Below, piece after piece: positions 1-64,000 of a stretch of DNA of 64,000 nucleotides. Made by a program: the position numbers and the translations under genes. The stretch comes from Fibrobacteraceae bacterium (GTDB lineage: Bacteria > Fibrobacterota > Fibrobacteria > Fibrobacterales > Fibrobacteraceae): contig JAGBSH010000014.1 in NCBI GenBank assembly GCA_017631885.1, positions 1 through 64,000 on the forward strand. The letters are read 5' to 3'. The notes under the pieces are model-generated. The model made no database searches. It was not told where the DNA came from and saw only the letters and a program-made list of their open reading frames with translations. Within the stretch, counting starts at the first letter, position 1, and each line of letters starts with the position of its first letter.

Positions 1-399
1 TATGCTTTTGATTCATTTGGGCAACAAGCCGCTTTTAAAGAAGCACTTGCATCGCTTTTAAAACAAGGAAACAGCTATTCTTCTGTTTTAGAAGAAATTT
101 TGGTATATTTGAGAGAAACACTCCCACAACAAGAAAAGGAAACCATTATGGACTCTTTAGAAGTTTTAGAAAACAAAGGCTACACTTCTATCGCTGAAGC
201 CGATTACGAAGAAGGTTTCCTTGAAGGTGAAGCTAAAGGCTTCCTTGAAGGTGAGGCTAAAGGCAAAGCGGAAGGCTTTTTGGATGGCATTAATGATGCT
301 AAACGTGAAATGGCAAAAGCGATGCTTATGGAAGGAATTCCTATTGATAAAATCAGAATCATTTCTAGTCTTTCTGAAGAAGAAATCAAAGATTTATAA
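1..399 (+). CDS. Rpn family recombination-promoting nuclease / putative transposase, C-terminal part
   Basis: The reading frame is open from the first base of the window, so only the last 132 residues of a longer protein are present. The visible part holds a helical segment, then a Gly/Glu/Lys-rich run of the type EGFLEGEAKG, then a C-terminal helix-turn-helix-like end (MLMEGIPIDKI, then LSEEEIKDL). This order is typical of the C-terminus of PD-(D/E)XK nuclease family transposases (Rpn/YhgA-like), in which the nuclease core lies upstream. The core is outside the window, so catalytic residues cannot be checked. An internal TTG at 100 could be read as a start but is probably just inside the gene. 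The Gly/Glu-rich part is encoded by a perfectly phased tandem repeat. A strong terminator follows directly. Confidence 0.7.
   Translation, partial: YAFDSFGQQAAFKEALASLLKQGNSYSSVLEEILVYLRETLPQQEKETIMDSLEVLENKGYTSIAEADYEEGFLEGEAKGFLEGEAKGKAEGFLDGINDAKREMAKAMLMEGIPIDKIRIISSLSEEEIKDL
217..264 (+). repeat. 24-bp in-frame tandem repeat inside the Rpn-type gene
   Basis: Two adjacent 24-bp copies (217-240 and 241-264) differ at one base and each encode FLEGEAKG. A related, diverged unit follows. Such repeats can gain or lose copies without breaking the frame. Confidence 0.9.
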
Positions 400-422
400 T
401 TTTTAATTTGATTTAATCTAAT

Positions 423-446
423 CTCCTGCTGAAGCAGGAGTTTTTT
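423..446 (+). terminator. Rho-independent terminator of the Rpn-type gene
   Basis: The stem CTCCTGC / GCAGGAG with a four-base loop (TGAA) is followed by six T residues. It starts 23 bases after the stop codon of the preceding gene. Confidence 0.9.
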
Positions 447-482
447 GATGTCTTTGTTTGCAGGGACTTGTCGACAAGTTAG

Positions 483-630
483 AGATGGCCGCGTCGTCTT
501 AAAAGATTCCTCGCCATGACAACTTGTTGTTAGATCGCCACACTATGTTCGCGATGACAATTCGCACTATGTTTGCGATGACAAGTTGCTAACAGATGGC
601 CACGAGGCATAAGCTTCTCGCCATGACAAG
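483..630. repeat. Cluster of dispersed REP-like repeat units
   Basis: Four related units lie in a row (about 483-520, 532-560, 561-585 and 594-630). Each ends in a GCGATGACA or GCCATGACA motif. The first two match, in inverted orientation and with one mismatch each, units at 63052-63089 and 63120-63148. They are clearly more GC-rich than the coding DNA around them and have no open frame of interest. The pattern resembles short interspersed palindromic repeats found in many bacterial intergenic regions; no transposase is attached. Confidence 0.8.
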
Positions 631-868
631 TCAGAATGCGTTTGACATGAGAGTAATTGCATTAGCGCCTTTAGCCCGAATGGGTTCGGACTCGGGGCTT
701 GCCTCGAGGCTGAACGGACGAGTGCCGAACAAGTTATAAAGATATTTAATTCAAAGGCACGAGATAACGCCCAAGGCGCGACGGCTTTAGCCGAAATGCC
801 CTTTCTTTTTTTATGCTTTTATGGGATTTAATCTGAATGAGAAAATTTTTGATATATTTTGAATTCTT
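631..868. other. Intergenic remainder before mutY, no gene seen
   Basis: No convincing coding frame. The stretch is GC-richer up to about 720 and contains short palindromes, for example CGGCT-TT-AGCCG at 782-793. It may be decayed repeat sequence. The last 60 bases are AT-rich and probably contain the mutY promoter, but no clear -35/-10 pair stands out. Confidence 0.5.
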
Positions 869-1906
869 ATGGACAAAGTTATCCTGAAAAAATTGCAAAA
901 ATGGTTTTGTGAGAATGCTGATTGTTTGCCGTGGAGGCCCCATTTGTTAGAGGCTTTGCGCGATCCTTATGCAGTTTGGATTAGTGAAACGATGCTGCAA
1001 CAGACGCAAGTGGCTACGGTGAAAGATTACTTTGTTCGTTGGATGAAACGATTTCCTGATTTGGATTCTTTGGCTAAAGCAAACGAGGCTGAGGTTTTTA
1101 AGTTTTGGCAAGGTTTGGGCTATTATAATCGTGCTAAAAATATTCTTAAAACGGCTAAGATTGTTGCACCTCAAATGCCTGATTCTCGCAAAGAATTAGA
1201 GGCTTTGCCTGGTATTGGAGCTTATACGGCCGGTGCTATTTTGAGCCTAGCTTTTCATAAGAATGAAGCCATTTTAGATGGAAATTTGGTTCGGATTTTT
1301 TCACGGTTTTATGCGCTTGATTTTTTGCCTGATTCAGCGATTCATAAAGAGATTTATTGGGATAAAGCAAGGCTTGTGGCGTGTGGAGAAAAGGCGTTTC
1401 TTAGAAATGAAGCGTTGATGGAACTTGGGAGAAATGTCTGTAAAGTCAAAAATCCTGCGTGTGAGAAATGCCCGCTTAAGAGTAAATGTTTTGCGTTTCA
1501 GAATAATTTAATTGAAAAATTCCCGCCGAAAAAAGATAGAGTTTATAAGCATTGGTATGGCGTTATTTTTGTTGTTCAATCTGCTGATAAAAAATTTTTT
1601 ATTACCGAAAATTCAGAGTTTTTTTTAAAGAATCAAAAAGTTTTTCCCCATTTTCCAATTGGAGAAACTGAAGCTAGAGGGATTCCGGCGAGAGTGGATA
1701 CTTTTTTGAATGGTTTAGAAGTGACTGATTTCTTTTATGGAAAAGATATAAACCATTCTATTACGCATTTTAAAATTTCTATGCGAACACTTTTTTTGAA
1801 TGTCGCTCAGAATGCGCCAAAAAATAGTTCTTGGATTGCTAAGAAGGAACTTAAAGATTTGCCTTCTAGCCTTTGTAAGAAAGTTTTAAATGCACTGAAA
1901 ATTTAA
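869..1906 (+). CDS. mutY: A/G-specific adenine glycosylase MutY
   Basis: Removes adenine mispaired with 8-oxoguanine or guanine in base-excision repair. The 345-residue length is normal. The catalytic Glu is E40 in SETMLQQTQV. The helix-hairpin-helix is LPGIGAYTAGA (about 113-123), followed by the catalytic Asp D137 in LDGNLVRIF. The [4Fe-4S] cluster ligands are C191, C198, C201 and C207 with the expected spacing C-x6-C-x2-C-x5-C. The last 130 residues form the weakly conserved NUDIX-like domain that recognises 8-oxoguanine. The start ATG at 869 gives a normal N-terminus (LPWR at 20-23). The gene converges on the barrel gene at 1911 with only four bases between the stops. Its upstream neighbour is the repeat region, so it is probably transcribed alone. 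Confidence 0.96.
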   Translation: MDKVILKKLQKWFCENADCLPWRPHLLEALRDPYAVWISETMLQQTQVATVKDYFVRWMKRFPDLDSLAKANEAEVFKFWQGLGYYNRAKNILKTAKIVAPQMPDSRKELEALPGIGAYTAGAILSLAFHKNEAILDGNLVRIFSRFYALDFLPDSAIHKEIYWDKARLVACGEKAFLRNEALMELGRNVCKVKNPACEKCPLKSKCFAFQNNLIEKFPPKKDRVYKHWYGVIFVVQSADKKFFITENSEFFLKNQKVFPHFPIGETEARGIPARVDTFLNGLEVTDFFYGKDINHSITHFKISMRTLFLNVAQNAPKNSSWIAKKELKDLPSSLCKKVLNALKI

Positions 1907-1910
1907 TAGG

Positions 1911-3431
1911 CTACTTTTTTCCGAAAAGGAATTCAAACGAAAGGGATACGCCAGAACGTAACCAAAAATCGGTATCATTTTTGTTTTTTATATGATCCTG
2001 ATTTTCAACATAACGCATGCCGCCGCCAAGATAAATATTTAAGAATGAAAACATTTGTCTGTTGTAAAGAAGATTCATGAGCCATTGTGTTTCAACAATT
2101 CCAGAAAGAACTTTGTCTGCTTCCATTGCGGATTCATAAGAGACGTAAAGTTCTTTGTCGCCTTGTTGTAAATAAGCTAGTTCTAATTCGATAAGATTTA
2201 AACCATATTGCCAAGATGCTGTAAACCATAAATCTAATGCGTCTGGCCCGCGGCGATACCCTATTGGATAATCGACATAGTACATGTCGGCAAAATCTTT
2301 GTCTGATTGATCGCGGTAATTGCTGCGATACATTTGGCGACTTGTATAAGCGAGTAAAGGTAAACGCCCATGATTGTGAATGGGGTCTGTTAAAACTACA
2401 TCAAATTGATATTTAAATGTTCCAATTCGAGCTGTTTCTATTGTTTGGGAATACCCAACCATGTAACTTAACATCATTCTGTTTGAAGCTCCACCTTTTT
2501 CTCCAACAGGACTTTTTAAATCTTCAATGTTAATTTGTCCGTAAAATTCAGAACCTTTGGCTGGCCTTGCTCCTATTTCAAATGTTGTACTTGCTTTGGT
2601 GTAGCCACCTGCAAAATTGTTATGCAAGAACATAAATGGATTAAAGGAACGGAATTCTAAAGCTTTTCCTCCAATCATGCTCATTTCTGTTAAAGAGAAC
2701 CAAAGGAAATCTAAATCTATCCCCATTCTGTGATAAACTAGATTCTTGTAATTTTCATCGTAAACTCGGTCTCGTTGATTGCTCGCTTGTTTATTTTTTT
2801 CTGGGCATTTTTGTGCAAAAGCTTCTGTGCCAGGTTTTGGACAACCTGTTGTTTTATCGATAACATCGCCATGAAGCCAAGCGTTTAAAGAAATCAACAT
2901 AAAATCATAACGGAAAATTGAAGGAGAAAATTTCCACCAAATCGCGTCATGATGCGGAGCTCCACCTATAGTCAGTGTATTTTCTGATGGACCTACTTCT
3001 GGTTTAAAACGACCAGCTTGAATAAAACCAAGTTTATTGTCTAAACGAGCATAAGCTTTTGTCGGGACATTTATATCTAATTCAGAAGGCTTTATGGTAA
3101 AATTGGTTTTTAAATCAGAATCATACCAAGCTTCTAAATCTTTTCGTAAAGGAGCTTCTATCCACATAGAAAAATTTTTATAGCCAGCCCCAAAAGTTAG
3201 CGCAAAAAATGGTGAAATAGATTCTTCATAATTACGAGCCGTTTCTAAAGGTATTTGTAATGCTCGCCAGTTACTGCCAAAACGATCTACAGTATCTGCC
3301 GCAAAGTAACTAGCTGTTGGAGCTCCATTAAAACCTAAGTTTAAATCTGTGCGCAACGAGAAAAATCCGTCTCTTGCAAAAAGAGTGGATACAAGGAACA
3401 CAAAAACAAATAATGCCCCATTCTTTTTCAT
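1911..3431 (-). CDS. Outer-membrane beta-barrel protein, Wzi-like
   Basis: A 506-residue secreted protein. Residues 1-19 are a signal peptide (MKKN, a hydrophobic core, cleavage after LFA). The rest is rich in alternating aromatic strands, and the protein ends in FEFLFGKK, as expected for an outer-membrane barrel. Segments such as GRFKPEVGPSENTLTIGGAP followed by an aspartate/histidine-rich turn, and LEFRSFNPFMFLHNN, resemble the capsule-assembly (Wzi) family, which anchors surface polysaccharide. That family assignment is from memory of the pattern and is tentative. The gene is divergent from mraY (97 bases between starts). The intergenic space may hold both promoters. It could also be a lineage-specific porin. 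Confidence 0.6.
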   Translation of the reverse strand: MKKNGALFVFVFLVSTLFARDGFFSLRTDLNLGFNGAPTASYFAADTVDRFGSNWRALQIPLETARNYEESISPFFALTFGAGYKNFSMWIEAPLRKDLEAWYDSDLKTNFTIKPSELDINVPTKAYARLDNKLGFIQAGRFKPEVGPSENTLTIGGAPHHDAIWWKFSPSIFRYDFMLISLNAWLHGDVIDKTTGCPKPGTEAFAQKCPEKNKQASNQRDRVYDENYKNLVYHRMGIDLDFLWFSLTEMSMIGGKALEFRSFNPFMFLHNNFAGGYTKASTTFEIGARPAKGSEFYGQINIEDLKSPVGEKGGASNRMMLSYMVGYSQTIETARIGTFKYQFDVVLTDPIHNHGRLPLLAYTSRQMYRSNYRDQSDKDFADMYYVDYPIGYRRGPDALDLWFTASWQYGLNLIELELAYLQQGDKELYVSYESAMEADKVLSGIVETQWLMNLLYNRQMFSFLNIYLGGGMRYVENQDHIKNKNDTDFWLRSGVSLSFEFLFGKK

Positions 3432-3528
3432 AACATTCCAATGTAGAAAATAGAATCCTTAAACCAAATGTTTATTTTCGTTTTGCTAACTTTATAGGGA
3501 GTTTTTTTACAACCCCTTTTAATAGATT

Positions 3529-4680
3529 ATGCTTTTTCAATGGCTTTATCATTTTACTGGCTTAGATTTGTTTGATGGTCGTCTTTTCCGAGCAGGTATT
3601 GCAATGCTTTTATCTGCAGGGCTTGTGTTTTTTTTAATGCCTAAATACATTCGCTTACTCCAGCGATTGGATGCTACTTCTGATTTTGATAAAAGTGGGG
3701 GCGTTAAATCCCCGCCAATTATGGGGGGCGCTTTACTAGTTATCATTGTAGAAATCGTTTCTATTCTTGTATGCCAAATGAATGGTTACACTATTTCTAC
3801 GCTTATGGTTCTTTTCCTTTTTTCTGCTGTCGGTGCTGTAGATGATATTGCAAAAGTCAGAGCAAAGCGTCTTGTTGCTCTTGGTAAATTAAAAGCGGCC
3901 GATTATATGGATAAAGCAGATGGTATTTCAAGTTCTCTACGCTTAGGGCTTTACTTTTTAATCAGTTTTATTGTCGCTATTTTTTGCTACAAGTTTATCC
4001 CAGAATTAAAAGGTGATTTAACGGTTCCATTTTTCCCGATTTCTGTATTCCAAATTCATTTACCTAATTGGGCTTTTATTGGCTTTATGACTTTTGTTAT
4101 TGCCGCAACTGCTAATGGTACAAACTTTACTGATGGACTAGATAGCCTTGTTTCTGTGCCTATCATTACAAGTATGATTTTCGTTGGGGCCGTTGCTTAC
4201 ATTGGCGGGAACTTTATTTTTAGTTCTTACTTACATGTTCCATTTTTACCTGGCTGCGATGAACTTTTTCCACTTGCTATGAGTATTGCCGGAGCTTTGC
4301 TTGCTTACTTGTGGTTCAATAGTCCTCCGGCAGAAATTTATATGGGAGACTCTGGCTCTGTTGGTTTTGGAGCTGCTATTGGGATTATGTTTATTTTAGT
4401 GCAAGCAGGGCTTTTCTTACCTCTCGTTTGCATCATTATTATTCTTGAAGCGTTTTCTGTATTGTTCCAGATTGGTTGGTTTAAAGTCACAAAAAAAGTT
4501 TCTGGTACAGGAAAACGACTTTTTCTTTGTGCTCCTCTTCACCACCATTACCAAAAGAAATGGGAAGGGCGTTATTCTTCAAAGCCATTACTTAATTCAA
4601 AAATTGTTTGGCGCATGCATTTGATTTCATTATTTGCTTTAATTATAAGTATGGTTATTTTCTTTGCTATTAGACAATAG
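3529..4680 (+). CDS. mraY: Phospho-N-acetylmuramoyl-pentapeptide transferase MraY
   Basis: Transfers phospho-MurNAc-pentapeptide to undecaprenyl phosphate, making lipid I at the inner membrane. At 383 residues with about ten membrane segments it fits the family. Diagnostic motifs are present: the DDxxK-type pair D105-D106 (AVDDIAKV), the catalytic NFTDGLD (N199, D202, D205), the YMGDSGSVGFG loop with D274, and APLHHHYQKKW with histidines 338-340. The trans-membrane loop after DDIAK carries an insertion compared with short MraY proteins. The gene normally sits inside the dcw cluster between murF and murD, but here it is separate and on the opposite strand. It is followed after eight bases by a UDP-HexNAc pyrophosphorylase, so the two are probably co-transcribed. 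The ATG at 3529 lacks a strong ribosome binding site. Confidence 0.95.
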   Translation: MLFQWLYHFTGLDLFDGRLFRAGIAMLLSAGLVFFLMPKYIRLLQRLDATSDFDKSGGVKSPPIMGGALLVIIVEIVSILVCQMNGYTISTLMVLFLFSAVGAVDDIAKVRAKRLVALGKLKAADYMDKADGISSSLRLGLYFLISFIVAIFCYKFIPELKGDLTVPFFPISVFQIHLPNWAFIGFMTFVIAATANGTNFTDGLDSLVSVPIITSMIFVGAVAYIGGNFIFSSYLHVPFLPGCDELFPLAMSIAGALLAYLWFNSPPAEIYMGDSGSVGFGAAIGIMFILVQAGLFLPLVCIIIILEAFSVLFQIGWFKVTKKVSGTGKRLFLCAPLHHHYQKKWEGRYSSKPLLNSKIVWRMHLISLFALIISMVIFFAIRQ

Positions 4681-4688
4681 AGGCTTCT

Positions 4689-6011
4689 ATGGATATAAAA
4701 GAATTGTTATTAGCTAATAATCAGAAAGATCTTTTAAATATATGGGAATCGCTAGCAGAAAAAGAAAAGAAGCTTCTTGAAAGTGATATTCTTTCTCAGG
4801 ATTTTGAACTTCTTGATTCCTTGTATAAAGCAAGTTTGCAAGAATCTTGTGTTTCTGAAACAGAAGATATCCAACCGATTATTTTTCCACATTCTGAAAA
4901 TGATTTAAGGCGAGAAATGTGGCATGCAACTGGTATGCACCTTTTGAAGCAGGGCTACGCCGCTGCTTTTACCTTGGCCGGGGGCCAAGGGTCGCGCCTC
5001 GGGTTCGAGGGGCCAAAAGGTGCCTACGATTTTGGCCTTCCAAGTAAGAGAAGTTTATTTGCTTTACAAGCCGAACGCTTGCTACGTTTAAGTGCAGAAG
5101 CTGAAAAACAAATCCCTTGGTGCATTATGACAAGCCCTTTAAATCACCAAGAAACAATAGCTCATTTCGAAGAAAATTCTTTCTTTGGTTTAGATAGAAA
5201 TTATGTCCGTTTTTTCCCTCAAGGAACAATTGCGGCTTTAACAAAAGAAGGCACTCCAATCGTTACAAAAAACAATCGTTTAGCATTAGTCCCAGATGGA
5301 AACGGTGGTTGTTTTAGAGCTCTTGCAAAAAGCGGTTGCCTTGCATGGCTTGTTGAACTTGGTGTTCGTTATGTTTTCTTATGTAATATTGATAACGCTC
5401 TTGTCCGCATTTGCGACCCAGTCTTTCTTGGTGCTTTAGCAGCAAATGGTAAACACGAAGCTATAGCTAAAGTCGTAGCTAAAAGAGACGCCTCTGAAAA
5501 AGTCGGCATCTTTGTCTATAAAAACAAAAAACCGGCTGTGATTGAATACACCGATATGCCAGAAGATTTACGTGAATTAAAAGACGGAGAAAACCTTGTC
5601 TTTGACGGCGCAAATATCGGAATCTATGCTTTTAGAATCGAAGCTTTGCGCAAAATGCAAAAGACTCCACTGCCATGGCATACCGCAAGAAAAACCGTTG
5701 AAAACATTCCTGATTCGTTAAAATTTGAACAATTTATTTTTGATGCTTTTCCTGCCTTAAATTCCTTTGCCACATTCGGTGCTTATCGTGATGATGAATT
5801 TTCTCCCATTAAAAATGCTGAAGGGAATGACTCACCACAAAGTGCAAGAGAAATGCTTGGTAACCTCCATAAAAGTTGGCTTATTCAGGCAGGTGTTAAA
5901 CTTTCAAATGACAAACTTTACGAAATTTCTCCTTCACTTTCCTATGCTGGAGAAGGGCTTTCTAAAACCATTTTTGAAAGAGAACTTGGAAAAAATATTT
6001 TAGAATTTTAA
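4689..6011 (+). CDS. UDP-N-acetylhexosamine pyrophosphorylase, eukaryote-type (UAP1/AGX-like)
   Basis: Makes UDP-GlcNAc (or a related UDP-sugar) from UTP and the sugar 1-phosphate. The protein is 440 residues. The nucleotide-binding loop LAGGQGSRLGFEGPKG (about 97-112) is characteristic of the eukaryotic UAP/UDPGP family, not of bacterial GlmU. Further family signatures are VPDGNGGCFRAL, the metal/UTP region FLCNIDNALVRICDP, VIEYTDMPEDL, and the acceptor-sugar region FDGANIGIYAF. There is no left-handed beta-helix acetyltransferase domain. GAGG six bases before the ATG supports the start. It sits between mraY and a lipid A acyltransferase, which fits a role supplying UDP-GlcNAc for peptidoglycan and lipopolysaccharide. 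Substrate choice between GlcNAc-1-P, GalNAc-1-P and Glc-1-P cannot be read from the sequence. Confidence 0.85.
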   Translation: MDIKELLLANNQKDLLNIWESLAEKEKKLLESDILSQDFELLDSLYKASLQESCVSETEDIQPIIFPHSENDLRREMWHATGMHLLKQGYAAAFTLAGGQGSRLGFEGPKGAYDFGLPSKRSLFALQAERLLRLSAEAEKQIPWCIMTSPLNHQETIAHFEENSFFGLDRNYVRFFPQGTIAALTKEGTPIVTKNNRLALVPDGNGGCFRALAKSGCLAWLVELGVRYVFLCNIDNALVRICDPVFLGALAANGKHEAIAKVVAKRDASEKVGIFVYKNKKPAVIEYTDMPEDLRELKDGENLVFDGANIGIYAFRIEALRKMQKTPLPWHTARKTVENIPDSLKFEQFIFDAFPALNSFATFGAYRDDEFSPIKNAEGNDSPQSAREMLGNLHKSWLIQAGVKLSNDKLYEISPSLSYAGEGLSKTIFERELGKNILEF

Positions 6012-6027
6012 TTATCGGAGTTTTATT

Positions 6028-6852
6028 ATGAAAGCAAAAATTTATGAATGGATTTTACGAAGTTTCATAAGGCTTCCTCATAGTATTCTTGAAACTATTT
6101 TTACCATTTGTTACCCGATTTATGCAATGTTGCATACAGAAAAAGCTTGGAAACGAGTCCTTTTACATTTAAGACATGCTGGATTCCCGAAAAAAAAAGT
6201 GGCTGTCCGTGGGGTTTTCAAAGCCTTATTTTTTAATATGATTGATTCACTTCGTTTTCTTGATGGTGCAAAAAAAATAAAACCTATCGTTTATTATGAA
6301 AACGAATCTGTGCTAACTAATTGCATTAAAGAAGAATTACCTATTGTTGCAATGGGCATACACCAAGGGGCTTTTGAAATCCAACATCGTTCATTGCTCC
6401 GTTACTCAAAAAAAGTTCACCTTTTTACAGAAAGTCTTAAAGATAAAGATTTAAATACGGCGTTACGTTCCATACGAAAATACGAAGGCTTAGAAGAACA
6501 CGATACTTTTGAAGTTGGTAAAGTTTTAAAACAATTTATCCGTGAAAAAAGTATTCTCGCTATTGCTGTAGACCAATCAAAAACAGCAAAAGGAAACCCC
6601 GTAACTCTCTTTGGGCAAAAATCCCATCTCTTTTTACGTTTGCCAGCAAAAGCTTGCCAAATGGGAGCCGCTATTGTAACATTTAGAACTTTCCATATTG
6701 GTGGAAACGAACACGTTGTTCGGTTTGAATCTATCTATGGCCCGGGTACTTCTGCGCAAGAAATTGCAAAATCCTTTGCCGAAGAAATGGAATCTTGGAT
6801 CCAAGAGCACCCAAGACAATGGACTTGGAATTACCATAGGAATTTTACCTAA
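6028..6852 (+). CDS. LpxL/HtrB-like lipid A biosynthesis acyltransferase
   Basis: A 274-residue member of the lysophospholipid acyltransferase superfamily that adds secondary acyl chains to lipid A at the cytoplasmic face of the inner membrane. The catalytic HxxxxE motif is in GIHQGAFEIQ. AIAVDQSKTAKGNPVTLFGQ corresponds to the family's substrate region (usually DQ followed by a G-x-x-V-x-F-FG pattern). The end has the usual W-x-W-x-H/N-R pattern (QWTWNYHRNF). A hydrophobic N-terminal segment (about 15-35) would anchor it. GGAG eight bases upstream supports the ATG. It shares one base with the next gene (TAATG), so translation is coupled. The exact acylation position is unknown. Confidence 0.82.
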   Translation: MKAKIYEWILRSFIRLPHSILETIFTICYPIYAMLHTEKAWKRVLLHLRHAGFPKKKVAVRGVFKALFFNMIDSLRFLDGAKKIKPIVYYENESVLTNCIKEELPIVAMGIHQGAFEIQHRSLLRYSKKVHLFTESLKDKDLNTALRSIRKYEGLEEHDTFEVGKVLKQFIREKSILAIAVDQSKTAKGNPVTLFGQKSHLFLRLPAKACQMGAAIVTFRTFHIGGNEHVVRFESIYGPGTSAQEIAKSFAEEMESWIQEHPRQWTWNYHRNFT

Positions 6853-7301
6853 TGGAATACAATGACGAAGAAAAATTTCAGCTAGAGTGGATGGCATCTC
6901 ACCCACTGACTGATAAAGATAAAGAACTCGCATTAACACTTTCTTTTGTTTCTCGTCCTCAGAAAAAAGTTGCTAAAAACAAAGACAAGCGAAACCCATC
7001 GGCTTGGAATTTACCATTACCGGAACAAGAATTAGATTTACATGGATTTCCAATAGACGAAGCAATGGCGGCTATTGAAGAAATGTTTGAAGCAATGAAA
7101 TTAGCGAATATGACGGTACTGCGTTTAATTCATGGCGGAGGTCACCCTTCTTCAAGCCAAATTAAAAGGACTATTGACAAAAAAGTTCGTAGTGAATGGA
7201 AAGGTGTTGTCAAATTTTATACTACTGAACCCAATAACGCAGGGGCTAGTATTATACAACTTGATAAAAATTATTCATTAAACAAAAAAGGGCAAAAATA
7301 A
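6852..7301 (+). CDS. Smr domain protein
   Basis: A 149-residue protein with an N-terminal charged part and a C-terminal Smr domain. The core motifs are ELDLHG (about 56-61) and VLRLIHGGG, the counterparts of the LDLHG and HGxG signatures of MutS2-type Smr endonucleases. The C-terminus reads FYTTEPNNAGASIIQL, as in other stand-alone Smr proteins, which often nick DNA or cleave RNA. It begins inside the stop codon of the acyltransferase gene and ends the plus-strand mraY group. A substrate cannot be assigned. No MutS part is attached. Confidence 0.85.
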   Translation: MEYNDEEKFQLEWMASHPLTDKDKELALTLSFVSRPQKKVAKNKDKRNPSAWNLPLPEQELDLHGFPIDEAMAAIEEMFEAMKLANMTVLRLIHGGGHPSSSQIKRTIDKKVRSEWKGVVKFYTTEPNNAGASIIQLDKNYSLNKKGQK

Positions 7302-7311
7302 CACTATTCCA

Positions 7312-7340
7312 TTGTGTTTCCTTAAAAATTTTACTAATAT
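7312..7340 (+). promoter_or_regulatory. Promoter of tRNA-Pro
   Basis: TTGTGT (7312-7317) and TAATAT (7335-7340) are separated by 17 bases, and the tRNA begins 12 bases downstream. This is a reasonable sigma-70 type promoter. Confidence 0.55.
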
Positions 7341-7351
7341 TGAAATGGTTT

Positions 7352-7425
7352 CGGAATATAGCTCAGTCTGGTAGAGCGCTTGCTTCGGGAGCAAGAGGCC
7401 GTGAGTTCGAATCTCGCTATTCCGA
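7352..7425 (+). tRNA. tRNA-Pro (anticodon CGG)
   Basis: A full cloverleaf can be drawn. The acceptor stem is CGGAATA / TATTCCG. The D arm contains AGCTCAGTCTGGTAGAGC. The anticodon stem CTTGC / GCAAG encloses the loop TTCGGGA with anticodon CGG. The T arm contains GTTCGAATC. The discriminator base is A and CCA is not encoded. A terminator follows 18 bases downstream. Confidence 0.96.
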
Positions 7426-7443
7426 CTACAGAACTTTTAATGA

Positions 7444-7470
7444 CAGGTTTCAAAAAACCTGTTTTTTTTT
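7444..7470 (+). terminator. Rho-independent terminator after tRNA-Pro
   Basis: Stem CAGGTTT / AAACCTG with a short A-rich loop, followed by nine T residues. Confidence 0.9.
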
Positions 7471-7535
7471 GCGAGATGAGAACTCACGAATTTTATTATA
7501 GTTCGACAAGTTTTTCTTTGAACAAAGTGAAATCT

Positions 7536-10319
7536 TTAAAATAACTTTTCAGCTTGTTTTCTAGCTTCTTCTAACGACAACATTTCCCGTTTTTTTACTT
7601 GCGATTCTAAATATGTTTTTCTTTGCTTTTCTTGATCTTCTTTAATTTGTTCTAAAAATTGTTCTCGTTTAGAAACATTCATCCAAGAATCTGCCACATA
7701 AACACTTTTACCAGCATCAGCTGCATAAACAACCGGAGCATTTGTTTCTGTTGCAATTTTAATCGCTGTATGGGCCGCAGAAGCCGCAGCACCTCCAATC
7801 AGAAGAGGCCCTTTAAATCCTGCTTTTCCAAGTTCTCTTGCCACAATAGCCATTTCATCTAAGCTTGGCGAAATAAGTCCCGAAAGCCCAACCATATCGG
7901 GATTTTCTTTAAGAACTGTTTCAACAATTTTTTCACATGGCACCATAACGCCTAAATCTATTACTTCATAATTATTACAACCCAGCACAACGGATACAAT
8001 ATTTTTACCAATGTCATGAACATCGCCTTTAACGGTAGCCAAAACTATTTTTCCAGATTTTGAAGAAGATGTCCCTTGCAAAGCATTAATATATGGCAAC
8101 AAAACAGCAACTGCTTTTTGCATTACACGAGCGCTTTTTACAACTTGTGGAAGGAATAACTTACCTTCGCCAAATAAACGCCCGACTTCATTCATTGCAT
8201 CCATCAAAGGACCTTCAATTAAAGCCATCGGACTTTCAAGTTGTTGCCTCAATTCTTCTATATCTTCTTGAATAAATTGTTCATAACCTTTTAAAAGAGA
8301 ATAAGCTACTCGTTCAACTACAGGTTTTTCTCTCCATTTTAAATTATCAACTGAATTATTACTTCCTGATTTTCTATCCTTAACTGATTCTGCGTAGTTC
8401 AATAATTTATCTGTTGCATTTACAAAACGATTAAAAATCAAATCCTCTATTAAAGTCCTTTCTTCTAAAGGAATTTCTTCATAAACAGGTAAAACACCAG
8501 CATTTACAATTCCAAAATCCATCCCTGCTTTTGCAGCATGATAAAGAAAACAAGAGTGCATACTTTCTCTAATTGCATTGTTCCCTTTAAAAGCAAAACT
8601 CAAATTACTTACACCACCAACAATATGAGCATATGGCAAATTTTCTTTTATAAATCGGCAAGTTTCAATATAATCTTTTGCATAAGATGCATGTTCTTCC
8701 ATTCCGGTGCCGATTGTCAATATATTAGGGTCAAATAAAATATCTTCTGGCGGAAATGAAATTTTTTCCACTAACAACTTATACATTCTTTCACAAACTT
8801 CTGTTTTTCGGGCATAAGTCGTCGCTTGACCTTTTTCATCAAATGCCATACAAACAACCGCAAAACCATGGCGTCTGATTTCTTTTGCTTTTAAAAGAAA
8901 GGCTTCTTCGCCTTCCTTTAAACTTATGGAGTTCACAATTCCCTTGCCTTGTACACAACGCATCCCAGCAAGTAAGACATCGAAGCTAGAACTATCAATC
9001 ATCAAAGGACAATGAGCTACTGTTGGTTCTGACATTAAAAGATTCAAAAAATGAACCATCGTTTGTATCGAATCAATTAAGCCATCATCTAAATTCACAT
9101 CTATTACTTGCGCTCCATTCTCTGCTTGAGCTATCCCAATAGCAACGGCTTCTGAAAAATTTCCTTCTCGAATAAGACGAGCAAATTTCAAAGACCCCGC
9201 AATATTCATACGTTCGCCAATATTTACAAACCGACTTTCTGGCGTAATTTCTAAAGCGTCCAAACCAGACAACAAAAGGTGGCGTTTTTTTTCTGGAATT
9301 TTTCTTGGAAGTTTTCCTTCACATGTTTTAGAAAATTCTTTAATAAATTCAGGTGTTGTACCACAGCACCCACCAACAATATTTACAAGGCCTTCTTCTG
9401 CAAATGACTCAATCCATTTTGCCATAATTTCAGGAGTTTCATCATAAGATCCAAATTGGTTTGGAAGTCCTGCATTAGGGTGCACGCTAATACGCAATGG
9501 TGCTTGCGCTATATCACGTAAATGTGGGAGCATATCTTTTGCTCCAAGAGCACAATTAAACCCTAAACTAAAAATTGGATAACTTGACAAACTATGGTAA
9601 AAGGCTTTTGCCGTTTGCCCTGCCAACAAACGTCCAGAAGCATCTGTAATTGTGCCAGAAACCATTATAGGAACAAGATAATTTCGAGATTCGAGTTCTT
9701 CTAAAATTCCATAAAGAGCGGCTTTTGCATTGAGCGTATCAAAGACTGTTTCAACCATTAAAATGTCTGCACCACCATCTAACAACGCTTTAGCTTGTTC
9801 TCTGTAAGCATCACTTAATTCTTGAAATGTTACTGCTCGAAACGAAGGGTCCAAAACATCAGGGCTCATACTTGCTGTTTTTGAGGTTGGCCCAATAGAG
9901 CCTGCCACAAAGCAACGTTTATAAGGCAACCCTTGCTGCGCTCTTGTTTCATTGAATTCCTGAATTGCTTTTTGAGCTAGGCATGCTCCCCTATATGCCA
10001 TTTCATGAGCAACACTTTCTAAACCATATTCTGCTTGTGCAATAGTTGTGGAACTAAAAGTATTTGTTTCTATAATGTCAGCTCCAGCTTCTAAATATTC
10101 TCTATGAATAGCAAGAACTGATTCTGGCTTTGTTAAACAAAGTACATCGTTATTACCTTTTAACTCAATAGAATGTTCTAAAAAACGTTCACCACGAAAA
10201 TCTTTTTCTAAAAGACCTTGTCGTTGAAGCATCGTTCCAAATGCTCCATCTAAAATTAAAATTCGCTTTGATGATTCTTTTAAAAGTTCTTCATAAGAAG
10301 TTGATAAAGGTAATGACAT
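7536..10319 (-). CDS. metH: Cobalamin-dependent methionine synthase without activation domain
   Basis: Transfers the methyl group of 5-methyltetrahydrofolate to homocysteine through cobalamin. Domains in order: homocysteine/zinc domain (about 1-330, with GFNCALG and the GGCCGT zinc cysteines), pterin-binding barrel (about 350-620, FVNIGERMN and IDVNLDDG), B12 cap domain (about 660-750) and B12 Rossmann domain (about 756-890) with DVHDIG, in which the histidine near residue 768 ligates cobalt. At 927 residues it is about 300 shorter than E. coli MetH. The protein stops at [13 protein letters not shown], just where the AdoMet-binding reactivation domain would begin. AAAGGA six bases before the ATG supports the start. 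The gene is flanked by tRNA genes on the other strand, and no reactivation partner is nearby. No B12 or SAM riboswitch was recognised upstream. Confidence 0.95.
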
Positions 10320-10466
10320 AAAAATCCTTTAAAATCTAACGTCTATACGTCGCAATTATAGAAATCTTTTAACTTTTCTTGGCGAGCCTTTTTAATACAA
10401 AAAGGGTTCACTACTTTTCACACTCTTTTCATTCTAAAGATTTGCTATATTTTCGCTGAAAATTTT

Positions 10467-10538
10467 GCCCGTGTATCACAATGGATAGTGTCCGCCCCTC
10501 CGAAGGGCGTTATTCCGGTTCGATTCCGGACATGGGTA
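10467..10538 (+). tRNA. tRNA-Arg (anticodon CCG)
   Basis: Acceptor stem GCCCGTG / CATGGGT (with G-U pairs), D arm with ATGGATAGTG, anticodon stem CGCCC / GGGCG around the loop CTCCGAA with anticodon CCG, and T arm CCGGTTCGATTCCGG. The discriminator is A and CCA is not encoded. A -10-like TATATT lies at 10446-10451. Confidence 0.96.
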
Positions 10539-10540
10539 TA

Positions 10541-10568
10541 AATCCGCTGGCTATGCCAGCGGATTTTC
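10541..10568 (+). terminator. Terminator after tRNA-Arg
   Basis: An 11-bp perfect stem AATCCGCTGGC / GCCAGCGGATT with loop TAT, followed by a short, interrupted T-rich run (TTC TATT). It starts three bases after the tRNA. Confidence 0.75.
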
Positions 10569-10600
10569 TATTATAAAGCAAACATTTGTATATTTTGATT

Positions 10601-11485
10601 ATGGAATATGTCACTTATAAAACCTTCCTTAAACAAGTTTTTCCGCAATTTGAAAAAGTCAGAAAACTTCCTCTACATGGCGGAATGACTTGCCCAAATT
10701 TAGATGGAACAAAGGGTTTTTCTGGTTGTTCTTATTGTAACAATAAGTCATTCAGTCCTGTTTGGAATAAAGCTCGCATTTCTGTTGCAACGCAACTTTC
10801 TGAACTCATTCCGCCCTTGAAAAAAAAATACCCAAATGCTGGCATATTAGCTTATTTCCAACCTTATACCAACACTTACGCTCCAAGTACACAATTAAAA
10901 GAAATATACGCTCCAGCTTTTTTACATGACGACATTGCAGGAATTTCTATAGGCACAAGACCAGATTGTTTACCACCCGATACAATAGAGCTTCTTGCTG
11001 AAATGAACACACGAAAGCCAATTATTGTAGAAGTCGGTTTACAGACAGCAAACGATAAAACACTCAACAATATAAATCGCAGACATTCTTTTTCTGAATT
11101 CCAAAATGCTGTAATAAGACTTCAAGAAGCTGGTCTTATAGTAACAACTCATTTAATTCTTGGCCTTCCTGGTGAAACCATGGACGATTTCCGTAACACC
11201 GCAAAAGCTGTCAGAGAGCTAGGGATAAAGGCAGCTAAGCTCCATCCATTACATATTGTTTGCGGAACCCGTATGGCAGAAGAATACGCCAACAAAGAAT
11301 TTGAATTACTTACTTTTGAAGAATACTGTGAAGCCGCAGCTACCGTTATCAAAGAATTTGGGCAAGATGTATGTGTTGAACGCTTTAGTGGCGAATCACC
11401 CGACGAAATGCTTATTGCTCCTAATTGGTGTGGTGATAGAGAACGCATTGTCTCAGAAGTCAACCGCTTGCTTAAAGAGTTTTAA
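10601..11485 (+). CDS. Radical SAM protein of the YhcC (TIGR01212) type
   Basis: A 294-residue radical SAM protein. The N-terminal TCPNLDGTKGFSGCSYCNN carries the iron-sulfur cysteines in the spaced arrangement typical of YhcC-like proteins. It continues with the family-typical YFQPYTNTYAP, GTRPDCLPP, VEVGLQTANDKTLNNINRRH and THLILGLPGET. The C-terminal part has the LKLHPLH-type segment (AAKLHPLHIVCGT). The function of YhcC is not established; the fold resembles tRNA-modifying and coproporphyrinogen-type radical SAM enzymes. The ATG at 10601 is preferred to an in-frame TTG at 10586, since the family N-terminus aligns from the ATG. No strong Shine-Dalgarno is seen. It is downstream of the tRNA-Arg terminator and converges on ftsZ. 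Confidence 0.85.
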   Translation: MEYVTYKTFLKQVFPQFEKVRKLPLHGGMTCPNLDGTKGFSGCSYCNNKSFSPVWNKARISVATQLSELIPPLKKKYPNAGILAYFQPYTNTYAPSTQLKEIYAPAFLHDDIAGISIGTRPDCLPPDTIELLAEMNTRKPIIVEVGLQTANDKTLNNINRRHSFSEFQNAVIRLQEAGLIVTTHLILGLPGETMDDFRNTAKAVRELGIKAAKLHPLHIVCGTRMAEEYANKEFELLTFEEYCEAAATVIKEFGQDVCVERFSGESPDEMLIAPNWCGDRERIVSEVNRLLKEF

Positions 11486-11492
11486 ATAAAAC

Positions 11493-11536
11493 AAAAAAGG
11501 GAGGAGCACCGTGGCAGGGAGACCTCGGCACTCCTC
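11493..11536 (-). terminator. Terminator of the dcw cluster (after ftsZ)
   Basis: Read on the minus strand, GAGGAG-TG-CCG pairs with CGG-TG-CTCCTC around a 14-base loop, and the stem is followed by CC and six T residues. It lies 55 bases beyond the ftsZ stop codon. The reverse orientation lacks a T run, so it serves ftsZ, not the YhcC gene. Confidence 0.75.
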
Positions 11537-11547
11537 GTGTGTTGTGT

Positions 11548-11565
11548 GCACTTCTTTTGAAGTGC
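11548..11565 (-). other. Perfect hairpin between ftsZ and its terminator
   Basis: GCACTTC / GAAGTGC form a perfect 7-bp stem with a four-base loop. It lies in the ftsZ 3' untranslated region, beside a CA/GT-rich run (11566-11580) and just before the terminator. It could stabilise the 3' end of the mRNA. Confidence 0.6.
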
Positions 11566-11590
11566 GTGGTGTGTGTGTGTGATTAACTAA

Positions 11591-13081
11591 CTAAAAAACA
11601 TGCTCGTTTAGAAACTCACTACGATTTTCTGGCAAAGCATCAAAATCAAAATTACTTGGCCAATCAGAAGCTTCAACTGCGACCATTTCATTTTTATCTT
11701 CTGGAATTGGAGCAAAAGAAGTTGGAGATTCAAAGTCCATTGCTGATGATGCAAATGTTGGATTTTTTGCTGTTATAAATTCCGAACTTCTTAACACTTC
11801 TTCAGGAGTTTCTGTTGCTCGCACATCAAGATTGAAATTTTGGAATCCAGTCGGAGAATTAGTCGACACAGGAGCAGATTCTCTTTCAACAACCTTTTCT
11901 GAGAACACTACTTCTTCTCTAGAAACTACCGGAGTAGCCTCTACTGCTTTGATTTTTTGAGATTCTCTCATAAGCCCAGTAAAACTCGTTGTATCTCTTC
12001 CGATAGATTGTTCACGAGTTTTCTGCGGTTCTCTAACTTCTTCCAAAGAAACTCTTTCTTCTACAACAACTGGAGCAGAATATTCTTTAGCGCCATGGAA
12101 ACCAGTAGCAATAATCGTTATTGTTACCTTTTCTCCAAGTTCTTTTTTGATGCAATCACCAAAAATAATTTCTGGCTCTTGTTCATAGCCAATAGCTTCA
12201 TAAATGTAATTCATTGCCATTCTTAATTCATTCATAGTAAAGTTTTCACTATGACAAATATTGACAAGAACACCCTTTGCTCCTTTTACTTCCAAGTCGC
12301 CAAGCAATGGACATTTAACTGCTTTTTCAGCAGCTAAAAGAGCTCTATCTTCACCTTCACCAACACCAGTTCCCATAATAGCATCACCGCCATTTTCTAC
12401 GATGGTTTTGATATCACGGAAGTCGATATTAATATCTCCTGGTTCTCTAATGATATTGCAAACACTGCGAACGGCATTGCCTAAAATTTCATCAGCTGCT
12501 AAATAAGCTTGTTTAGTAGTGGTGTTATTATCAATAATGCTGAAAATGTTCGTATTTTCAATAGTAATAATAGAATCCACTTTATCTTTTAATGTAATAA
12601 GGCCATTTTTAGCATTACGCATACGAACAGGACCTTCAAAATCAAACGGAAGAGAAACAACAGCAACCGTAAGGATTCCAAGTTCTCTAGCTAATTCTGC
12701 AATCACAGGCGCTGCCCCTGTTCCTGTTCCGCCGCCCATACCAGCTGCAATAAAAATCATATCCGCACCATCTAATGCTTCCTTGATTTTTTCTCTTTCT
12801 TCAAGAGCTGATTGACGACCAATTTCTGGACGTGCTCCGGCGCCTAAATTTTTCGTTGTTTCTTTGCCAATAGGAATTTTTATATCGGCAAGAGAATTTT
12901 CTAATGCAAGAGCATCTGTATTAATGCCAATGAATTCTACATCAGAAATTTCCATTTCCTTCATGCGATTCAAGGCATTTCCACCAGCGCCGCCGACACC
13001 GACAACTTTGAGTTTTGCATTCTTGGAGAAATTTTCATCCAAAATGAAATGCATTTTTTCTTCGTTCATTAAATCACTCAT
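11591..13081 (-). CDS. ftsZ: Cell division GTPase FtsZ
   Basis: Tubulin-like GTPase that forms the division ring. The nucleotide-binding GGGTGTG is at 116-122 and is followed by AAPVIAEL. The N-terminal [15 protein letters not shown] and the NTDALAL segment are standard, and the T7 loop lies near [14 protein letters not shown]. The globular domain ends near residue 320. A roughly 160-residue acidic, Ser/Thr/Pro-rich linker follows. The C-terminus reads [19 protein letters not shown], which does not match the common IPAFLRR-type peptide bound by FtsA and ZipA. GGGAGA upstream of the ATG supports the start. It is the last gene of the dcw cluster, 24 bases after ftsA. Confidence 0.98.
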
Positions 13082-13105
13082 AATATTCTCCCTGTTTGAG
13101 TGTGA

Positions 13106-14419
13106 TTAGTTAATTGTAAACATGCTTTTGAAAAAATCCATAATCCGTTGTCCCCAACTTTTCATAGCAACAATTGGTTGTTTCCGTGTGGATTTGGAAT
13201 TTTGCATACGTTCTCTTGCTCCATATTCCAACAAGCCCATGCAAACAGCTAAAGAAGGTTTAGCAACCGCATTACCCCAACCAGCTTTTGATTCTGGCTT
13301 AGCACAACGCACAGAAATATGAATTTTAGAAGGATTATTCGGTTCTTTATTATCTTCTAAATACTTTGTCATGACAATTTCTGCCAATTTATCAATGCCA
13401 TCTATAGAAGCGCAACCACCTGTCAAAACAATACCACCACTGATTTTATCTAATAACTGGAATTGTTTTAAACGAGCCGCATAAGCTTGGAATATTTGAG
13501 CAAAACGATTTTGCATTACTTCAGCTAATTGCTTTTTCGAGCAAAGTGTTTCTCCTAAACTCCCCACAGCCTGCACTTTAAATTCAGCATCTTGAATTAA
13601 ATTAGTCATTCGGCAAGTGCCTTCTTCTATTTTAATTTTTTCTGCTTGTGACATCGCTATCGGGCATTTAAAACTGCGAGTAATATCATTGGTTACATTT
13701 GTTCCACCACATGCTAAAACAGCTGTATGCCAAATAGGTGATTGCGATACAAATTTATTTTTCCCTTTAAACACAGCCATTTCAGAATATTGTGCACCAA
13801 TATCAAGAACAGCAACGCCTAATTCCACTTCTTCTGGTGTTAAAACAGATAACCCAGCGGCATAAGGTTCTAATACAAAGCCTTCTAATGTAAGATTTGC
13901 CTGTTCAATACATTTACGACGATTATCCAAAACATTACGAGGCATAAGAACAATATTGACAACGGCTGTCAAACGATTACAACTCATACCAAGAGGATTA
14001 TTGTATTCTTCTGGATTATCATCTAATTTAAAATGGACGCGGAATGTATGGATAATTTCATCAGATGGTGAAGATATAACGCTAGCACTTCTTACAGCAT
14101 TTTCAATATCAGTTTGTCTAACTTCTCCTGTTTCAACAATTGTCTGCCCAGTACAAGAAACGACTCGTACTGTAGTTGTAGAGACTCCGACAAAAACATT
14201 ATCTACATCTATGCCAGAAACTTTTTCCAAATCATTCACAACCTTTTTCAAGGTTTCAACAGTCGTTTGCAAGTCTGAAGCGACTCCTATTTCTAATGCC
14301 TCTTCACAATTACAAATCACTTTAATGTTACCGGATTCTTCAACTTCTCCGATAATAGCACTAATCTTTGAGGCACCAATATCAATGCCAACAATTGGGT
14401 TTTCTACTAACTTATCCAT
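13106..14419 (-). CDS. ftsA: Cell division protein FtsA
   Basis: Actin-like ATPase that ties FtsZ filaments to the inner membrane. The phosphate-1 motif is VGIDIGASKISAIIG near the N-terminus, the phosphate-2 motif is VAVLDIGAQYSEMAVF, and the adenosine motif is GIVLTGGCASI. The C-terminal helix WGQRIMDFFKSMF is a clear amphipathic membrane-targeting sequence. Of the possible starts, the ATG at 14419 is chosen, since GAGGAG lies seven bases before it and it begins MDKLVENP just ahead of the first motif. An ATG 36 bases further up would lie deep within ftsQ. The chosen start overlaps the end of ftsQ by eight bases. Confidence 0.96.
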   Translation of the reverse strand: MDKLVENPIVGIDIGASKISAIIGEVEESGNIKVICNCEEALEIGVASDLQTTVETLKKVVNDLEKVSGIDVDNVFVGVSTTTVRVVSCTGQTIVETGEVRQTDIENAVRSASVISSPSDEIIHTFRVHFKLDDNPEEYNNPLGMSCNRLTAVVNIVLMPRNVLDNRRKCIEQANLTLEGFVLEPYAAGLSVLTPEEVELGVAVLDIGAQYSEMAVFKGKNKFVSQSPIWHTAVLACGGTNVTNDITRSFKCPIAMSQAEKIKIEEGTCRMTNLIQDAEFKVQAVGSLGETLCSKKQLAEVMQNRFAQIFQAYAARLKQFQLLDKISGGIVLTGGCASIDGIDKLAEIVMTKYLEDNKEPNNPSKIHISVRCAKPESKAGWGNAVAKPSLAVCMGLLEYGARERMQNSKSTRKQPIVAMKSWGQRIMDFFKSMFTIN

Positions 14420-15254
14420 TTTTTCTCCTCTTTTCCATCTTTTTGACAAAAGCAAATCCGGGGAATCGCATGTCCAACAGATTTGTTTCTGAAAGTTCTA
14501 CTGTGAAGTTATCTACCATTTGGCGGTAATCCATGAAAGTTCTTGAATTCCAGACAGAGTCTTGACTAAACAAAGTTTTAAAAGGCACATTATTAAAAAA
14601 TACTTCTATCCCTTTTTCTTCTGCAGAATATGAAATTTGCGAAACCTTTTCAAACAATGATTTATCGTTTTCTAACAAAATTTTCAAGAAAGCTCCGCAA
14701 AGCAAACGTTCTTCTTTTTTAGTAGCAAGCAAAACAGGCAAACGATAAGCCGTTTTCATTGACAATGGCAAAACCTTACCTTTTTCAGAATACACCACCC
14801 AACGCCCTGCCTCATAAGCGCTCATTAATGGTATTGATTCTTTAACTTCTAGAATAATTTTTGATGGAAATTTCTTTTGCACATGAACTTCTGAAATCCA
14901 ATTTTCTTGCATAAGAATATTTCTGATAGAATCTTCAAACAAAGAATCCATAGCCTTTCCAGAATCTAATGCCGCCAAAGAAATCAAATCTTCTTTTGTC
15001 AACATTTTATTTCCAGAAACTTCAACATTCTTTAAAATGTTTCCTTGAAGTGGATTCATTTCAAAAATATTTTTTTCTCCTTGTTGGAATCCATAGACAA
15101 AACCAGCAACGGCAACAACAATAAAAACACCACTATGCCAGAACCATCCTAATAAATGGCCTGCTTTATGCATAGCAGTAGCACGGCGTTGCTTCTTTTT
15201 CTGCATCGCATTATAGCCGTGACGCTTGCTGCCAAAAACTGCTTTTTTTGCCAT
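14412..15254 (-). CDS. ftsQ: Cell division protein FtsQ
   Basis: Bitopic divisome protein of 280 residues. A basic cytoplasmic tail (about 1-33) is followed by one membrane segment (about 38-53, SGVFIVVAVAGFVYGF). The periplasmic POTRA domain begins at NILKNVEVSGNKMLTKEDL, and the FtsQ beta domain (VHVQKKFPSKIILEVKE onwards) follows. It recruits FtsL and later proteins to the septum. It shares its first base with the murC stop region and overlaps ftsA by eight bases, as is common in this cluster. Sequence conservation is low outside the POTRA domain, but position and topology make the call firm. Confidence 0.92.
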   Translation of the reverse strand: MAKKAVFGSKRHGYNAMQKKKQRRATAMHKAGHLLGWFWHSGVFIVVAVAGFVYGFQQGEKNIFEMNPLQGNILKNVEVSGNKMLTKEDLISLAALDSGKAMDSLFEDSIRNILMQENWISEVHVQKKFPSKIILEVKESIPLMSAYEAGRWVVYSEKGKVLPLSMKTAYRLPVLLATKKEERLLCGAFLKILLENDKSLFEKVSQISYSAEEKGIEVFFNNVPFKTLFSQDSVWNSRTFMDYRQMVDNFTVELSETNLLDMRFPGFAFVKKMEKRRKNG

Positions 15255-16639
15255 TAAAAATCATTCTCCAAAAGTTGACGGCCTAATTGAGTAATGTTAC
15301 CAGCACCCATTAAAACCACTAAGTCTTTTTCTGAAAGAGTCCCTGAAAGCGTTGACAAAACATTTTCTTTTTCGCCAACAAATCGTGCATCACGATGTCC
15401 GCGTTCTTGAGCACTTTTTGAAATCAATTCTCCTGTAACACCTTCAATAGGAAGTTCTCTAGCCGGATAAATATCACACACTAAAAGTTCATCACAATTA
15501 GAGAATACACTACCAAATGTTTCGTAATGATCTCTTGTACGACTAAATAGATGCGGTTGGAAAGCAACAATCAAACGTTTATCAGGGAATGTATCTCTAA
15601 AGCCTTGTAATGTAGCGGCTACTTCTGTTGGATGGTGAGCGTAATCATCATAGACAAAAGCCCCTGATTTCGTTTTTCCTAAATATTCAAAACGACGTTT
15701 TACCCCTTCAAAAGAAGCCACTGCTTTCCGAATAATTTCTATAGGAATATTTTCTTCATTCGTTAAAGCAATAGCGGCTGTAGCATTCAAAACATTATGT
15801 GTTCCAGGAATTTTCAATGTGAATTTTCCAAGAGAAACCCCATCGTTCAAAACTTCAAAACAAGGAAGGCCACTATCAAAATTCAAATTTTCGATTCTGT
15901 ATTTTGCCTGGCGATTAAAACCATAGGTAACAACAGGTTTACGCAAACGAGAAAGAACTGATTGCACATTCGCATCATCTAAGCAAACAATAATTTGTCC
16001 ATAAAAAGGCACTTTATTACTAAACTCAACAAAAGCCTCTTTTATTTCTTGCAAATTTGCATAAGTATCTAAATGATCTTCATCTATATTTGTGATAATT
16101 GCAGAACTTGGCATCATTGAAAGAAAACTTCTATCAAATTCATCGCTTTCTGCTACTAAATAATTACCGCGTCCTACTTTTGCACCACTCCCCTTTCCTT
16201 TAACAATTCCACCAACAATAATTGTCGGATCCACTTCTGCTGTTTCTAAAATACAACCCACCAAAGATGTCGTTGTAGTTTTCCCATGAGTTCCAGCAAT
16301 GGCCAATGTATATTTTAAGCGCATTAATTCGCCAAGCATTTCCGCTCTACGAATAATCGGAATACGACGATTCTGAGCTTCTTGAATTTCAGGATTATCT
16401 TTTTGAATCGCTGAAGAATAAACTAACAAATCAGCATTTCCGATATTTTCACCTTTATGTTCAGGAAAAATTTGTATTCCTAAAGATTTTAAATACTGAA
16501 TAACTGGGCCGTTTCCTGTATCAGAGCCACTAATTTTAAAACCATTTTCATGCAAAACTTCTGCAATGCCAGACATGCCAGCACCACCAATGCCCACAAA
16601 ATAAAGATGTTGGATTCGATTATTACGCATTCTTTGCAT
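15254..16639 (-). CDS. murC: UDP-N-acetylmuramate--L-alanine ligase MurC
   Basis: Adds L-alanine to UDP-MurNAc, the first peptide step of peptidoglycan synthesis. The protein is 461 residues. The N-terminal UDP-binding Rossmann region reads HLYFVGIGGAGMSGIAEVL. The ATP-binding loop is AGTHGKTTTTSLVG (about 115-128). The central domain has ESDEFDRSF and ITNIDEDHLD, and the C-terminal domain has DDYAHHPTEV and AFQPHLFSRT, all typical of MurC. The first 17 bases overlap murG. A later in-frame ATG nine bases downstream (MRNNR) is an equally possible start. Confidence 0.97.
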   Translation of the reverse strand: MQRMRNNRIQHLYFVGIGGAGMSGIAEVLHENGFKISGSDTGNGPVIQYLKSLGIQIFPEHKGENIGNADLLVYSSAIQKDNPEIQEAQNRRIPIIRRAEMLGELMRLKYTLAIAGTHGKTTTTSLVGCILETAEVDPTIIVGGIVKGKGSGAKVGRGNYLVAESDEFDRSFLSMMPSSAIITNIDEDHLDTYANLQEIKEAFVEFSNKVPFYGQIIVCLDDANVQSVLSRLRKPVVTYGFNRQAKYRIENLNFDSGLPCFEVLNDGVSLGKFTLKIPGTHNVLNATAAIALTNEENIPIEIIRKAVASFEGVKRRFEYLGKTKSGAFVYDDYAHHPTEVAATLQGFRDTFPDKRLIVAFQPHLFSRTRDHYETFGSVFSNCDELLVCDIYPARELPIEGVTGELISKSAQERGHRDARFVGEKENVLSTLSGTLSEKDLVVLMGAGNITQLGRQLLENDF

Positions 16640-17717
16640 AATATTTCTCCATTTTTAAAATAGCCTTAGCAATTCGGTCAGCGGCATCAGGCATTCCAAG
16701 ATTTTTTGCTTGTTCAGCCATTTGTCCACGTTTTGTATCATTATTTAACAAGTCACTAATTTTAGCCCACAATTGGTTTGGTTCATCATCTAATTCAACC
16801 AAAGCGGCTCCTGCTTTTTCAACAACCCGAGCATTTTTTTCTTGATGATTTGCTGTTGCATGAGGAAAAGGAAGTAAAACAGAAGGTTTACCAAATGCAA
16901 GAATTTCAGCCAACGCAGAAGCTCCAGCACGGCTGACAATCAAATCAGCATATTGGAAATAAGCATAAACATTATTAACAAAACCTACAATAGAAACATT
17001 TGGCAAATTCCCTAAACGTTCTTGGAAACTTTCTACATGTTTAGAGCCTACTTGCCATACAACAGAAAGTGATGTATCTGCAACAATTTCTTTAATAGAT
17101 TCCTCTATTTTTCGATTTATGCCTAACGCGCCTTGAGAACCGCCTGTTATAAACACACACTTTTTCCCTTCGGGAAATTCTTTAGGGCGTTCTAATGTAC
17201 TTGCTTCGGGTAAAGCACGTACAGGATTGCCATAAATTTCCGTTTTTCCCTCCGGGAAAAAAGATGCTGCCTCAGAAGAGGTTACAAATATTTTTTTAGC
17301 ATACCTTGCACCTACTTTATTTGCAAGGCCAGCCACGGCATTTTGTTCTTGTAAATAAACTGGTATTCCAAATGACCCCGCTGCATAAACGATTGGCAAA
17401 GAGACATAGCCTCCTGTTGCAACAATGACATCTGGGGCAACGCGTTTCAAAACCGCTTTAGCTGTCACTAATGACTTACTTAATTTAAATGGCAATGCCA
17501 AGTTATTAAGGAAAGAGCCACGGTGTAAAGGTTCTGCCGTAATGTACTCGTAAGCCCAAGAAGAAGCCAGAAGGCGCTCTTCCATAGAATCTTTTCTACC
17601 AGCAAATACAATTTGCGTTATGCCTTCTTTTTTAAGACTTTCAGCGATAGCAACTGCCGGGAAAATATGGCCGCCAGTACCACCACATACGAACAAGAAT
17701 TTTTTCTCTTTAGCCAC
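16623..17717 (-). CDS. murG: Lipid II synthase MurG (N-acetylglucosaminyltransferase)
   Basis: GT-B enzyme that adds GlcNAc to lipid I at the cytoplasmic face. The N-terminal loop is CGGTGGHIFPAVAIAESL. The C-terminal nucleotide-binding region has SRAGASALAEILAFGKPSVLLPFP and HQEKNARVVEKAGA, as in other MurG proteins. The GTG at 17717 is chosen as start, because GAGG lies seven bases before it and the protein then begins MAKEKKFLFVCGGTGG. It overlaps the end of ftsW by eight bases. An upstream ATG at 17753 would add 12 residues, would overlap ftsW by 44 bases and has no such binding site. Confidence 0.95.
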   Translation of the reverse strand: MAKEKKFLFVCGGTGGHIFPAVAIAESLKKEGITQIVFAGRKDSMEERLLASSWAYEYITAEPLHRGSFLNNLALPFKLSKSLVTAKAVLKRVAPDVIVATGGYVSLPIVYAAGSFGIPVYLQEQNAVAGLANKVGARYAKKIFVTSSEAASFFPEGKTEIYGNPVRALPEASTLERPKEFPEGKKCVFITGGSQGALGINRKIEESIKEIVADTSLSVVWQVGSKHVESFQERLGNLPNVSIVGFVNNVYAYFQYADLIVSRAGASALAEILAFGKPSVLLPFPHATANHQEKNARVVEKAGAALVELDDEPNQLWAKISDLLNNDTKRGQMAEQAKNLGMPDAADRIAKAILKMEKYYAKNA

Positions 17718-18900
17718 GACTGTACCTCGCTTTTTGTGCAGAATACTTTGCATTAATATTATCAGATGACAAGAACTTCCCTGTATTTTCTCGAGAAATA
17801 TTCAAAAGAACTCCAATCATAAACATATTCATACAAAGATTAGAGCCACCCATACTGATAAAAGGCAAAGGTTGTCCGGTTGTTGGAAATTTTCCAAGAC
17901 ATACAGCCACATGAATAAGCATATTCAATGCAATAAAACCAACAATACAAATAGCAAGGTATTTTCCAAAATTGCTCTTTGAATTATCTGCTATCAATAA
18001 ACCCCTATAAAAAATTATAAAGAAACATGCAAAAATTACCAACGTTCCGATATAACCCAATTCTTCACCAATTAAAGCAAAAGCCCCATCCGTATGAACT
18101 TCTGGAACATATCCTAATTTTTGGGTGCCTTCTCCAAGTCCCTTTCCTGTAAGCCCTCCATTCCCGATTGCAGTCATCATATTCAATGCCTGGTAAGCAC
18201 TACCTTGTGCATTTTCTTCTGGATTTAAAAAGCCCATTAATCTTTTTATACGATACTGTTCCACAAGACCAACAAGTAAAAGCCCGCTAAAAACAATCCC
18301 ACCTGTTCCCAAAATGTATTTCTTTGGAATATCTGCAGTGATTAAAACTGCAAAACATACAATACTAATGATTAAGAGCATTGAAAAATTTGGTTGTAAA
18401 GCCAACAATAAAGCAACAATTAAAAGTACTCCAAAAGATTGTAACATTTTTTGCCCATAATCTTTCCAATCTGAAATCGGGTATTTTAAAACAGAGAATT
18501 TTGCAGAAACCCAGACAGCAACGCCAAATTTCATAATTTCAGAAGGCTGTATTTGAACGCCAGCAATCATAAGCCAACGTTTAGCCCCTTTCACTTCAAC
18601 ACCCATAATCAAAACAAGCAAAAGCAACAAAACACCACCAAAGAAGCATATTGGTGAAAATTTTTTCCATAAAGAATAATCAAGCAACGCTCCAAACGCC
18701 ATAAAACAAAGGCCAAACCCAACAAAACCTACATGCCGAAGCATGTAATGATTCGCTGGTAAATTAGCACGCAAAGCTTGATCGCTTGTTCCAGAAAAGA
18801 CAAAAATCACGCCTATTACGCAAAGCGCTAATACGCAAACCAAGAGCCAATAATCAAAGCCCTTCATAAACGTAAATTTGCCTTTTACTGCTTGTTTCAT
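17710..18900 (-). CDS. ftsW: Septal peptidoglycan glycosyltransferase FtsW
   Basis: SEDS-family membrane enzyme that polymerises lipid II during septation together with FtsI. The 396-residue protein has about ten membrane segments. Family signatures are RWLMIAGVQIQPSEIMKFG, the loop GNGGLTGKGLGEGTQKLGYVPE and the late TGQPLPFISMGGSNL. The catalytic Asp region is HTDGAFALIGEELGY. AGGA seven bases before the ATG supports the start. The gene follows murF after 14 bases. RodA is a close relative, but the position in the dcw cluster next to murG favours FtsW. Confidence 0.95.
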   Translation of the reverse strand: MKQAVKGKFTFMKGFDYWLLVCVLALCVIGVIFVFSGTSDQALRANLPANHYMLRHVGFVGFGLCFMAFGALLDYSLWKKFSPICFFGGVLLLLLVLIMGVEVKGAKRWLMIAGVQIQPSEIMKFGVAVWVSAKFSVLKYPISDWKDYGQKMLQSFGVLLIVALLLALQPNFSMLLIISIVCFAVLITADIPKKYILGTGGIVFSGLLLVGLVEQYRIKRLMGFLNPEENAQGSAYQALNMMTAIGNGGLTGKGLGEGTQKLGYVPEVHTDGAFALIGEELGYIGTLVIFACFFIIFYRGLLIADNSKSNFGKYLAICIVGFIALNMLIHVAVCLGKFPTTGQPLPFISMGGSNLCMNMFMIGVLLNISRENTGKFLSSDNINAKYSAQKARYSRG

Positions 18901-18914
18901 TTTAGTTCCTAATT

Positions 18915-20306
18915 TTAAACTCCAACAACATCCATTTTCAATAAAGCATCAACAACTTTTTCTAAACGCATTCCTCTAGAACCCTTTACCAAAATCACAT
19001 CATCAAATCCTAAATTCTCCGAAATAAAAAGCTCTAATTCTTGTAAGTTTTCAAAATGTAAAGCGCATTCTTTCCGCATGCCATTTTTCAAAGCCCCACG
19101 CTGGATTTCTTTACTGCATTCACCTATCGTTAAAAGCAAATCAAAATTACATTCAGGGACCATTTGACCTATTTCAAAATGAAGATTTTTAGAATTACTC
19201 CCTAACTCTAACATATCTCCTAAAATAGCTACACGATGATTTACAGAAGAAAGATTGCCTATTGTTTGTAAAGCCATTCGTGTAGAACTTGGGTTTGCAT
19301 TATAACAATCAGAAACCACACGGAAACCATTTGCGTTTCTAATTTCCATACGCATTCCCGTTGCTGCAAAACCAGCAAGAGCTTTTGCAATTTCTGCTTT
19401 TGGAATACGCATTGCTTCACCTACAGCAATTGCTGCAAGAGCATTATACACATTATGAATTCCTGGAACATTTAAACGGTATTCTATTCTACCTATACGG
19501 AACGAAGCGCAAGCATTTTCATCAAATTGCAAATTTTCTGGTTTCAAAATGCCTCTTCTAATGCCAAAAGTTGTCACTTTATAACGTTTTGTTGAACGAA
19601 CTTTTGCCAAATAAGGATCATCGGCATTTACAACCAATAATCCATTTTCTTGCAAACCTGCAGTTAAATTCATTTTTTCATGAAAAACGCCTTCTAATGA
19701 TTTCAATTTTTCCAAATGGCTTGCACCAATATTTGTTATCACACCAATATTTGGTTCTGTGGCTAATGAAAGTGGGCGAATTTCATCAGGTCCACTTGTT
19801 CCCATTTCAACAACAGCAACTTGATCAGAATGCTTTAATCTAAACAATGTCAAAGGTACTCCAATATGATTATTAAAGTTTCCTTCGGTTGCCATTGTTT
19901 TGTATTTACGGGACAAAACAGTCCGAATCATTTCCTTTGTTGTGGTTTTTCCATTACTTCCAGTAATAGCCACTTTCTTCAAAGAAAAACGGCGCTGATA
20001 GCCTTTAGCCAATTTCAATAATGCTTCTGTTGTATCTTTAACAGGAACATATGCCTGAATGGTATTTTGAGAAACTTTATTTTCATTCACAACACTCATA
20101 ATTGCTCCTTCATTCTGAGCTTGTTCAACGAATTGATGAGCATCAAAACGTTCACCACATATTGGCCAAAAAACACAACCTTTTTCAACTTGCCTTGAAT
20201 CCAAGCAAAGCTTTACTTTACGGCGAAAAACCGCTGCAGAGACACCTACTGGTTCTGCTTCAAGAATTTCACACATTTCTCGAACTGTCAAATTCAATTT
20301 TTGCAT
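18915..20306 (-). CDS. murF: UDP-MurNAc-tripeptide--D-alanyl-D-alanine ligase MurF
   Basis: Adds D-Ala-D-Ala to complete the UDP-MurNAc-pentapeptide. The 463-residue protein has the ATP loop AITGSNGKTTTKEMI, the segment VVEMGTSGPDEI, the GVITNIGASHLEKL motif and the C-terminal DCYNANPSSTRMAL with AILGDMLELG, which are specific to MurF. It begins 13 bases inside the end of murE. No ddl gene is in the window, so the D-Ala-D-Ala supplier is elsewhere. In many genomes mraY and murD follow murF; here ftsW follows directly. Confidence 0.97.
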   Translation of the reverse strand: MQKLNLTVREMCEILEAEPVGVSAAVFRRKVKLCLDSRQVEKGCVFWPICGERFDAHQFVEQAQNEGAIMSVVNENKVSQNTIQAYVPVKDTTEALLKLAKGYQRRFSLKKVAITGSNGKTTTKEMIRTVLSRKYKTMATEGNFNNHIGVPLTLFRLKHSDQVAVVEMGTSGPDEIRPLSLATEPNIGVITNIGASHLEKLKSLEGVFHEKMNLTAGLQENGLLVVNADDPYLAKVRSTKRYKVTTFGIRRGILKPENLQFDENACASFRIGRIEYRLNVPGIHNVYNALAAIAVGEAMRIPKAEIAKALAGFAATGMRMEIRNANGFRVVSDCYNANPSSTRMALQTIGNLSSVNHRVAILGDMLELGSNSKNLHFEIGQMVPECNFDLLLTIGECSKEIQRGALKNGMRKECALHFENLQELELFISENLGFDDVILVKGSRGMRLEKVVDALLKMDVVGV

Positions 20307-21715
20307 AAATCCATCGCCTTTACAATTTCTTCTGCATCATCAAAATGAAATTTTTCTGTTCCTATTATCTGATACTTTTCATGACCTTTGCCAGCAACAA
20401 CTAGCCAATCATTTTTTTGCATAAAAGAAATTGCTTTTTGAATTGCCTGAGTTCTATCTACTTCTACTGAAAAATCACCTTGCATTCCAGAGACAATATC
20501 TTGGATAATATCTTCTGGTTTTTCTGTTCTTGGATTATCTGTTGTGACAAATACTTTGTCTGCACACTGTTCTGCTACTTTTCCCATCAATGGACGTTTT
20601 AAAGCATCTCTATTGCCACCACAACCAAATACCACAATGAGTTTTCCGCTACAAAGAGAACGAGCTGTTTCTAAAACTCTCTGCAATGCATCCGGAGTAT
20701 GTGCATAATCCACAATCACATGTCTAGAATTTTCAGAAATGACTTTTTCAAAACGACCTGGTACTTTTACTTCCTTTAATGCTTTTTGCATTGCCTTTTC
20801 TGAAATCCCTAATCCTTTTGCCCACGCTAAAACAAGCATTACATTATCAACATTAAATTCCCCACAAAGTGATGTTTTGAAAGTTTCTTCAGAAAAACCA
20901 TTCAACTGAAGAGCCATTCCGTTTTCATCTAAAACAGGAGCAATTAATGGGAAAACATCTGCATTTCCAGAGCACTTTCTTGATACTAAAATTTTATTAC
21001 TAGAAATTTCAGTAGATAAACGTTCTCCATAAGAATCATCAATATTCAAAACGGCAAAACCATCACTTGCTAAATACTTTTCAAAAAGAAGTTTTTTAGC
21101 TTGGAAATAATTTTCCATATTCTGATGGTAATCTAAATGATCTTGAGTCAAATTACTAAACAAAGCAGAAGCAAATTGCACTCCTTCCATACGCCCTTGG
21201 AATAAAGCATGTGAAGACGCTTCCATCACTAAATCTGTTACGCCATTTTCTACTGCTTCAAATGCAAATGCATACAAATCAAGAAGACCTGGAGTTGTTA
21301 AAGTTGCCGGCACTTCTTTATTTCCAATCCTATTACAAACGGTAGAAAGCAAAGCCACTTTAGAACCAGCAGCAGCTAAGATTTCTCGCATCAAAAATAC
21401 TGTGGTCGTTTTTCCATTCGTTCCTGTTATGGCGTGCACCTTTAAATGTTCAAATGGATTTTTATAAACTAGCTTTGCACATTCCTTTCTTGCTTCACAT
21501 ACAGAAGAAACAGAAACAAAAATATCCTCTAAACCTTCTGGAGATTTTCCTTCTCCAACAACAGCTAACGCCCCTGCATTTTTCGCCATTGTTGCAAAGA
21601 CATGAGCATTTTCATTTGGCAGTGAAAAGAAAATATTTCCTTTCTTTACGCGACGAGAATCGTCACACAATCCTGTAAAATCTTTTGATTGAAGAAGAGT
21701 AAACAAATGGTTCAT
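20294..21715 (-). CDS. murE: UDP-MurNAc-tripeptide ligase MurE, meso-diaminopimelate type
   Basis: Adds the third amino acid of the stem peptide. The protein is 473 residues. The ATP loop is AITGTNGKTTTVFLM, followed by MEASSHALFQGR and TQDHLDYH. The DNPR motif (393-396) is the signature of enzymes that use meso-diaminopimelate and not lysine. The C-terminal VVAGKGHEKYQ is also typical. The ATG overlaps the stop codon of ftsI (ATGA), which implies translational coupling. The DNPR motif is direct evidence for a Gram-negative-type cell wall in this organism. Confidence 0.97.
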   Translation of the reverse strand: MNHLFTLLQSKDFTGLCDDSRRVKKGNIFFSLPNENAHVFATMAKNAGALAVVGEGKSPEGLEDIFVSVSSVCEARKECAKLVYKNPFEHLKVHAITGTNGKTTTVFLMREILAAAGSKVALLSTVCNRIGNKEVPATLTTPGLLDLYAFAFEAVENGVTDLVMEASSHALFQGRMEGVQFASALFSNLTQDHLDYHQNMENYFQAKKLLFEKYLASDGFAVLNIDDSYGERLSTEISSNKILVSRKCSGNADVFPLIAPVLDENGMALQLNGFSEETFKTSLCGEFNVDNVMLVLAWAKGLGISEKAMQKALKEVKVPGRFEKVISENSRHVIVDYAHTPDALQRVLETARSLCSGKLIVVFGCGGNRDALKRPLMGKVAEQCADKVFVTTDNPRTEKPEDIIQDIVSGMQGDFSVEVDRTQAIQKAISFMQKNDWLVVAGKGHEKYQIIGTEKFHFDDAEEIVKAMDLCKN

Positions 21716-23577
21716 ACATCCTCCTTCAAAACCAATTTACAGACTTGACCGCGTTCTAACTTGGTATTGGCTTTAGGGTTTTGTTCTACTATGCGTCCTT
21801 TGCCAACAAATTCAACAGGAATATTAGATTCCCCAAGAATTCCTAACGCATCTTTTAAAGAAAGACCTTTTAATTCTGGCATAGAAAGGATTCTATCTTC
21901 ACTTAAAAAGATTTTTAATGAATCTGATGTTTTTTTCAAAACAGAAATTACTTTTTCTCCTTCTCCAGAAATTTCTAAATGGCAAGCATTATTTTCTGCT
22001 AGTTTTTCTGCTTCTTGCAAAGATTTCCCTAATAAATCCACATTACAAGCAACTTGTTTTTGCAAATTCTGCATCCGATAAACTTTAGGAGAAAGAGCTG
22101 GATGCGTATAAATGCCTTCCATAATCCGTCTAAAAATTGGCCCAGCAGTAACACCGCCAGCAGTACGTGTTTGTGGTTCATCCAATAAAACCATACATAC
22201 ATAACGCGGATTCATAGCAGGAGCAAGTCCAACAAAAGAAGCCACTTGTTTTTTTCTGTCATAACCGCGTTTTTCTTGACTATACTTTTCTGCAGTTCCT
22301 GTTTTTCCACTAAATTCAATCCCTGGTAAAATTTTAGAATTCACTGACAAAGCCGTTCCAGAAGAAACAACTCCTCGTAACATTTCTCTTAACTTTGCTG
22401 CGACAGATTCTGACACCATTCGCCTTACTTTATAAGGTTCATTTTTTTCTAAAACCATTCCCGAAGAATCTTGCCATTCTTTAATAATTCTAGGTTTCAT
22501 TAAATAGCCACCATTAGCAACGGCGCCAAAAGCCATTGCCACTTGAATAGGAGTTGTCATAAAAGCATGTCCAAATCCCATTGTCATTAAAGAACGGCCA
22601 TCAAATTCATAAGGCTTTTTCAACGAGCCACCAACTTCCCCTTGAATTTCATCTGTTGATTTTGAGCCAAAGCCAAAATTACGAACAAACTTGTAAAAAT
22701 TTTCTTCCCCAATACTATCAGCAATTTTGGCAAAAACAACATTAGAAGATTTGGCAAGAGCCATGCTCATATCCATATCTCCTAAATCTTTACCGTCATG
22801 TTCTCTAATAGTAATTTGTGGGTGTGGTTTCCAAGCACCTTTTTCTCCATGCCATACCGATTTTGGGTCAACGAGATTTTCTTGCAAAGCAGCCATTGCT
22901 GTAACCACTTTAAAAGTAGAGCCTGGTTCATAAGCAAAACCAAAAATATCACAATCTGTCGGAGAGCTCTTTTTATCGTTCGGGTCAAAAGTCGGGTAAG
23001 TTGCAGCCGCTAAAACATCTCCTGTATAAGGGTCTAAAATCACAGCACTTGCACTTAACGACTTAAATTCTTCCACCCCATCTTTTAAAGCTTTCTCTAC
23101 AATTTCTTGCATTGAAACATCAATAGTCAAAACCATATTATCGCCAGGCAAGGCTTGATACATAACTTGATCAAAACCATAAATTTGCTTGCGATTTTTA
23201 TCTTTTGTAATTCTTGCAAGTCCAATTCGTCCGCGCAATTGTTTATCAAAGCGATTTTCTAAACCAACTATTCCACGCCCATCATGGCCTACTTTTCCAA
23301 GAATTTGAGAAGCTAATTTACCTTGTGGATAAATTCTTGGATAAAGCCATTTCCCTTCTTTTTCGGGAGCAATATCAGCAAGAACTTGACCATTTCTATC
23401 AAGGATTTTCCCTCTTTTAGCATAAATATGGTTATTGGAAATAGCTTTAGATTCTGCCTTTTTCTGGTAACTTTCTGTATTCACCACTTGAATCGTTGTT
23501 GCCGAAACAAACAAGAACAACATAGCGGCAAGCAAAGCAACAAACAAAATTGAAATTCGACCACTTGGTAAACGCAT
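21712..23577 (-). CDS. ftsI: Septal transpeptidase FtsI (PBP3-like) with PASTA domain
   Basis: Class B penicillin-binding protein of 621 residues that cross-links septal peptidoglycan. A single membrane segment (about 9-28) is followed by the pedestal domain and the transpeptidase domain. The active-site motifs are STFK (S220, K223), SSN (277-279) and KTG (425-427). After the catalytic domain there is at least one PASTA domain (about 560-618, from MPELKGLSLKDALGIL) and a more diverged one before it. PASTA domains are common on FtsI/SpoVD of Gram-positives and some Gram-negative phyla, but are absent from E. coli FtsI. The gene starts in the stop codon of ftsL (one-base overlap) and ends overlapping murE by four. 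Confidence 0.96.
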   Translation of the reverse strand: MRLPSGRISILFVALLAAMLFLFVSATTIQVVNTESYQKKAESKAISNNHIYAKRGKILDRNGQVLADIAPEKEGKWLYPRIYPQGKLASQILGKVGHDGRGIVGLENRFDKQLRGRIGLARITKDKNRKQIYGFDQVMYQALPGDNMVLTIDVSMQEIVEKALKDGVEEFKSLSASAVILDPYTGDVLAAATYPTFDPNDKKSSPTDCDIFGFAYEPGSTFKVVTAMAALQENLVDPKSVWHGEKGAWKPHPQITIREHDGKDLGDMDMSMALAKSSNVVFAKIADSIGEENFYKFVRNFGFGSKSTDEIQGEVGGSLKKPYEFDGRSLMTMGFGHAFMTTPIQVAMAFGAVANGGYLMKPRIIKEWQDSSGMVLEKNEPYKVRRMVSESVAAKLREMLRGVVSSGTALSVNSKILPGIEFSGKTGTAEKYSQEKRGYDRKKQVASFVGLAPAMNPRYVCMVLLDEPQTRTAGGVTAGPIFRRIMEGIYTHPALSPKVYRMQNLQKQVACNVDLLGKSLQEAEKLAENNACHLEISGEGEKVISVLKKTSDSLKIFLSEDRILSMPELKGLSLKDALGILGESNIPVEFVGKGRIVEQNPKANTKLERGQVCKLVLKEDV

Positions 23578-23894
23578 TAATTTCCCTCCACAGCAACGCG
23601 CTGTACTTTATAAAAAGGAATTCTTAACGAGAGTCCAAGCGAATCCGCTAATGGGGCAATTCGTTCTATAGAAGACAAGCGATTTATTTCTAATTCTGCT
23701 TGTAATAATTTGCCATAAAGTTCTTTAGAAAGTTCTTCTTCTGCTTTTTTATCAGCTGCTAAAACTTTATACTTATTCTGAAACTGAATGTCAAGAAGCA
23801 TATATAACGTAATGCAGGCACAACCAAGAACGCTCGAAAAGATTACTCTTCTCGTTTTCATTCTATCTGCTAATTGTCCCAAATCAAACGTCAT
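23577..23894 (-). CDS. ftsL: FtsL-like divisome protein
   Basis: A small bitopic protein of 105 residues in the usual ftsL position between rsmH and ftsI. A short basic N-terminus leads into a membrane segment (about 17-34, IFSSVLGCACITLYMLL) and then a heptad-like helix (about 40-75, KAEEELSKELYGKLLQAELE) that would form the coiled coil with FtsB. The C-terminus has LADSLGLSLRIPF, resembling the A-x-x-LGL-P end of FtsL. Overall sequence identity in this family is low, so the call rests on position, size and topology. Its ATG overlaps the stop of rsmH (ATGA) and its stop overlaps the ftsI start. Confidence 0.85.
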   Translation of the reverse strand: MTFDLGQLADRMKTRRVIFSSVLGCACITLYMLLDIQFQNKYKVLAADKKAEEELSKELYGKLLQAELEINRLSSIERIAPLADSLGLSLRIPFYKVQRVAVEGN

Positions 23895-24829
23895 ACTTTT
23901 TCGTACACCCTCAACTTTGCCGAACGAGAACGCGAATTTTCAGCTATTTCTTTTTGTGATGGTACTAATGGTTTACGGAGCACTTTTTTAAATTGGCGAT
24001 GATTAGAACCGCACGCACAAATTGGCAAGCGCTCGGGGCAAATACAATCTCTTTCTAAAAGAGCTAAAGTATTTTTCACACAACGATCTTCAACAGAATG
24101 GTAACTGATTACAACTAAACGACCACCAGGTTTTAAACACTTAGCACAAGCATTAAGGCTTTTTTCTATTTCATTTAATTCCTGATTAACTTCCATTCGA
24201 ATAGCTTGAAAAATTCTTGCAAGAATTCCAGGAATTTCTTGACGACGTTCTGGATAAACACTAAGAGCAACACCTCTGATATCTTCTGCAATAACTGCTT
24301 CTGATTTTTCGGCAAGCATTATTTTCAAACGATTCGCTAATTTCATGGAACGATCTAAATCGGCATTTTTACGAAATGCTTCTGCCATGCTTTCAACAGA
24401 TGTTTCACGCAACCAATCTTGTGCATTTTTTTCTTCTCGCGTATCCATACGCAAGTCTAAAGGGAAATTCCCAGCAAAAGTAAAACCCCGTTCAGAAGAG
24501 TCAACTTGCCTACTAGAAATCCCAAGATCATACAAAACACCATCTAATGTTCCGGTTTCAATTTCACTTCCAAGTTCTCCAAAAGGAACTGGGTGGAAAA
24601 CAATTTTGGGCTTTGCATTTTCTAAACGACGACTAGCAAAAGCGATAGCTTCCGGGTCTCTATCAAAACAATGTAAAGTACCTTCAGGCAAAAGTTTTTC
24701 TGCAATAGCAGAAGAATGCCCTGCCCCACCTAATGTGCAGTCGGCATAAACCCCTTCAGGTAAAATATTAAGGTATTCAAGGCATTCAGAAAGTAAAACT
24801 GGATTATGATAAAACTCAAGTTCTTGCAT
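23891..24829 (-). CDS. rsmH: 16S rRNA (cytosine-1402-N4) methyltransferase RsmH
   Basis: Methylates C1402 in the ribosomal P site; formerly MraW. The protein is 312 residues. The N-terminus YHNPVLLSECLEYL and the SAM-binding loop ADCTLGGAGHS are diagnostic. GVLYDLGISSRQVDSSERGFTF and LDLRMD follow, and the C-terminal VISYHSVEDRCVKN is conserved. It overlaps the mraZ stop by 14 bases. This mraZ-rsmH pair at the head of the cluster is the standard arrangement. Confidence 0.97.
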   Translation of the reverse strand: MQELEFYHNPVLLSECLEYLNILPEGVYADCTLGGAGHSSAIAEKLLPEGTLHCFDRDPEAIAFASRRLENAKPKIVFHPVPFGELGSEIETGTLDGVLYDLGISSRQVDSSERGFTFAGNFPLDLRMDTREEKNAQDWLRETSVESMAEAFRKNADLDRSMKLANRLKIMLAEKSEAVIAEDIRGVALSVYPERRQEIPGILARIFQAIRMEVNQELNEIEKSLNACAKCLKPGGRLVVISYHSVEDRCVKNTLALLERDCICPERLPICACGSNHRQFKKVLRKPLVPSQKEIAENSRSRSAKLRVYEKV

Positions 24830-25292
24830 TAGAATTCCCCGTCAAGCCTTGACCATAGAAAACAGAATCAAATATTGCCTGAGATTCTTCAGTATCCTGA
24901 GGGAACTTTGCATTATAAGTTTCTGGATTCCACATCGCAAGAGTTTTACCATGAGAAGGGATCCAAAAAACTTCACCCTTCAAACCAGCTTTCTCCAATA
25001 ATCTTTTTGGTATCAAAATGCGGTTCTGGCTATCTAACGTCACAAGTGTCGTTAGCATTTTTCCTCGAACGATTTCAGCTTGACGGCGATCTGGCATATT
25101 ATCCAGTTCTGCCATAAACCTTTCATATTCCGCATAAACGAAAAGCCTTAATGACCCTTCCGGGCCACAAGAAATAACGAGATTTTCCTTCTCGTCATCC
25201 CCTAACTGCCGACGAAATTCCCTAGGAAAGGCGGTCCTTCCCTTTTCGTCAATAGCCGTTTGGGCATTTCCTGCGAATCTATGAAAATTCAT
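24816..25292 (-). CDS. mraZ: Transcriptional regulator MraZ
   Basis: DNA-binding protein that autoregulates the dcw cluster. Two AbrB-like swapped-hairpin repeats are visible: the first around TAIDEKGRTAFPREFRRQL and the second around VTLDSQNRILIPKRLLEKA. Each carries the D-x-K/Q-x-R-x-x-x-P pattern used for DNA contact. The ATG at 25292 (MNFHRFAGNAQ) fits family N-termini best; an ATG at 25307 would add five residues. About 20 residues after the second repeat are non-conserved. Two candidate MraZ boxes lie within the promoter upstream. Confidence 0.95.
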   Translation of the reverse strand: MNFHRFAGNAQTAIDEKGRTAFPREFRRQLGDDEKENLVISCGPEGSLRLFVYAEYERFMAELDNMPDRRQAEIVRGKMLTTLVTLDSQNRILIPKRLLEKAGLKGEVFWIPSHGKTLAMWNPETYNAKFPQDTEESQAIFDSVFYGQGLTGNSNART

Positions 25293-25326
25293 TGTACATT
25301 TCACCACATTTCAACACAACAATGTA

Positions 25327-25356
25327 AATATAACCCATTTTACCCCACTTTGGCAA
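25327..25356 (-). promoter_or_regulatory. Promoter of the dcw cluster (PmraZ)
   Basis: On the minus strand TTGCCA (25351-25356) and TATATT (25327-25332) are separated by 18 bases. Transcription would begin near 25320, about 28 bases before the mraZ ATG. The spacer contains the two MraZ boxes. Confidence 0.65.
25333..25347 (-). promoter_or_regulatory. MraZ operator: two TGGGN boxes
   Basis: On the minus strand TGGGG (25343-25347) and TGGGT (25333-25337) are separated by exactly five bases. Known MraZ sites are TGGGN repeats with five-base spacers ahead of mraZ. Only two boxes are clear here. They fall inside the promoter spacer, which fits repression by MraZ. Confidence 0.75.
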
Positions 25357-25472
25357 ACTATTTTTTCCTTTCTTGTGATTTATTACAGTCTTTTTCTTTT
25401 CTTAAAACTATTTCATCCTTTATTGTAAATTTTATTTTACAAACTACAAGAACATTTGTAAATTGCACACAC

Positions 25473-25500
25473 AAAAAAAAACACCTTAGAAAGGTGTTTT
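25473..25500 (-). terminator. Terminator of the surface glycosidase-like gene
   Basis: Stem AACACCTT / AAGGTGTT with a three-base loop. On the minus strand it is followed by T residues (A run 25473-25479 on the plus strand). It lies just beyond the stop of the gene at 25525-27450. Confidence 0.85.
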
Positions 25501-25524
25501 GCAATAAGGATGTGTCTAATAAAA

Positions 25525-27450
25525 TTATTTCTCTTTTATCTGTATATAAAACCGACTATACCCCAAAGCATTGTTCGGTAACGGTACCAAATTTTCACCC
25601 TGATTTAAGTAAACTTCTTTTTCTAGCATACGTGCTCCAGATGGTGTATATACAGACAAATGATAATTTTCACTTTTACTTGCCACAAAGTGAACACACC
25701 AAGTATTTCCATTACGAACAAGTTTCATTCCATTTTTACTAACAAATGGATGTTTTTTCAATCCAGTTGGTTTCGGTTCTTCTTTTGTCCAAGCAGAATC
25801 AATCGCAAAGTAACTGCGAAGAGTATCTTTTTCTGGAATTTCATACATAATTATTGTATCTAATTCAGGAATAATAGTTGTTCTCCCACCTGTTGATTTT
25901 AAGGTAAATGGTTTGGAGAAAGTTTCATTACCCCACACATCTTGTACCACAAAACGATAATCCGCTTCTCCTTTAAATCGAGGGTTGTAACAATCCTCTT
26001 CTTCTGGATATTCTAAACCAATGCATTCACGGCCTGTGCTATGAGCAAAATACATAGAATCTGGTTCATGTGCTGGCTTACCTGAAGTAACGCTCACACT
26101 TACCGAATAAGCAAAAGTTGAATCCAATACCACACCATTCACTTCTACCATACGATTTAATTTTACACGATGAATTCCATGATCATCTTTAGCACCTACC
26201 CAATAAAATTTAAAGACAGAATCAATCACATCATAACCCAATTCATTTGAAAGAGCAATATTTTTAGCCACCGTATCAATAATGATAATGCTATCTGGAA
26301 GTGTTGGCGAAACCTCATCGCCTTTTTGAGTTTGCAAATAATTCAATAGCACATTATAATAACCAGGAATACTATTTACTGGCGAATGATAATGAGAAAA
26401 AGCAAAATTAAATATTCCTTTTGTATGACGCTGAGCAACAGCTATCTGCCTTGCAAAACGACCCACCGGAGCAGGGCTGTTATAATTTTGCCCATAAAGA
26501 GGAGTTCGTTTGGTATCATATAAAAAATGATAAGGTGGTTGTTGGAAACTTTCAATATTGGCATAATAATCAATAGGACTATTTGCATTTTTTACAGCAT
26601 CACCATAAGCTTTTGTCCAAGGCTCAACCGTTTCTATTTTTTGCCCGCCGCCACCAACAGCATCCATTGGAAGGTTTTTATCTTGCTCTCTAAAATTTGC
26701 TTTTTCATAAAATCGCGTCCAAAACTTTTCATTGTTTTCTAATGTTCCAAAACCATACGGACCACCTTCTGAAATATCAAATGAATGAGGGTCATCTGTT
26801 GCAAACTGACTAAAAAGTAAAGGCTTTGTCGGATCAATTTTGTTTAACGAATCTATAACTATATTAAACCCTTCAGCTAAACGATCAGCATAAAGATTAC
26901 GGATACTATCACCATAATTAAATTTATTGTGATTCCATACTTCATAAACGCTGTAAAATCCTCCAAAATTTTCAGGATATTGAGTATTGTAAATATCATA
27001 AAGTTCATGGGCAAAAGCGCCTGCTTTCATCATTGCGGCTTTGAATTTTAAGAAATGCTCATCATTTGTTAAATCCCAATTCCACCAATCATTATCAACT
27101 CCCATTCCAATATAAACTTTCCAACCATATTTTTTCGCTTTTGCAAAAATGATATCTTTATCATAACATTCAACGACAACACTATCTAATTTACTATCAT
27201 AACAAGCTCGCCAATTTGGATCTCCGGCATTTTTATACGCAATATCGCCATCAATAACTTGCGTAATGCCCAAACTTTTCCAATAAGAAGCCTCTTTATC
27301 CCAAGCGTCTTTTGGCCCGATATAACCAGGTTCATCCCACCTTGCATACATCCAAGCCTGAATAAAAGTTCCTTCAATAGGAATAAAGCCCGCCATTAAA
27401 AAGCTGGCACAAACTAGAAAAAAGAAAAATGATTTTTTTAATACACCCAT
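25525..27450 (-). CDS. Secreted DUF4434-like glycoside-hydrolase-fold protein with type IX-style sorting domain
   Basis: A 641-residue exported protein. A signal peptide covers about 1-21 (KKSFFFFLVCASFLMAG). Residues about 25-390 look like a TIM-barrel protein of the DUF4434 kind: GTFIQAWMYARWDEPGY, a strand with YGWKVYIGMGVDNDWW, then GGFYSVYEVWNHNKF, and further Trp/Tyr-rich strands. The WN-x-E-type catalytic acids cannot be fixed with confidence. A beta-rich region follows (about 395-560). The last 65 residues (CVHFVASKSENYHLSVYTPSG through GYSRFYIQIKEK) look like a type A C-terminal sorting domain of the type IX secretion system. It is probably a cell-surface or released carbohydrate-active enzyme. 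It has its own terminator, so it is likely monocistronic. Substrate unknown. Confidence 0.65.
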   Translation of the reverse strand: MGVLKKSFFFFLVCASFLMAGFIPIEGTFIQAWMYARWDEPGYIGPKDAWDKEASYWKSLGITQVIDGDIAYKNAGDPNWRACYDSKLDSVVVECYDKDIIFAKAKKYGWKVYIGMGVDNDWWNWDLTNDEHFLKFKAAMMKAGAFAHELYDIYNTQYPENFGGFYSVYEVWNHNKFNYGDSIRNLYADRLAEGFNIVIDSLNKIDPTKPLLFSQFATDDPHSFDISEGGPYGFGTLENNEKFWTRFYEKANFREQDKNLPMDAVGGGGQKIETVEPWTKAYGDAVKNANSPIDYYANIESFQQPPYHFLYDTKRTPLYGQNYNSPAPVGRFARQIAVAQRHTKGIFNFAFSHYHSPVNSIPGYYNVLLNYLQTQKGDEVSPTLPDSIIIIDTVAKNIALSNELGYDVIDSVFKFYWVGAKDDHGIHRVKLNRMVEVNGVVLDSTFAYSVSVSVTSGKPAHEPDSMYFAHSTGRECIGLEYPEEEDCYNPRFKGEADYRFVVQDVWGNETFSKPFTLKSTGGRTTIIPELDTIIMYEIPEKDTLRSYFAIDSAWTKEEPKPTGLKKHPFVSKNGMKLVRNGNTWCVHFVASKSENYHLSVYTPSGARMLEKEVYLNQGENLVPLPNNALGYSRFYIQIKEK

Positions 27451-27513
27451 ATCTTAAATATACTCTTTTTAAAATGCAAAACATTTTTTTTTGCATTTTA
27501 ACTCATTGTTTCC

Positions 27514-27550
27514 TAAAAAAAGAAGGGAACACCATATGTGCCCCTTCCCT
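27514..27550 (-). terminator. Terminator of the gene at 27570-28562
   Basis: On the minus strand, GGAAGGGGCAC pairs with GTGTTCCCTTC (one bulge) around a short loop and is followed by seven T residues. Confidence 0.8.
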
Positions 27551-27569
27551 TGCTCCCTTCAAGGCGGTT

Positions 27570-28562
27570 TTATGCACCGCAATTTTTAGGAATTTCAATT
27601 TGCACAATAATGGAAGATTTGGCATTATAGCCTGTCCCCCCAATACGGACAAGTTTACCTTTATAAGCTAATTGTTTAGGATTTGTTTTACGAATTAATT
27701 TGGCAAGTGTTGCTCTCATATAACCCGCCTTCAATGTAGCTTCAGGCTTATGCCCCACAAAACGAGGGTCCTGAATATAAGCTCCTATTGCATAGGAATC
27801 ATGTGGGTTATAAGGTTCTGCCTGGACATTTGCAAATAAATTATCAAATAAATCCATACAACTTTTTGCTAGTGGTTTATTTCTGAAAAGGGCTTTCGAT
27901 TTTTCTTCAGCTTCTAACACTTTCAAATTTTCATAGACACTTAAAAATTCTTGATAATCCGTTCCAACTAGTGGAAACGATAAGAGGGCGCCTTCTTTTG
28001 ATAATTTTTCAATAATCGCTTTATCATAATCAAATTGGCAATGCTTTAAAAGCTCTTGGAATTCATCTCCAAGTGCATCTATCAGAAACTCTCCCAACCG
28101 ACTGTATAACGAATTACTTTCAAAGCGCCCATAGTTCCATGTTAAAATAGCAGAAAAAGCAGCCTCTTTTACAATATACTTTGTAATTTCTTCATATGCC
28201 ATATAAGTGTCTAAGCGCCTACTCAAAAGTTCTGCCGCTAAAAAGTAATCTTTGTTATGAACCGCCAAAAGAACAGGGCCAATATGCGTTAAATAGCCCA
28301 CCAATTTAGGAGAATACGTTCTTGCAGGGTCCAAAAAAATATGAAAATTTGCACTCATTTCTTTAGGTAAATAACCATACCAGCTAGGAGTAAAAAACGG
28401 ACTCCCAGTAATTTCCATTTTAGAATTTAAAGTATTCTCTTCTAAAGAATTTAATTTCCCGTAAAACCCTAAAACATCACAAATATCCAAAGAAAAGCCC
28501 CAAGCCATTTCAGAGCCATCTTCAAGCGTAGCTTTTAAAAAGATTTTTTGTTTTTCTTCCAT
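27570..28562 (-). CDS. Conserved-looking hypothetical protein
   Basis: I do not recognise this 330-residue protein. It has no signal peptide or membrane segment. It begins with a short beta region (KIFLKATLEDGSEMAWGFSLD) and is then mainly helical, with several Tyr/Phe-rich helices. It ends in a basic beta-strand region (YKGKLVRIGGTGYNAKSS). The ATG at 28562 is chosen since AAGGAG lies seven bases before it; an upstream in-frame ATG at 28631 lacks such a site. A TGACA-N5-TGTCA inverted repeat lies upstream at about 28616-28630 and could be an operator, but this is weak. The gene has its own terminator. It is probably cytoplasmic. Confidence 0.75.
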   Translation of the reverse strand: MEEKQKIFLKATLEDGSEMAWGFSLDICDVLGFYGKLNSLEENTLNSKMEITGSPFFTPSWYGYLPKEMSANFHIFLDPARTYSPKLVGYLTHIGPVLLAVHNKDYFLAAELLSRRLDTYMAYEEITKYIVKEAAFSAILTWNYGRFESNSLYSRLGEFLIDALGDEFQELLKHCQFDYDKAIIEKLSKEGALLSFPLVGTDYQEFLSVYENLKVLEAEEKSKALFRNKPLAKSCMDLFDNLFANVQAEPYNPHDSYAIGAYIQDPRFVGHKPEATLKAGYMRATLAKLIRKTNPKQLAYKGKLVRIGGTGYNAKSSIIVQIEIPKNCGA

Positions 28563-28818
28563 AAGATACTCCTTGTAATTATTTTTGATTTTATTCAAAT
28601 ATAAATGCTGTTTAATGACACTTTTTGTCAATCTCAGGGGAAATTAATTTTTGTGAACTTTTCTTTTGCACCAAGCAACAAATCTTTCTTGTTTTTTATT
28701 TTAAATCCACCTGTTTTCTAAGCAACACACCTATAATAGTTTCAATTAAATTTCTAGAAAAATGTGTATTTTGCACGATAAAAGCATCTTTTCAAAAAAA
28801 ATAAGCTATTTTCACTCT

Positions 28819-29952
28819 ATGAAAATTCCATTTAATCGCCCTCCCTTTTTAGGAAAAGAATTTGAATATATGCAAGAAGCCGTTAAAAACGGTCGCATTT
28901 GTGGCGATGGGAATTTTAACAAAAAATGTCATTCTACATTACAAAATCTCACAGGTTCTCCAAAAGCACTGTTAACAACAAGTTGCACTCACGCTCTTGA
29001 AATGTCTGCTTACTTATGCGATATTTCTCCTGGAGATGAAGTTATCATGCCCTCTTTTACTTTTGTTTCTACAGCAAACGCCTTTGCTTCTCGTGGAGCC
29101 TCAATCCGCTTTGTAGACATTAGAAAAGATACAATGAATATCAACGAAAATCTCATTGAAGAAGCTATCACAGAAAAAACAAAAGCTATTGTGCCTGTAC
29201 ATTATGCAGGTGTTGCCTGCGAAATGGACAAAATCTTACAAATCGCTAAAGAACATAATTTATTTGTTGTAGAAGACGCTGCACAAGCATTAATGAGTTC
29301 TTATAAAGGTATTTCTTGTGGCAATTTAGGTGATTTTGGTGCATTTTCTTTTCATGAAACCAAAAATTATAGTATGGGTGAAGGTGGTGCACTCTTAATT
29401 AAAAATCCAATGTATGCAGATCGGGCAGAAATCATCAGAGAAAAAGGTACAAATCGTTGCCAGTTTCATCGTGGAGAAATCGATAAATACACCTGGGTTG
29501 ATTTAGGTTCTTCTTATTTGCCAAGCGAATTAAATGCAGCCTATTTATACGCACAATTAGAAGACCCTAATGTTATTCTAAACAATCGTTTGTCAAGTTT
29601 TAATACCTACCAAACTATTCTACAACCTTTAGCAGATTCTGGTATTTTAGAATTACCTTACATTCCAGAACATTGTAACCATAACGCACACATGTTTTAT
29701 ATAAAAACACCAACAAAAGAAATTCGCGACAAACTCATTAAATTCCTTGGCGAAAATGGTATTCTTGCTGTATTCCACTATGTTCCATTACATTCTGCTC
29801 CGGCTGGCAAACATTTCGGGAAATTCATTGGAGAAGATAAATTTACCACAAAAGAAAGCGACAGACTTTTACGCTTGCCTATGTTTTATGGTTTAACAAA
29901 AGAAGAAATTTATTTTGTATGCGAGAAAATACATGAATTCTTTAAATCCTAA
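28819..29952 (+). CDS. wecE: dTDP-4-amino-4,6-dideoxy-D-galactose transaminase, WecE/RffA-type
   Basis: PLP-dependent aminotransferase that makes dTDP-Fuc4N from dTDP-4-keto-6-deoxyglucose. The 377 residues follow E. coli WecE closely, for example IPFNRPPFLGKEFEYMQEA, PGDEVIMPSFTFVSTANAF, VPVHYAGVACEMD, FSFHETKNY (with the PLP lysine K182), REKGTNRCQFHRGEIDKYTW and the C-terminal TTKESDRLLRLP. This is unusually clear for the family. The ATG at 28819 is chosen as it gives the WecE N-terminus; an in-frame ATG 57 bases upstream has no binding site. No rml or other ECA genes are nearby, so the product probably enters a surface glycan and not enterobacterial common antigen. It overlaps the following ATP-grasp gene by 20 bases. 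Confidence 0.92.
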   Translation: MKIPFNRPPFLGKEFEYMQEAVKNGRICGDGNFNKKCHSTLQNLTGSPKALLTTSCTHALEMSAYLCDISPGDEVIMPSFTFVSTANAFASRGASIRFVDIRKDTMNINENLIEEAITEKTKAIVPVHYAGVACEMDKILQIAKEHNLFVVEDAAQALMSSYKGISCGNLGDFGAFSFHETKNYSMGEGGALLIKNPMYADRAEIIREKGTNRCQFHRGEIDKYTWVDLGSSYLPSELNAAYLYAQLEDPNVILNNRLSSFNTYQTILQPLADSGILELPYIPEHCNHNAHMFYIKTPTKEIRDKLIKFLGENGILAVFHYVPLHSAPAGKHFGKFIGEDKFTTKESDRLLRLPMFYGLTKEEIYFVCEKIHEFFKS

Positions 29953-31147
29953 ACTGCTTTTACTTGGTGGTAGTCATGCAGAAATTCCACTGATTCTTGC
30001 GGCAAAAGAACTCGGTTATTATGTAATTACAACAGGTAACGATCAAAAAGGTTTAGGGCATTCTTACGCTGACAAAAATATTTTTGCTGATTTTAGCGAT
30101 AAGAACGCCATGCTTGAACTTGCTACCACAGAAAAAATTGATGCAATATGTTCTGGCTGCAATGATTTTGCTTTGCTTTCAACGGCATATGTTGCAGAAA
30201 AACTTTCGCTCCCTGGGCATGATTCTTACGAAATAGCCAAACAAATTCACCATAAAGATAAATACCGAAAACTAGCCGAATCGCTAGAAATCCCAACGCC
30301 AAAATCTATTCGAATTTCAACCATTGAAGAACTTGAAAAAAATATTTCTTCGCTTCAATTCCCGATTATTATAAAACCAGTTGATTTAACTGGCGGCAAA
30401 GGGATTCAAAGGGCCGATTCAATAGAAGAAGCTAAAAATGCTTTTAAAGCAGCGATGAAAAAAACGAGGGAAAATTATTGCATCGCTGAAGAATTTATTG
30501 AAGGGACAAGGCATGGCTTTTCTTGCTACATCAGCAAAGAAAGAGTTGTTTTTTATTTTGCAGACAATGAACAATATTTTTTAAACCAATACCTTGTAAG
30601 TGGAGCAAACACACCAAGTACCTCTTCTCAAGCTACTTTAGAAATGCTTAAAGAATATAGCGAACGCATTGCAAAAAAACTTCACTTAGTCGACGGCATT
30701 TTACACATCCAATATATTGAAAAAGATAACGGCATTCCTTTTATTATTGAAGTTTGCAGGCGACCTCCTGGCGACCTTTATATTAAATTAGTAAAACACG
30801 CTACCCAATTAGATTACCCTAAAATGATTGTTCTTGCAGAAACCGGATGCGCCAATGAAAGTTTAAGGCTTGATAATTTTTCTATTTCGCGTCCATATAG
30901 TGAGCCGCTTTGTGTTTTACGCCATTGCATTATGGCAAAAGAAAAGGGTAAAATTAAAGACATTTATTTTGCAAAAGAAATTCAAAATAAAATCATAGAT
31001 TCATTTTTATGGTATAAAGAAAAAGAATTTATAGAAGACCCTTTACATGATAAAGCCGGAATTGTTTTTTTGTGTTTTGACTCTAAAAATGAAATGGAAT
31101 ATTATACAGAAAATATTTCCGATTATATCAAAATAATCTTTGAATAA
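29933..31147 (+). CDS. ATP-grasp ligase of a sugar/peptide-modifying type
   Basis: A 404-residue ATP-grasp enzyme. An N-terminal Rossmann-like pre-grasp domain (LLLLGGSHAEIPLILAAKELGY, DAICSGCNDFALLS) is followed by the grasp fold with FPIIIKPVDLTGGKGIQ, YCIAEEFIEGTRHGFS and the metal-binding PFIIEVCRRPPGDLY. These enzymes join an amine to an acyl phosphate. Because it overlaps wecE, a likely idea is that it attaches an amino acid or other acid to the amino group of the Fuc4N sugar, but this is inference. PurK/carbamoyl-phosphate synthase relatives act in purine or arginine synthesis; nothing here points to that. The ATG at 29933 is preferred to one at 29915, which lacks a site and extends into wecE further. 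Confidence 0.8.
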   Translation: MNSLNPKLLLLGGSHAEIPLILAAKELGYYVITTGNDQKGLGHSYADKNIFADFSDKNAMLELATTEKIDAICSGCNDFALLSTAYVAEKLSLPGHDSYEIAKQIHHKDKYRKLAESLEIPTPKSIRISTIEELEKNISSLQFPIIIKPVDLTGGKGIQRADSIEEAKNAFKAAMKKTRENYCIAEEFIEGTRHGFSCYISKERVVFYFADNEQYFLNQYLVSGANTPSTSSQATLEMLKEYSERIAKKLHLVDGILHIQYIEKDNGIPFIIEVCRRPPGDLYIKLVKHATQLDYPKMIVLAETGCANESLRLDNFSISRPYSEPLCVLRHCIMAKEKGKIKDIYFAKEIQNKIIDSFLWYKEKEFIEDPLHDKAGIVFLCFDSKNEMEYYTENISDYIKIIFE

Positions 31148-31167
31148 CTTTTTTTACGCTTACTCAT

Positions 31168-31186
31168 AAGCATTCTAAGAATGCTT
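31168..31186 (+). other. Perfect hairpin between the ATP-grasp and oxidoreductase genes
   Basis: AAGCATTC / GAATGCTT pair around TAA. It is 20 bases after the stop codon of the ATP-grasp gene. There is no clear T run, so it could be a weak terminator, an attenuator or an mRNA-stabilising stem. Confidence 0.5.
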
Positions 31187-31240
31187 GACTTTAAGACATA
31201 CAAAGAGTATATTTAAAAGCAACTTAACTTATTTATAAAT

Positions 31241-32386
31241 ATGAAAAAAGAACCTTTTCAAATTGCCTTTATAGGTGGCGGTATAAATTCTGCCATTGGA
31301 GAAGTCCACAAAGTAGCAAGCCAGATGGATGGCTGTTTCAAATTAGTTGCCGGAGCATTTAGTTCTCACAAAGATATAAACCTAGAAACCGCTGCTGCAT
31401 GGAATGTTTCTACTGAAAGAACTTATGAAACTTATCAAGAACTTTTAGAAAAAGAACAAAATAATCTTGATGCAGTTGTTGTCCTTGTTCCCACAGACTT
31501 ACATGCAGAAGTTGTTTTAGCCGCTTTAGAAAAACGTATCCCGGTAATTTGCGAAAAATCTCTCGCCGCAAGTGTTGAAGAAGGGTTTCAAATAGCAAAA
31601 GCCGTTAAAGAATCTAATCTTTTCTTTTGCACCACCTATAACTACACAGGTTACCCGATGGTTCGGGAACTTGCTAAAATTATTGAAGAAGGCAAATTAG
31701 GAAAAATACAACAAATTCAAATTGAAATGCCTCAAGAAGGTTTTTTGCGCATAAAACCTAATGGTTCTGTTCTAACACCTCAAAGTTGGCGTTTAAAAGA
31801 AACTGCTATTCCAAAAATTTCTCTTGACCTTGGAAGTCACTTGCACAATATGGTTCAATTTTTAACAAGAGAAACTCCCATTAAAATCGTAGCCGACCAA
31901 GCTACTTTTGGAAATTTCAATCAAGTCATTGACAATGTTTCTGCACTTGCCCAATATTCTAACAATATCAAAGTTCAATTCTGGTTCAGCAAAACAGCCC
32001 TTGGTCACAGAAATGGTTTACGCGTCAGAATTTACGGTAACAAAGGCAGTGCTGAATGGTTCCAATTAGAGCCAGAAACCTTAAAAATTTGCGATGCTTA
32101 CGGGAACATTTCTTTATTAGATAGAACTTCAGATAATTTTGAAATAGCCAATGCTTCGCGTTACAATCGCTTTAAAGCCGGCCATCCAGCAGGTTTTATA
32201 GAAGCTTTCGCTAATTATTATAAAGACATTGCCGATTGTCTTAAAGAATATAAGCTAACCGGTTCTTACAAAAGTTCTTTTGTTTGTGGGATAAAAGATT
32301 CTTTAGAAAGCCTTGTCTTAATGGAAACCGCTGCAAAATCCGCAGAAACACTAAAATGGGAAACTGTTCCTGAAGTTCTAATTTAA
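31241..32386 (+). CDS. Gfo/Idh/MocA family oxidoreductase
   Basis: NAD(P)-dependent sugar or inositol dehydrogenase of 381 residues. The Rossmann start is IAFIGGGINSAIGEVHKVA. DAVVVLVPTDLHAEVVLAAL and the lysine-containing IPVICEKSLAAS (family EKP motif) follow. The C-terminal domain carries LDLGSHLHNMVQFL, in which the D-x-x-x-H pattern is the usual catalytic site. Cofactor and substrate cannot be deduced. It belongs, by position, to the wecE/ATP-grasp group, though a 93-base gap with a hairpin separates it. It converges on the sulfatase-fold gene, the ends overlapping by nine bases. Confidence 0.88.
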   Translation: MKKEPFQIAFIGGGINSAIGEVHKVASQMDGCFKLVAGAFSSHKDINLETAAAWNVSTERTYETYQELLEKEQNNLDAVVVLVPTDLHAEVVLAALEKRIPVICEKSLAASVEEGFQIAKAVKESNLFFCTTYNYTGYPMVRELAKIIEEGKLGKIQQIQIEMPQEGFLRIKPNGSVLTPQSWRLKETAIPKISLDLGSHLHNMVQFLTRETPIKIVADQATFGNFNQVIDNVSALAQYSNNIKVQFWFSKTALGHRNGLRVRIYGNKGSAEWFQLEPETLKICDAYGNISLLDRTSDNFEIANASRYNRFKAGHPAGFIEAFANYYKDIADCLKEYKLTGSYKSSFVCGIKDSLESLVLMETAAKSAETLKWETVPEVLI

Positions 32387-33589
32387 AATTAAGTAAGGTA
32401 CAAATCTTTTATAGAAACGCTTTTGAAATTCCAAAGGCGAAAGAATTGGTTCATGGTCTCCTTGCACAATAAAACGCACATCTGGGAAACGTTTTGCTAT
32501 TAAAGCTAGCCTTTTTAAAGTCCGGTTTAATTTTTCAAAATACAACTTTTCTAATTCTTCTACACTTGAAACTTGCATAGGAAACTGCGTGTCACGCGTT
32601 GTCCAAGAAATAAATTTCTGTAAAGAATCCTGTAAAAGAGAATCTATTTTAAAAGCAATTAAACTATCTGAAACTTCTTTTAAATTCCCGAAGGATTCTT
32701 TAAAATAAACTTCTTTGAAACCCACATTATGAATATAGCGAAAACGCCAATGTTCACTAGAATCGCCACCAGAAAGAAAGATTGTTTTTACACCTAAAGA
32801 ATCAAAAACCTTTGGCAAGAAAAGCGTATCTTTGTTGCGTAAAGAATCTTTAGTTACTTGATAAATCCAATCTTCTCGTTCAGCAGTTCTTGTTCTGCTA
32901 TACATTCTTGCGTGTACACCCACAGAGCATTTTAAATCTTTAAAAATCTGAAGTTGCTTTTCAAAAAGTTCTTCAGAAACAGGTATTCCAAAAGATTCTA
33001 CAAGAACGAGCACATTGGTTTTGGAAAAGTCTATAAAATTTTTAGAAATCGTGACAGAGTCCGTTACGTTATACTTTGCTTTAAATTCTTCTGACAGAAT
33101 TTGTCTATTCTCTTTTGGAATACTTCTTGTTAAATAATCCACTAACGGCATTTGCAATAAAGGTTGAGATGGATAAAAATTTTTAAAAGCCAAATGAGTC
33201 ATTAAAGAAACAAATAAAATAAAACTGATTCCACGTACCCCAAAACCAGAAATTTTTGATACCATTACAAGCGCAAAAAGCGAAGTAAAAAATGGTACAA
33301 GTGCATAAATGCCTAATTCAAAATTTTTCTCATGAAGAAGATTCAATAAATCAATAAAAGCTAAAGAAACAAGTAATGCAACCAAAACCCCTAACGCTAC
33401 ATACTTTAGGATTTCTTTTACAGAAGAATTAAATGTAACGGACTTTAAAGCAATAAAAATTAAAAGTATTGCAAAATACCCAAACCCAAATAAACCTCGG
33501 ACAATATCCTGCCCTTTTTCAAAAGTAAGCAAAAACGGGACTATCGTTATTAAAGAAGCGCCGAGTAATGGGTAAAGTAATCGTTTCAT
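32378..33589 (-). CDS. Membrane-anchored sulfatase/alkaline-phosphatase-fold protein
   Basis: A 403-residue protein with about four to five N-terminal membrane segments (up to about residue 138), then a soluble domain. VLVLVESFGIP is the first metal-binding strand of the alkaline phosphatase superfamily and GDHEPILSPL is the late metal-binding motif. The layout resembles LtaS/EptA/MdoB-type phosphoglycerol or phosphoethanolamine transferases, which modify surface glycans. The nucleophile (Thr or Ser) probably lies in MYSRTRTAERED, but this cannot be proven by eye. It stands alone on the minus strand within a glycan locus, which supports a role in decorating a lipid-linked or surface glycan. 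Confidence 0.7.
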   Translation of the reverse strand: MKRLLYPLLGASLITIVPFLLTFEKGQDIVRGLFGFGYFAILLIFIALKSVTFNSSVKEILKYVALGVLVALLVSLAFIDLLNLLHEKNFELGIYALVPFFTSLFALVMVSKISGFGVRGISFILFVSLMTHLAFKNFYPSQPLLQMPLVDYLTRSIPKENRQILSEEFKAKYNVTDSVTISKNFIDFSKTNVLVLVESFGIPVSEELFEKQLQIFKDLKCSVGVHARMYSRTRTAEREDWIYQVTKDSLRNKDTLFLPKVFDSLGVKTIFLSGGDSSEHWRFRYIHNVGFKEVYFKESFGNLKEVSDSLIAFKIDSLLQDSLQKFISWTTRDTQFPMQVSSVEELEKLYFEKLNRTLKRLALIAKRFPDVRFIVQGDHEPILSPLEFQKRFYKRFVPYLILN

Positions 33590-33629
33590 ATTAATTCAAA
33601 TTAGCAATAATTTTATTATATTCCATTGT

Positions 33630-34583
33630 ATGACTGCTTCTGAAACAAAAAAAATCAGTTTTGTTATACCATGTTATCGTAGTGAGCATACGATAAACAC
33701 TGTTGTTCAAGAAATTCAAGACACACTCCAAGCAAAACCGAATTATGATTATGAAATCATTCTTGTTAACGATGCTAGTCCGGATAATGTTTGGGAAGTC
33801 ATTTGCAAACTTTCTGAAAATAATTCAAAAATCAAAGGCGTTTGTTTAGCTAAGAATTTTGGCCAACATTCTGCTTTAATGGCTGGCTATAAAAAAGCAA
33901 CTGGTGATTATATTATTTCTTTAGATGATGATGGACAAACACCAGCTAGTGAAACATTTTTACTTGTAGATGAACTTGAAAAAGGTTACGATGTTGTTTA
34001 TGGTTTTTATCGCCATATCAAGCAACATATTTTCCGCCGCTTTGCTAGTTGGGTCAATAAAAAAATGGCTCAAAAAATTATTGGACAACCCAAATCGCTG
34101 CATACCACTTCGTTTTTTATTATGCGGCGTTTTATCGTAAACGAAATTGTCCGTTACGCACACCCTTTTGCCTACATTAGCGGTTTAATTTTCAGAGCCA
34201 CCAATTCTATTGGCAATGTTGAAGTGAAGCACAGGTTACGCCTTGAAGGAAAATCTGGCTATACAATCCGTGGACTATTAGCACTTTGGATAAATGGCTT
34301 TACTGCTTTTTCTGTTAAACCTTTGCGCTTTGCTACCTTTGTTGGAATTTTCTGTGCTATTATCGGCCTGATTGCTGGCCTTTATGTTATTTCGCAAAAA
34401 CTTTCTTACCCAGATATGCCTATTGGTTATGCATCTACTATGTCGGCCCTTCTTTTTATTGGCGGTATGATTATGCTTTTACTTGGGCTAATTGGTGAAT
34501 ACATAGGTCGCATTTACATAAGCATTAACCAGGCTCCTCAATACGTTATTCGCGAAACAACCTTTAAAGACAATGCTACGTAA
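33630..34583 (+). CDS. GT2 glycosyltransferase, DPM/ArnC/GtrB type
   Basis: A 317-residue family 2 glycosyltransferase that probably moves a sugar from a nucleotide donor to undecaprenyl phosphate. Motifs: ISFVIPCYRSEHTI, IILVNDASPDNVW, LAKNFGQHSALMAGYKKATGDYIISLDDDGQTP with the DDD metal site. Two C-terminal membrane segments (about 233-256 and 268-290) are typical of GtrB/ArnC. It overlaps the following GT-C-like membrane protein by 11 bases, so the two are translationally coupled. A lipid-linked sugar maker followed by a GT-C enzyme that uses it is a common two-gene module for O-antigen or protein glycosylation. Confidence 0.88.
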   Translation: MTASETKKISFVIPCYRSEHTINTVVQEIQDTLQAKPNYDYEIILVNDASPDNVWEVICKLSENNSKIKGVCLAKNFGQHSALMAGYKKATGDYIISLDDDGQTPASETFLLVDELEKGYDVVYGFYRHIKQHIFRRFASWVNKKMAQKIIGQPKSLHTTSFFIMRRFIVNEIVRYAHPFAYISGLIFRATNSIGNVEVKHRLRLEGKSGYTIRGLLALWINGFTAFSVKPLRFATFVGIFCAIIGLIAGLYVISQKLSYPDMPIGYASTMSALLFIGGMIMLLLGLIGEYIGRIYISINQAPQYVIRETTFKDNAT

Positions 34584-36246
34584 AATTCTTTATTCTTTAG
34601 GCATCAATCTTTTTTTTCTTGCCCTTTGTTTGATTTTTGGCGATTTAAAGTTCGGCGCCATTGATGACTATTTTATGGCAGCCCGTGCATCAGGCGCTCT
34701 TGGCTCAAATTACGAACCTCTACTTGTTTTTGTCAATGCCATTTATGGATTCCTTTTAATTCCTTTTTACAAATTATTTCCAACTCTTGGGTGGTACTAC
34801 ATTCTAGAAATGGCAAGTGTATTTATTTCTTTCACAACCATTTCTTACATTCTCATTTCTAAAATGGGAACAAAATTCGGCATTTTACTTTCAACTCTTT
34901 TTTCAGCGCTTTTTGCAAAGGATTTTTATTTAACCGTCCAGTTTACGCAGTGTGCAAGCCTACTCTCTGCAACAGGAATGCTTACCTTTGTACACGCTGC
35001 ATTCCCAAAAGATTCAACAGAAAACTTTTCTAATAAAAAAAGTTATTTCGCTATTTTCTATGCCATAATCCTATTAACATTTGGAAGCGTTATGCGTTAC
35101 CAAGCGTTTTTAATGGGAATGCCATTTTTTGCTTTTGCTCTTTTATTGTTATTTAAACCGGCATTAAAATATAAGTGGCGAATTATTTTAGGTATTGCAA
35201 TCATTTTTATTTCTGCTTTTTCTATTCGTTCTTTTGATAAAAGTTTATACCAAAATAAAGATTACCAAGCGTTTCATTCTTTTCAAGGCCCAAGAGTTAC
35301 TTTAGGTGACAATAGCAACTATAACAAAAATGCAGTTTATGAAGACTTAGAAGAAGTAGGGTTATCTGGCAAAGATTTCCACATGTTAAACTCTTGGACT
35401 TTTTATGATACAGAAGTTTTTCACCCAGATAGTCTTTTAACTATCACTTCTTTTATTGAGCCTTACCGTTTTAAAAACGAGCCAAAGCTCATTCCTCAAA
35501 ACATTATTTCTGCGCTTCAACATTCTCTTACTGCACCTTTATTTTGGGTATGGTTTATATTTTGTCTAATCATATTCAAAACCAATCCAAAAAAATCCAT
35601 TTACCTTTGGGGTTCACTGTTTATTGTCTTTTCCCTAATGACTTATCTATTATTTATGGGCCGCCTTGTATATCGTGTAGAAAGCGGTTTTTGGCTTTAC
35701 GCTGCAGCACTTGCCATACCTCTTTTTAAGGACATTCCTTTTAAAATTTCAAAAACAACTATTACTATTTTACTTGTTGCCTTTGCCCTTTGTAACCTAA
35801 CTCTTTTTGCGGCAGAAGGCCATTTAGTCCGAGATCCAAGCACTGGAAAATCACGCACCATCGCTGTTGAAGATTCAACGGATTACACACAGGTTTTTGA
35901 TTACATTAATAGCAATCCAGACAAAATGTTTCTTTTAAGTCATAGCGCTTATATGCGTTTTTCTCATCACAGAAATCCCCCTTATTTAGCAGAACCTATT
36001 GGTAGCTTTCGCAATATTATCAGCTTTGGTTACTGGACACCTTACTTACCAGAAATTACCAAGAATTTAAAAGATTTTGGAATAGAGAACCCAATCAAAG
36101 ATGTTGTAAAAGAAAATGTTATTGTTGTAAACGAAGAACACTTAGAAGATTTTCTTGAACGCCATCATTATAAAGATGTAGAAAAAGACACATTAAAAAT
36201 ATTTGGCGAAATGAAATTTTTAAAATACCGTTTAGTAGAAGAATAG
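34573..36246 (+). CDS. Polytopic GT-C-like glycosyltransferase
   Basis: A 557-residue protein with about ten to eleven membrane segments up to about residue 415 and a soluble C-terminal domain of about 140 residues. The first external loop contains FGAIDDYFMAA, in which the acidic pair is the usual GT-C catalytic site. The family is not one I can name; GtrC-type and ArnT-type proteins share the layout. It is coupled to the GT2 gene before it, which would make its polyprenyl-linked sugar donor. The acceptor could be a surface polysaccharide or a protein. About 40 bases separate it from aguB. Confidence 0.7.
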   Translation: MLRKILYSLGINLFFLALCLIFGDLKFGAIDDYFMAARASGALGSNYEPLLVFVNAIYGFLLIPFYKLFPTLGWYYILEMASVFISFTTISYILISKMGTKFGILLSTLFSALFAKDFYLTVQFTQCASLLSATGMLTFVHAAFPKDSTENFSNKKSYFAIFYAIILLTFGSVMRYQAFLMGMPFFAFALLLLFKPALKYKWRIILGIAIIFISAFSIRSFDKSLYQNKDYQAFHSFQGPRVTLGDNSNYNKNAVYEDLEEVGLSGKDFHMLNSWTFYDTEVFHPDSLLTITSFIEPYRFKNEPKLIPQNIISALQHSLTAPLFWVWFIFCLIIFKTNPKKSIYLWGSLFIVFSLMTYLLFMGRLVYRVESGFWLYAAALAIPLFKDIPFKISKTTITILLVAFALCNLTLFAAEGHLVRDPSTGKSRTIAVEDSTDYTQVFDYINSNPDKMFLLSHSAYMRFSHHRNPPYLAEPIGSFRNIISFGYWTPYLPEITKNLKDFGIENPIKDVVKENVIVVNEEHLEDFLERHHYKDVEKDTLKIFGEMKFLKYRLVEE

Positions 36247-36288
36247 AAAAGGTAATATTTTCATTTAATTTTTTCTAAATTTTCTTTC

Positions 36289-37155
36289 ATGAAAAAAATT
36301 TCTATTGCAACCATTCAAGGTAAATGGAGTGGCGACTTTGAAAGTAATGCTACTTGGTATCGAGAACAAGCTCTTTCTTTAAAAGGAAAAAATCTTGATT
36401 TACTCATTTTACCAGAACTATTTCACACGCCCTATTTCCCATTTGAAGAAAATGCGGATTTTTTTAACCTTGCTATAGAAAAAGACGACCCTCTTGTAAA
36501 AGAATGGCAAGACATTGCTAAAGCATTAAATACAGTTATTGTATTTCCATTTTTTGAAAAACGTGCAAACGGCATTTACCATAACAGTGCTTTTGTTTTT
36601 GAACGAGATGGTAGCATTGCTGGACTTTACCGTAAAAGCCATATTCCAGATGACCCAGCTTTTTATGAAAAATATTACTTTATCCCAGGAGATACTGGTT
36701 TTGAACCAATTAAAACATCTGCCGGAACACTTGGAGTATTAATTTGTTGGGACCAATGGTTTCCTGAAGCCGCAAGAATTATGAGCCTTAAAGGAGCAGA
36801 TCTTTTAATTTACCCAACTGCTATTGGCTGGATGCAATCTGAACCTGAAACAATTTATCCAAGGCAACAAGATAGCTGGATGACTATCATGCGAGGGCAT
36901 GCTATCGCTAACCGAACTTTTGTTATAGCTGCAAACAGAACAGGTACTGAAGGCGAACTTGATTTTTGGGGAACATCTTTTACGGCGGCTCCAGATGGTT
37001 ATCTCATTCAAAAAGCGGATACCAATTTTAGTGGCGTTTTATTTTCTGAAATTGACTTGTCTGAAACCGAAGAAAATCGCCGTTGGTGGCCTCATTTCAG
37101 AGATCGTCGGCCAGAACTTTACAAAGACATTTTAAAAATCTGGGGTACCCCATGA
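36289..37155 (+). CDS. aguB: N-carbamoylputrescine amidohydrolase AguB
   Basis: Nitrilase-superfamily enzyme that splits N-carbamoylputrescine into putrescine, CO2 and ammonia. The 288 residues carry the catalytic triad E43 (LPELFHTPYF), K116 (YRKSHIPDDP) and C153 (LICWDQWFPEAAR). The CWDQWFPE and RKSHIPDD contexts are typical of the AguB subgroup. GWMQSEPETIY and the late RDRRPELYK also fit. Its stop codon overlaps the start of aguA (ATGA). The two genes together convert agmatine to putrescine, so the cell probably makes polyamines from arginine through agmatine; an arginine decarboxylase is not in this window. Confidence 0.95.
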   Translation: MKKISIATIQGKWSGDFESNATWYREQALSLKGKNLDLLILPELFHTPYFPFEENADFFNLAIEKDDPLVKEWQDIAKALNTVIVFPFFEKRANGIYHNSAFVFERDGSIAGLYRKSHIPDDPAFYEKYYFIPGDTGFEPIKTSAGTLGVLICWDQWFPEAARIMSLKGADLLIYPTAIGWMQSEPETIYPRQQDSWMTIMRGHAIANRTFVIAANRTGTEGELDFWGTSFTAAPDGYLIQKADTNFSGVLFSEIDLSETEENRRWWPHFRDRRPELYKDILKIWGTP

Positions 37156-38165
37156 AAAAGAATTTGTTTCACTCTCCTGCAGAATGGGAAAAACAAGCTG
37201 CCACTTGGCTTTCTTTTCCACACCACAAAAAAAACTGGGCAGGAGAACTTGGCGAAAAAGCAAGGCAATTTTATTTTGATTTAATTTTAAAAATCGTCAA
37301 ATTCCAACCAGCCAATATTTTAGTTCCTAAAAATTTTCAATTACCAGAAATCATACAAGCAAAACTAGCCAAACAACCTTACCCAGCTACATTTTTAAAA
37401 ATTTCTACTAACGATATTTGGATTAGAGATTATGGTCCATTTTTTGTAAAACGTGGCAATGCCACTGAAATTGTTAAAACAGAATTTAACGCTTGGGGTG
37501 AAAAATTTCCACCTTGGGATAAAGACAATTTAGTCCCTAACAAAATTGCCAACCGCTTAAAAATGCCTCTTGCGACAATCCCTTATATTTTTGAAGGTGG
37601 CGCTATAGAATTTAACGGCGATGGTTTAGCAATAACTTCTCTACCTTGTCTCTTTGGAGAAAAAAGAAATCAAAAAAAAGATTCTGCCAAAATAAGACGC
37701 GCTCTCAAAAAATCACTTGGTTTACGCGATATTTTAGCAGTACCTTATGGACTTGTCGGAGACCATACTGATGGTCATATTGACAATGTAGCTCGCTTTG
37801 TGAAAAAAAATCACATTGTCATAGCAAAAGATGAAAATTCAAAAAACGCCAATATTCTGAATGAAATTTATTTTTGCATTGAACTTTGGCTTAAAAAACA
37901 TTATGGTGATAATTACAAAATAGACACACTCCCATTACCACCTCAACAAGAAGTAAACGGCGAAATTTTACCCGCCTCTTACATGAATTTTATCTTTGTA
38001 AATAATGGGCTTATTTACCCCAAATACCACAAGAAAACAGACTTAATAGCCCAGGAATTTTTCGAAAAAACATTCCCTGAACGTAAAGTCATTGGTATAA
38101 ATGCCAAAGATATTATTCGAGAAGGAGGAAGTTTACATTGTTTAACTAAGCACCAAAGTGCTTAG
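37152..38165 (+). CDS. aguA: Agmatine deiminase AguA
   Basis: Hydrolyses agmatine to N-carbamoylputrescine. The 337-residue protein contains WIRDYGPFF (about 90-98), GDHTDGHIDNVARF (203-216, with catalytic H209) and the C-terminal GGSLHCLTKHQ, whose C330 is the nucleophile. The ATG at 37152 is chosen since it begins MKKNLFHSPAEWE, as in the family, and overlaps the aguB stop by four bases. An in-frame start 69 bases upstream would lie inside aguB. It converges on the RNase HI gene with no spacer (stop codons touch). Confidence 0.95.
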   Translation: MKKNLFHSPAEWEKQAATWLSFPHHKKNWAGELGEKARQFYFDLILKIVKFQPANILVPKNFQLPEIIQAKLAKQPYPATFLKISTNDIWIRDYGPFFVKRGNATEIVKTEFNAWGEKFPPWDKDNLVPNKIANRLKMPLATIPYIFEGGAIEFNGDGLAITSLPCLFGEKRNQKKDSAKIRRALKKSLGLRDILAVPYGLVGDHTDGHIDNVARFVKKNHIVIAKDENSKNANILNEIYFCIELWLKKHYGDNYKIDTLPLPPQQEVNGEILPASYMNFIFVNNGLIYPKYHKKTDLIAQEFFEKTFPERKVIGINAKDIIREGGSLHCLTKHQSA

Positions 38166-38753
38166 TTAAACATCTTCTTTTACTTTTGCGACAGCCTCTT
38201 TGGCTAGTTTATCGACAAGTTCATTCCACTTGTGACCAGAATGGGCTTCAATTTTTTCAAAAAACACTTTGCCCGCATAAGGTTTTGCAGCTTCTGCGTA
38301 GCGTTTTGCTACAGCACTTTTCGCAGTCCATTCTCCTTTTGCAAAACGAGCAATGCCTTCATAATCATGACAAATAACGCCTTGTTCTTTTTGGGTTGAA
38401 AGCCATTCCATTGCATGTAAAGCAGCCGTTAATTCGCCATCAATATTACGACTTTCTGCAACGAAAGGAGTCACACCTGAATCCCTTGCCACTTCTTCAT
38501 TTCCATTTACAGCAATAAAAGCCCACCCTGCATAAGGACACTCCGAGAGAAAAGAGCCGTCTACATAAACACGCAAACCTTTAGGCAAAGGCGCTTCCAT
38601 GCCAGAAAGCCAGGCTTTAGCATCGTCTATAGAACCAAAAGATTTAAAGAGAACACCCTTTACTCCTTTTGTTTCTTTTTCACATTCTGCCCAAGTTGTA
38701 AAAATTTGACTGCCTGAAGGCTTTTTTACTGCATAGAATTTCTGTTTTGCCAT
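38166..38753 (-). CDS. rnhA: Ribonuclease HI with N-terminal viroplasmin-type domain
   Basis: Cuts the RNA strand of RNA-DNA hybrids. The first 50 residues (KFYAVKKPSGSQIFTTWAECEKETKGVKG) form the hybrid-binding domain found in eukaryotic RNase H1 and some bacteria. The catalytic domain follows: YVDGSFL (first Asp), DGELTAALHAMEW (Glu), CHDYEGIARFA (second Asp) and NELVDKLAKEA (last Asp). Length 195 residues is normal for the two-domain form. The ATG lies at 38753, divergent from a small unknown gene (TTG start at 38795). It is probably transcribed alone. Confidence 0.93.
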   Translation of the reverse strand: MAKQKFYAVKKPSGSQIFTTWAECEKETKGVKGVLFKSFGSIDDAKAWLSGMEAPLPKGLRVYVDGSFLSECPYAGWAFIAVNGNEEVARDSGVTPFVAESRNIDGELTAALHAMEWLSTQKEQGVICHDYEGIARFAKGEWTAKSAVAKRYAEAAKPYAGKVFFEKIEAHSGHKWNELVDKLAKEAVAKVKEDV

Positions 38754-38794
38754 TTCTAAAATTTATATTTTTATCAAAATTTTTGAGGTAAGTT

Positions 38795-39361
38795 TTGAAA
38801 CCATCTCCTTTTTTTGCGGATACATTCCGATTTTTCTTTAAACGATTCTCTAACCAAGAATCGCTTACAAGATGGTTTCTAAAAAAAACGGGGCCAGAAT
38901 CTTCACTTTTTTCTTACCCAACCTCTTATAAACATTTCAAAAAAACTTTGATTTTTCTTCCTGACAATAAAGAAAGCACCATTTTATTTTTAGAAAACTT
39001 TAAATCTTTGTGGAACAAAGAAAATACCTTGTTTGTTGCAAAAGATTCTTTGCGAGAAACTCTTATACACCACCCTGTCGCTAAAACAATTTTTTTAACG
39101 GAAAAAGAATTCCGCTATGGAGAACTTGCTTTTAATAATGTGGAACAGCAAATCTCTGATTTTAAAGCAGAACTTTGTCTTTATCTTTTGCCCCCATTTT
39201 TGCCAGCCCTTTATTTAGCCAAACGCTCTTTAGCGACTTGCCGTATAGGTTTTAATTCAAACAACCTTTTCCCTTTCTTAAACATCAACTTAACTGCTGA
39301 AAATGATTCTGAAAAAATTGCAATGCTAAAGAATCAATATGAAGGTTCTTATGGCTATTAG
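38795..39361 (+). CDS. Hypothetical protein, possible degenerate GT9-like domain
   Basis: I do not recognise this 188-residue protein. There is no signal peptide or clear membrane segment. The start is TTG, with GAGG six bases before it. The order of an alpha/beta pattern (KTLIFLPD, NTLFVAK, ELCLYLLPPF) and the end TCRIGFNSNNLFPFLNINL distantly recalls the N-terminal half of heptosyltransferase-type (GT9) proteins, but the likeness is weak and the C-terminal donor-binding half is missing. It overlaps the following PHP-domain gene by 11 bases, so the two are co-expressed, together with mqnE. Confidence 0.6.
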   Translation: MKPSPFFADTFRFFFKRFSNQESLTRWFLKKTGPESSLFSYPTSYKHFKKTLIFLPDNKESTILFLENFKSLWNKENTLFVAKDSLRETLIHHPVAKTIFLTEKEFRYGELAFNNVEQQISDFKAELCLYLLPPFLPALYLAKRSLATCRIGFNSNNLFPFLNINLTAENDSEKIAMLKNQYEGSYGY

Positions 39362-40217
39362 TTTGCACACAACAGATTCTAGAGGCTTTGCTGATTTGCA
39401 CATGCATACTAAGTTTTCTGACGGAGATCTTTCTGTTGATGAACTTATCCGGCTTTCAAAAAAGAAAGGATTACGTTGTATATCCATCACAGACCATGAT
39501 AATTTAGATTCTTATAATGCTGCTTTAGAACCAGCTAAAGAAGTTGGTATTGAAATCATTCCTGGCATAGAAATTTCTTCTGTTTATGAAGGGCGAGACA
39601 TTCATATTCTTGGTTATTTCTGCGACCCAACCAATCTTGCTTTGAATCTTGAATTAGAAAATTTTACGCGCCAACGCATTACACGGGCTAAAGCAATTAT
39701 CAAAAAACTCAATACGCTTGGTATAGACATACAGTACGAAAAAGTCGCTAGTTTCTGTAATGGAAAAGTTATTGGCAGGCCGCACATTGCAAAGACTCTT
39801 GTTGCTGAAGAATACATTTCTTCTTTTGCAGAAGCTTTTACCAAATACCTTGGAGATGGTTGCGTTGCCTTTGTTGAAAAAAAAGGATTAAATCCTCAAC
39901 AAACTATTCGCCTTATTGAAAATGCAGGCGGTATTGCTGTTCTTGCACACCCGTATAAATCAGGAATTGAAGAATCCTTTATTCCTGAATTTGTTGAATG
40001 GGGAATTCAAGGTATTGAAACTTATACGCCAGCGCAAAAAGGTAATATTGGTAAGCGCTATCGTGACATTGCTAAACGTTTTAATTTAGTAGAAACGGGT
40101 GGGTCTGATTTTCACGCTCCTCATGGAACTACTTTACCTAATTGTATGAAAATGCCTTATACTGCCGTTACAGAATTAAAAGAAAGAAAAGAAAAATCCC
40201 GTGCCGAATGGTTCTAA
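39351..40217 (+). CDS. PHP-domain phosphoesterase, YciV/RnaAM-like
   Basis: A 288-residue metal-dependent phosphoesterase. The PHP signatures are present in order: ADLHMHTKFSDGDLS, ISITDHDNLDSY, IIPGIEISSVYEG, DIHILGYF, a central helical insertion (about 85-165), IAVLAHPY and a late GSDFHAP. These supply the trinuclear metal site. Relatives dephosphorylate 3',5'-nucleotides or trim RNA 5' ends (RnaAM/TrpH). The ATG at 39351 is chosen because GAAGG lies just ahead of it; an ATG at 39339 is also possible. It is coupled to the gene before it and is 15 bases from mqnE. Confidence 0.85.
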   Translation: MAISLHTTDSRGFADLHMHTKFSDGDLSVDELIRLSKKKGLRCISITDHDNLDSYNAALEPAKEVGIEIIPGIEISSVYEGRDIHILGYFCDPTNLALNLELENFTRQRITRAKAIIKKLNTLGIDIQYEKVASFCNGKVIGRPHIAKTLVAEEYISSFAEAFTKYLGDGCVAFVEKKGLNPQQTIRLIENAGGIAVLAHPYKSGIEESFIPEFVEWGIQGIETYTPAQKGNIGKRYRDIAKRFNLVETGGSDFHAPHGTTLPNCMKMPYTAVTELKERKEKSRAEWF

Positions 40218-40232
40218 CTTTTTAGGTTTTAT

Positions 40233-41270
40233 ATGCGAATAAGTTCTTCTGAAGCTTTGGATTTATTTTTAAACGCTCCCTTACAAGAGCTTTGCCAAAT
40301 GGCAAATAATGTAAAAGAGAAACTTCACGGCAAACAAGTTTTTTGGGTAAATAACCGCCAAATCAATTACACCAATGTCTGTGTATTGCATTGTCGTTTT
40401 TGTGCTTTTTCAAAAATCAAAAAAGATAACCCTGAAGCTTATGATTGGGATTTAAAAACCATACAACAAAAAGCACAAGAAGCTATTGATTGTGGAGCAA
40501 GAGAATTGCATATTGTCGGGGGCTTACACCCAGACCACCCTTTTGAATATTATGTTGAAATGCTTGCGTCTTTACGTAAGCTTTTTCCTAAAGTGAATTT
40601 AAAAGCTTTTACCGCTGTTGAAATTTGCCACTTTGCAAAAAAAGCTAACACAACTCCTGAACAGATTCTTTCTGTTTTAAAACAAGCAGGGCTAGATGCT
40701 TTGCCTGGTGGCGGAGCAGAAATTTTAGTTCAAAGTATCCGCGATAAAATATGTGGAAAAAAAGAAACTGGTAAAGAATGGCTTTCTGTTCATAATGCAG
40801 CCCATAAGTTAAATATTCCAACAAACGCTACTATGCTTTTTGGGCACATTGAATCACCTGAACACCGCATTGCTCACATGGAAATGCTCCGGGATTTACA
40901 AGACAAATCTCCAGGTTTTTTCGCATTTATTCCTTTAGTTTATTTGCCACAAAGAAATGATTTAAATCGGATTGTACCAGAACGAACTTCAGAAGAAGAC
41001 ATTTTACGAACAATTGCTGTCGCTAGACTATTCTTAGATAATTTCCCTCATATAAAAGCTTATTGGATTCAAATGGGCATTGATACAGCAATGAAAGCCT
41101 TGCATGCAGGCGCCTCTGATTTAGATGGGACAATTATTGAAGAAAAAATTTCTCATGCTGCAGGAGCAAATGCTCCCATAGGATTAACTCCTCAAAGAAT
41201 GAAAGAAATCATTTTAAATGAAGGATTAACTCCTATTGAACGCGATGCCAAATACGAAACTTATTCGTAA
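40233..41270 (+). CDS. mqnE: Aminodeoxyfutalosine synthase MqnE
   Basis: Radical SAM enzyme of the futalosine route to menaquinone; it joins a chorismate-derived enolpyruvyl benzoate with SAM. The cluster ligands are C50, C54 and C57 (NYTNVCVLHCRFCAF). ELHIVGGLHPDHPF, LDALPGGGAEILVQSIRDKI, TNATMLFGHIESPEHR and FFAFIPLVYLP follow the MqnE pattern more closely than that of MqnC, its cyclase relative. The 345-residue length fits. Other mqn genes are not in the window, so the pathway must be completed elsewhere. Presence of this enzyme implies menaquinone-dependent anaerobic electron transfer. Confidence 0.9.
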   Translation: MRISSSEALDLFLNAPLQELCQMANNVKEKLHGKQVFWVNNRQINYTNVCVLHCRFCAFSKIKKDNPEAYDWDLKTIQQKAQEAIDCGARELHIVGGLHPDHPFEYYVEMLASLRKLFPKVNLKAFTAVEICHFAKKANTTPEQILSVLKQAGLDALPGGGAEILVQSIRDKICGKKETGKEWLSVHNAAHKLNIPTNATMLFGHIESPEHRIAHMEMLRDLQDKSPGFFAFIPLVYLPQRNDLNRIVPERTSEEDILRTIAVARLFLDNFPHIKAYWIQMGIDTAMKALHAGASDLDGTIIEEKISHAAGANAPIGLTPQRMKEIILNEGLTPIERDAKYETYS

Positions 41271-41358
41271 AATTTTTCTTTCATGAAAAGATAAGTATTC
41301 ACAAACTTCTGCTTTACTTTATTCAAAAAAACAATTTTGCTTTACTATCTTTGTACTT

Positions 41359-42312
41359 ATGTATACACCTTGGAAAGATGGTTGGGAAAAAACGATTGAC
41401 GCACTTACGGCTAATAGCCCTACTTTTGTGCGAATTACCGTCGTTGCCGGGAAATCATTCTTTTATTATCATGCTCCTACGCGCGCAGCCGCTTTAACTT
41501 ACACCACTTTCCTTGCAGCAGTTCCTTTATTCATTTTATTAACCTCTATTGTATTACACATTGGTTTTGGTAGTCTTCTTTCTGATTATTTACCTTTACT
41601 AGAAGAAATCAGCACTATCCGCTGGCCAATAGAAGAAATTCGCCCTATTTTAGAAAATGCAGAACATATACCTGCAGGCAAACTAGGACTTGTCGGGTCG
41701 CTCAGTTTATTTGTCACATTCCTGTTAGCCATCGGCTCTCTTGAAATTAATTTTAATGTGGTGTGGGAAAAAAAAGTCTCGCGTTCTCTCTTAAAACAAT
41801 TTCTCGTTTATTCCCCTATTTTACTTGTCCTTGCAGCTATTATCGGACTTTTTGCTAGTTTTGCCCAAAACGTCCATGACATTTTAGAAATGTTTTTAAT
41901 ACAAGGTTTTCATTTTGATTCTGGCACATTCTATGCTTTGCAAACACTATTTTGGATAGGAGCTTTTATAGCAACCGCTTACATCATTATCTTTTTAATT
42001 TTATTTGCTCTTCCCTCTCGTTCTGATACTTACTCCAAGAAAAAACTTATTTGGAGCAGCCTTTTAATATCTGGGATTTCTCTTGGAGCTATTTACATTT
42101 ATATAAATATTCTTTCTCACATACAAACTACATTATTTGCAAGACTTTCTCTCTTTTATGGTTCTCTTGCCTTTATTCCTTTGCTTCTCTTTTTAGTTAT
42201 CGGAATTTGGATAATTATTCTTTTTGCCAATAGTCTTGTTTGGACAATTTGTAACTGGCCCGAAGCCGAAAAGAAAATTTGGAACTGGACTAAAAACGAA
42301 AATAATCTCTAA
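41359..42312 (+). CDS. YihY/BrkB family inner-membrane protein
   Basis: A 317-residue membrane protein with about six membrane segments. The N-terminal RAAALTYTTFLAAVPLFILL, with its conserved A-x-x-x-Y-T-x-x-x-A/S-x-x-P core, is the YihY/BrkB (formerly wrongly called ribonuclease BN) signature. GALAYIP-like SLAFIPLLLFLVIGIWIIILFA lies near the end. The molecular function of this family is not firmly known; transport or membrane homeostasis roles have been proposed. It is preceded by an 88-base AT-rich gap and followed after ten bases by a UvrA-like gene. Confidence 0.9.
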   Translation: MYTPWKDGWEKTIDALTANSPTFVRITVVAGKSFFYYHAPTRAAALTYTTFLAAVPLFILLTSIVLHIGFGSLLSDYLPLLEEISTIRWPIEEIRPILENAEHIPAGKLGLVGSLSLFVTFLLAIGSLEINFNVVWEKKVSRSLLKQFLVYSPILLVLAAIIGLFASFAQNVHDILEMFLIQGFHFDSGTFYALQTLFWIGAFIATAYIIIFLILFALPSRSDTYSKKKLIWSSLLISGISLGAIYIYINILSHIQTTLFARLSLFYGSLAFIPLLLFLVIGIWIIILFANSLVWTICNWPEAEKKIWNWTKNENNL

Positions 42313-42322
42313 GGTTTTCAAA

Positions 42323-44643
42323 ATGATTTCCTTACGCGGAGCCAAATTACACAACCTTCAAAATATAGATGCGTATTTTCCTAAAAACGCAATTACAGTT
42401 GTTTGTGGACCTTCTGGTTGTGGAAAATCTTCTTTAGCTTTTGATACATTACATGGAGAATCTAAAAGGCGCTATCTTGAAAGTTTAAGTCCGTTTGCAT
42501 TAAAAATACTCGGCGGGAAAAAATACATCCCTTTACGCGATGCTTCTGGTTTAATTCCAAGCATTGCTCTTGCTCCATCGCAAGGCGATTCTCCTGCAAA
42601 AGAAACTGCTCTTTCTATAGCCTCTCTTGACGACATTTTTCACACTTTATGGGCGTCTGTTGCAAAACCTGTTTGTCCTGTTTGTATGCAAGAAATGGTT
42701 TTTCAAACTCGAGAAGAAATCATTTCTAAAATTGCTCTAATGCCTGAAAAAAGCAGAATCCAATGTATTGCGCCAATTAACCCAAACAAAAGAACTTTAA
42801 AAGAATTAGCCAGTTCTTTTCTCCAACAAGGATTTTCTCGCGTACTAGCAGACAATAAACCTTACTCGCTAGCCGATTTACACGAAAATGATTTGAAAAA
42901 ATACCTCAAAAATTTGAAATCATTGTAGACCGCATTATTATTCGCGAAGGCATTCGCACTCGTATTTCAGAAGCCCTTGATGCTTGTTTAAAACTAACTC
43001 ACCATAAAATTGAAATCGATTGTGAAAACGAAAGGATAATCTATTCTACTTTACCTATTTGCAAAAATGGGCATACACCAGAAACTTTCCTCATTCCAGA
43101 AGCAAAAGATTTTTCACCTTATTCGCACAATGGCTCTTGTGCCACCTGCAAAGGAACTGGACTTTCAGAAGATGAATCCATTTGTGAAACTTGTAATGGC
43201 TTGCGCTTAAAAAATTATCTCCTAAATACAACCACAAAATTTGGCAATTATAAAGATATTATCGGCAAAAATTTTTCAGATTTTTCTTTTATCGTTCAAC
43301 AGTTATTTACAACTGTGCCAGCTCACCTTAAAAGAACTCAAGAAGCTCTTTTTGAAAGACTTAATGCTATACAAGATTTAGGCATTTCTTATTTATCACC
43401 TTCTCGCTCAGGGCGTTCTCTTTCTGGCGGAGAACTACAGCGTTTGCGCTTAGTCGCTGCCGTAACGGGGTATCTTGATGGAATGCTTTTCTGTTTAGAC
43501 GAACCAGCAGCTGGCTTACATAGTGATGACGCCATTAAGCTATTCTCGGTTCTTGAAAGCATAAAAAAACGCGGAAACACTTTAGTTTTAATGGAGCACC
43601 ATCCTGAAATCATTTCTCGTGCCGATTGGATTATTGAAATGGGAGAAGGTGCCGGCAAAAATGGTGGTAAAATTTTATTTCAAGGCACTTTAAAAGATTT
43701 TCTTCTTCAAGAAAATTCACCTACAAGAAATTGGCTTTTAAGGCTTAACAAATCCAAAGAGTCTCCACGTAAAATTCCAGACCAAAGCAAAAATTTAGAA
43801 GTCAAAAATTTTTCAAAATTCGGAATCCAACCTATTTCTGCTAAGTTCCCTTTAGGGCATTTCAGCGTTATCACAGGTCCATCAGGGAGTGGAAAATCGA
43901 CTCTGCTTTTTGAACATTTAATCCCTGAATTTCAAAAAGAAACTTACGCTCCTTTAGGATTAAAAAAAATAAATATCCTTTCTACTGGTAGTTTCCAAGG
44001 GAACAAACGCAGCACTATTGCTAGCGCCATACAAATCAGTTCTCCATTAAGAGAATTATTTGCAAGCCTTCCAGAAAGTAAACTCCGTGGTTATTCTGCT
44101 AAAAAATTTGCAACACATACTCCTGGCGGGCGTTGCGAAACTTGTAAAGGTGAAGGCATTTTAACATCTCCTGATGGTTTTGAAGAATCAGAATGCCCGG
44201 TATGTCTTGGAAAACGTTTCCGCGATGAAGTTTTAGAAATTCGTTTCAAATCTCTTTCTTTTGCAGACATTCTTGACCTTTCTGTAGAAGAAGCAATGTA
44301 TTTATTTGAAGCTTTCCCAAATTTTTTCCAAAAGCTTAAAACGCTTGCCGATACAGGGCTTGGTTATTTACACTTAGGCCAAACCACAAATCAACTTTCT
44401 AATGGCGAACGAGCAAGACTCCGGCTTTCAATCGCTTTACAAAAAAAGACAACTGAACCTTCTCTTTATTTATTTGATGAACCTGCAAGAGGATTACACG
44501 AAATTGACATTCAAAAATTATTAGAATTATTTTTTGCTCTATGTAAACAAGGGCATACGCTTATCGCTATTGAACATTCAAAAGATTTTATTCAAAATGC
44601 AGATTACGTTTTAGAATTAAAAACCAATCATTCTTCCCAATAA
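42323..44643 (+). pseudogene. UvrA2-like ABC ATPase, interrupted by a one-base frameshift
   Basis: Two frames together give a UvrA-type protein of about 773 residues. The first frame (ATG 42323) carries Walker A VCGPSGCGKSS and the FDTLHGESKRRYLESL motif, but hits a stop at 42926. The family sequence continues in the -1 frame (KFEIIVDRIIIREGIRTR), so one base is missing in the A6 run at 42896-42901. The second part holds the zinc pairs CATCKGTG and CETCNGLRL, LSGGELQRLRL, FCLDEPAAGLH, a second Walker A (GPSGSGKST), CETCKGEG, LSNGERARLRL and LFDEPARGLH. The two zinc pairs follow each other directly, so the damage-recognition insertion domain is absent, as in UvrA2/DrrC-type proteins. Either a broken gene, a phase-variable one, or a homopolymer sequencing error. 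All other motifs are intact, which speaks against old decay. Confidence 0.85.
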
Positions 44644-45836
44644 ATTCCACCAGAACCTTCTAAAACTTCTGATTCCGTTTCTTCTACTATTACAGGGCCT
44701 TCATTAAATTCTTCTGGTTCTTTTTCTACGATTTGATTTTCTTCTATCGTTTCTTGTTGTTCTGATATTTCTACAGGTTCTTCTTGTTCAACAAACGATT
44801 TTTCTTGTTTTAATTTTTTCTCTTTTGGCTCATTAAAAAACAACCACGGGCTAATACTTACACTAACTCGATGCACAGAAGAAAGAACCGGGTGCGATTC
44901 AAAGGCATAGTCCACTTTTAAGAATTTTGAAACCACAACTCCTGCTCCGACTGTAAAGCTTTCAAAAGTCGTAAAACTAGAAAGTCCAGCTCGTAAAGAA
45001 AGTCCAAAATCAAAAGCAAATTCTATTCCACCACGACCACCAGAAAGCCAATCTAAAGGTGATTCAAAAATATCTCCACCCCGTTCATTGCCTTCAAAAT
45101 CCAAATCTCTTGCTTCATTATGGAACACTCCAGCACTTTGCCAATAAGCTCCAAAAGAACCATAAAAATAGCGTATCGGATAATTCCAAGAGGCCGCCAA
45201 ATACAATTCTGGAGACTCATATTCAAATGTTCCTGATTCCCATTTTGCGGCAGAAGAAGTCCAACCTTTCAACACTGCTGCTACAGAAAAATTTTTAGGA
45301 AATGTATAACTCAAGCCTAAATCAGAACGAAACCCCCACCCTGTTTGATCTAATTCTCGATAAAGACCATGTACAGCAATTCCCAAATCTAAATTTTTCC
45401 AAAGTCTTCTTCCATAAGCAATAGAAAAAGTCCAATCAGCAATATTCAACGTTTTATAATCAGAGCCTTCAGGAATTTGTTCGCCTTCTTTTATCCATGG
45501 AATATCATTTGCCCCGAACCTAGAAAAAGAAACCCCAAGCCCATGCATGCCTTCTAATGGAATCGTCATTGACGCCATATCATAAACGGTGCCTTCAAAA
45601 TAAGCTACATGTGAAAAACTACCCCAAGCGTATTCTTGTAAAGCAAGTTGCCAAGGGTTATCTGTAATTCCAACCAATTCTTCTTTTTGTGCCATTACAG
45701 TTCCACCTAAAGCCGCAGAACGAGCTCCAGGGACAATATTTAATGTGGCATTCGCACCAGTTACCCGATCAAAAGAAAAACTGGGCAAAGTAGCTACAAG
45801 CACAAAAAAGCAAAAAATATATCGCGAAAAAGACAT
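44628..45836 (-). CDS. PorV/PorQ-like outer-membrane barrel protein
   Basis: A 402-residue exported protein with a signal peptide (about 1-22) and then PGARSAALGGTVMAQ, the start signature of the UPF0164/PorV/PorQ family. This leads to DNPWQLALQEYAWGSFSHVAYF (equivalent to the N-P-A segment of the family) and alternating beta-strands to about residue 330. PorV and PorQ proteins work with the type IX secretion system. The last 70 residues are an unusual Glu-rich tail (EEPVEISEQQETIEENQ), unlikely to be in the barrel. It converges on the UvrA-like gene and overlaps its end by 16 bases. A divergent promoter region separates it from the Xer gene. Confidence 0.72.
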   Translation of the reverse strand: MSFSRYIFCFFVLVATLPSFSFDRVTGANATLNIVPGARSAALGGTVMAQKEELVGITDNPWQLALQEYAWGSFSHVAYFEGTVYDMASMTIPLEGMHGLGVSFSRFGANDIPWIKEGEQIPEGSDYKTLNIADWTFSIAYGRRLWKNLDLGIAVHGLYRELDQTGWGFRSDLGLSYTFPKNFSVAAVLKGWTSSAAKWESGTFEYESPELYLAASWNYPIRYFYGSFGAYWQSAGVFHNEARDLDFEGNERGGDIFESPLDWLSGGRGGIEFAFDFGLSLRAGLSSFTTFESFTVGAGVVVSKFLKVDYAFESHPVLSSVHRVSVSISPWLFFNEPKEKKLKQEKSFVEQEEPVEISEQQETIEENQIVEKEPEEFNEGPVIVEETESEVLEGSGGIYWEE

Positions 45837-45883
45837 AAAAATCTATCTTAATAATACTTTCACACAAGATACTATTTTTCTGT

Positions 45884-46786
45884 ATGCAAATTGAAAAATG
45901 CATTCAAAAATTCTTGCTTTATTTAGAGCGACAAAGGCGCTATTCACAAGCGACCTGCCTCACTTATGGAAAAGTTCTTCAAAAATTCTCAAATCTTTTC
46001 AAAGAAAACGCTACTATCGAAGAATTCAACTTTTCTAAATGCAGAGAATTTATACTAGAACAACATAAAAACAAATTAAACCCAACAAGCATTCGTTTAT
46101 ACATTGCTTGCTTAAAAAGTTTTGATAAATTTCTTGTTCAACAAGGAATCCTCAAACAAAAAGTCACTCTTAATTTAGTTTTTCCAAAACAACCTTCACG
46201 ACTAGTCAGCTTTATTCCGCAAAAAACTTTAAGCCCGCAAGAACTTGCTATCACTGAAAACGATTCTCTTATACAAACTCGTAGGCGTTTTCTCCTTGAA
46301 ATTCTTTATGGTTCTGGCCTACGGATTTCTGAATGTACCACACTTCATTGGAACGATTTAGACTTTAAAAATTTGCTCATTAAAGTTTTAGGCAAAGGGA
46401 ATAAAGAACGTCTTGTTCCAATCACTCTAGCCACTAAAGAATGGGCTTTAGCTTACAAAGCACAACTAGAAAAAAACAGTTTAATGCCTACCCCTACTTC
46501 TTTTATTTTTGTCAACAAAAACAATCTCCCTTTAAACACAAGAACACTTCGCCAGGATATTTATAACATTTTAAACCAAATCGGTTGGAAAGGGAAAGCA
46601 AGCCCGCACGTTTTACGCCATTCTTTTGCAACGCATCTTTTAGAAAATAATGCTAGCATTATGGGCGTTAAAGAAATGCTTGGTCACCAAAGCCTTTCAA
46701 CAACTCAAGTTTACACACACGTTTCAGCAGAAAGGTTAAAAAAAGCTTTTCAACAAGCTCACCCAAGAAGCGGCAAAAAAGATTAA
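45884..46786 (+). CDS. Tyrosine recombinase XerC/XerD-like
   Basis: A 300-residue site-specific recombinase. An N-terminal SAM-like core-binding domain (about 1-100) precedes the catalytic domain with R147 (GSGLRISE), K171 (GKGNKERLVP), H242 and R245 (SPHVLRHSFATHLL), H268 (LGHQSLSTTQ) and the nucleophile Y277 (VYTHVS). All six catalytic positions are intact. Length and layout fit chromosome-dimer-resolving XerC/XerD or phylum-specific homologues and not phage integrases, which usually carry an extra N-terminal arm-binding domain. No dif-like site or integrated element is visible next to it. Confidence 0.93.
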   Translation: MQIEKCIQKFLLYLERQRRYSQATCLTYGKVLQKFSNLFKENATIEEFNFSKCREFILEQHKNKLNPTSIRLYIACLKSFDKFLVQQGILKQKVTLNLVFPKQPSRLVSFIPQKTLSPQELAITENDSLIQTRRRFLLEILYGSGLRISECTTLHWNDLDFKNLLIKVLGKGNKERLVPITLATKEWALAYKAQLEKNSLMPTPTSFIFVNKNNLPLNTRTLRQDIYNILNQIGWKGKASPHVLRHSFATHLLENNASIMGVKEMLGHQSLSTTQVYTHVSAERLKKAFQQAHPRSGKKD

Positions 46787-46795
46787 CCTGTATTT

Positions 46796-47866
46796 TTAAA
46801 AAGGCACATTAAAATCTAACGATAACTGCGGATTCTCTTCTTTTTCTGGCAAGCGGATCCCAAGCCCTAACAAGCGGACATTTTCTTCTCGCATAGAGAA
46901 ACGCTCTCTAAAAAGTACCAAAAAATTTTCAAATTTTAATTCAGAAAACGAACGTTCAATCGTTGTCACCGAAAAATCAGAATACTTGATTTTTACAAAA
47001 CTTTTATACATCCCATTTTTTGAAATATCTTCTTTTATCGTAATTACCGATTTATAAAAGCGTTCAAACACCTCTTTTAATTTTTGAATACATTCTTCTT
47101 CTGATTTCAAATCTTTATCAAAAGTATCTTCCATTGAAAACGATTTACGCACTCTTTCTGAAACCACAGGACGATTATCGACGCCTTTTGCAAATTGAAA
47201 AAGTTGCACACCAAAAGACCCACAGATTTTAACTAATTCCCAAAGTGAAAAACGCAAAACGTCAGAACATTTAAATATCCCATGCTCCTGCAATTTTTTC
47301 TCTGACACTTTGCCAACTCCAGGCAATTTTCCAATATCTAAAGAAGCAGCAAAAGTCGCTGAACGTTCTGGCGGAATTGTAAACTGCCCATTTGGTTTAT
47401 TCCAATCACTTGCAATTTTGGCTAAAAATTTATTTTCTGCAATCCCCGCACTCGCCGTTAAATGTCGCTCTTTAAAAATGCGTTCCCGAATTTCTTTTGC
47501 CATCCAAGTAGCACTACCTTTACAAAGTAAAACTCCAGTCACATCAAGATAAGCTTCGTCTAAACTTATAGGTTCAATTCGCAAAGTATAATCTTGGAAA
47601 ATTCTAAAAATTTTTTCTGATTCTTCTTTATACAGTTCCCTGTTCCCTGGAACAAGAACCAAATCAGGACAAAGACGTAATGCTTTTGCTGAAGACATTG
47701 CTGAATGCAAACCAAAACGGCGTGCTTCATAATTACATGTAGAAAGAACGCCTCTATGTTCTGGTTTACCTCCAACAGCCATAGGAACACCTCGCCACTC
47801 CGGATGTTCTCGCATTTCTACTGCAGCATAAAAGCAATCCATATCTACATGGATAATTTTTCTCAT
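46796..47866 (-). CDS. dinB: DNA polymerase IV (DinB)
   Basis: Y-family translesion polymerase of 356 residues. HVDMDCFYAAVE carries the first metal-binding Asp and the steric-gate residue, and SLDEAYLDVTG has the catalytic Asp-Glu pair. NKFLAKIASDWNKPNGQ, KLPGVGKVSEKKLQEHGI (thumb helix-hairpin-helix) and a little-finger domain follow. The C-terminal LSLDFNVPF resembles the QLSLF-type beta-clamp-binding peptide of Pol IV. It starts 25 bases after the terminator of rplY, so its own promoter must overlap that region. It converges on the xer gene. No obvious LexA operator was identified by eye upstream. Confidence 0.95.
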   Translation of the reverse strand: MRKIIHVDMDCFYAAVEMREHPEWRGVPMAVGGKPEHRGVLSTCNYEARRFGLHSAMSSAKALRLCPDLVLVPGNRELYKEESEKIFRIFQDYTLRIEPISLDEAYLDVTGVLLCKGSATWMAKEIRERIFKERHLTASAGIAENKFLAKIASDWNKPNGQFTIPPERSATFAASLDIGKLPGVGKVSEKKLQEHGIFKCSDVLRFSLWELVKICGSFGVQLFQFAKGVDNRPVVSERVRKSFSMEDTFDKDLKSEEECIQKLKEVFERFYKSVITIKEDISKNGMYKSFVKIKYSDFSVTTIERSFSELKFENFLVLFRERFSMREENVRLLGLGIRLPEKEENPQLSLDFNVPF

Positions 47867-47890
47867 ACAAAAAAAAATAGAATCATGGAC

Positions 47891-47921
47891 AAAAAAACGG
47901 GACAGCCTTTAGCTGTCCCGT
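47891..47921 (-). terminator. Terminator of rplY
   Basis: Stem ACGGGACAGC / GCTGTCCCGT with a small loop, followed on the minus strand by seven T residues. It lies 19 bases beyond the rplY stop. Confidence 0.92.
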
Positions 47922-47939
47922 TCTTTTCAAACCTAAATA

Positions 47940-48515
47940 TTAGGAGTCTTCCTTAGGGCCACGAGCCTTAGAAATGGTGAAAATAACTGTACGTGGTTTA
48001 GAAACGAGTACTGCATCACCTAAATCCATGTTTTCAGCATAGAATGTTGTGCCTGCATGGCAAGCAGAAACATCAATTGTCAAAACAGAAGGAATCTTAG
48101 TTGGGAGAACAGAAAGTTTCAACTTACGAGTAATTTGAGAAAGCATACCGCCTTCTGCCTTAACACCAACAGGAATACCAGAAAGGGTAACTGGTACAAC
48201 AACTTTCACAGGAGAATTTTCTTCGATTTTCAAGAAATCAATATGAGTAATCTTCTGAGAAATAGCATCTTTCTGGTAGTCGTAAATAACAACTGGATTG
48301 CCGGCCTTGCCATCAATTTCAAGGTCAAGAAGCGCATAACGCTTACCAGGGACAAGTACCTTGCGCACGTCGTCCGCAGAAACGGCGACGCTCACAGGCT
48401 CGATACCCTTACCATAATAGACAGCCGGAATCATACCGGTCTTGCGCAAACGTTGCATTTCGCGAGAGCCTGCGCCTAATACTCTAGAGGTTGCTTTGAG
48501 CGTAGTGAGTTCCAT
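47940..48515 (-). CDS. rplY: Ribosomal protein bL25 (Ctc/TL5 form)
   Basis: Binds 5S rRNA in the large subunit. The 191 residues comprise the N-terminal L25 domain (TLKATSRVLGAGSREMQRLRKTG, IPAVYYGKG, INYDYQ-like VIYDYQKD, THIDFLKI) and the C-terminal TL5/CTC beta domain (about 95-190, ending in VIFTISKARGPKE). The two-domain form is usual in phyla other than gamma-proteobacteria. It follows tRNA-Gln by 28 bases on the same strand, so a joint transcript is likely. A strong terminator ends it. Confidence 0.95.
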   Translation of the reverse strand: MELTTLKATSRVLGAGSREMQRLRKTGMIPAVYYGKGIEPVSVAVSADDVRKVLVPGKRYALLDLEIDGKAGNPVVIYDYQKDAISQKITHIDFLKIEENSPVKVVVPVTLSGIPVGVKAEGGMLSQITRKLKLSVLPTKIPSVLTIDVSACHAGTTFYAENMDLGDAVLVSKPRTVIFTISKARGPKEDS

Positions 48516-48543
48516 TTTTTACTCCATTACATAAAAAAAAAGA

Positions 48544-48615
48544 TTGGGGTAGCTGGATTCGAACCAACGAATAACGGAATCAAAATCCGTTGTCTTACCG
48601 CTTGACGATACCCCA
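48544..48615 (-). tRNA. tRNA-Gln (anticodon TTG)
   Basis: On the minus strand the acceptor stem TGGGGTA / TACCCCA, the D arm with AAGCGGTAAG, the anticodon stem ACGGA / TCCGT around the loop TTTTGAT (anticodon TTG) and the T arm with GGTTCGAATCC make a complete cloverleaf. The discriminator is A and CCA is not encoded. A T1-A72 pair at the acceptor end is typical of tRNA-Gln. Confidence 0.96.
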
Positions 48616-48676
48616 ATGGAGTCCCAAAGATACTAATTCTACAGAAAATTTAAAGGGGAAAAAGTAAAAAAAATAT

Positions 48677-48759
48677 AAAAAAAGTGCTCCCCGTGAGTCC
48701 TACCCGATGGATTTGATCCAGCATCCCTTCTCTAAAACCCAGGATTCACGAAGAGCACG
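48677..48759 (-). ncRNA. Probable small structured RNA of about 80 nt, family unknown
   Basis: On the minus strand an end-to-end hairpin runs from GTGCTC (48758-48753) to GAGCAC (48689-48684) and is followed directly by seven T residues. Inside the terminal stem, CGTGA pairs with TCACG and TCCT with AGGA, separated by a 2x2 loop and one mismatch. The upper part holds a small stem TGGAT-CAA-ATCCA. A well-formed promoter ends seven bases before the first stem base. It lies between a lipoprotein gene and tRNA-Gln. The apex lacks the GGAA loop and AGCAGC element of the signal recognition particle RNA, and the size does not fit 6S RNA or tmRNA. I do not recognise the family. It could also be an elaborate terminator of the operon upstream, but the separate promoter argues against that. 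Confidence 0.65.
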
Positions 48760-48764
48760 TCTAT

Positions 48765-48794
48765 AATATACACGCCAAAACATATCTTTGCCAA
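48765..48794 (-). promoter_or_regulatory. Promoter of the small RNA at 48.7 kb
   Basis: On the minus strand TTGGCA (48789-48794) and TATATT (48765-48770) are 18 bases apart. The predicted first transcribed base is the G at about 48758, exactly where the terminal stem starts. Spacing and -10 sequence equal those of the mraZ promoter. Confidence 0.65.
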
Positions 48795-48844
48795 ACATTT
48801 TTTACTAAAGAAATACCCCAATTTGGAATGTTCTTAATTAAAAC

Positions 48845-49729
48845 TCAACGCAACAAATCAGATATTTCCAATTTATAACCAAAATCAAATGAATTTTTTG
48901 TTAAAAAATAGACTTCATTATCAAAAACAGCCATATCAATGGGCGCTCGAATTTTAAAATCTTGTAATTGAATGGAATTTATAAAATAACCTTCTCTATC
49001 AAAAACACCTAATTTTTCACATTCTTTATCAAAAAGAAGAATGCCAGAATTAAAGAATAAAAGTTTTGTTGCCGAGCAAAAATACGTTTCAGAATTTTCA
49101 ACATCGGACAACGCATGTCTAAATGGTGTAGAAGAAGATTCTGTTGAATAAACAACCAAACGTTCTGGATTAGATGCAAAACCTGTTACTGATTCAACGG
49201 TAGCTACTTTCCCTGAAGACGCTGCTACTGCTAAAATTCGCAAAGCACCTGGAAAATCCACATTCAACGAAGAACAACCTTTTGAAGTTAATTCTAATAG
49301 TTCTAAACTATTTTCTCCTGTAATTATTTTTCCATTTTCTATTGCAAAAAGATTTTTAGCCAAAGTACATTCAAACGATTCATCTTCGGCTTTACGCAAA
49401 GAAATACCATCATGATAAAAAAGCGAATAACCATAATAATCTATTTCTTCTGCAAACCCCGATAAATGTAAACTACCAAAAGAAGAAAATTCTCTATCCA
49501 ATTCAAATGCACAAAGCCTAGAAGGGTCTCTATTATAGCGATACACCAAAGAAAATTCATTAAGTATATACGCTTCGCCTGATTCTCCAAAAACTAACCG
49601 CAATGGAGAGGCATCTTTTTCATCTATTGCACAACGAGTTACAAGAGTTTCTCCTGTACCTAGCAAGGTTTCATCTGAACAACCTGCGCAAAGAAAAACA
49701 AGAAAAAGTGCAGAAAGTTTTTTAAACAC
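48845..49729 (-). CDS. Lipoprotein, possible beta-propeller, at the TolB position
   Basis: A 294-residue lipoprotein with a signal peptide and lipobox FLCAGC (about 12-17). The body is beta-rich, with repeats of the kind LRLVFGESGEAYIL, LLFFNSGILLFDKECEKLGVF and IDMAVFDNEVYFLTKN, as in six- or seven-bladed propellers. No DUF is recognised. It is the last gene of the ExbB-ExbD-TonB operon, eight bases after tonB. In Tol systems the gene in this place is tolB, which is also a periplasmic propeller. The likeness in position and fold is suggestive, but no sequence signature of TolB was seen. Confidence 0.65.
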   Translation of the reverse strand: MFKKLSALFLVFLCAGCSDETLLGTGETLVTRCAIDEKDASPLRLVFGESGEAYILNEFSLVYRYNRDPSRLCAFELDREFSSFGSLHLSGFAEEIDYYGYSLFYHDGISLRKAEDESFECTLAKNLFAIENGKIITGENSLELLELTSKGCSSLNVDFPGALRILAVAASSGKVATVESVTGFASNPERLVVYSTESSSTPFRHALSDVENSETYFCSATKLLFFNSGILLFDKECEKLGVFDREGYFINSIQLQDFKIRAPIDMAVFDNEVYFLTKNSFDFGYKLEISDLLR

Positions 49730-49737
49730 TTATAACC

Positions 49738-50520
49738 CTAATTCGGCGTAAAATTAAACTGTAATAAAAGAATTTCACCTTGATATGTTGGTGGAAGTGC
49801 CGGACTTTTTGTTATTTGAACAGCTCGGACAGAAAGAGCATCCCAAGTTTTATTGCCCGAAGAATTTTTCAATACAACATCAGCAATTTGTCCACTAGAA
49901 CTAACGCTAAACTGAATTGTCGTTTTAGCATTTCGAGCAATTTGTAAACCATTCGGTGGATTAAAATTGGCCATAACCAGTTGTTTTAAACGTTCCAAAA
50001 ATGCTTGCAAAACAGGATCCATCATTACAGAACCAACAGGATTCAAAGAGGATTTTTCTAAAGATTCTGGAATTTCCATATCATCTATATCAAAGGATTC
50101 TTCAACAGGTTCTTCAGGAGTTTCTGTTTCTGTAACTTCTTCAACAGGTTCTTCAACAACAGGCTCTTCTGGAGTAGGTTCTTCGGGCTTTGGAATTTCT
50201 GGTTCTGTTGGTTTAGGTTCTGGCGGTAAAGGCTTTGGCTTAGGCTTAGGTTGTGGTTTTACTTCTTGCGTTTTTTGTGGTTTGGGTTCTGATACTTTTT
50301 CTTGTGGTGGCGGAGGCGCAGGCGTTGGAGCCACTTCAGAAACTTGCACCAATTCAAAAACAGGTATTAGTTCAGCTTCTTTTGGAGAACGAACATTTTG
50401 AACCACAAAAATCACCAATGCTAATGTAGCATGAAAAAGAATCGCAGCAATAACAATTGCCTTCCAGGACCTTAAAGAAGTAGTCCGAAAAAACGATTCA
50501 CTTGGGTGATTAGTTGCCAT
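49738..50520 (-). CDS. TonB/TolA-like energy transducer
   Basis: A 260-residue protein with a cytoplasmic N-terminus, one membrane segment (about 20-42, WKAIVIAAILFHATLALVIFVV), a long Pro/Glu/Lys-rich spacer (about 60-135) and a C-terminal domain (about 175-260). In that domain TTIQFSVSSSGQIADVVLKNSSGN and ALSVRAVQ follow the TonB C-terminal pattern. It spans the periplasm and passes proton-motive force from ExbB/ExbD to an outer-membrane partner. It overlaps exbD by 11 bases. No TonB-dependent receptor is encoded nearby, so its partner may be one of the lipoproteins of the operon or a remote receptor. Confidence 0.88.
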   Translation of the reverse strand: MATNHPSESFFRTTSLRSWKAIVIAAILFHATLALVIFVVQNVRSPKEAELIPVFELVQVSEVAPTPAPPPPQEKVSEPKPQKTQEVKPQPKPKPKPLPPEPKPTEPEIPKPEEPTPEEPVVEEPVEEVTETETPEEPVEESFDIDDMEIPESLEKSSLNPVGSVMMDPVLQAFLERLKQLVMANFNPPNGLQIARNAKTTIQFSVSSSGQIADVVLKNSSGNKTWDALSVRAVQITKSPALPPTYQGEILLLQFNFTPN

Positions 50521-50923
50521 TCCCTAATTCTTCCGTAGGAGATAAAGTCAGAAAACCTAGTTTTTTAACTCCAGCCTGTTGCACTGCAGAAACCACTTTC
50601 ATTACAAAGCCATAAGCAATTGATTCATCTGCATTTATTACAACAGCTTGTTCGCCATCCCATAAAGATTTAAAAATTTTATCAAAGCCATCAAGTTCTA
50701 CTTTCATATCTGCAATATAAACTTCAGCTTTGTCAGTAATCGAAACTTTCAATACTTTTTCTTGCTCCATTGTCGGCGCTTCGGCTTTAGGCAAGTCCAC
50801 TTTAATCCCTTGACTCATTAGAGGAGCAGATATAATGAACACAATCAAAATAGCGAACACAACATCAATCATGTTCGTCAAATTCATTTCTTGGTTCAAT
50901 TGCTTGCTACGACTACGTTTCAT
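50510..50923 (-). CDS. ExbD/TolR family biopolymer transport protein
   Basis: A 137-residue inner-membrane protein with one membrane segment (about 18-38). The conserved proton-relay Asp is D20 (NLTNMIDVVFAILIVF). The periplasmic domain ends with VVINADESIAYGFVMKVVSAVQQAGV, a standard ExbD/TolR feature. It works in a complex with the ExbB/TolQ-type protein encoded two bases upstream. ExbD and TolR cannot be separated with certainty by sequence here. Confidence 0.93.
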   Translation of the reverse strand: MKRSRSKQLNQEMNLTNMIDVVFAILIVFIISAPLMSQGIKVDLPKAEAPTMEQEKVLKVSITDKAEVYIADMKVELDGFDKIFKSLWDGEQAVVINADESIAYGFVMKVVSAVQQAGVKKLGFLTLSPTEELGNGN

Positions 50924-50925
50924 AA

Positions 50926-51618
50926 TTATCCAGCCAATTCTTCAAGAGCCAAAAGATCGTCGCGTTTAAAAAGACTCAAAAGGTGTGAGCCAAAATTGTA
51001 ATAAGAAATTTCATTTCTACCATTACGAGCCGCAAAAACGTTATAACCAGCAGAAGCCGGAATAGCAACTAACAAACCAGCAACTGTTGTAATCAAAGCC
51101 ATTGCAATACCTGGAGCCACTACAGACAAATCGGCACTCCCATGTTGACCAATTTGGTAAAAAGCAACCATGATACCCCACACTGTTCCAAGCAAACCAA
51201 AGAATGGAGCCAAGTTAGAGCTCGTCGCTAAAAAGGCTATGTTTGAATCTTCTTCTAAACGCAAGCCTTCAATAGAACGTTGAATGGTATCTTCTAACAA
51301 AGAAGCTCTATGTTGGATAGAATCGTAACTCACATAGTTACTGAATTTTGATGCTTCTTGCAACACTTCAAGAGTCAAACGTTTTAAAGCACTATCGGAA
51401 GATTTTTCACACAAAGTGATTAAGTCCACAAAATGTTCTATTTTACGGAATTGTGCAAAAAATTTAGCGTTTGCTCGTTGGTGTTTTCCGTTAGTTAAAA
51501 GCTTTACAAGAATAATCCCCCAACAACCTAGAGACATTATTCCAAGAATTACCAAAACAACTGCAGTCATTACATCTGACTGAGCAACCATTTCTAAAAT
51601 AGGTAAGTTTTGCACCAT
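50926..51618 (-). CDS. ExbB/TolQ family proton channel protein
   Basis: A 230-residue inner-membrane protein with three membrane segments (about 17-40, 120-145 and 160-185). APFFGLLGTVWGIMVAFYQIG and APGIAMALITTVAGLLVAIPA are the family signatures of the second and third segments. It forms the pentameric channel around an ExbD/TolR dimer. The ATG has a GGAGG site a short distance upstream (minus strand of CCTCC at 51621-51625). It is the first of the three motor genes, 20 bases after a helical lipoprotein gene. Confidence 0.94.
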   Translation of the reverse strand: MVQNLPILEMVAQSDVMTAVVLVILGIMSLGCWGIILVKLLTNGKHQRANAKFFAQFRKIEHFVDLITLCEKSSDSALKRLTLEVLQEASKFSNYVSYDSIQHRASLLEDTIQRSIEGLRLEEDSNIAFLATSSNLAPFFGLLGTVWGIMVAFYQIGQHGSADLSVVAPGIAMALITTVAGLLVAIPASAGYNVFAARNGRNEISYYNFGSHLLSLFKRDDLLALEELAG

Positions 51619-51638
51619 AACCTCCGTTCTTTTAAACT

Positions 51639-52103
51639 TTAAAAACTATCGTCTGAAAATTTATCCCGGCCAATTCTAGAAGCTTCTCCTGGCAACAATT
51701 CTCCTGGAGAAGAACGTTTAGCATCAGCACCGCGCAAATTAGGACTCACAAAATTATTGCCCTTTTTGATTTCAGCCAAACGATTTTGCAAATCAGAATC
51801 CCAGGCCTTTACTGCATCATCAAAATCAGCTCGTGCTTGAAGCATTAAATTTCGCAATTGCTCTAATTCAACAATTAAAGAACGTTTCATAATCCAAAGT
51901 TCTTCTTCTTCGGGCATTCGTTCTAAATTAAACAATACATTCATATAACGTTCTTCGGCTTCGGCATAAGCTTTATACGTTTCAAGATACACAGCATAAG
52001 AATCTTCTGCCAAAATTTGTGCTGCTGAATGGTTAGAAGCACACCCAGTAAAAAATGATGACAATAAAATTAAAACAAGAACCGCGCTATGGAAGATTTT
52101 CAT
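51639..52103 (-). CDS. Small helical lipoprotein of the ExbBD-TonB operon
   Basis: A 154-residue lipoprotein with signal peptide and lipobox FFTGC (about 16-20). Residues about 30-115 are one or two long charged helices (AEAEERYMNVLFNLERM, SLIVELEQLRNLMLQARADF) that could form a coiled coil. The last 40 residues are polar and likely disordered. It overlaps the gene before it by 17 bases and ends 20 bases before exbB, so it clearly belongs to the operon. No family is recognised. A structural or scaffold role at the outer membrane is plausible. Confidence 0.75.
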   Translation of the reverse strand: MKIFHSAVLVLILLSSFFTGCASNHSAAQILAEDSYAVYLETYKAYAEAEERYMNVLFNLERMPEEEELWIMKRSLIVELEQLRNLMLQARADFDDAVKAWDSDLQNRLAEIKKGNNFVSPNLRGADAKRSSPGELLPGEASRIGRDKFSDDSF

Positions 52104-53004
52104 CAGCCACCTGTTTCGTGTAAAGGCGTTCTAAAGTAATATTACTTTTAAATGTTGCCGTGTCACCTGATTCTGGATTTACCATAGTATGTAAGCCTTC
52201 ACGAACTTCACGTTCCTGGCAAAGGATTCCGCCTTGTGGTTCCATTGCAATTTGATAACGCGTTTTATATTCAGCTTTTAAACCTTGGTAATATTTTTGA
52301 AATTCTTTTGGAACAATATTACTATTCACATGTTGTTCCCAAATGTAATAAGGGAAACTTTCTGTTTCAGTCAAATGAACTGTATAAGTAAAACACTTGC
52401 GTTTATCTAAATTCTGAAAACCTTCTGTCACAACAGAATCGATTGAAATCAAAGCAAAGTTTAAACGATTTTCTTTTTTCAATTGTTCTGTAATATTTGC
52501 TTTTTCAGGGTAAGAGCCTTTCAAAAGATGAGTCATTTCCCAGCGGTGTTTTTCTGCACGGATCAAATGTTTTTCATATTCAGGATTCAAAAGTTGAGTG
52601 CGCCATTTTTCTGGCATAGGCAAAGAATGTACAAGAGAATCATAGCCTGCTTTTAAACCATCTATTTCAAAAACTTCTCTATCAAATGCTTTTAACGATA
52701 AAGAATCTACGCGCCAAGCAAGTTCTGAAGGCATATAATTCTTGAGATAGCCCCGGGATTTATCTATCTCATATTTACGATTCATTTTTAAAGTATCACC
52801 AGAAGAAGAATGTTCTAGTTCTACGTATGTAGCGGTAATGGTACCAATACGTTCTTCACCTTTTAAATCAATCGTTGCAAAATAACCTTCTACATAAAGA
52901 TTTTGTTTAACAGGCTTTGGCAAATTATAAGAAACATTTATTTCTGAATCACAAGCAAAAAACAGAAAAGAAATCCCACACAACAACCATTTTAAATTTT
53001 TCAT
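52087..53004 (-). CDS. Lipoprotein of unknown function in the ExbBD-TonB operon
   Basis: A 305-residue lipoprotein with lipobox LFFAC (about 14-18). The mature protein begins with a beta-rich part (INVSYNLPKPVKQNLYVEGYFATID), has a central helical part (about 125-185, with many Lys/Glu) and ends beta-rich. It shows no enzyme motif. The first gene ends 12 bases upstream and the next overlaps it by 17 bases. It is not recognised from any family I know, and might be specific to this lineage. Confidence 0.72.
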   Translation of the reverse strand: MKNLKWLLCGISFLFFACDSEINVSYNLPKPVKQNLYVEGYFATIDLKGEERIGTITATYVELEHSSSGDTLKMNRKYEIDKSRGYLKNYMPSELAWRVDSLSLKAFDREVFEIDGLKAGYDSLVHSLPMPEKWRTQLLNPEYEKHLIRAEKHRWEMTHLLKGSYPEKANITEQLKKENRLNFALISIDSVVTEGFQNLDKRKCFTYTVHLTETESFPYYIWEQHVNSNIVPKEFQKYYQGLKAEYKTRYQIAMEPQGGILCQEREVREGLHTMVNPESGDTATFKSNITLERLYTKQVADENLP

Positions 53005-53016
53005 TATTTAGACCTT

Positions 53017-53436
53017 TTATTTTTCAGCAATTACTTGTATGTTTTTTTCTACAATTAAACTGTCTTTTGCAAAAAAACGAACCGTTGCCGTTTGTGGCTT
53101 TTTAGAACGTAAAAAATCTCCAATTGTCATAATGCTACCCTTTTTCTTTCCTTGAAGAGTGTAGCTACCCATTTTGGGAGAGACAGCTGTCATTTTAGAA
53201 TACCGCACTTTTCCTGATTCATCAATGATTTCACACTTCAATGAATCAAAATCAAAATTTTTACCATAATCTAGTTGAACAATAAGTGGATCCCAATGCA
53301 AAAAAGAAGAGGTTGTATCCGCAACTAAATTACGGCCGGCATTCCATTCGCGACCACTTACAATTTGCGGAGCTTTTTCTTGACAAGCAGTTAAAGAAAG
53401 AAGAGTGATAAAAGAGATTAAAATTATTTTTTTCAT
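53017..53436 (-). CDS. Small lipoprotein, first gene of the ExbBD-TonB operon
   Basis: A 139-residue lipoprotein with lipobox SLTAC (about 14-18). The mature part is mainly beta (LHWDPLIVQLDYGKNFDFDSLK, TVRFFAKDSLIVEKNIQVIAEK) and may be an immunoglobulin-like or similar sandwich. GAGGA six bases before the ATG supports the start. The 106 bases upstream, up to the RlmD-type gene, should hold the promoter of the seven-gene operon. No family is recognised. Confidence 0.72.
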   Translation of the reverse strand: MKKIILISFITLLSLTACQEKAPQIVSGREWNAGRNLVADTTSSFLHWDPLIVQLDYGKNFDFDSLKCEIIDESGKVRYSKMTAVSPKMGSYTLQGKKKGSIMTIGDFLRSKKPQTATVRFFAKDSLIVEKNIQVIAEK

Positions 53437-53542
53437 AAAATCCTCACAATAATGAAAAATAAAAAAATATCACTCATAAGAAAAAGTCTTTTCTGTAAAG
53501 AATCTCTTAAAAAGTAAAGAAACTATTCTTTTAACTAACAGA

Positions 53543-54694
53543 TTAACGGCGTAACACGGCCAACATTTCTAAATGTGGGGTTTGGGGGTAAAAAGCAAAG
53601 CCTTCTAGCAAATCTAAAGTAAAACCATTTTTTGCCAAAAGAGATACGTCTCTAGCCAAAGTAACCGGATTACAAGACACATAAATTAATCGTGAAAGAG
53701 CACTTTTGCACAAAGCTTTTAGCGCACTTTGCGGAAGACCTGTTCTTGGAGGGTCAACAATTAAAGAAACGTCATTTGAAACAATATTTTTTTCAAGCCA
53801 ATCTTCTGCAGGTTCAGATACAAATGTTGCAGACGCTTTTAAATTTTTATTTGCCAAACGTAAACAATTTGCATCTCTTTCTACCGCCACAATTTTTTCA
53901 AAAGAATCTTCTAACAAAGCGGCAAAAAATCCAACACCACTAAACAAATCAACAAGTAATGTATTCACTTCAGTCACTTCTTTCACTCGCTTTACCAAAA
54001 CAGGCAAAAGCGAAAGGTTAGATTGAAAAAATACAGAAGCATCTGTATAAATTTTTTTGCCGGCAATCTCTACACTTGTGTTTGCTTTTTCTAAAAATTC
54101 TTTTTGAGACATCCCTTTATAGAAATAAGAAACGGCACCATTACCATTTTCAAAAACTTGAAGTTCTTTCGTTTTTAAAGAAAGAGCTTCTTTTGATTCT
54201 AAAAATTTTTGTAACGCAGGCACAAGTACCTTACATTTTGATGCGACTGGAATAATATGGTGAGAAGCTCCTTCCCGAAAGCCAAATGCGTCTTTAGCTT
54301 TCAATACACGAATTCTGTTTCTGTATTCCCAAGGATTTCCAAAATGAATTGGAAAGTTTTCGGGCAATGTAATATGAGCAAATCGCCTAAATGTATCACA
54401 AATGGCTTCTCTTGCCATAGAGATTTGTAATGAAAGAGAAGCATGTTGTAAAGAACAACCTCCACAGCGTTCATAAAAAGGACAACGCGGGGTTTCTCTC
54501 AAAGGATTTTTCTCTAGAACTTTTAATGTAATAGCTTTTGCAAAATCTTTACCATTATTAGTGATTTTTGCAAGAACAGTTTCTCCTGGCAAAGCCCCTT
54601 GAACAAAGCAAGCTCGACCATCCTGCAAATGGCTGAACCCATCACCGCCTTGGGCTGCTTTTTCAATTTTTAATATGATTTCTTTTTCAAGCAT
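53543..54694 (-). CDS. 23S rRNA (uracil-5-)-methyltransferase, RlmD/RumA type
   Basis: A 383-residue SAM-dependent RNA methyltransferase. An N-terminal TRAM domain (about 1-60, QGGDGFSHLQDGRACFVQGALPGE) binds RNA. The iron-sulfur cysteines CPFYERCGGC (C-x5-C-x2-C) plus a later Cys in ASKCKVL match RlmD. The catalytic domain has LLVDLFSGVGFFAALL, SLIVDPPRTGLPQSAL and YVSCNPVTLARD, with the nucleophile Cys and the base Glu in the last stretch (TPHLEMLAVLRR). RlmD and RlmC cannot be separated with certainty; the cluster ligands favour RlmD/C over TrmA. It overlaps the ABC ATPase gene by eight bases. Confidence 0.92.
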   Translation of the reverse strand: MLEKEIILKIEKAAQGGDGFSHLQDGRACFVQGALPGETVLAKITNNGKDFAKAITLKVLEKNPLRETPRCPFYERCGGCSLQHASLSLQISMAREAICDTFRRFAHITLPENFPIHFGNPWEYRNRIRVLKAKDAFGFREGASHHIIPVASKCKVLVPALQKFLESKEALSLKTKELQVFENGNGAVSYFYKGMSQKEFLEKANTSVEIAGKKIYTDASVFFQSNLSLLPVLVKRVKEVTEVNTLLVDLFSGVGFFAALLEDSFEKIVAVERDANCLRLANKNLKASATFVSEPAEDWLEKNIVSNDVSLIVDPPRTGLPQSALKALCKSALSRLIYVSCNPVTLARDVSLLAKNGFTLDLLEGFAFYPQTPHLEMLAVLRR

Positions 54695-55637
54695 CTTGAT
54701 TTACAAAAAGGCAACGTATTTTACGTTCCTCACCATTTAAATTAGGGCGTTGTGAAAAACAAATTTCTTTTGCCAAAGAACAACGTGGAGCAAAAACACA
54801 ACCTAAAGACGACTTAACAATTTCGCCACTTAAAATTTCTGGCGGGTGTCCAAATTCTAATGTCGGCACACTTTGAATCAAGGCTTGAGTATAAGGGTGC
54901 AAAGGATTTTTAAAAACATCTTCTACTTTGCCCTCTTCTAATGATTGCCCCAAATACATTACCATTACTTTATCGGCAAGTGTTTGAACCACTTGCATAT
55001 CATGAGAAATAAAAATTATCGCTAAATTCAAATCGGTTCGTAAAGTATCTAGTAATTTTAAAACTTGAGCTTGAACCGAAACATCTAGTGCACTAGTCAC
55101 TTCATCACAAACAAGAACTTCAGGGTTTGTCATTAAAGCACGAGCAATCCCTAAACGCTGCCGTTGACCGCCAGAAAATTCATGCGGGTATTTTTCAAGA
55201 GACACCAAAGGCAAGCCTACTTTTTCCAAAACTTCTTCAGCTTTTTTAAAACATTCCTTTTCAGAGAAACTACGATAACGCAATGGATAAGAAAGAATAT
55301 CTAAAACTTTTTGCCTGGGATTCAAACTAGAATAAGGGTCTTGAAAAATCATTTGTACAGAATTCCTTACAGACTTCCATTCTTTTTCAGACTTTAAATC
55401 AACCGACTTTCCGTTTAAAAAATACTTCCCCGAAGCAAATGGTTGCAATCCAACAAGCGCTTGTGCTAGTGTTGACTTCCCACAACCAGATTCACCAACA
55501 ATGGCTAAAATTTCACCTTTTTCCAAAGAAAAAGAGACATCAGAAACAGCTTCTAAATAAGAAAGAGTTCGGGAAAATAAACCACCCCGTTGAGGATACC
55601 TGACACAAGCATCCCGAACTTCTAACAAACTAGACAT
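54687..55637 (-). CDS. Oligopeptide/dipeptide ABC transporter ATPase, DppF/OppF type
   Basis: A 316-residue ATPase of the peptide/nickel importer group. Walker A is GESGCGKST, the signature is FSGGQRQRLGIARAL and Walker B is VLVCDEVTSALDVS. The C-terminal extension with C-x5-C-type cysteines (VFAPRCSLAKEICFSQRPN) and LHPYTQALIQSVP is the oligo_HPY region specific for Opp/Dpp ATPases. No permease or binding protein gene is adjacent. The neighbours xseB and the methyltransferase gene overlap it by eight bases each, so this ATPase has been placed in an unrelated operon and must join subunits encoded elsewhere. Confidence 0.92.
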   Translation of the reverse strand: MSSLLEVRDACVRYPQRGGLFSRTLSYLEAVSDVSFSLEKGEILAIVGESGCGKSTLAQALVGLQPFASGKYFLNGKSVDLKSEKEWKSVRNSVQMIFQDPYSSLNPRQKVLDILSYPLRYRSFSEKECFKKAEEVLEKVGLPLVSLEKYPHEFSGGQRQRLGIARALMTNPEVLVCDEVTSALDVSVQAQVLKLLDTLRTDLNLAIIFISHDMQVVQTLADKVMVMYLGQSLEEGKVEDVFKNPLHPYTQALIQSVPTLEFGHPPEILSGEIVKSSLGCVFAPRCSLAKEICFSQRPNLNGEERKIRCLFVNQDA

Positions 55638-55848
55638 TAGAATCTAATTCTCCATCAAGCGTTCTTAAAGATTGCTGGACTTTTTCTTCAGTTTCTGTTA
55701 AAATACGCCGACATTGCCGTAAAAGAAGCGTAGCTTCTTCTACTTGGCTTGCCAGTTCATCAATTCCCATTTCAGATTGGTCAATTTTTTGCAAAATCTC
55801 TTCCAATCTAGACATAGCCTTTTTGTATTCTAAATTAGTCTCGCTCAT
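55630..55848 (-). CDS. xseB: Exodeoxyribonuclease VII small subunit
   Basis: A 72-residue protein, nearly all helix, with the XseB pattern YKKAMSRLEEILQKIDQSEMGIDELASQVEEA. It binds several copies to XseA and regulates degradation of single-stranded DNA. The xseA gene is not next to it. It is the first gene of the xseB-ABC ATPase-methyltransferase operon and is divergent from the lipoprotein operon that starts at 55895. Confidence 0.92.
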   Translation of the reverse strand: MSETNLEYKKAMSRLEEILQKIDQSEMGIDELASQVEEATLLLRQCRRILTETEEKVQQSLRTLDGELDSNV

Positions 55849-55894
55849 ATCTTAGAATATAGTTAGATTTGGAAAGTAACTATAAAGAGATTTT

Positions 55895-56611
55895 ATGAAA
55901 AAGTGCATTAGAAGCTCCTGTTTACTTTTTACATTACAATCCGTTTTAAACAAACGGATCAAAATGATATCTCTATGTACTCTTTCTTCTTTCATTTTAT
56001 TCCTTTTACTTGCCTGCACTTATACACCAGAAAACATTGAAAAAGAAATTTATCTTGATAAAGCTGAAATTGGAATCATTTCACAAAAGGGCGATACTTC
56101 TTATGCATTGGAAATTCCCAACAATGAAAACTTCAAACTTTTTATAAAAACTTCACCGCGTGAATTTAAAGACTCTTTAGAATATTCTTGGTTTAAAAAA
56201 GATTCTCTGCTTTCAAATAAAAGCGTATTTTCGTACACACATAAAAAATCTTTAATTCCTGATTCAGTTACTTTAAACGATAAATTTGGCAACGCATTAG
56301 GCTTATCTTTTAAAATCATTCTCAATTCGCCGCCAAAAATCACAAAAATTTTATCCCCCGCTGAAGGAGATACTTTAATCGGAGACCAAAACACACCATT
56401 CTTATTTTCATGGAACGCTTTTGACGCCGATGGTGATACATTACAATTTTTTATAGAAAAAGATTCTATCCTTTTTCCTGTCGGCATGTGGGACTACGCT
56501 CACTTAACCCATTTCTCTGAAGGGAGTCATAAATTCCGCATTATCGCAAACGACTTGTATAATAGTGCCGATACATCTTTATGGATTCATTTTTATGTAA
56601 AGGAACAATAA
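55895..56611 (+). CDS. Ig-like lipoprotein A of the five-gene envelope operon
   Basis: A 238-residue protein. The better lipoprotein signal begins at the internal ATG 55964 (MISLCTLSSFILFLLLAC, a clean lipobox); the ATG at 55895 has an AAGAG site but would give an over-long n-region, so the real start is uncertain. The mature part has two beta domains: the first ends in DKFGNALGLSFKIILNSPPKI and the second has ILSPAEGDTLIGDQNTPF and FSWNAFDADGDTLQFFI, as in fibronectin/cadherin-like sandwiches. The same two-part layout recurs in the next two genes. It starts the operon. The function is unknown. Confidence 0.72.
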   Translation: MKKCIRSSCLLFTLQSVLNKRIKMISLCTLSSFILFLLLACTYTPENIEKEIYLDKAEIGIISQKGDTSYALEIPNNENFKLFIKTSPREFKDSLEYSWFKKDSLLSNKSVFSYTHKKSLIPDSVTLNDKFGNALGLSFKIILNSPPKITKILSPAEGDTLIGDQNTPFLFSWNAFDADGDTLQFFIEKDSILFPVGMWDYAHLTHFSEGSHKFRIIANDLYNSADTSLWIHFYVKEQ

Positions 56612-56613
56612 TC

Positions 56614-58080
56614 ATGAAATTTTTGTTCCTTTGTTTACTATTTCTCCTTTCTAGCTGCATTGATTCAGATGCTGTTCTTTCTGAGAATGAAAGTGAAAAA
56701 ATAAAAGTAAACGCCTTTATTTTCAATGACAATGCAAGCAACCTAAAAGATACGACAATCGCTTTAAAAGACACAGTATTTCTCATTGGAAATATCTTAC
56801 CTGAAAGAGGAACTCACATTCAAAAATATTTTTGGAAAGATCCTAACAACAATATTTTCAAAGAATTTCAAATCAAATTTAAACCAACAAAACCTGGGAA
56901 CTTTGTTTATCATTTTACCATTGTTGATTTTCACGGAGATTCTCTTTCGGATTCTGTACAAATAAATGTTTCTACACCGCCTGTTTTAGATTCTATTCAT
57001 TGGTTACCAGAAAATAATTCTTCACGTTTATCTCCAGATTCTGTATTCTTTTCTTGGAATGCAAGCGATAAAGATAACGACAACCTTTTTTACATTTTTG
57101 AAATCTTTGAAAACAACAAAAAAATCATAGATACATTACTCAGCACTACTTGCATCAAACCGGACTTAAAATTTAAAGAATTAGAAACTTACGAATGGAA
57201 AGTAACTGTTTTTGATTCTGAAGGCATACAGGGTAATACTATTCATTCCGAATTTGCTACAGGTCATTCAAAAGGTTTAGCGCGTTTAAGTGGCAAAATA
57301 AATATTTTCCCAGATTCCCTTTTGAAAAAAGTAAAACTCTATTTAGTACAAAACGATTCATCAAAAGAATTAACGCTAAATGACAGCCTATTTGATACAG
57401 GTTTTATTAACTCTGGTGCATATACACTTCGAGCAAATGTTATGACTTTTTCAGATTACCAATCACACGAACAAACGTACCATTTAAAACCCGGTGATTT
57501 AAAAGACAACATTAATTTTTTACTTGAAGACAATAAAGCGCCTTCTTTTCCAACGTTAAAAAGCGACACACTCCCCTATGTTTCCCAGTTAATATTTCCA
57601 ATAGAAAATCATGGAATTCAATTAGACTCCCAAAACATTTCTCTTACTTTAGACAATGAACCATTACAATTTTCTTTGTCTAACGATACTTTATCCATAG
57701 AACTTCCAAAGTACAATTTGCCTATTTGTCGTTTTTTATCATTAACAGTAAAAGACATTAACAACAATTCCATTTCGCAAACATTTTATCTCTGTAAAGA
57801 ATCAGCATGGGCAACGCCTCTTTACGATACAACTCTTAACCAGCAAGACACATTAAACATTTCATTTTATGAAACCAACCCTTATCATCTCGAATTAAAA
57901 GACATTATTTGGTCATCTAAAGAAAACCCTGCATGGACATTTACGCAAACCAAATCTGATTCTAGCATTACCATTTATGCTTCTCTTTTTTCTGTTGGAA
58001 AATACACAATAGAAGCTCTTTCTCGATACGAAAATGGTCTTGAACTCCAAAATCAATTTATTCTGGAGGTTAAAGAATGA
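56614..58080 (+). CDS. Ig-like lipoprotein B of the five-gene envelope operon
   Basis: A 488-residue lipoprotein with lipobox LLSSC (about 11-15). After a first beta domain ending in VQINVSTPPVLDSIHWLPE comes FFSWNASDKDNDNLFYIFEIFEN, the counterpart of the sandwich in lipoprotein A, then further domains (a carboxypeptidase-regulatory-like one near LARLSGKINIFPDSLLKKVKLYLV, followed by Ig-like ones). AGGA nine bases before the ATG at 56614 supports this start; the upstream in-frame ATG would lie in lipoprotein A. It ends with an ATGA overlap into lipoprotein C. No enzyme motif. Many Asn/Lys/Asp in loops suggest an exposed periplasmic or surface protein. Confidence 0.78.
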   Translation: MKFLFLCLLFLLSSCIDSDAVLSENESEKIKVNAFIFNDNASNLKDTTIALKDTVFLIGNILPERGTHIQKYFWKDPNNNIFKEFQIKFKPTKPGNFVYHFTIVDFHGDSLSDSVQINVSTPPVLDSIHWLPENNSSRLSPDSVFFSWNASDKDNDNLFYIFEIFENNKKIIDTLLSTTCIKPDLKFKELETYEWKVTVFDSEGIQGNTIHSEFATGHSKGLARLSGKINIFPDSLLKKVKLYLVQNDSSKELTLNDSLFDTGFINSGAYTLRANVMTFSDYQSHEQTYHLKPGDLKDNINFLLEDNKAPSFPTLKSDTLPYVSQLIFPIENHGIQLDSQNISLTLDNEPLQFSLSNDTLSIELPKYNLPICRFLSLTVKDINNNSISQTFYLCKESAWATPLYDTTLNQQDTLNISFYETNPYHLELKDIIWSSKENPAWTFTQTKSDSSITIYASLFSVGKYTIEALSRYENGLELQNQFILEVKE

Positions 58081-59399
58081 GAACAATGGCTATAATATTT
58101 TCACTGCTTTGTTTATTATCAGCTTGCAGTGAAGACGTTCTTTTAAACACAAATGACACAAAAAAAATCACCAATGAATTTTTCTTAATTCCAAAAGAAA
58201 ATTCTTCTTTAGCAGGACGAAAACCATTAGATTCGTTATTTATACAACCTGCCGAAACTTTATTTATCCGAGCCGTTGCAAAAGCCCAAGAAGAAATCAT
58301 TCCGGCAAATGAACTGGGCAAACATTTTTTTGTCAGATACTGGGCATACAAAGGTTTCATGCTTAACGAAGAAAGCATTCGTGTGCTTTGGAACGAACCA
58401 GGAACAGACACGCTTTGCCATTATTCTATAGATCTTCTTGGTGATACTTTAAAAACGTGCCTACCTGTTTTTATAAATTCAACGCCAAGCATAAAATTCC
58501 TTTCACCAGAAAATGCTTTTAATACAATAAATCCTACTGATTCCATTTTATTCCAATGGAAAATTTCTGGGCAAGATTCCTGGGAAAAATCAGAATGCGA
58601 AATCTATTTAAATCAAAGTAAAAAAGATTTATGGCTAACAAAACCAAAACAAATTAATTGCAATAAACCTTTTAAAATATTAGCTAACGATTTAAATAAT
58701 TCTTCTGATTATCCACTTTATTTTTGGGGCATAAAGCTCAAAACTTTTTCCCAAGAAAATTCTGAAAATGTTTTTTCTGAAATCCATTCTTTCCGATTTG
58801 CATTGCCTGATTCTTCTGCGGCATTCGTCGTTCCTATTAGATACGAAGCTTCTAGAAACTACGCCAAAAATGGTGAACTTTATGTTTTATTAAAAGACTC
58901 CATTGTAAACAAATACACTTTCCATAGCGATACTTCAATATTTATTTCAAACTTAAAAAACAATAAAAACTATAAATTCATTGTACAAGAAACTCTTCGA
59001 ACAGATTATGAAAAAGATTCTACCCTAGCCTTCCTTGAAAAAAATCTCATTACAACAACAGACACATTAATTTTAAAAGACAACACTCCTCCTGAAGCAA
59101 TGCCTTTAAAAGAATCTTTTTCAAAAAATGATTCCATTCGTTTTCTAGCTCTAGAAAATGGGAGCGGTTTCAACGCTTTGCGTTCTGCAATTATTTTAGA
59201 AAATTCAAAAGATACAATCCCTTACAAATTCAAAAACAATCAATTTGCTTTCACTCTTGACTGTGAAACTTCTTGTAAAATTGCTATTCATTTAGAAGAT
59301 AACGCTAAAAACAAAAGCCCTAAAAAGTTTTGGAAATTACAATTCACTGAAAAAAATATCTTTGTTTTAGGCCCTTATTTTGCAGGAGATTTAGAATGA
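58077..59399 (+). CDS. Ig-like lipoprotein C of the five-gene envelope operon
   Basis: A 440-residue lipoprotein with lipobox LLSAC (about 13-17). The first domain ends in LKTCLPVFINSTPSIKFLSPENAF, matching the position and type of NSPPKI in A and STPPVL in B. The following part LFQWKISGQDSWEKSECEIY corresponds to their FSWNA segment. A second half (about 250-440) has a repeat-like beta region. Coupled at both ends by four-base ATGA overlaps (with B at 58077 and with the next gene at 59396). Three related lipoproteins in a row indicate duplication with divergence. Confidence 0.78.
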   Translation: MRTMAIIFSLLCLLSACSEDVLLNTNDTKKITNEFFLIPKENSSLAGRKPLDSLFIQPAETLFIRAVAKAQEEIIPANELGKHFFVRYWAYKGFMLNEESIRVLWNEPGTDTLCHYSIDLLGDTLKTCLPVFINSTPSIKFLSPENAFNTINPTDSILFQWKISGQDSWEKSECEIYLNQSKKDLWLTKPKQINCNKPFKILANDLNNSSDYPLYFWGIKLKTFSQENSENVFSEIHSFRFALPDSSAAFVVPIRYEASRNYAKNGELYVLLKDSIVNKYTFHSDTSIFISNLKNNKNYKFIVQETLRTDYEKDSTLAFLEKNLITTTDTLILKDNTPPEAMPLKESFSKNDSIRFLALENGSGFNALRSAIILENSKDTIPYKFKNNQFAFTLDCETSCKIAIHLEDNAKNKSPKKFWKLQFTEKNIFVLGPYFAGDLE

Positions 59400-60007
59400 A
59401 ACTCCTAGCCATTTTATTCTTTTTTAGTATTTCTATTTTTGCAAAAGATTTTAAAACTTTGCACGTTTCTGCCTGGCCGGCTAATACTGAAATTTATGCA
59501 GAAAAACTAACCCCAGATTATTCTACAAAGGCTGATTACATTTCACCGGCTGCAATACAGATTCCATTACACCAAAATAAAATTTCCCTCACTTTTTTCC
59601 AACCTTTATTTAGAGATTCAACAATAGAAGTAACTATCCCCGATTTAGAAGATTCTTATCTTATGGTTATTTTAGACAAAGAATCTAATCCTGAAAAAAT
59701 TTATTTCCAGGAACAAAACTTAAAGAAACGAACCAAACGAATTGTCGGAAAGGGCATGATGTTTTCAAGTATCATTCCTTTTGGAATAGCAAGTTTCACT
59801 CTTATTAAAAATTATCTTGAATACAAAGAAGCTAATGACATACGCGAAGAATTAAAACATCATAAAATATATACATCAAAAACAGAATCGCTAAAACAAG
59901 ATTTCAATCAGCACAAAAACAAATCTGAAAATTACAAAACCGCTACTTATTGGTTTTCTGGAATTGGTGTTGCTTTACTAAGCATTGGATTTTACTTGCA
60001 TTTTTGA
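59396..60007 (+). CDS. Exported two-helix membrane protein with DIREELK motif
   Basis: A 203-residue protein with a signal peptide (about 1-16, ending FAKD), a beta-rich domain to about residue 110 that resembles a PEGA-like fold, and two C-terminal hydrophobic segments (about 121-140 and 182-200). Between these is a charged helical linker beginning EANDIREELKHH. The same arrangement, with KAKDIRDELKKP, ends the next gene. The basic KKRTKR before the first segment suggests an inner-membrane anchor. Function unknown. Coupled to lipoprotein C by an ATGA overlap and six bases from the next gene. Confidence 0.75.
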   Translation: MKLLAILFFFSISIFAKDFKTLHVSAWPANTEIYAEKLTPDYSTKADYISPAAIQIPLHQNKISLTFFQPLFRDSTIEVTIPDLEDSYLMVILDKESNPEKIYFQEQNLKKRTKRIVGKGMMFSSIIPFGIASFTLIKNYLEYKEANDIREELKHHKIYTSKTESLKQDFNQHKNKSENYKTATYWFSGIGVALLSIGFYLHF

Positions 60008-60013
60008 GGGCTT

Positions 60014-61555
60014 ATGAAATATTTCCTTTTACTTTTGTGTTTCATTTCTGTTTTACAAGCACGGCTCCCTGAAAAAGGTGAATCTGTTTTTGTAGAGCTT
60101 AAATCTGGTATAAAACAAAAAGCTGAATTTGCGGGCTTTAACGCAGACACTGTTTTACTTGGTGGTTACATCAAAAATGAATATGCCATTGTTAAAATTC
60201 CAAAAACCTCTTTTGTTCAAATAATTTCTTCTGCTAATGGCGATACGCTTTCTTTAGAAGAATTGCCGGATTCTGTTTTGAGTATTTCAGATTCAACAAA
60301 AAACAACGATTCTCTTTTAACAGATTCTTCTTTTGACGCTAATATTTTATCAGCCTTTGAAAACAAAACTATTCTTGTCCCATTCAGTAAACGCCCGATT
60401 GATTCTAGCTTTGCCATAAGCCTTCAGAATCTATTTTACGATCTATTAAAAGAAGACCAACAAGCCCCCGTATTGGTTACAGATTCTATTCTTGAAAATT
60501 GTATTGAAATTTCTTGTTCATTACCTTTATTACGCAAGTTAAAACCAAAAGCCATTCTTTTTGGGAACATTCTTCCAAGTACAAATGATAGTTTACGTCT
60601 AGAACTTTCTTACTTTTCAAATGAAGGTGAACCAGAAGAAACAAGTATAAATATTTCTGCCAAAAATCCTTTTTCCCAAACTTTAGAGGGAAGCACAATT
60701 AAACAAGCTTTAAACACTTTATTCAAAAAAGTTCCAGAATCTAAAAAACAAGCTGATACCATTTATATAAAACCAGAATTTAATTATGTCTTTGTTGAAA
60801 CCGAACCAGAAGGCGCTCTTTTAACGCTTGCCAAAGGAAACTCAATCTGTAAAACACCTTGCACTTACGCCACCAAAGATACTGGCATTGTAGAACTTTA
60901 TGCTTATTGGGATGTAGACGAACACTTGTGGGCCGAAACCATTAAAACAAGAATTTTACCCGATGATACTACTAAAATTTCTATGCGTCTCCAAAGAGTC
61001 CAACCTAAAATTCAAATTGTATCTCACCCAGAAGGAGCTGAAATTTTTCTTAACGACACAATCACTCGCTTTACCGCTAGCTTAGGAAAAACACCGAAAA
61101 TTTTAAATAAAAATACACTTGGTGAATCATCTTTATTCCTTTCAAAAGAAGGCTTTAGAGACACAACCATTCATTTTTATATTATGCCAAGTGAAAAAAA
61201 TAAAATCGATGTAACTTTAACACCACTTACACTCCCTAGTGAAATTGATGTCCAACAAAAAGAACGCAAAAAACGTCTTTTAGAAAAAGTAGGCATAACA
61301 CTTATAGGAACTTCTATTGTGCCAGCAGTTATTGGTGGCGTATTTGCTTACCTTTCTGCAAAAGATTATAAAAAAGCAAAAGATATTCGCGACGAACTTA
61401 AAAAGCCTCATATTGCAAATGGTCCTAATTACGATAAGCAAAAAAAAGAAAACAAAAAATACGCAGACAGAAGCGATGAACGGGCTTACGTGAGTATAAC
61501 CTCTTTTGCAGTAGCTATTGGACTTTTAGGAGCAGGCATAGTCATTTCATTTTAA
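60014..61555 (+). CDS. Exported CsgG-like/PEGA protein with C-terminal membrane hairpin
   Basis: A 513-residue protein with a signal peptide (about 1-16). A first beta part (about 20-65) precedes a domain with KTILVPFSKRP, a CIEISCSLPLL pair of Cys, and LKPKAILFGNI (about 115-225), a pattern seen in CsgG/FlgT/TolB-N-like nucleotide- or peptide-binding folds. Two PEGA-type domains follow (ETEPEGALLTLAKG and VSHPEGAEIFLND). The end has a basic stretch (KERKKRLLEKVG), a membrane segment, KAKDIRDELKKP, a charged helix and a second membrane segment, just as in the gene before it. It is likely an inner-membrane-anchored periplasmic protein. PEGA proteins often bind or organise the envelope. It is the last gene of the operon. 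Confidence 0.75.
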   Translation: MKYFLLLLCFISVLQARLPEKGESVFVELKSGIKQKAEFAGFNADTVLLGGYIKNEYAIVKIPKTSFVQIISSANGDTLSLEELPDSVLSISDSTKNNDSLLTDSSFDANILSAFENKTILVPFSKRPIDSSFAISLQNLFYDLLKEDQQAPVLVTDSILENCIEISCSLPLLRKLKPKAILFGNILPSTNDSLRLELSYFSNEGEPEETSINISAKNPFSQTLEGSTIKQALNTLFKKVPESKKQADTIYIKPEFNYVFVETEPEGALLTLAKGNSICKTPCTYATKDTGIVELYAYWDVDEHLWAETIKTRILPDDTTKISMRLQRVQPKIQIVSHPEGAEIFLNDTITRFTASLGKTPKILNKNTLGESSLFLSKEGFRDTTIHFYIMPSEKNKIDVTLTPLTLPSEIDVQQKERKKRLLEKVGITLIGTSIVPAVIGGVFAYLSAKDYKKAKDIRDELKKPHIANGPNYDKQKKENKKYADRSDERAYVSITSFAVAIGLLGAGIVISF

Positions 61556-61568
61556 TAAATTTAACTCT

Positions 61569-62285
61569 ATGAAAAAAATATCCATTTCTTTACTTCTTCT
61601 TTTAGCAGTTTCTGCCTTTGCACAAAACACTCCTGAATCCGCAAGTATTTATGAGCGAGTTATTGATTGGTACAACCATCACCTAAACTATGGAACCATT
61701 AGCCTGCTTATGGCAATAGAAAGTTCCTTTATTCCATTTCCATCTGAACTAGTTGTGCCACCGGCCGCTTACAAAGCTTTTCAACCAGATTCTGAATTAA
61801 ACATTGTCATCATCTTTTTTGCCGCTACTTTTGGCGCTCTCGTTGGTGCTTATGTCAACTATTTTCTAGCCAAAGCTTTAGGACGCCCTATTATTTACAA
61901 GTTCGCAGATTCTCGTTTAGGTCACATGTGTCTCATTGATTCTTCAAAAGTCAAAAAAGCAGAAGATTTTTTCATTGAACATGGTAACCTCTCAACTTTA
62001 GTTGGGCGCCTTATCCCAGGCATTCGCCAGCTCATTTCTATTCCAGCTGGTCTTGCAAAAATGAAATTACTTCCTTTTACCATTTTTACACTCATTGGGG
62101 CCGCCTTTTGGAATATCGTTCTAATCGTTTTAGGGTATTTAGCCCATGGACAAAAAGATTTAATTGAAAAATACAACCATGAAATTTCTTTGGGACTAGC
62201 TGTCCTTGGCGTTTTATTTATCGCTTACCTAATTTCTCAGGCTTTTAAAAAGAAACCAGAAAACAAAGAATCTTCTGAAAATTAA
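61569..62285 (+). CDS. DedA family membrane protein
   Basis: A 238-residue DedA protein. After an unusual signal-peptide-like N-terminus (about 1-19, ending AFA), the family motifs follow: AIESSFIPFPSELVVPPAAY, ATFGALVGAYVNYFLAKALG, FIEHGNLSTLVGRLIPGIRQLISIPAGLA and AAFWNIVLIVLGY. The PFPSE and GRLIPGIRQ motifs with the charged residues are those needed for function in E. coli DedA proteins, which are linked to lipid flipping and membrane potential. It lies 14 bases after the five-gene envelope operon and may be transcribed with it. Confidence 0.92.
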   Translation: MKKISISLLLLLAVSAFAQNTPESASIYERVIDWYNHHLNYGTISLLMAIESSFIPFPSELVVPPAAYKAFQPDSELNIVIIFFAATFGALVGAYVNYFLAKALGRPIIYKFADSRLGHMCLIDSSKVKKAEDFFIEHGNLSTLVGRLIPGIRQLISIPAGLAKMKLLPFTIFTLIGAAFWNIVLIVLGYLAHGQKDLIEKYNHEISLGLAVLGVLFIAYLISQAFKKKPENKESSEN

Positions 62286-62323
62286 AATTTAAAAGAATAC
62301 CTCCAAAAAAATACATTTTGTGC

Positions 62324-62362
62324 AGTGTTCTTATTGACACTTGAACAAAAAAGCAGTATATT
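62324..62362 (+). promoter_or_regulatory. lexA promoter with palindromic operator candidate
   Basis: TTGACA (62334-62339) and TATATT (62357-62362) are 17 bases apart, a near-consensus promoter. AGTGT (62324-62328) and ACACT (62337-62341) form an inverted repeat that overlaps the -35 box and would let LexA repress its own gene. It does not match the E. coli CTGT-N8-ACAG or Gram-positive GAAC-N4-GTTC operator, though GTTC (62327-62330) and GAAC (62343-62346) flank it further apart. GGAGG (62370-62374) ahead of the ATG is a strong ribosome binding site. Confidence 0.65.
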
Positions 62363-62380
62363 TAGGTATGGAGGTATTTT

Positions 62381-63028
62381 ATGTCCAATCAAGAACAAGA
62401 ACAAAAACGCGCTCTTACCCCGCGTCAGCAAGAAATTTATGAATACATCAAGGTGCAGACCGAAGAATTTCGTCGGCCACCTACAGTTCGTGAAATTGCT
62501 AATCGTTTTAATATATCCTCTACCAATGGCGTTCGCTCTATTTTAGCGGCACTTATCAAAAAAGGCTATATAAACCGTTCTCCTCGTACAAGCCGTGGCA
62601 TTGAAATTCTCCATGACGAAACCCCTGCTACAGATTCTTCTTCTGTAGAAATCCCTATTGTGGGGCGCGTAGCTGCAGGGGAACCTATTTTAGCCGTTCA
62701 GAATTTAGAAGGCACAATCACTATTGACCGAGATTTTATCGCACGCCGTAAAGATGTTTTTGCTTTGCGTGTTAAAGGCGATTCTATGATCAATGCTGGT
62801 ATTTTTGATGGAGACCTTGTTTTTGCCCAACAGCAAAATACAGCAGAACGTGGTGAAATCATCATCGCTAAAATCGATGACGAAGCTACAGTAAAATATT
62901 TTCAGCCACAAAAAGAATGGGTTGAACTCCATGCTGCTAACCCAAAATACCAACCAATTATAGTTCGCCCAGAACGCGACTTTTCTATTGCAGGCCGTGT
63001 TATCGGTATTATGCGTAAAATAAACTAG
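62381..63028 (+). CDS. lexA: SOS response repressor LexA
   Basis: Represses DNA-repair genes and is cleaved on RecA activation. The 215-residue protein has the N-terminal winged helix ([44 protein letters not shown]), a linker, and the peptidase domain. The self-cleavage bond is A99-G100 (GRVAAGEP), the nucleophile is S135 (GDSMI) and the general base is K172 (DEATVKYF). A strong promoter and GGAGG site precede it. Recognition-helix residues ([10 protein letters not shown]) differ from those of E. coli LexA (SPNAAEEHL-type), which fits a different operator. Confidence 0.97.
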
Positions 63029-63408
63029 TCATAGCTAGTGTAGCGTAAATTGTCATGGCGAGGAGTCTTTTAAGACGACGCGGCCATCTTGTTTTTTGTC
63101 ATTACGAGCGTAGTATAAATTGTCATCGCGAACGTAGTGTGGCGATCTACTGGCAAGGAGATTGCTTCTGTCACTACGTTCCATCGCAATGACAAGGGGC
63201 TCGTGACAAGTTTCGAACATACAATAACAAGAAGAGCAGGCAAGTCACGGGCAAATTCAATCACAATAACTACTTGCCTGTGAGCATAAAACCTCAAGTC
63301 ATAATATAAAGCCTTTAAAAAACACAATCTATCCGTTTATACAATAAAAAATGGCGGCTGTAAGCCGCCATTTTTTATAAGATTTTCAAGAAAAATCAAG
63401 CTAAAATA
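63029..63408. repeat. Intergenic repeat region with REP-like units
   Basis: No gene seen. The 38-bp unit at 63052-63089 is, in inverted orientation, the unit at 483-520 with one mismatch; the unit at 63120-63148 matches 532-560 likewise. A further unit (about 63097-63119) and a GAGATTGCTTC... CAATGACA stretch (about 63158-63196) belong to the same dispersed type. The region from 63200 to 63340 has no recognisable structure. A terminator closes the region. Confidence 0.75.
63346..63376 (-). terminator. Terminator of the barrel gene, possibly bidirectional
   Basis: Stem AATGGCGGCT / AGCCGCCATT with a three-base loop. On the minus strand it is followed by a run of Ts after the barrel gene, and on the plus strand by six Ts, so it may also stop readthrough from lexA. 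Confidence 0.88.
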
Positions 63409-64000
63409 TTACTTTGCGTTTCTTGCCTTTTCGCGTTCACGACGACGGATTTCAGTATCGTCTGGGAAGAATTCTGGGAAGGAGAAACCAACAGTAATAC
63501 CAAATACTAAGCCCATTTTAGAAATACCATCTTTATCTACTACACGAGAAGTTTTTTCTGTTGCTTCACTTGTAGCATAACCAAAAGATTTGTCTTTAGC
63601 ATCTGGAGCGTAATACATACCAATAGCAAATTGCAAGTAATACCAGCTATCTGTTAAGTATGTAACAAGAACATCAAATTGATAACCATCAACAGCAATC
63701 AATTCTCTTGTAAAATCGTTTTCTTCTGTTGCCTTAACATCATGGTCATAATAAACAGTACCATAAGTCACAGAGAAACCTAAATGGAGTGGGTTTTTCG
63801 GGAAAAGATAATAGGTCAAACCAGCTTTCCAGGCAAAGCCACCTTCAAGACTGATTTGTTCAAAGTCTGCATCTGTTCCGCTTGGAATCAAACCAAAAGA
63901 ACCGAATACACCAAGATGCCAACGGGTAATGTATTCAAGGCCTGCACCAAAACCCATACCCATACCAGTTTCACCCATTACAGGCATACGAGAGCCCATA
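63409..64000 (-). CDS. Outer-membrane beta-barrel protein, C-terminal part
   Basis: The last 197 residues or so of a barrel protein whose beginning lies beyond the window; the frame is open to the edge and no signal peptide is in view. Alternating strands are clear (HLGVFGSFGLIPSG, AWKAGLTYYLFPK, PLHLGFSVTYGTVYY, WYYLQFAIGMYYAPD, MGLVFGITVGFSFPEF). A charged tail (RRREREKARNAK) follows the last strand, which is unusual, as barrels normally end in an aromatic residue. The Gly/Met-rich start (MGSRMPVMGETGMGMGFG) is the first part visible. Function unknown. Confidence 0.7.
   Translation of the reverse strand, partial: MGSRMPVMGETGMGMGFGAGLEYITRWHLGVFGSFGLIPSGTDADFEQISLEGGFAWKAGLTYYLFPKNPLHLGFSVTYGTVYYDHDVKATEENDFTRELIAVDGYQFDVLVTYLTDSWYYLQFAIGMYYAPDAKDKSFGYATSEATEKTSRVVDKDGISKMGLVFGITVGFSFPEFFPDDTEIRRREREKARNAK

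Follow-up and report, generated by a model that had tools for sequence, protein, structure and literature searches.

Gene organization

The window, namely the entire 64,000-nucleotide stretch of Fibrobacteraceae DNA that was analyzed, contains at positions 55895-61555 five co-directional genes on the + strand, referred to here as lp1, lp2, lp3, g4, and g5. Features of the locus are listed in Table 1. The intergenic spacings, in gene order, are 2 bp, an ATGA overlap, a second ATGA overlap, and 6 bp. Both the coordinates and the tight coupling recorded in an earlier note on this DNA were confirmed upon re-examination. The start of lp1 at 55895 is preceded by a ribosome-binding-like sequence, AAAGAG; the alternative ATG at 55964 has no such site. 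In a scan for promoters and terminators, promoter-like matches were no more common than in shuffled sequence.

The gene for the DedA/VTT-family membrane protein that follows g5 was rejected as a core component because its linkage is not universal. A sixth gene adjoins most of the other named loci and encodes a protein of ∼500 amino acids with an outer-membrane-barrel-like region, repeats, and a Lys-rich tail. It was also rejected because it is missing from the genus of the window, from several other genera, and from genome G060, and is located elsewhere in genome G002.

Table 1 Features of the five-gene locus and its downstream neighbor.
Feature	Position	Strand	Description
lp1	55895..56611	+	Lipoprotein, lipobox LLAC, Cys codon 56015-56017; PKD-like and Ig/Fn3-like domains
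lp2	56614..58080	+	Lipoprotein, lipobox LSSC; K319L-like PKD domain and further Ig-like domains
lp3	58077..59399	+	Lipoprotein, lipobox LSAC; string of Ig-like sandwiches
g4	59396..60007	+	Signal peptide, PEGA-like domain, helical hairpin, C-terminal Phe
g5	60014..61555	+	Signal peptide, LSm/SH3-like domain, CsgG/TolB-N/PelC-like domain, two PEGA domains, helical hairpin, C-terminal Phe
g5, residues 23-72	60080..60229	+	LSm/SH3-like small all-β domain; weak Foldseek match to Hfq
g5, residues 118-240	60365..60733	+	TolB N-terminal/PelC/CsgG-like α/β domain, by fold; Pfam CsgG/LpoB in relatives
g5, residues 257-404	60782..61225	+	Two PEGA domains; second, Pfam E = 3e-11
g5, residues 408-513	61235..61552	+	Helical hairpin with charged loop, ending at the invariant Phe 513
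DedA/VTT-family membrane protein	61569..62285	+	13 bp downstream of g5; linkage in several genera

The lipoproteins

Pairwise BLAST comparisons of the three lipoproteins gave E-values of 1e-4 (lp1/lp2), 8e-4 (lp1/lp3), and 7e-6 (lp2/lp3), and in a control none of 300 shuffles matched any of these scores or that of the g4/g5 pair. The corresponding profile-profile alignments gave E-values of 1.8e-15 over 207 columns, 3e-10, and 8e-34 over 395 columns. Judged by these alignments, the three proteins are paralogous beyond chance, as had been proposed in the earlier note, and the layout described there is likewise common to them, with the (N/S)(S/T)P(P/S) and F-x-W motifs in lp1, lp2, and lp3. The lipobox cysteine is conserved. 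The AlphaFold2 model of lp3 is a string of Ig-like sandwiches (pLDDT 85), in agreement with Foldseek, and in lp2 residues 45 to 119 match a K319L-like PKD domain in Pfam with an E-value of 7e-5, which is under the curated cut-off. With a lipobox and Ig-like sandwiches in each of lp1 to lp3, these proteins are outer-membrane-type lipoproteins built as strings of Ig-like sandwiches. The FISUMP domain (PF09603, Fib_succ_major) was not found in lp1-lp3 by a domain search.

Domain architecture of g4 and g5

Sequence comparison indicates that g4 and g5 are also paralogous, with a BLAST E-value of 2e-11 and a profile-profile E-value of 6.5e-31 over 180 columns, and the common C-terminal hairpin module that had been claimed for them is borne out. 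In g4, however, the shared tail does not stand alone, for a PEGA-like domain, seen by profile only, is additionally present at approximately residues 22 to 98.

The description of g5 as a CsgG-like part and two PEGA domains was upheld by fold and by distant relatives, and less fully by Pfam. The PEGA domain of g5 (PF08308) scores 43.4 bits against a curated cut-off of 20.8, and the cut-off is exceeded in 14 of 15 relatives, but only the C-terminal PEGA domain of g5 is strong by Pfam. Although Pfam finds no CsgG domain in the g5 of the window, distant relatives do match it (PF03783, E-values down to 1.6e-11), and by fold the region resembles the TolB N-terminal domain and PelC, with TolB providing the best Foldseek matches.

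Conservation and proposed function

A neighborhood search in the Fibrobacterota, suggested earlier as a check, revealed the gene order to be conserved family-wide and a reduced g5/lipoprotein pair to occur phylum-wide. A relative of g5 is present in all 111 family genomes (11 of 11 genera), and in each Fibrobacteraceae genus sampled the set is retained, whether complete, trimmed, or readable only in part. The order lp1-lp2-lp3-g4-g5 recurs across genera, and all 13 named Fibrobacteraceae loci whose upstream sequence is readable show it in a scan that used an alignment of closer relatives. Loci without gene 4, found in the genera labelled g2 and g4, have one or two short lipoproteins beside a g5 of reduced length, with a single exception, a genus-g4 locus (L126) in which no recognizable lipoprotein adjoins g5. 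Since such loci keep that pair, the minimal set is a lipoprotein and g5. Several Fibrobacteraceae also carry a stand-alone paralog of the hairpin protein (L052, L104).

Outside of the Fibrobacteraceae, 10 loci were readable, and in 8 of them the gene immediately after the g5 relative encodes a lipoprotein; these adjacency counts are not fully independent. FISUMP is present in five of the eight lipoproteins, far more than expected by chance, although the genomes concerned have only 6-51 FISUMP matches each. In the sister-family genomes G151 and G152 the hairpin protein stands alone. From the pairs outside of the family, the core emerges as one hairpin/PEGA protein and one Ig-stalk lipoprotein, with the five-gene form an expansion. 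The core is an exported protein with PEGA domains, a C-terminal helical hairpin, and in most forms a CsgG/TolB-N-like domain, encoded beside at least one Ig/PKD lipoprotein. The Fibrobacteraceae have three paralogs of the lipoprotein, and a PEGA-hairpin part of g5 occurs again as g4.

The five-gene set is probably an undescribed cell-envelope complex. The reading that we prefer, at a probability of roughly 0.45, is that of a lineage-expanded Fibrobacterota envelope module: a periplasmic scaffold, anchored by its hairpins, would hold or present Ig-stalk lipoproteins, probably for display at the cell surface or for contact with substrates. The lipid of the stalk lipoproteins would fix them in the outer membrane, and the hairpin proteins would be anchored in a membrane and extend their CsgG-like and PEGA domains into the periplasm, where, on the precedent of the CsgG and PelC rings, they probably form an oligomeric collar. 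Scaffold and stalks are expected to bind each other, and the former would therefore fix or present the latter. Outside of the family the stalk often appears to end in FISUMP, which is thought to be lectin-like, and such tips suggest that the likely job of the module is to present surface contact or ligand-binding proteins. The Fibrobacteraceae may have lost this tip or transferred it to different proteins. Against this reading count the hairpin proteins that stand alone, locus L126, and the lack of FISUMP in the Fibrobacteraceae lipoproteins of the operon.

Alternatively, fast-evolving lipoproteins and a PEGA protein might be joined by transcription, with no physical link. The lipoproteins are just 20-35% identical between genera and vary in domain number, and five genus-g4 loci adjoin a divergently transcribed ECF-type sigma-factor gene; both observations would suit co-regulation. 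Inherited synteny, however, poorly explains why the pairing recurs in distant families with the reverse gene order and different lipoprotein tips, and we regard this explanation as rather improbable.

FISUMP is a hallmark surface domain of the Fibrobacterota for which we know of no assigned partner. A role as cohesin analog has been suggested for it, and most Fibrobacteres have 17-119 copies (PMC4704652); together with FGE-sulfatase domains it is found in the variable proteins of diversity-generating retroelements (PMC4159848). In distant families the module associates FISUMP lipoproteins with a defined partner in the membrane, and the Fibrobacteraceae keep an expanded, FISUMP-free version. 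The module may bear on the unsettled matter of how, without cellulosomes, Fibrobacterota adhere to insoluble polymers and break them down.

Comparison with known systems

Searches of Pfam, NCBIfam, and PDB sequence profiles yielded nothing above cut-off other than PEGA and placed none of the proteins in a known complex, in keeping with the earlier view that no known system has this arrangement. Matches of g4 to Toxin B in the PDB (E-values of 0.02-0.1 over 40 residues) and a Pfam match to EssA were taken as chance.

The CsgG curli channel is similar in the CsgG-type periplasmic domain of the g5 relatives. The g5 protein, however, contains neither a lipobox nor the barrel-forming β-hairpins, and has a helical hairpin and PEGA domains instead. 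No curli genes (csgA/B/E/F) were seen in the operon or its neighborhoods. Residues 118 to 240 of g5 share a fold with PelC (TM-score by target of about 0.5) and with the N-terminal domain of TolB, but PelC is a single-domain lipoprotein and TolB a β-propeller protein, neither with PEGA or a hairpin. Unlike the Tol-Pal component, g5 continues from its N-terminal-type fold into PEGA and the hairpin, with no β-propeller. FISUMP lipoproteins (TIGR02145/PF09603) are represented by the PKD/Ig-plus-FISUMP neighbors of g5 relatives in other families and differ from lp1-lp3, which have no FISUMP domain. With PEGA surface or periplasmic proteins g5 has in common the PEGA domain and a Sec signal. That described family includes neither the hairpin with an invariant Phe at its end nor a lipoprotein partner, and PEGA alone defines no system.

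A likeness to LpoB, the activator of PBP1b, in domain and in presumed periplasmic setting, leads to a second alternative, in which the CsgG/LpoB/TolB-N-like domain would contact peptidoglycan synthases or Tol-like partners from the periplasm and the lipoproteins would serve as periplasmic outer-membrane tethers with no surface role. The LpoB (PF13036) and TolB_N models do match distant g5 relatives, and the presence of g5 in every family genome suits a housekeeping function. Elsewhere in the Fibrobacter succinogenes genome, moreover, a PEGA protein (FSU_1783) and a lipoprotein with an LpoB/LptE motif (FSU_1784) have adjacent locus numbers (PMC4619616, PMC6851124); FSU_1783, a 20 kDa protein, was not taken as g4. 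The LpoB match is weak and confined to relatives, though, and both models score near the cut-off and, in most of these proteins, below CsgG. Furthermore, g5 has neither the propeller of TolB nor the lipobox of LpoB, and in other families the domain on the partner is FISUMP, not a peptidoglycan domain. Such an envelope-integrity complex is unlikely, albeit worth keeping in mind.

The hairpin and its placement in the membrane

The AlphaFold2 model of the g5 hairpin is helical, with pLDDT values of about 84-88 over most of its length, and its hydrophobic segments are apolar throughout and contain small-residue motifs. A β-strand reading of the hairpin was rejected because of this helical model and uniform hydrophobicity; the transmembrane β-strands of a β-barrel outer-membrane protein are thus not seen in the model, in spite of a C-terminus like that of such proteins. 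All 87 collected g4/g5 relatives end in Phe, with a hydrophobic residue at -2 in all 87 and Gly at -5 in 79, two PEGA proteins adjoining FGE-sulfatase genes (G146 and G144 C92) that lack the terminal Phe having been kept out of the set. The resulting tail, G-x-x-φ-x-F, resembles the β-signal of outer-membrane proteins (PMC10945584). The Omp85 proteins of these organisms are likewise mostly Phe-terminated. Both g4 and g5 carry a Sec signal, and the basic flank on the exported side of the hairpin has a net charge of +2.9 in 20 residues versus +0.8 in the 44-residue loop. Together, the Sec signal, this flank, and the Phe are at odds with a simple placement in the inner membrane, so that the hairpin may sit in either membrane, and the earlier idea that the five proteins reach from the inner membrane through the periplasm to the outer membrane stays a conjecture.

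Rings are formed by CsgG and PelC, and the passage of Wza through the outer membrane is an α-helical barrel. With these as precedents, g5, and g4 with it, might oligomerize through the CsgG/PelC-like domain such that the hairpins form an α-helical outer-membrane pore or collar by which the neighboring lipoproteins are exported or flipped to the surface. The β-signal-like tail, its counterpart in the Omp85 proteins, and the exported basic flank are compatible with such a port. Uniformly apolar segments with small-residue motifs, however, suit packed helices rather than a pore lining, and the missing CsgG-type β-hairpins weigh against it as well, so that a port seems quite improbable. Still more doubtful is the proposal that g4 and g5 found a class of α-helical outer-membrane proteins that bear an OMP-type C-terminal Phe signal, are delivered by BAM, and are arranged in a CsgG/PelC-like ring through or on which Ig/FISUMP lipoproteins are displayed at the Fibrobacterota surface. 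A helical hairpin that invariably ends in Phe is, in any event, a sharp oddity of membrane-protein sorting.

Operon Organization and Paralogy

The five genes of the operon (see the table) are as tightly coupled as the earlier note had described: 2 bp separate genes 1 and 2, ATGA overlaps join gene 2 to gene 3 and gene 3 to gene 4, and 6 bp separate genes 4 and 5. An ABC-transporter gene (54687-55637) diverges from gene 1, and a DedA-family gene lies 13 bp 3' of gene 5. The lipobox cysteine is retained in the alignments of the lipoproteins lp1 and lp3, and nearly so in that of lp2; the residue at position +2 following it is not an aspartate in any of the three. A strong sigma-70-like promoter (TTGACA-17-TATATT, 11/12) is located at 62334-62362, upstream of a lexA-like gene (62381-63028).

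Operon genes (nucleotide positions in the window) and gene 5 domains (residues)
Feature	Position	Strand	Description
Gene 1 (lp1)	55895-56611	+	lipoprotein, signal peptide with lipobox LLAC
Gene 2 (lp2)	56614-58080	+	lipoprotein, signal peptide with lipobox LSSC
Gene 3 (lp3)	58077-59399	+	lipoprotein, signal peptide with lipobox LSAC
Gene 4	59396-60007	+	signal peptide without lipobox
Gene 5	60014-61555	+	signal peptide without lipobox
Gene 5, small all-β domain	aa 23-72		AlphaFold2; weak LSm/Hfq match
Gene 5, α/β domain	aa 118-240		matches TolB N-terminal domain (E=6e-6), PelC (E=2e-3)
Gene 5, two PEGA domains	aa 257-404		AlphaFold2
Gene 5, hairpin, long helices	aa 408-462, 473-512		AlphaFold2

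Pairwise BLAST searches with shuffles and, far more strongly, profile-profile comparisons of the family alignments reveal that lp1, lp2, and lp3 are homologous, with lp2 and lp3 aligning over 395 columns (profile-profile E=8e-34). Gene 4 aligns with the PEGA-plus-hairpin portion of gene 5; this alignment spans 180 columns (profile-profile E=6.5e-31). The proposed paralogy of the three lipoproteins and of the two C-terminal modules thus stands, and it can be extended in that gene 4 is a gene 5 version with a single PEGA domain. When the genome of the window is searched, the lp2 profile matches lp2 and lp3 only; with gene 5 as the query, the hits are gene 5, gene 4, and a single weak one.

Distribution within the Fibrobacteraceae

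A gene 5 relative is present in 111 of 111 genomes, representing all 11 of 11 genera. The order lp1-lp2-lp3-gene 4-gene 5 is found at each of the 13 named loci with readable upstream sequence, including that of Fibrobacter intestinalis ATCC 43854, and in genomes of several further genera, where some copies have an end cut or a gene uncalled. Outside the window's genome, genes were called as simple ORFs, and several of the assemblies are fragmented. Two genera, g2 and g4, carry a reduced set of one or two short lipoproteins and a gene 5 that lacks the LSm-like domain; gene 4 is missing, and at one such locus (L126) no lipoprotein was recognized. Gene 4 and the three-lipoprotein form occur together and probably reflect one evolutionary event.

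At five genus g4 loci (L048, L122, L123, L125, L126), the module has as its divergent neighbor a small gene for an ECF-type sigma factor (Sigma70_r2, E about 1e-11 to 1e-14), a possible regulator. A strongly conserved gene, usually 3' of gene 5 (L036:11662-13092, L040:11812-13356, L066:10619-12154, and others), encodes an outer-membrane-barrel-like protein with a repeat region and a lysine-rich tail, 53-81% identical to the F. intestinalis copy; it is missing in the window's genus and sited elsewhere in genome G002. A separate standalone PEGA-hairpin paralog with a terminal phenylalanine and no lipoprotein neighbor is observed at L052:9190-10632 and L104:5969-7372.

Domain Architecture and Known Systems

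The AlphaFold2 model of lp3 (pLDDT 85) displays a string of β-sandwich domains. In Foldseek it matches multi-Ig proteins of many kinds with low whole-protein TM-scores, which arise because the domain angles differ, and the search therefore provides a fold class rather than a relative. A K319L-like PKD match in lp2 falls under the curated cut-off. The gene 5 model (pLDDT 79.5) contains the two PEGA domains that had been predicted. The CsgG-like part that had also been assigned to it was not matched in the window's own protein, but Pfam does match CsgG in distant relatives, together with LpoB and TolB_N more weakly. The main rival explanation is a role in envelope integrity or peptidoglycan exerted by way of this LpoB/TolB-like domain. 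For each of LpoB, Tol-Pal, the CsgG channel, and a β-barrel system, one defining feature was looked for in the operon and found to be absent, and thus the operon is none of these. Nor was any report of the domain combination, its conservation, or its FISUMP link found in the open-access PubMed Central literature. The parts themselves fall in known domain families.

The Terminal Phenylalanine and Hairpin Placement

Phenylalanine is the very last residue in each of the 87 relatives of genes 4 and 5 that were collected, which come from several families; position -2 is hydrophobic in all 87 and position -5 is glycine in 79. Being homologous they are not 87 independent events, but their other residues vary widely. 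Of the four positions specified in the β-signal of outer-membrane proteins, ζ-x-G-x-x-φ-x-φ (PMC10945584), the tail matches three. Unrelated raw ORFs at these loci have a terminal phenylalanine in 11% of cases, as do 2 of 23 having a hydrophobic segment at the extreme C-terminus. The terminal-aromatic convention holds in the Fibrobacterota, since most readable Omp85 proteins end in phenylalanine (L110, L111, L112, L115, L117-L119). The hairpin carries a net charge of +2.9 in the 20 residues preceding its first helix versus +0.8 in its 44-residue loop, which for a Sec-exported hairpin in the inner membrane would reverse the positive-inside rule. Signature and charge tend to favor placement in the outer membrane or an unusual one. 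In the AlphaFold2 model the hairpin is formed by helices, not strands.

Lipoprotein Partners and Proposed Function

Among 57 other Fibrobacterota genomes, the gene 5 profile gave 13 matches in 11. Ten relatives outside the family end in phenylalanine and have a readable downstream gene; within this single phylum, and with cases that are not independent, a lipoprotein gene follows directly in eight (G153, G129, G144 C130, G167, G165 C485, G165 C199, G141, G143), the reverse of the Fibrobacteraceae order, and two, of the sister family (G151, G152), stand alone. Five of the eight partners carry or end in FISUMP (PF09603), preceded by domains of the PKD, Ig, or Fn3-associated type; in the remaining three, Pfam recognizes PKD/Big domains or nothing. 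FISUMP matches number 6 to 51 in each genome that encodes one of the five, and assuming, roughly, 3,500-5,000 genes per genome, a chance FISUMP neighbor is expected in ∼0.3-3% of cases, so that five exceed expectation. FISUMP, a proposed cohesin analog, occurs in 17-119 copies in most examined Fibrobacteres genomes (PMC4704652).

Beyond the observed conserved gene set, paralogy, fold classes, and recurrent lipoprotein partner, we envisage that the lipoproteins would be anchored in the outer membrane and would contact a periplasmic scaffold formed by the CsgG-like/PEGA parts. The module would present Ig-stalk proteins, tipped with FISUMP in other families. A ligand-binding tip is supported by the variable proteins of diversity-generating retroelements, which include FISUMP and FGE-sulfatase domains (PMC4159848). 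At L100:6218-8148 and L101:5662-7236, PEGA proteins lacking the terminal phenylalanine directly adjoin FGE-sulfatase-domain proteins, possibly a parallel pairing.
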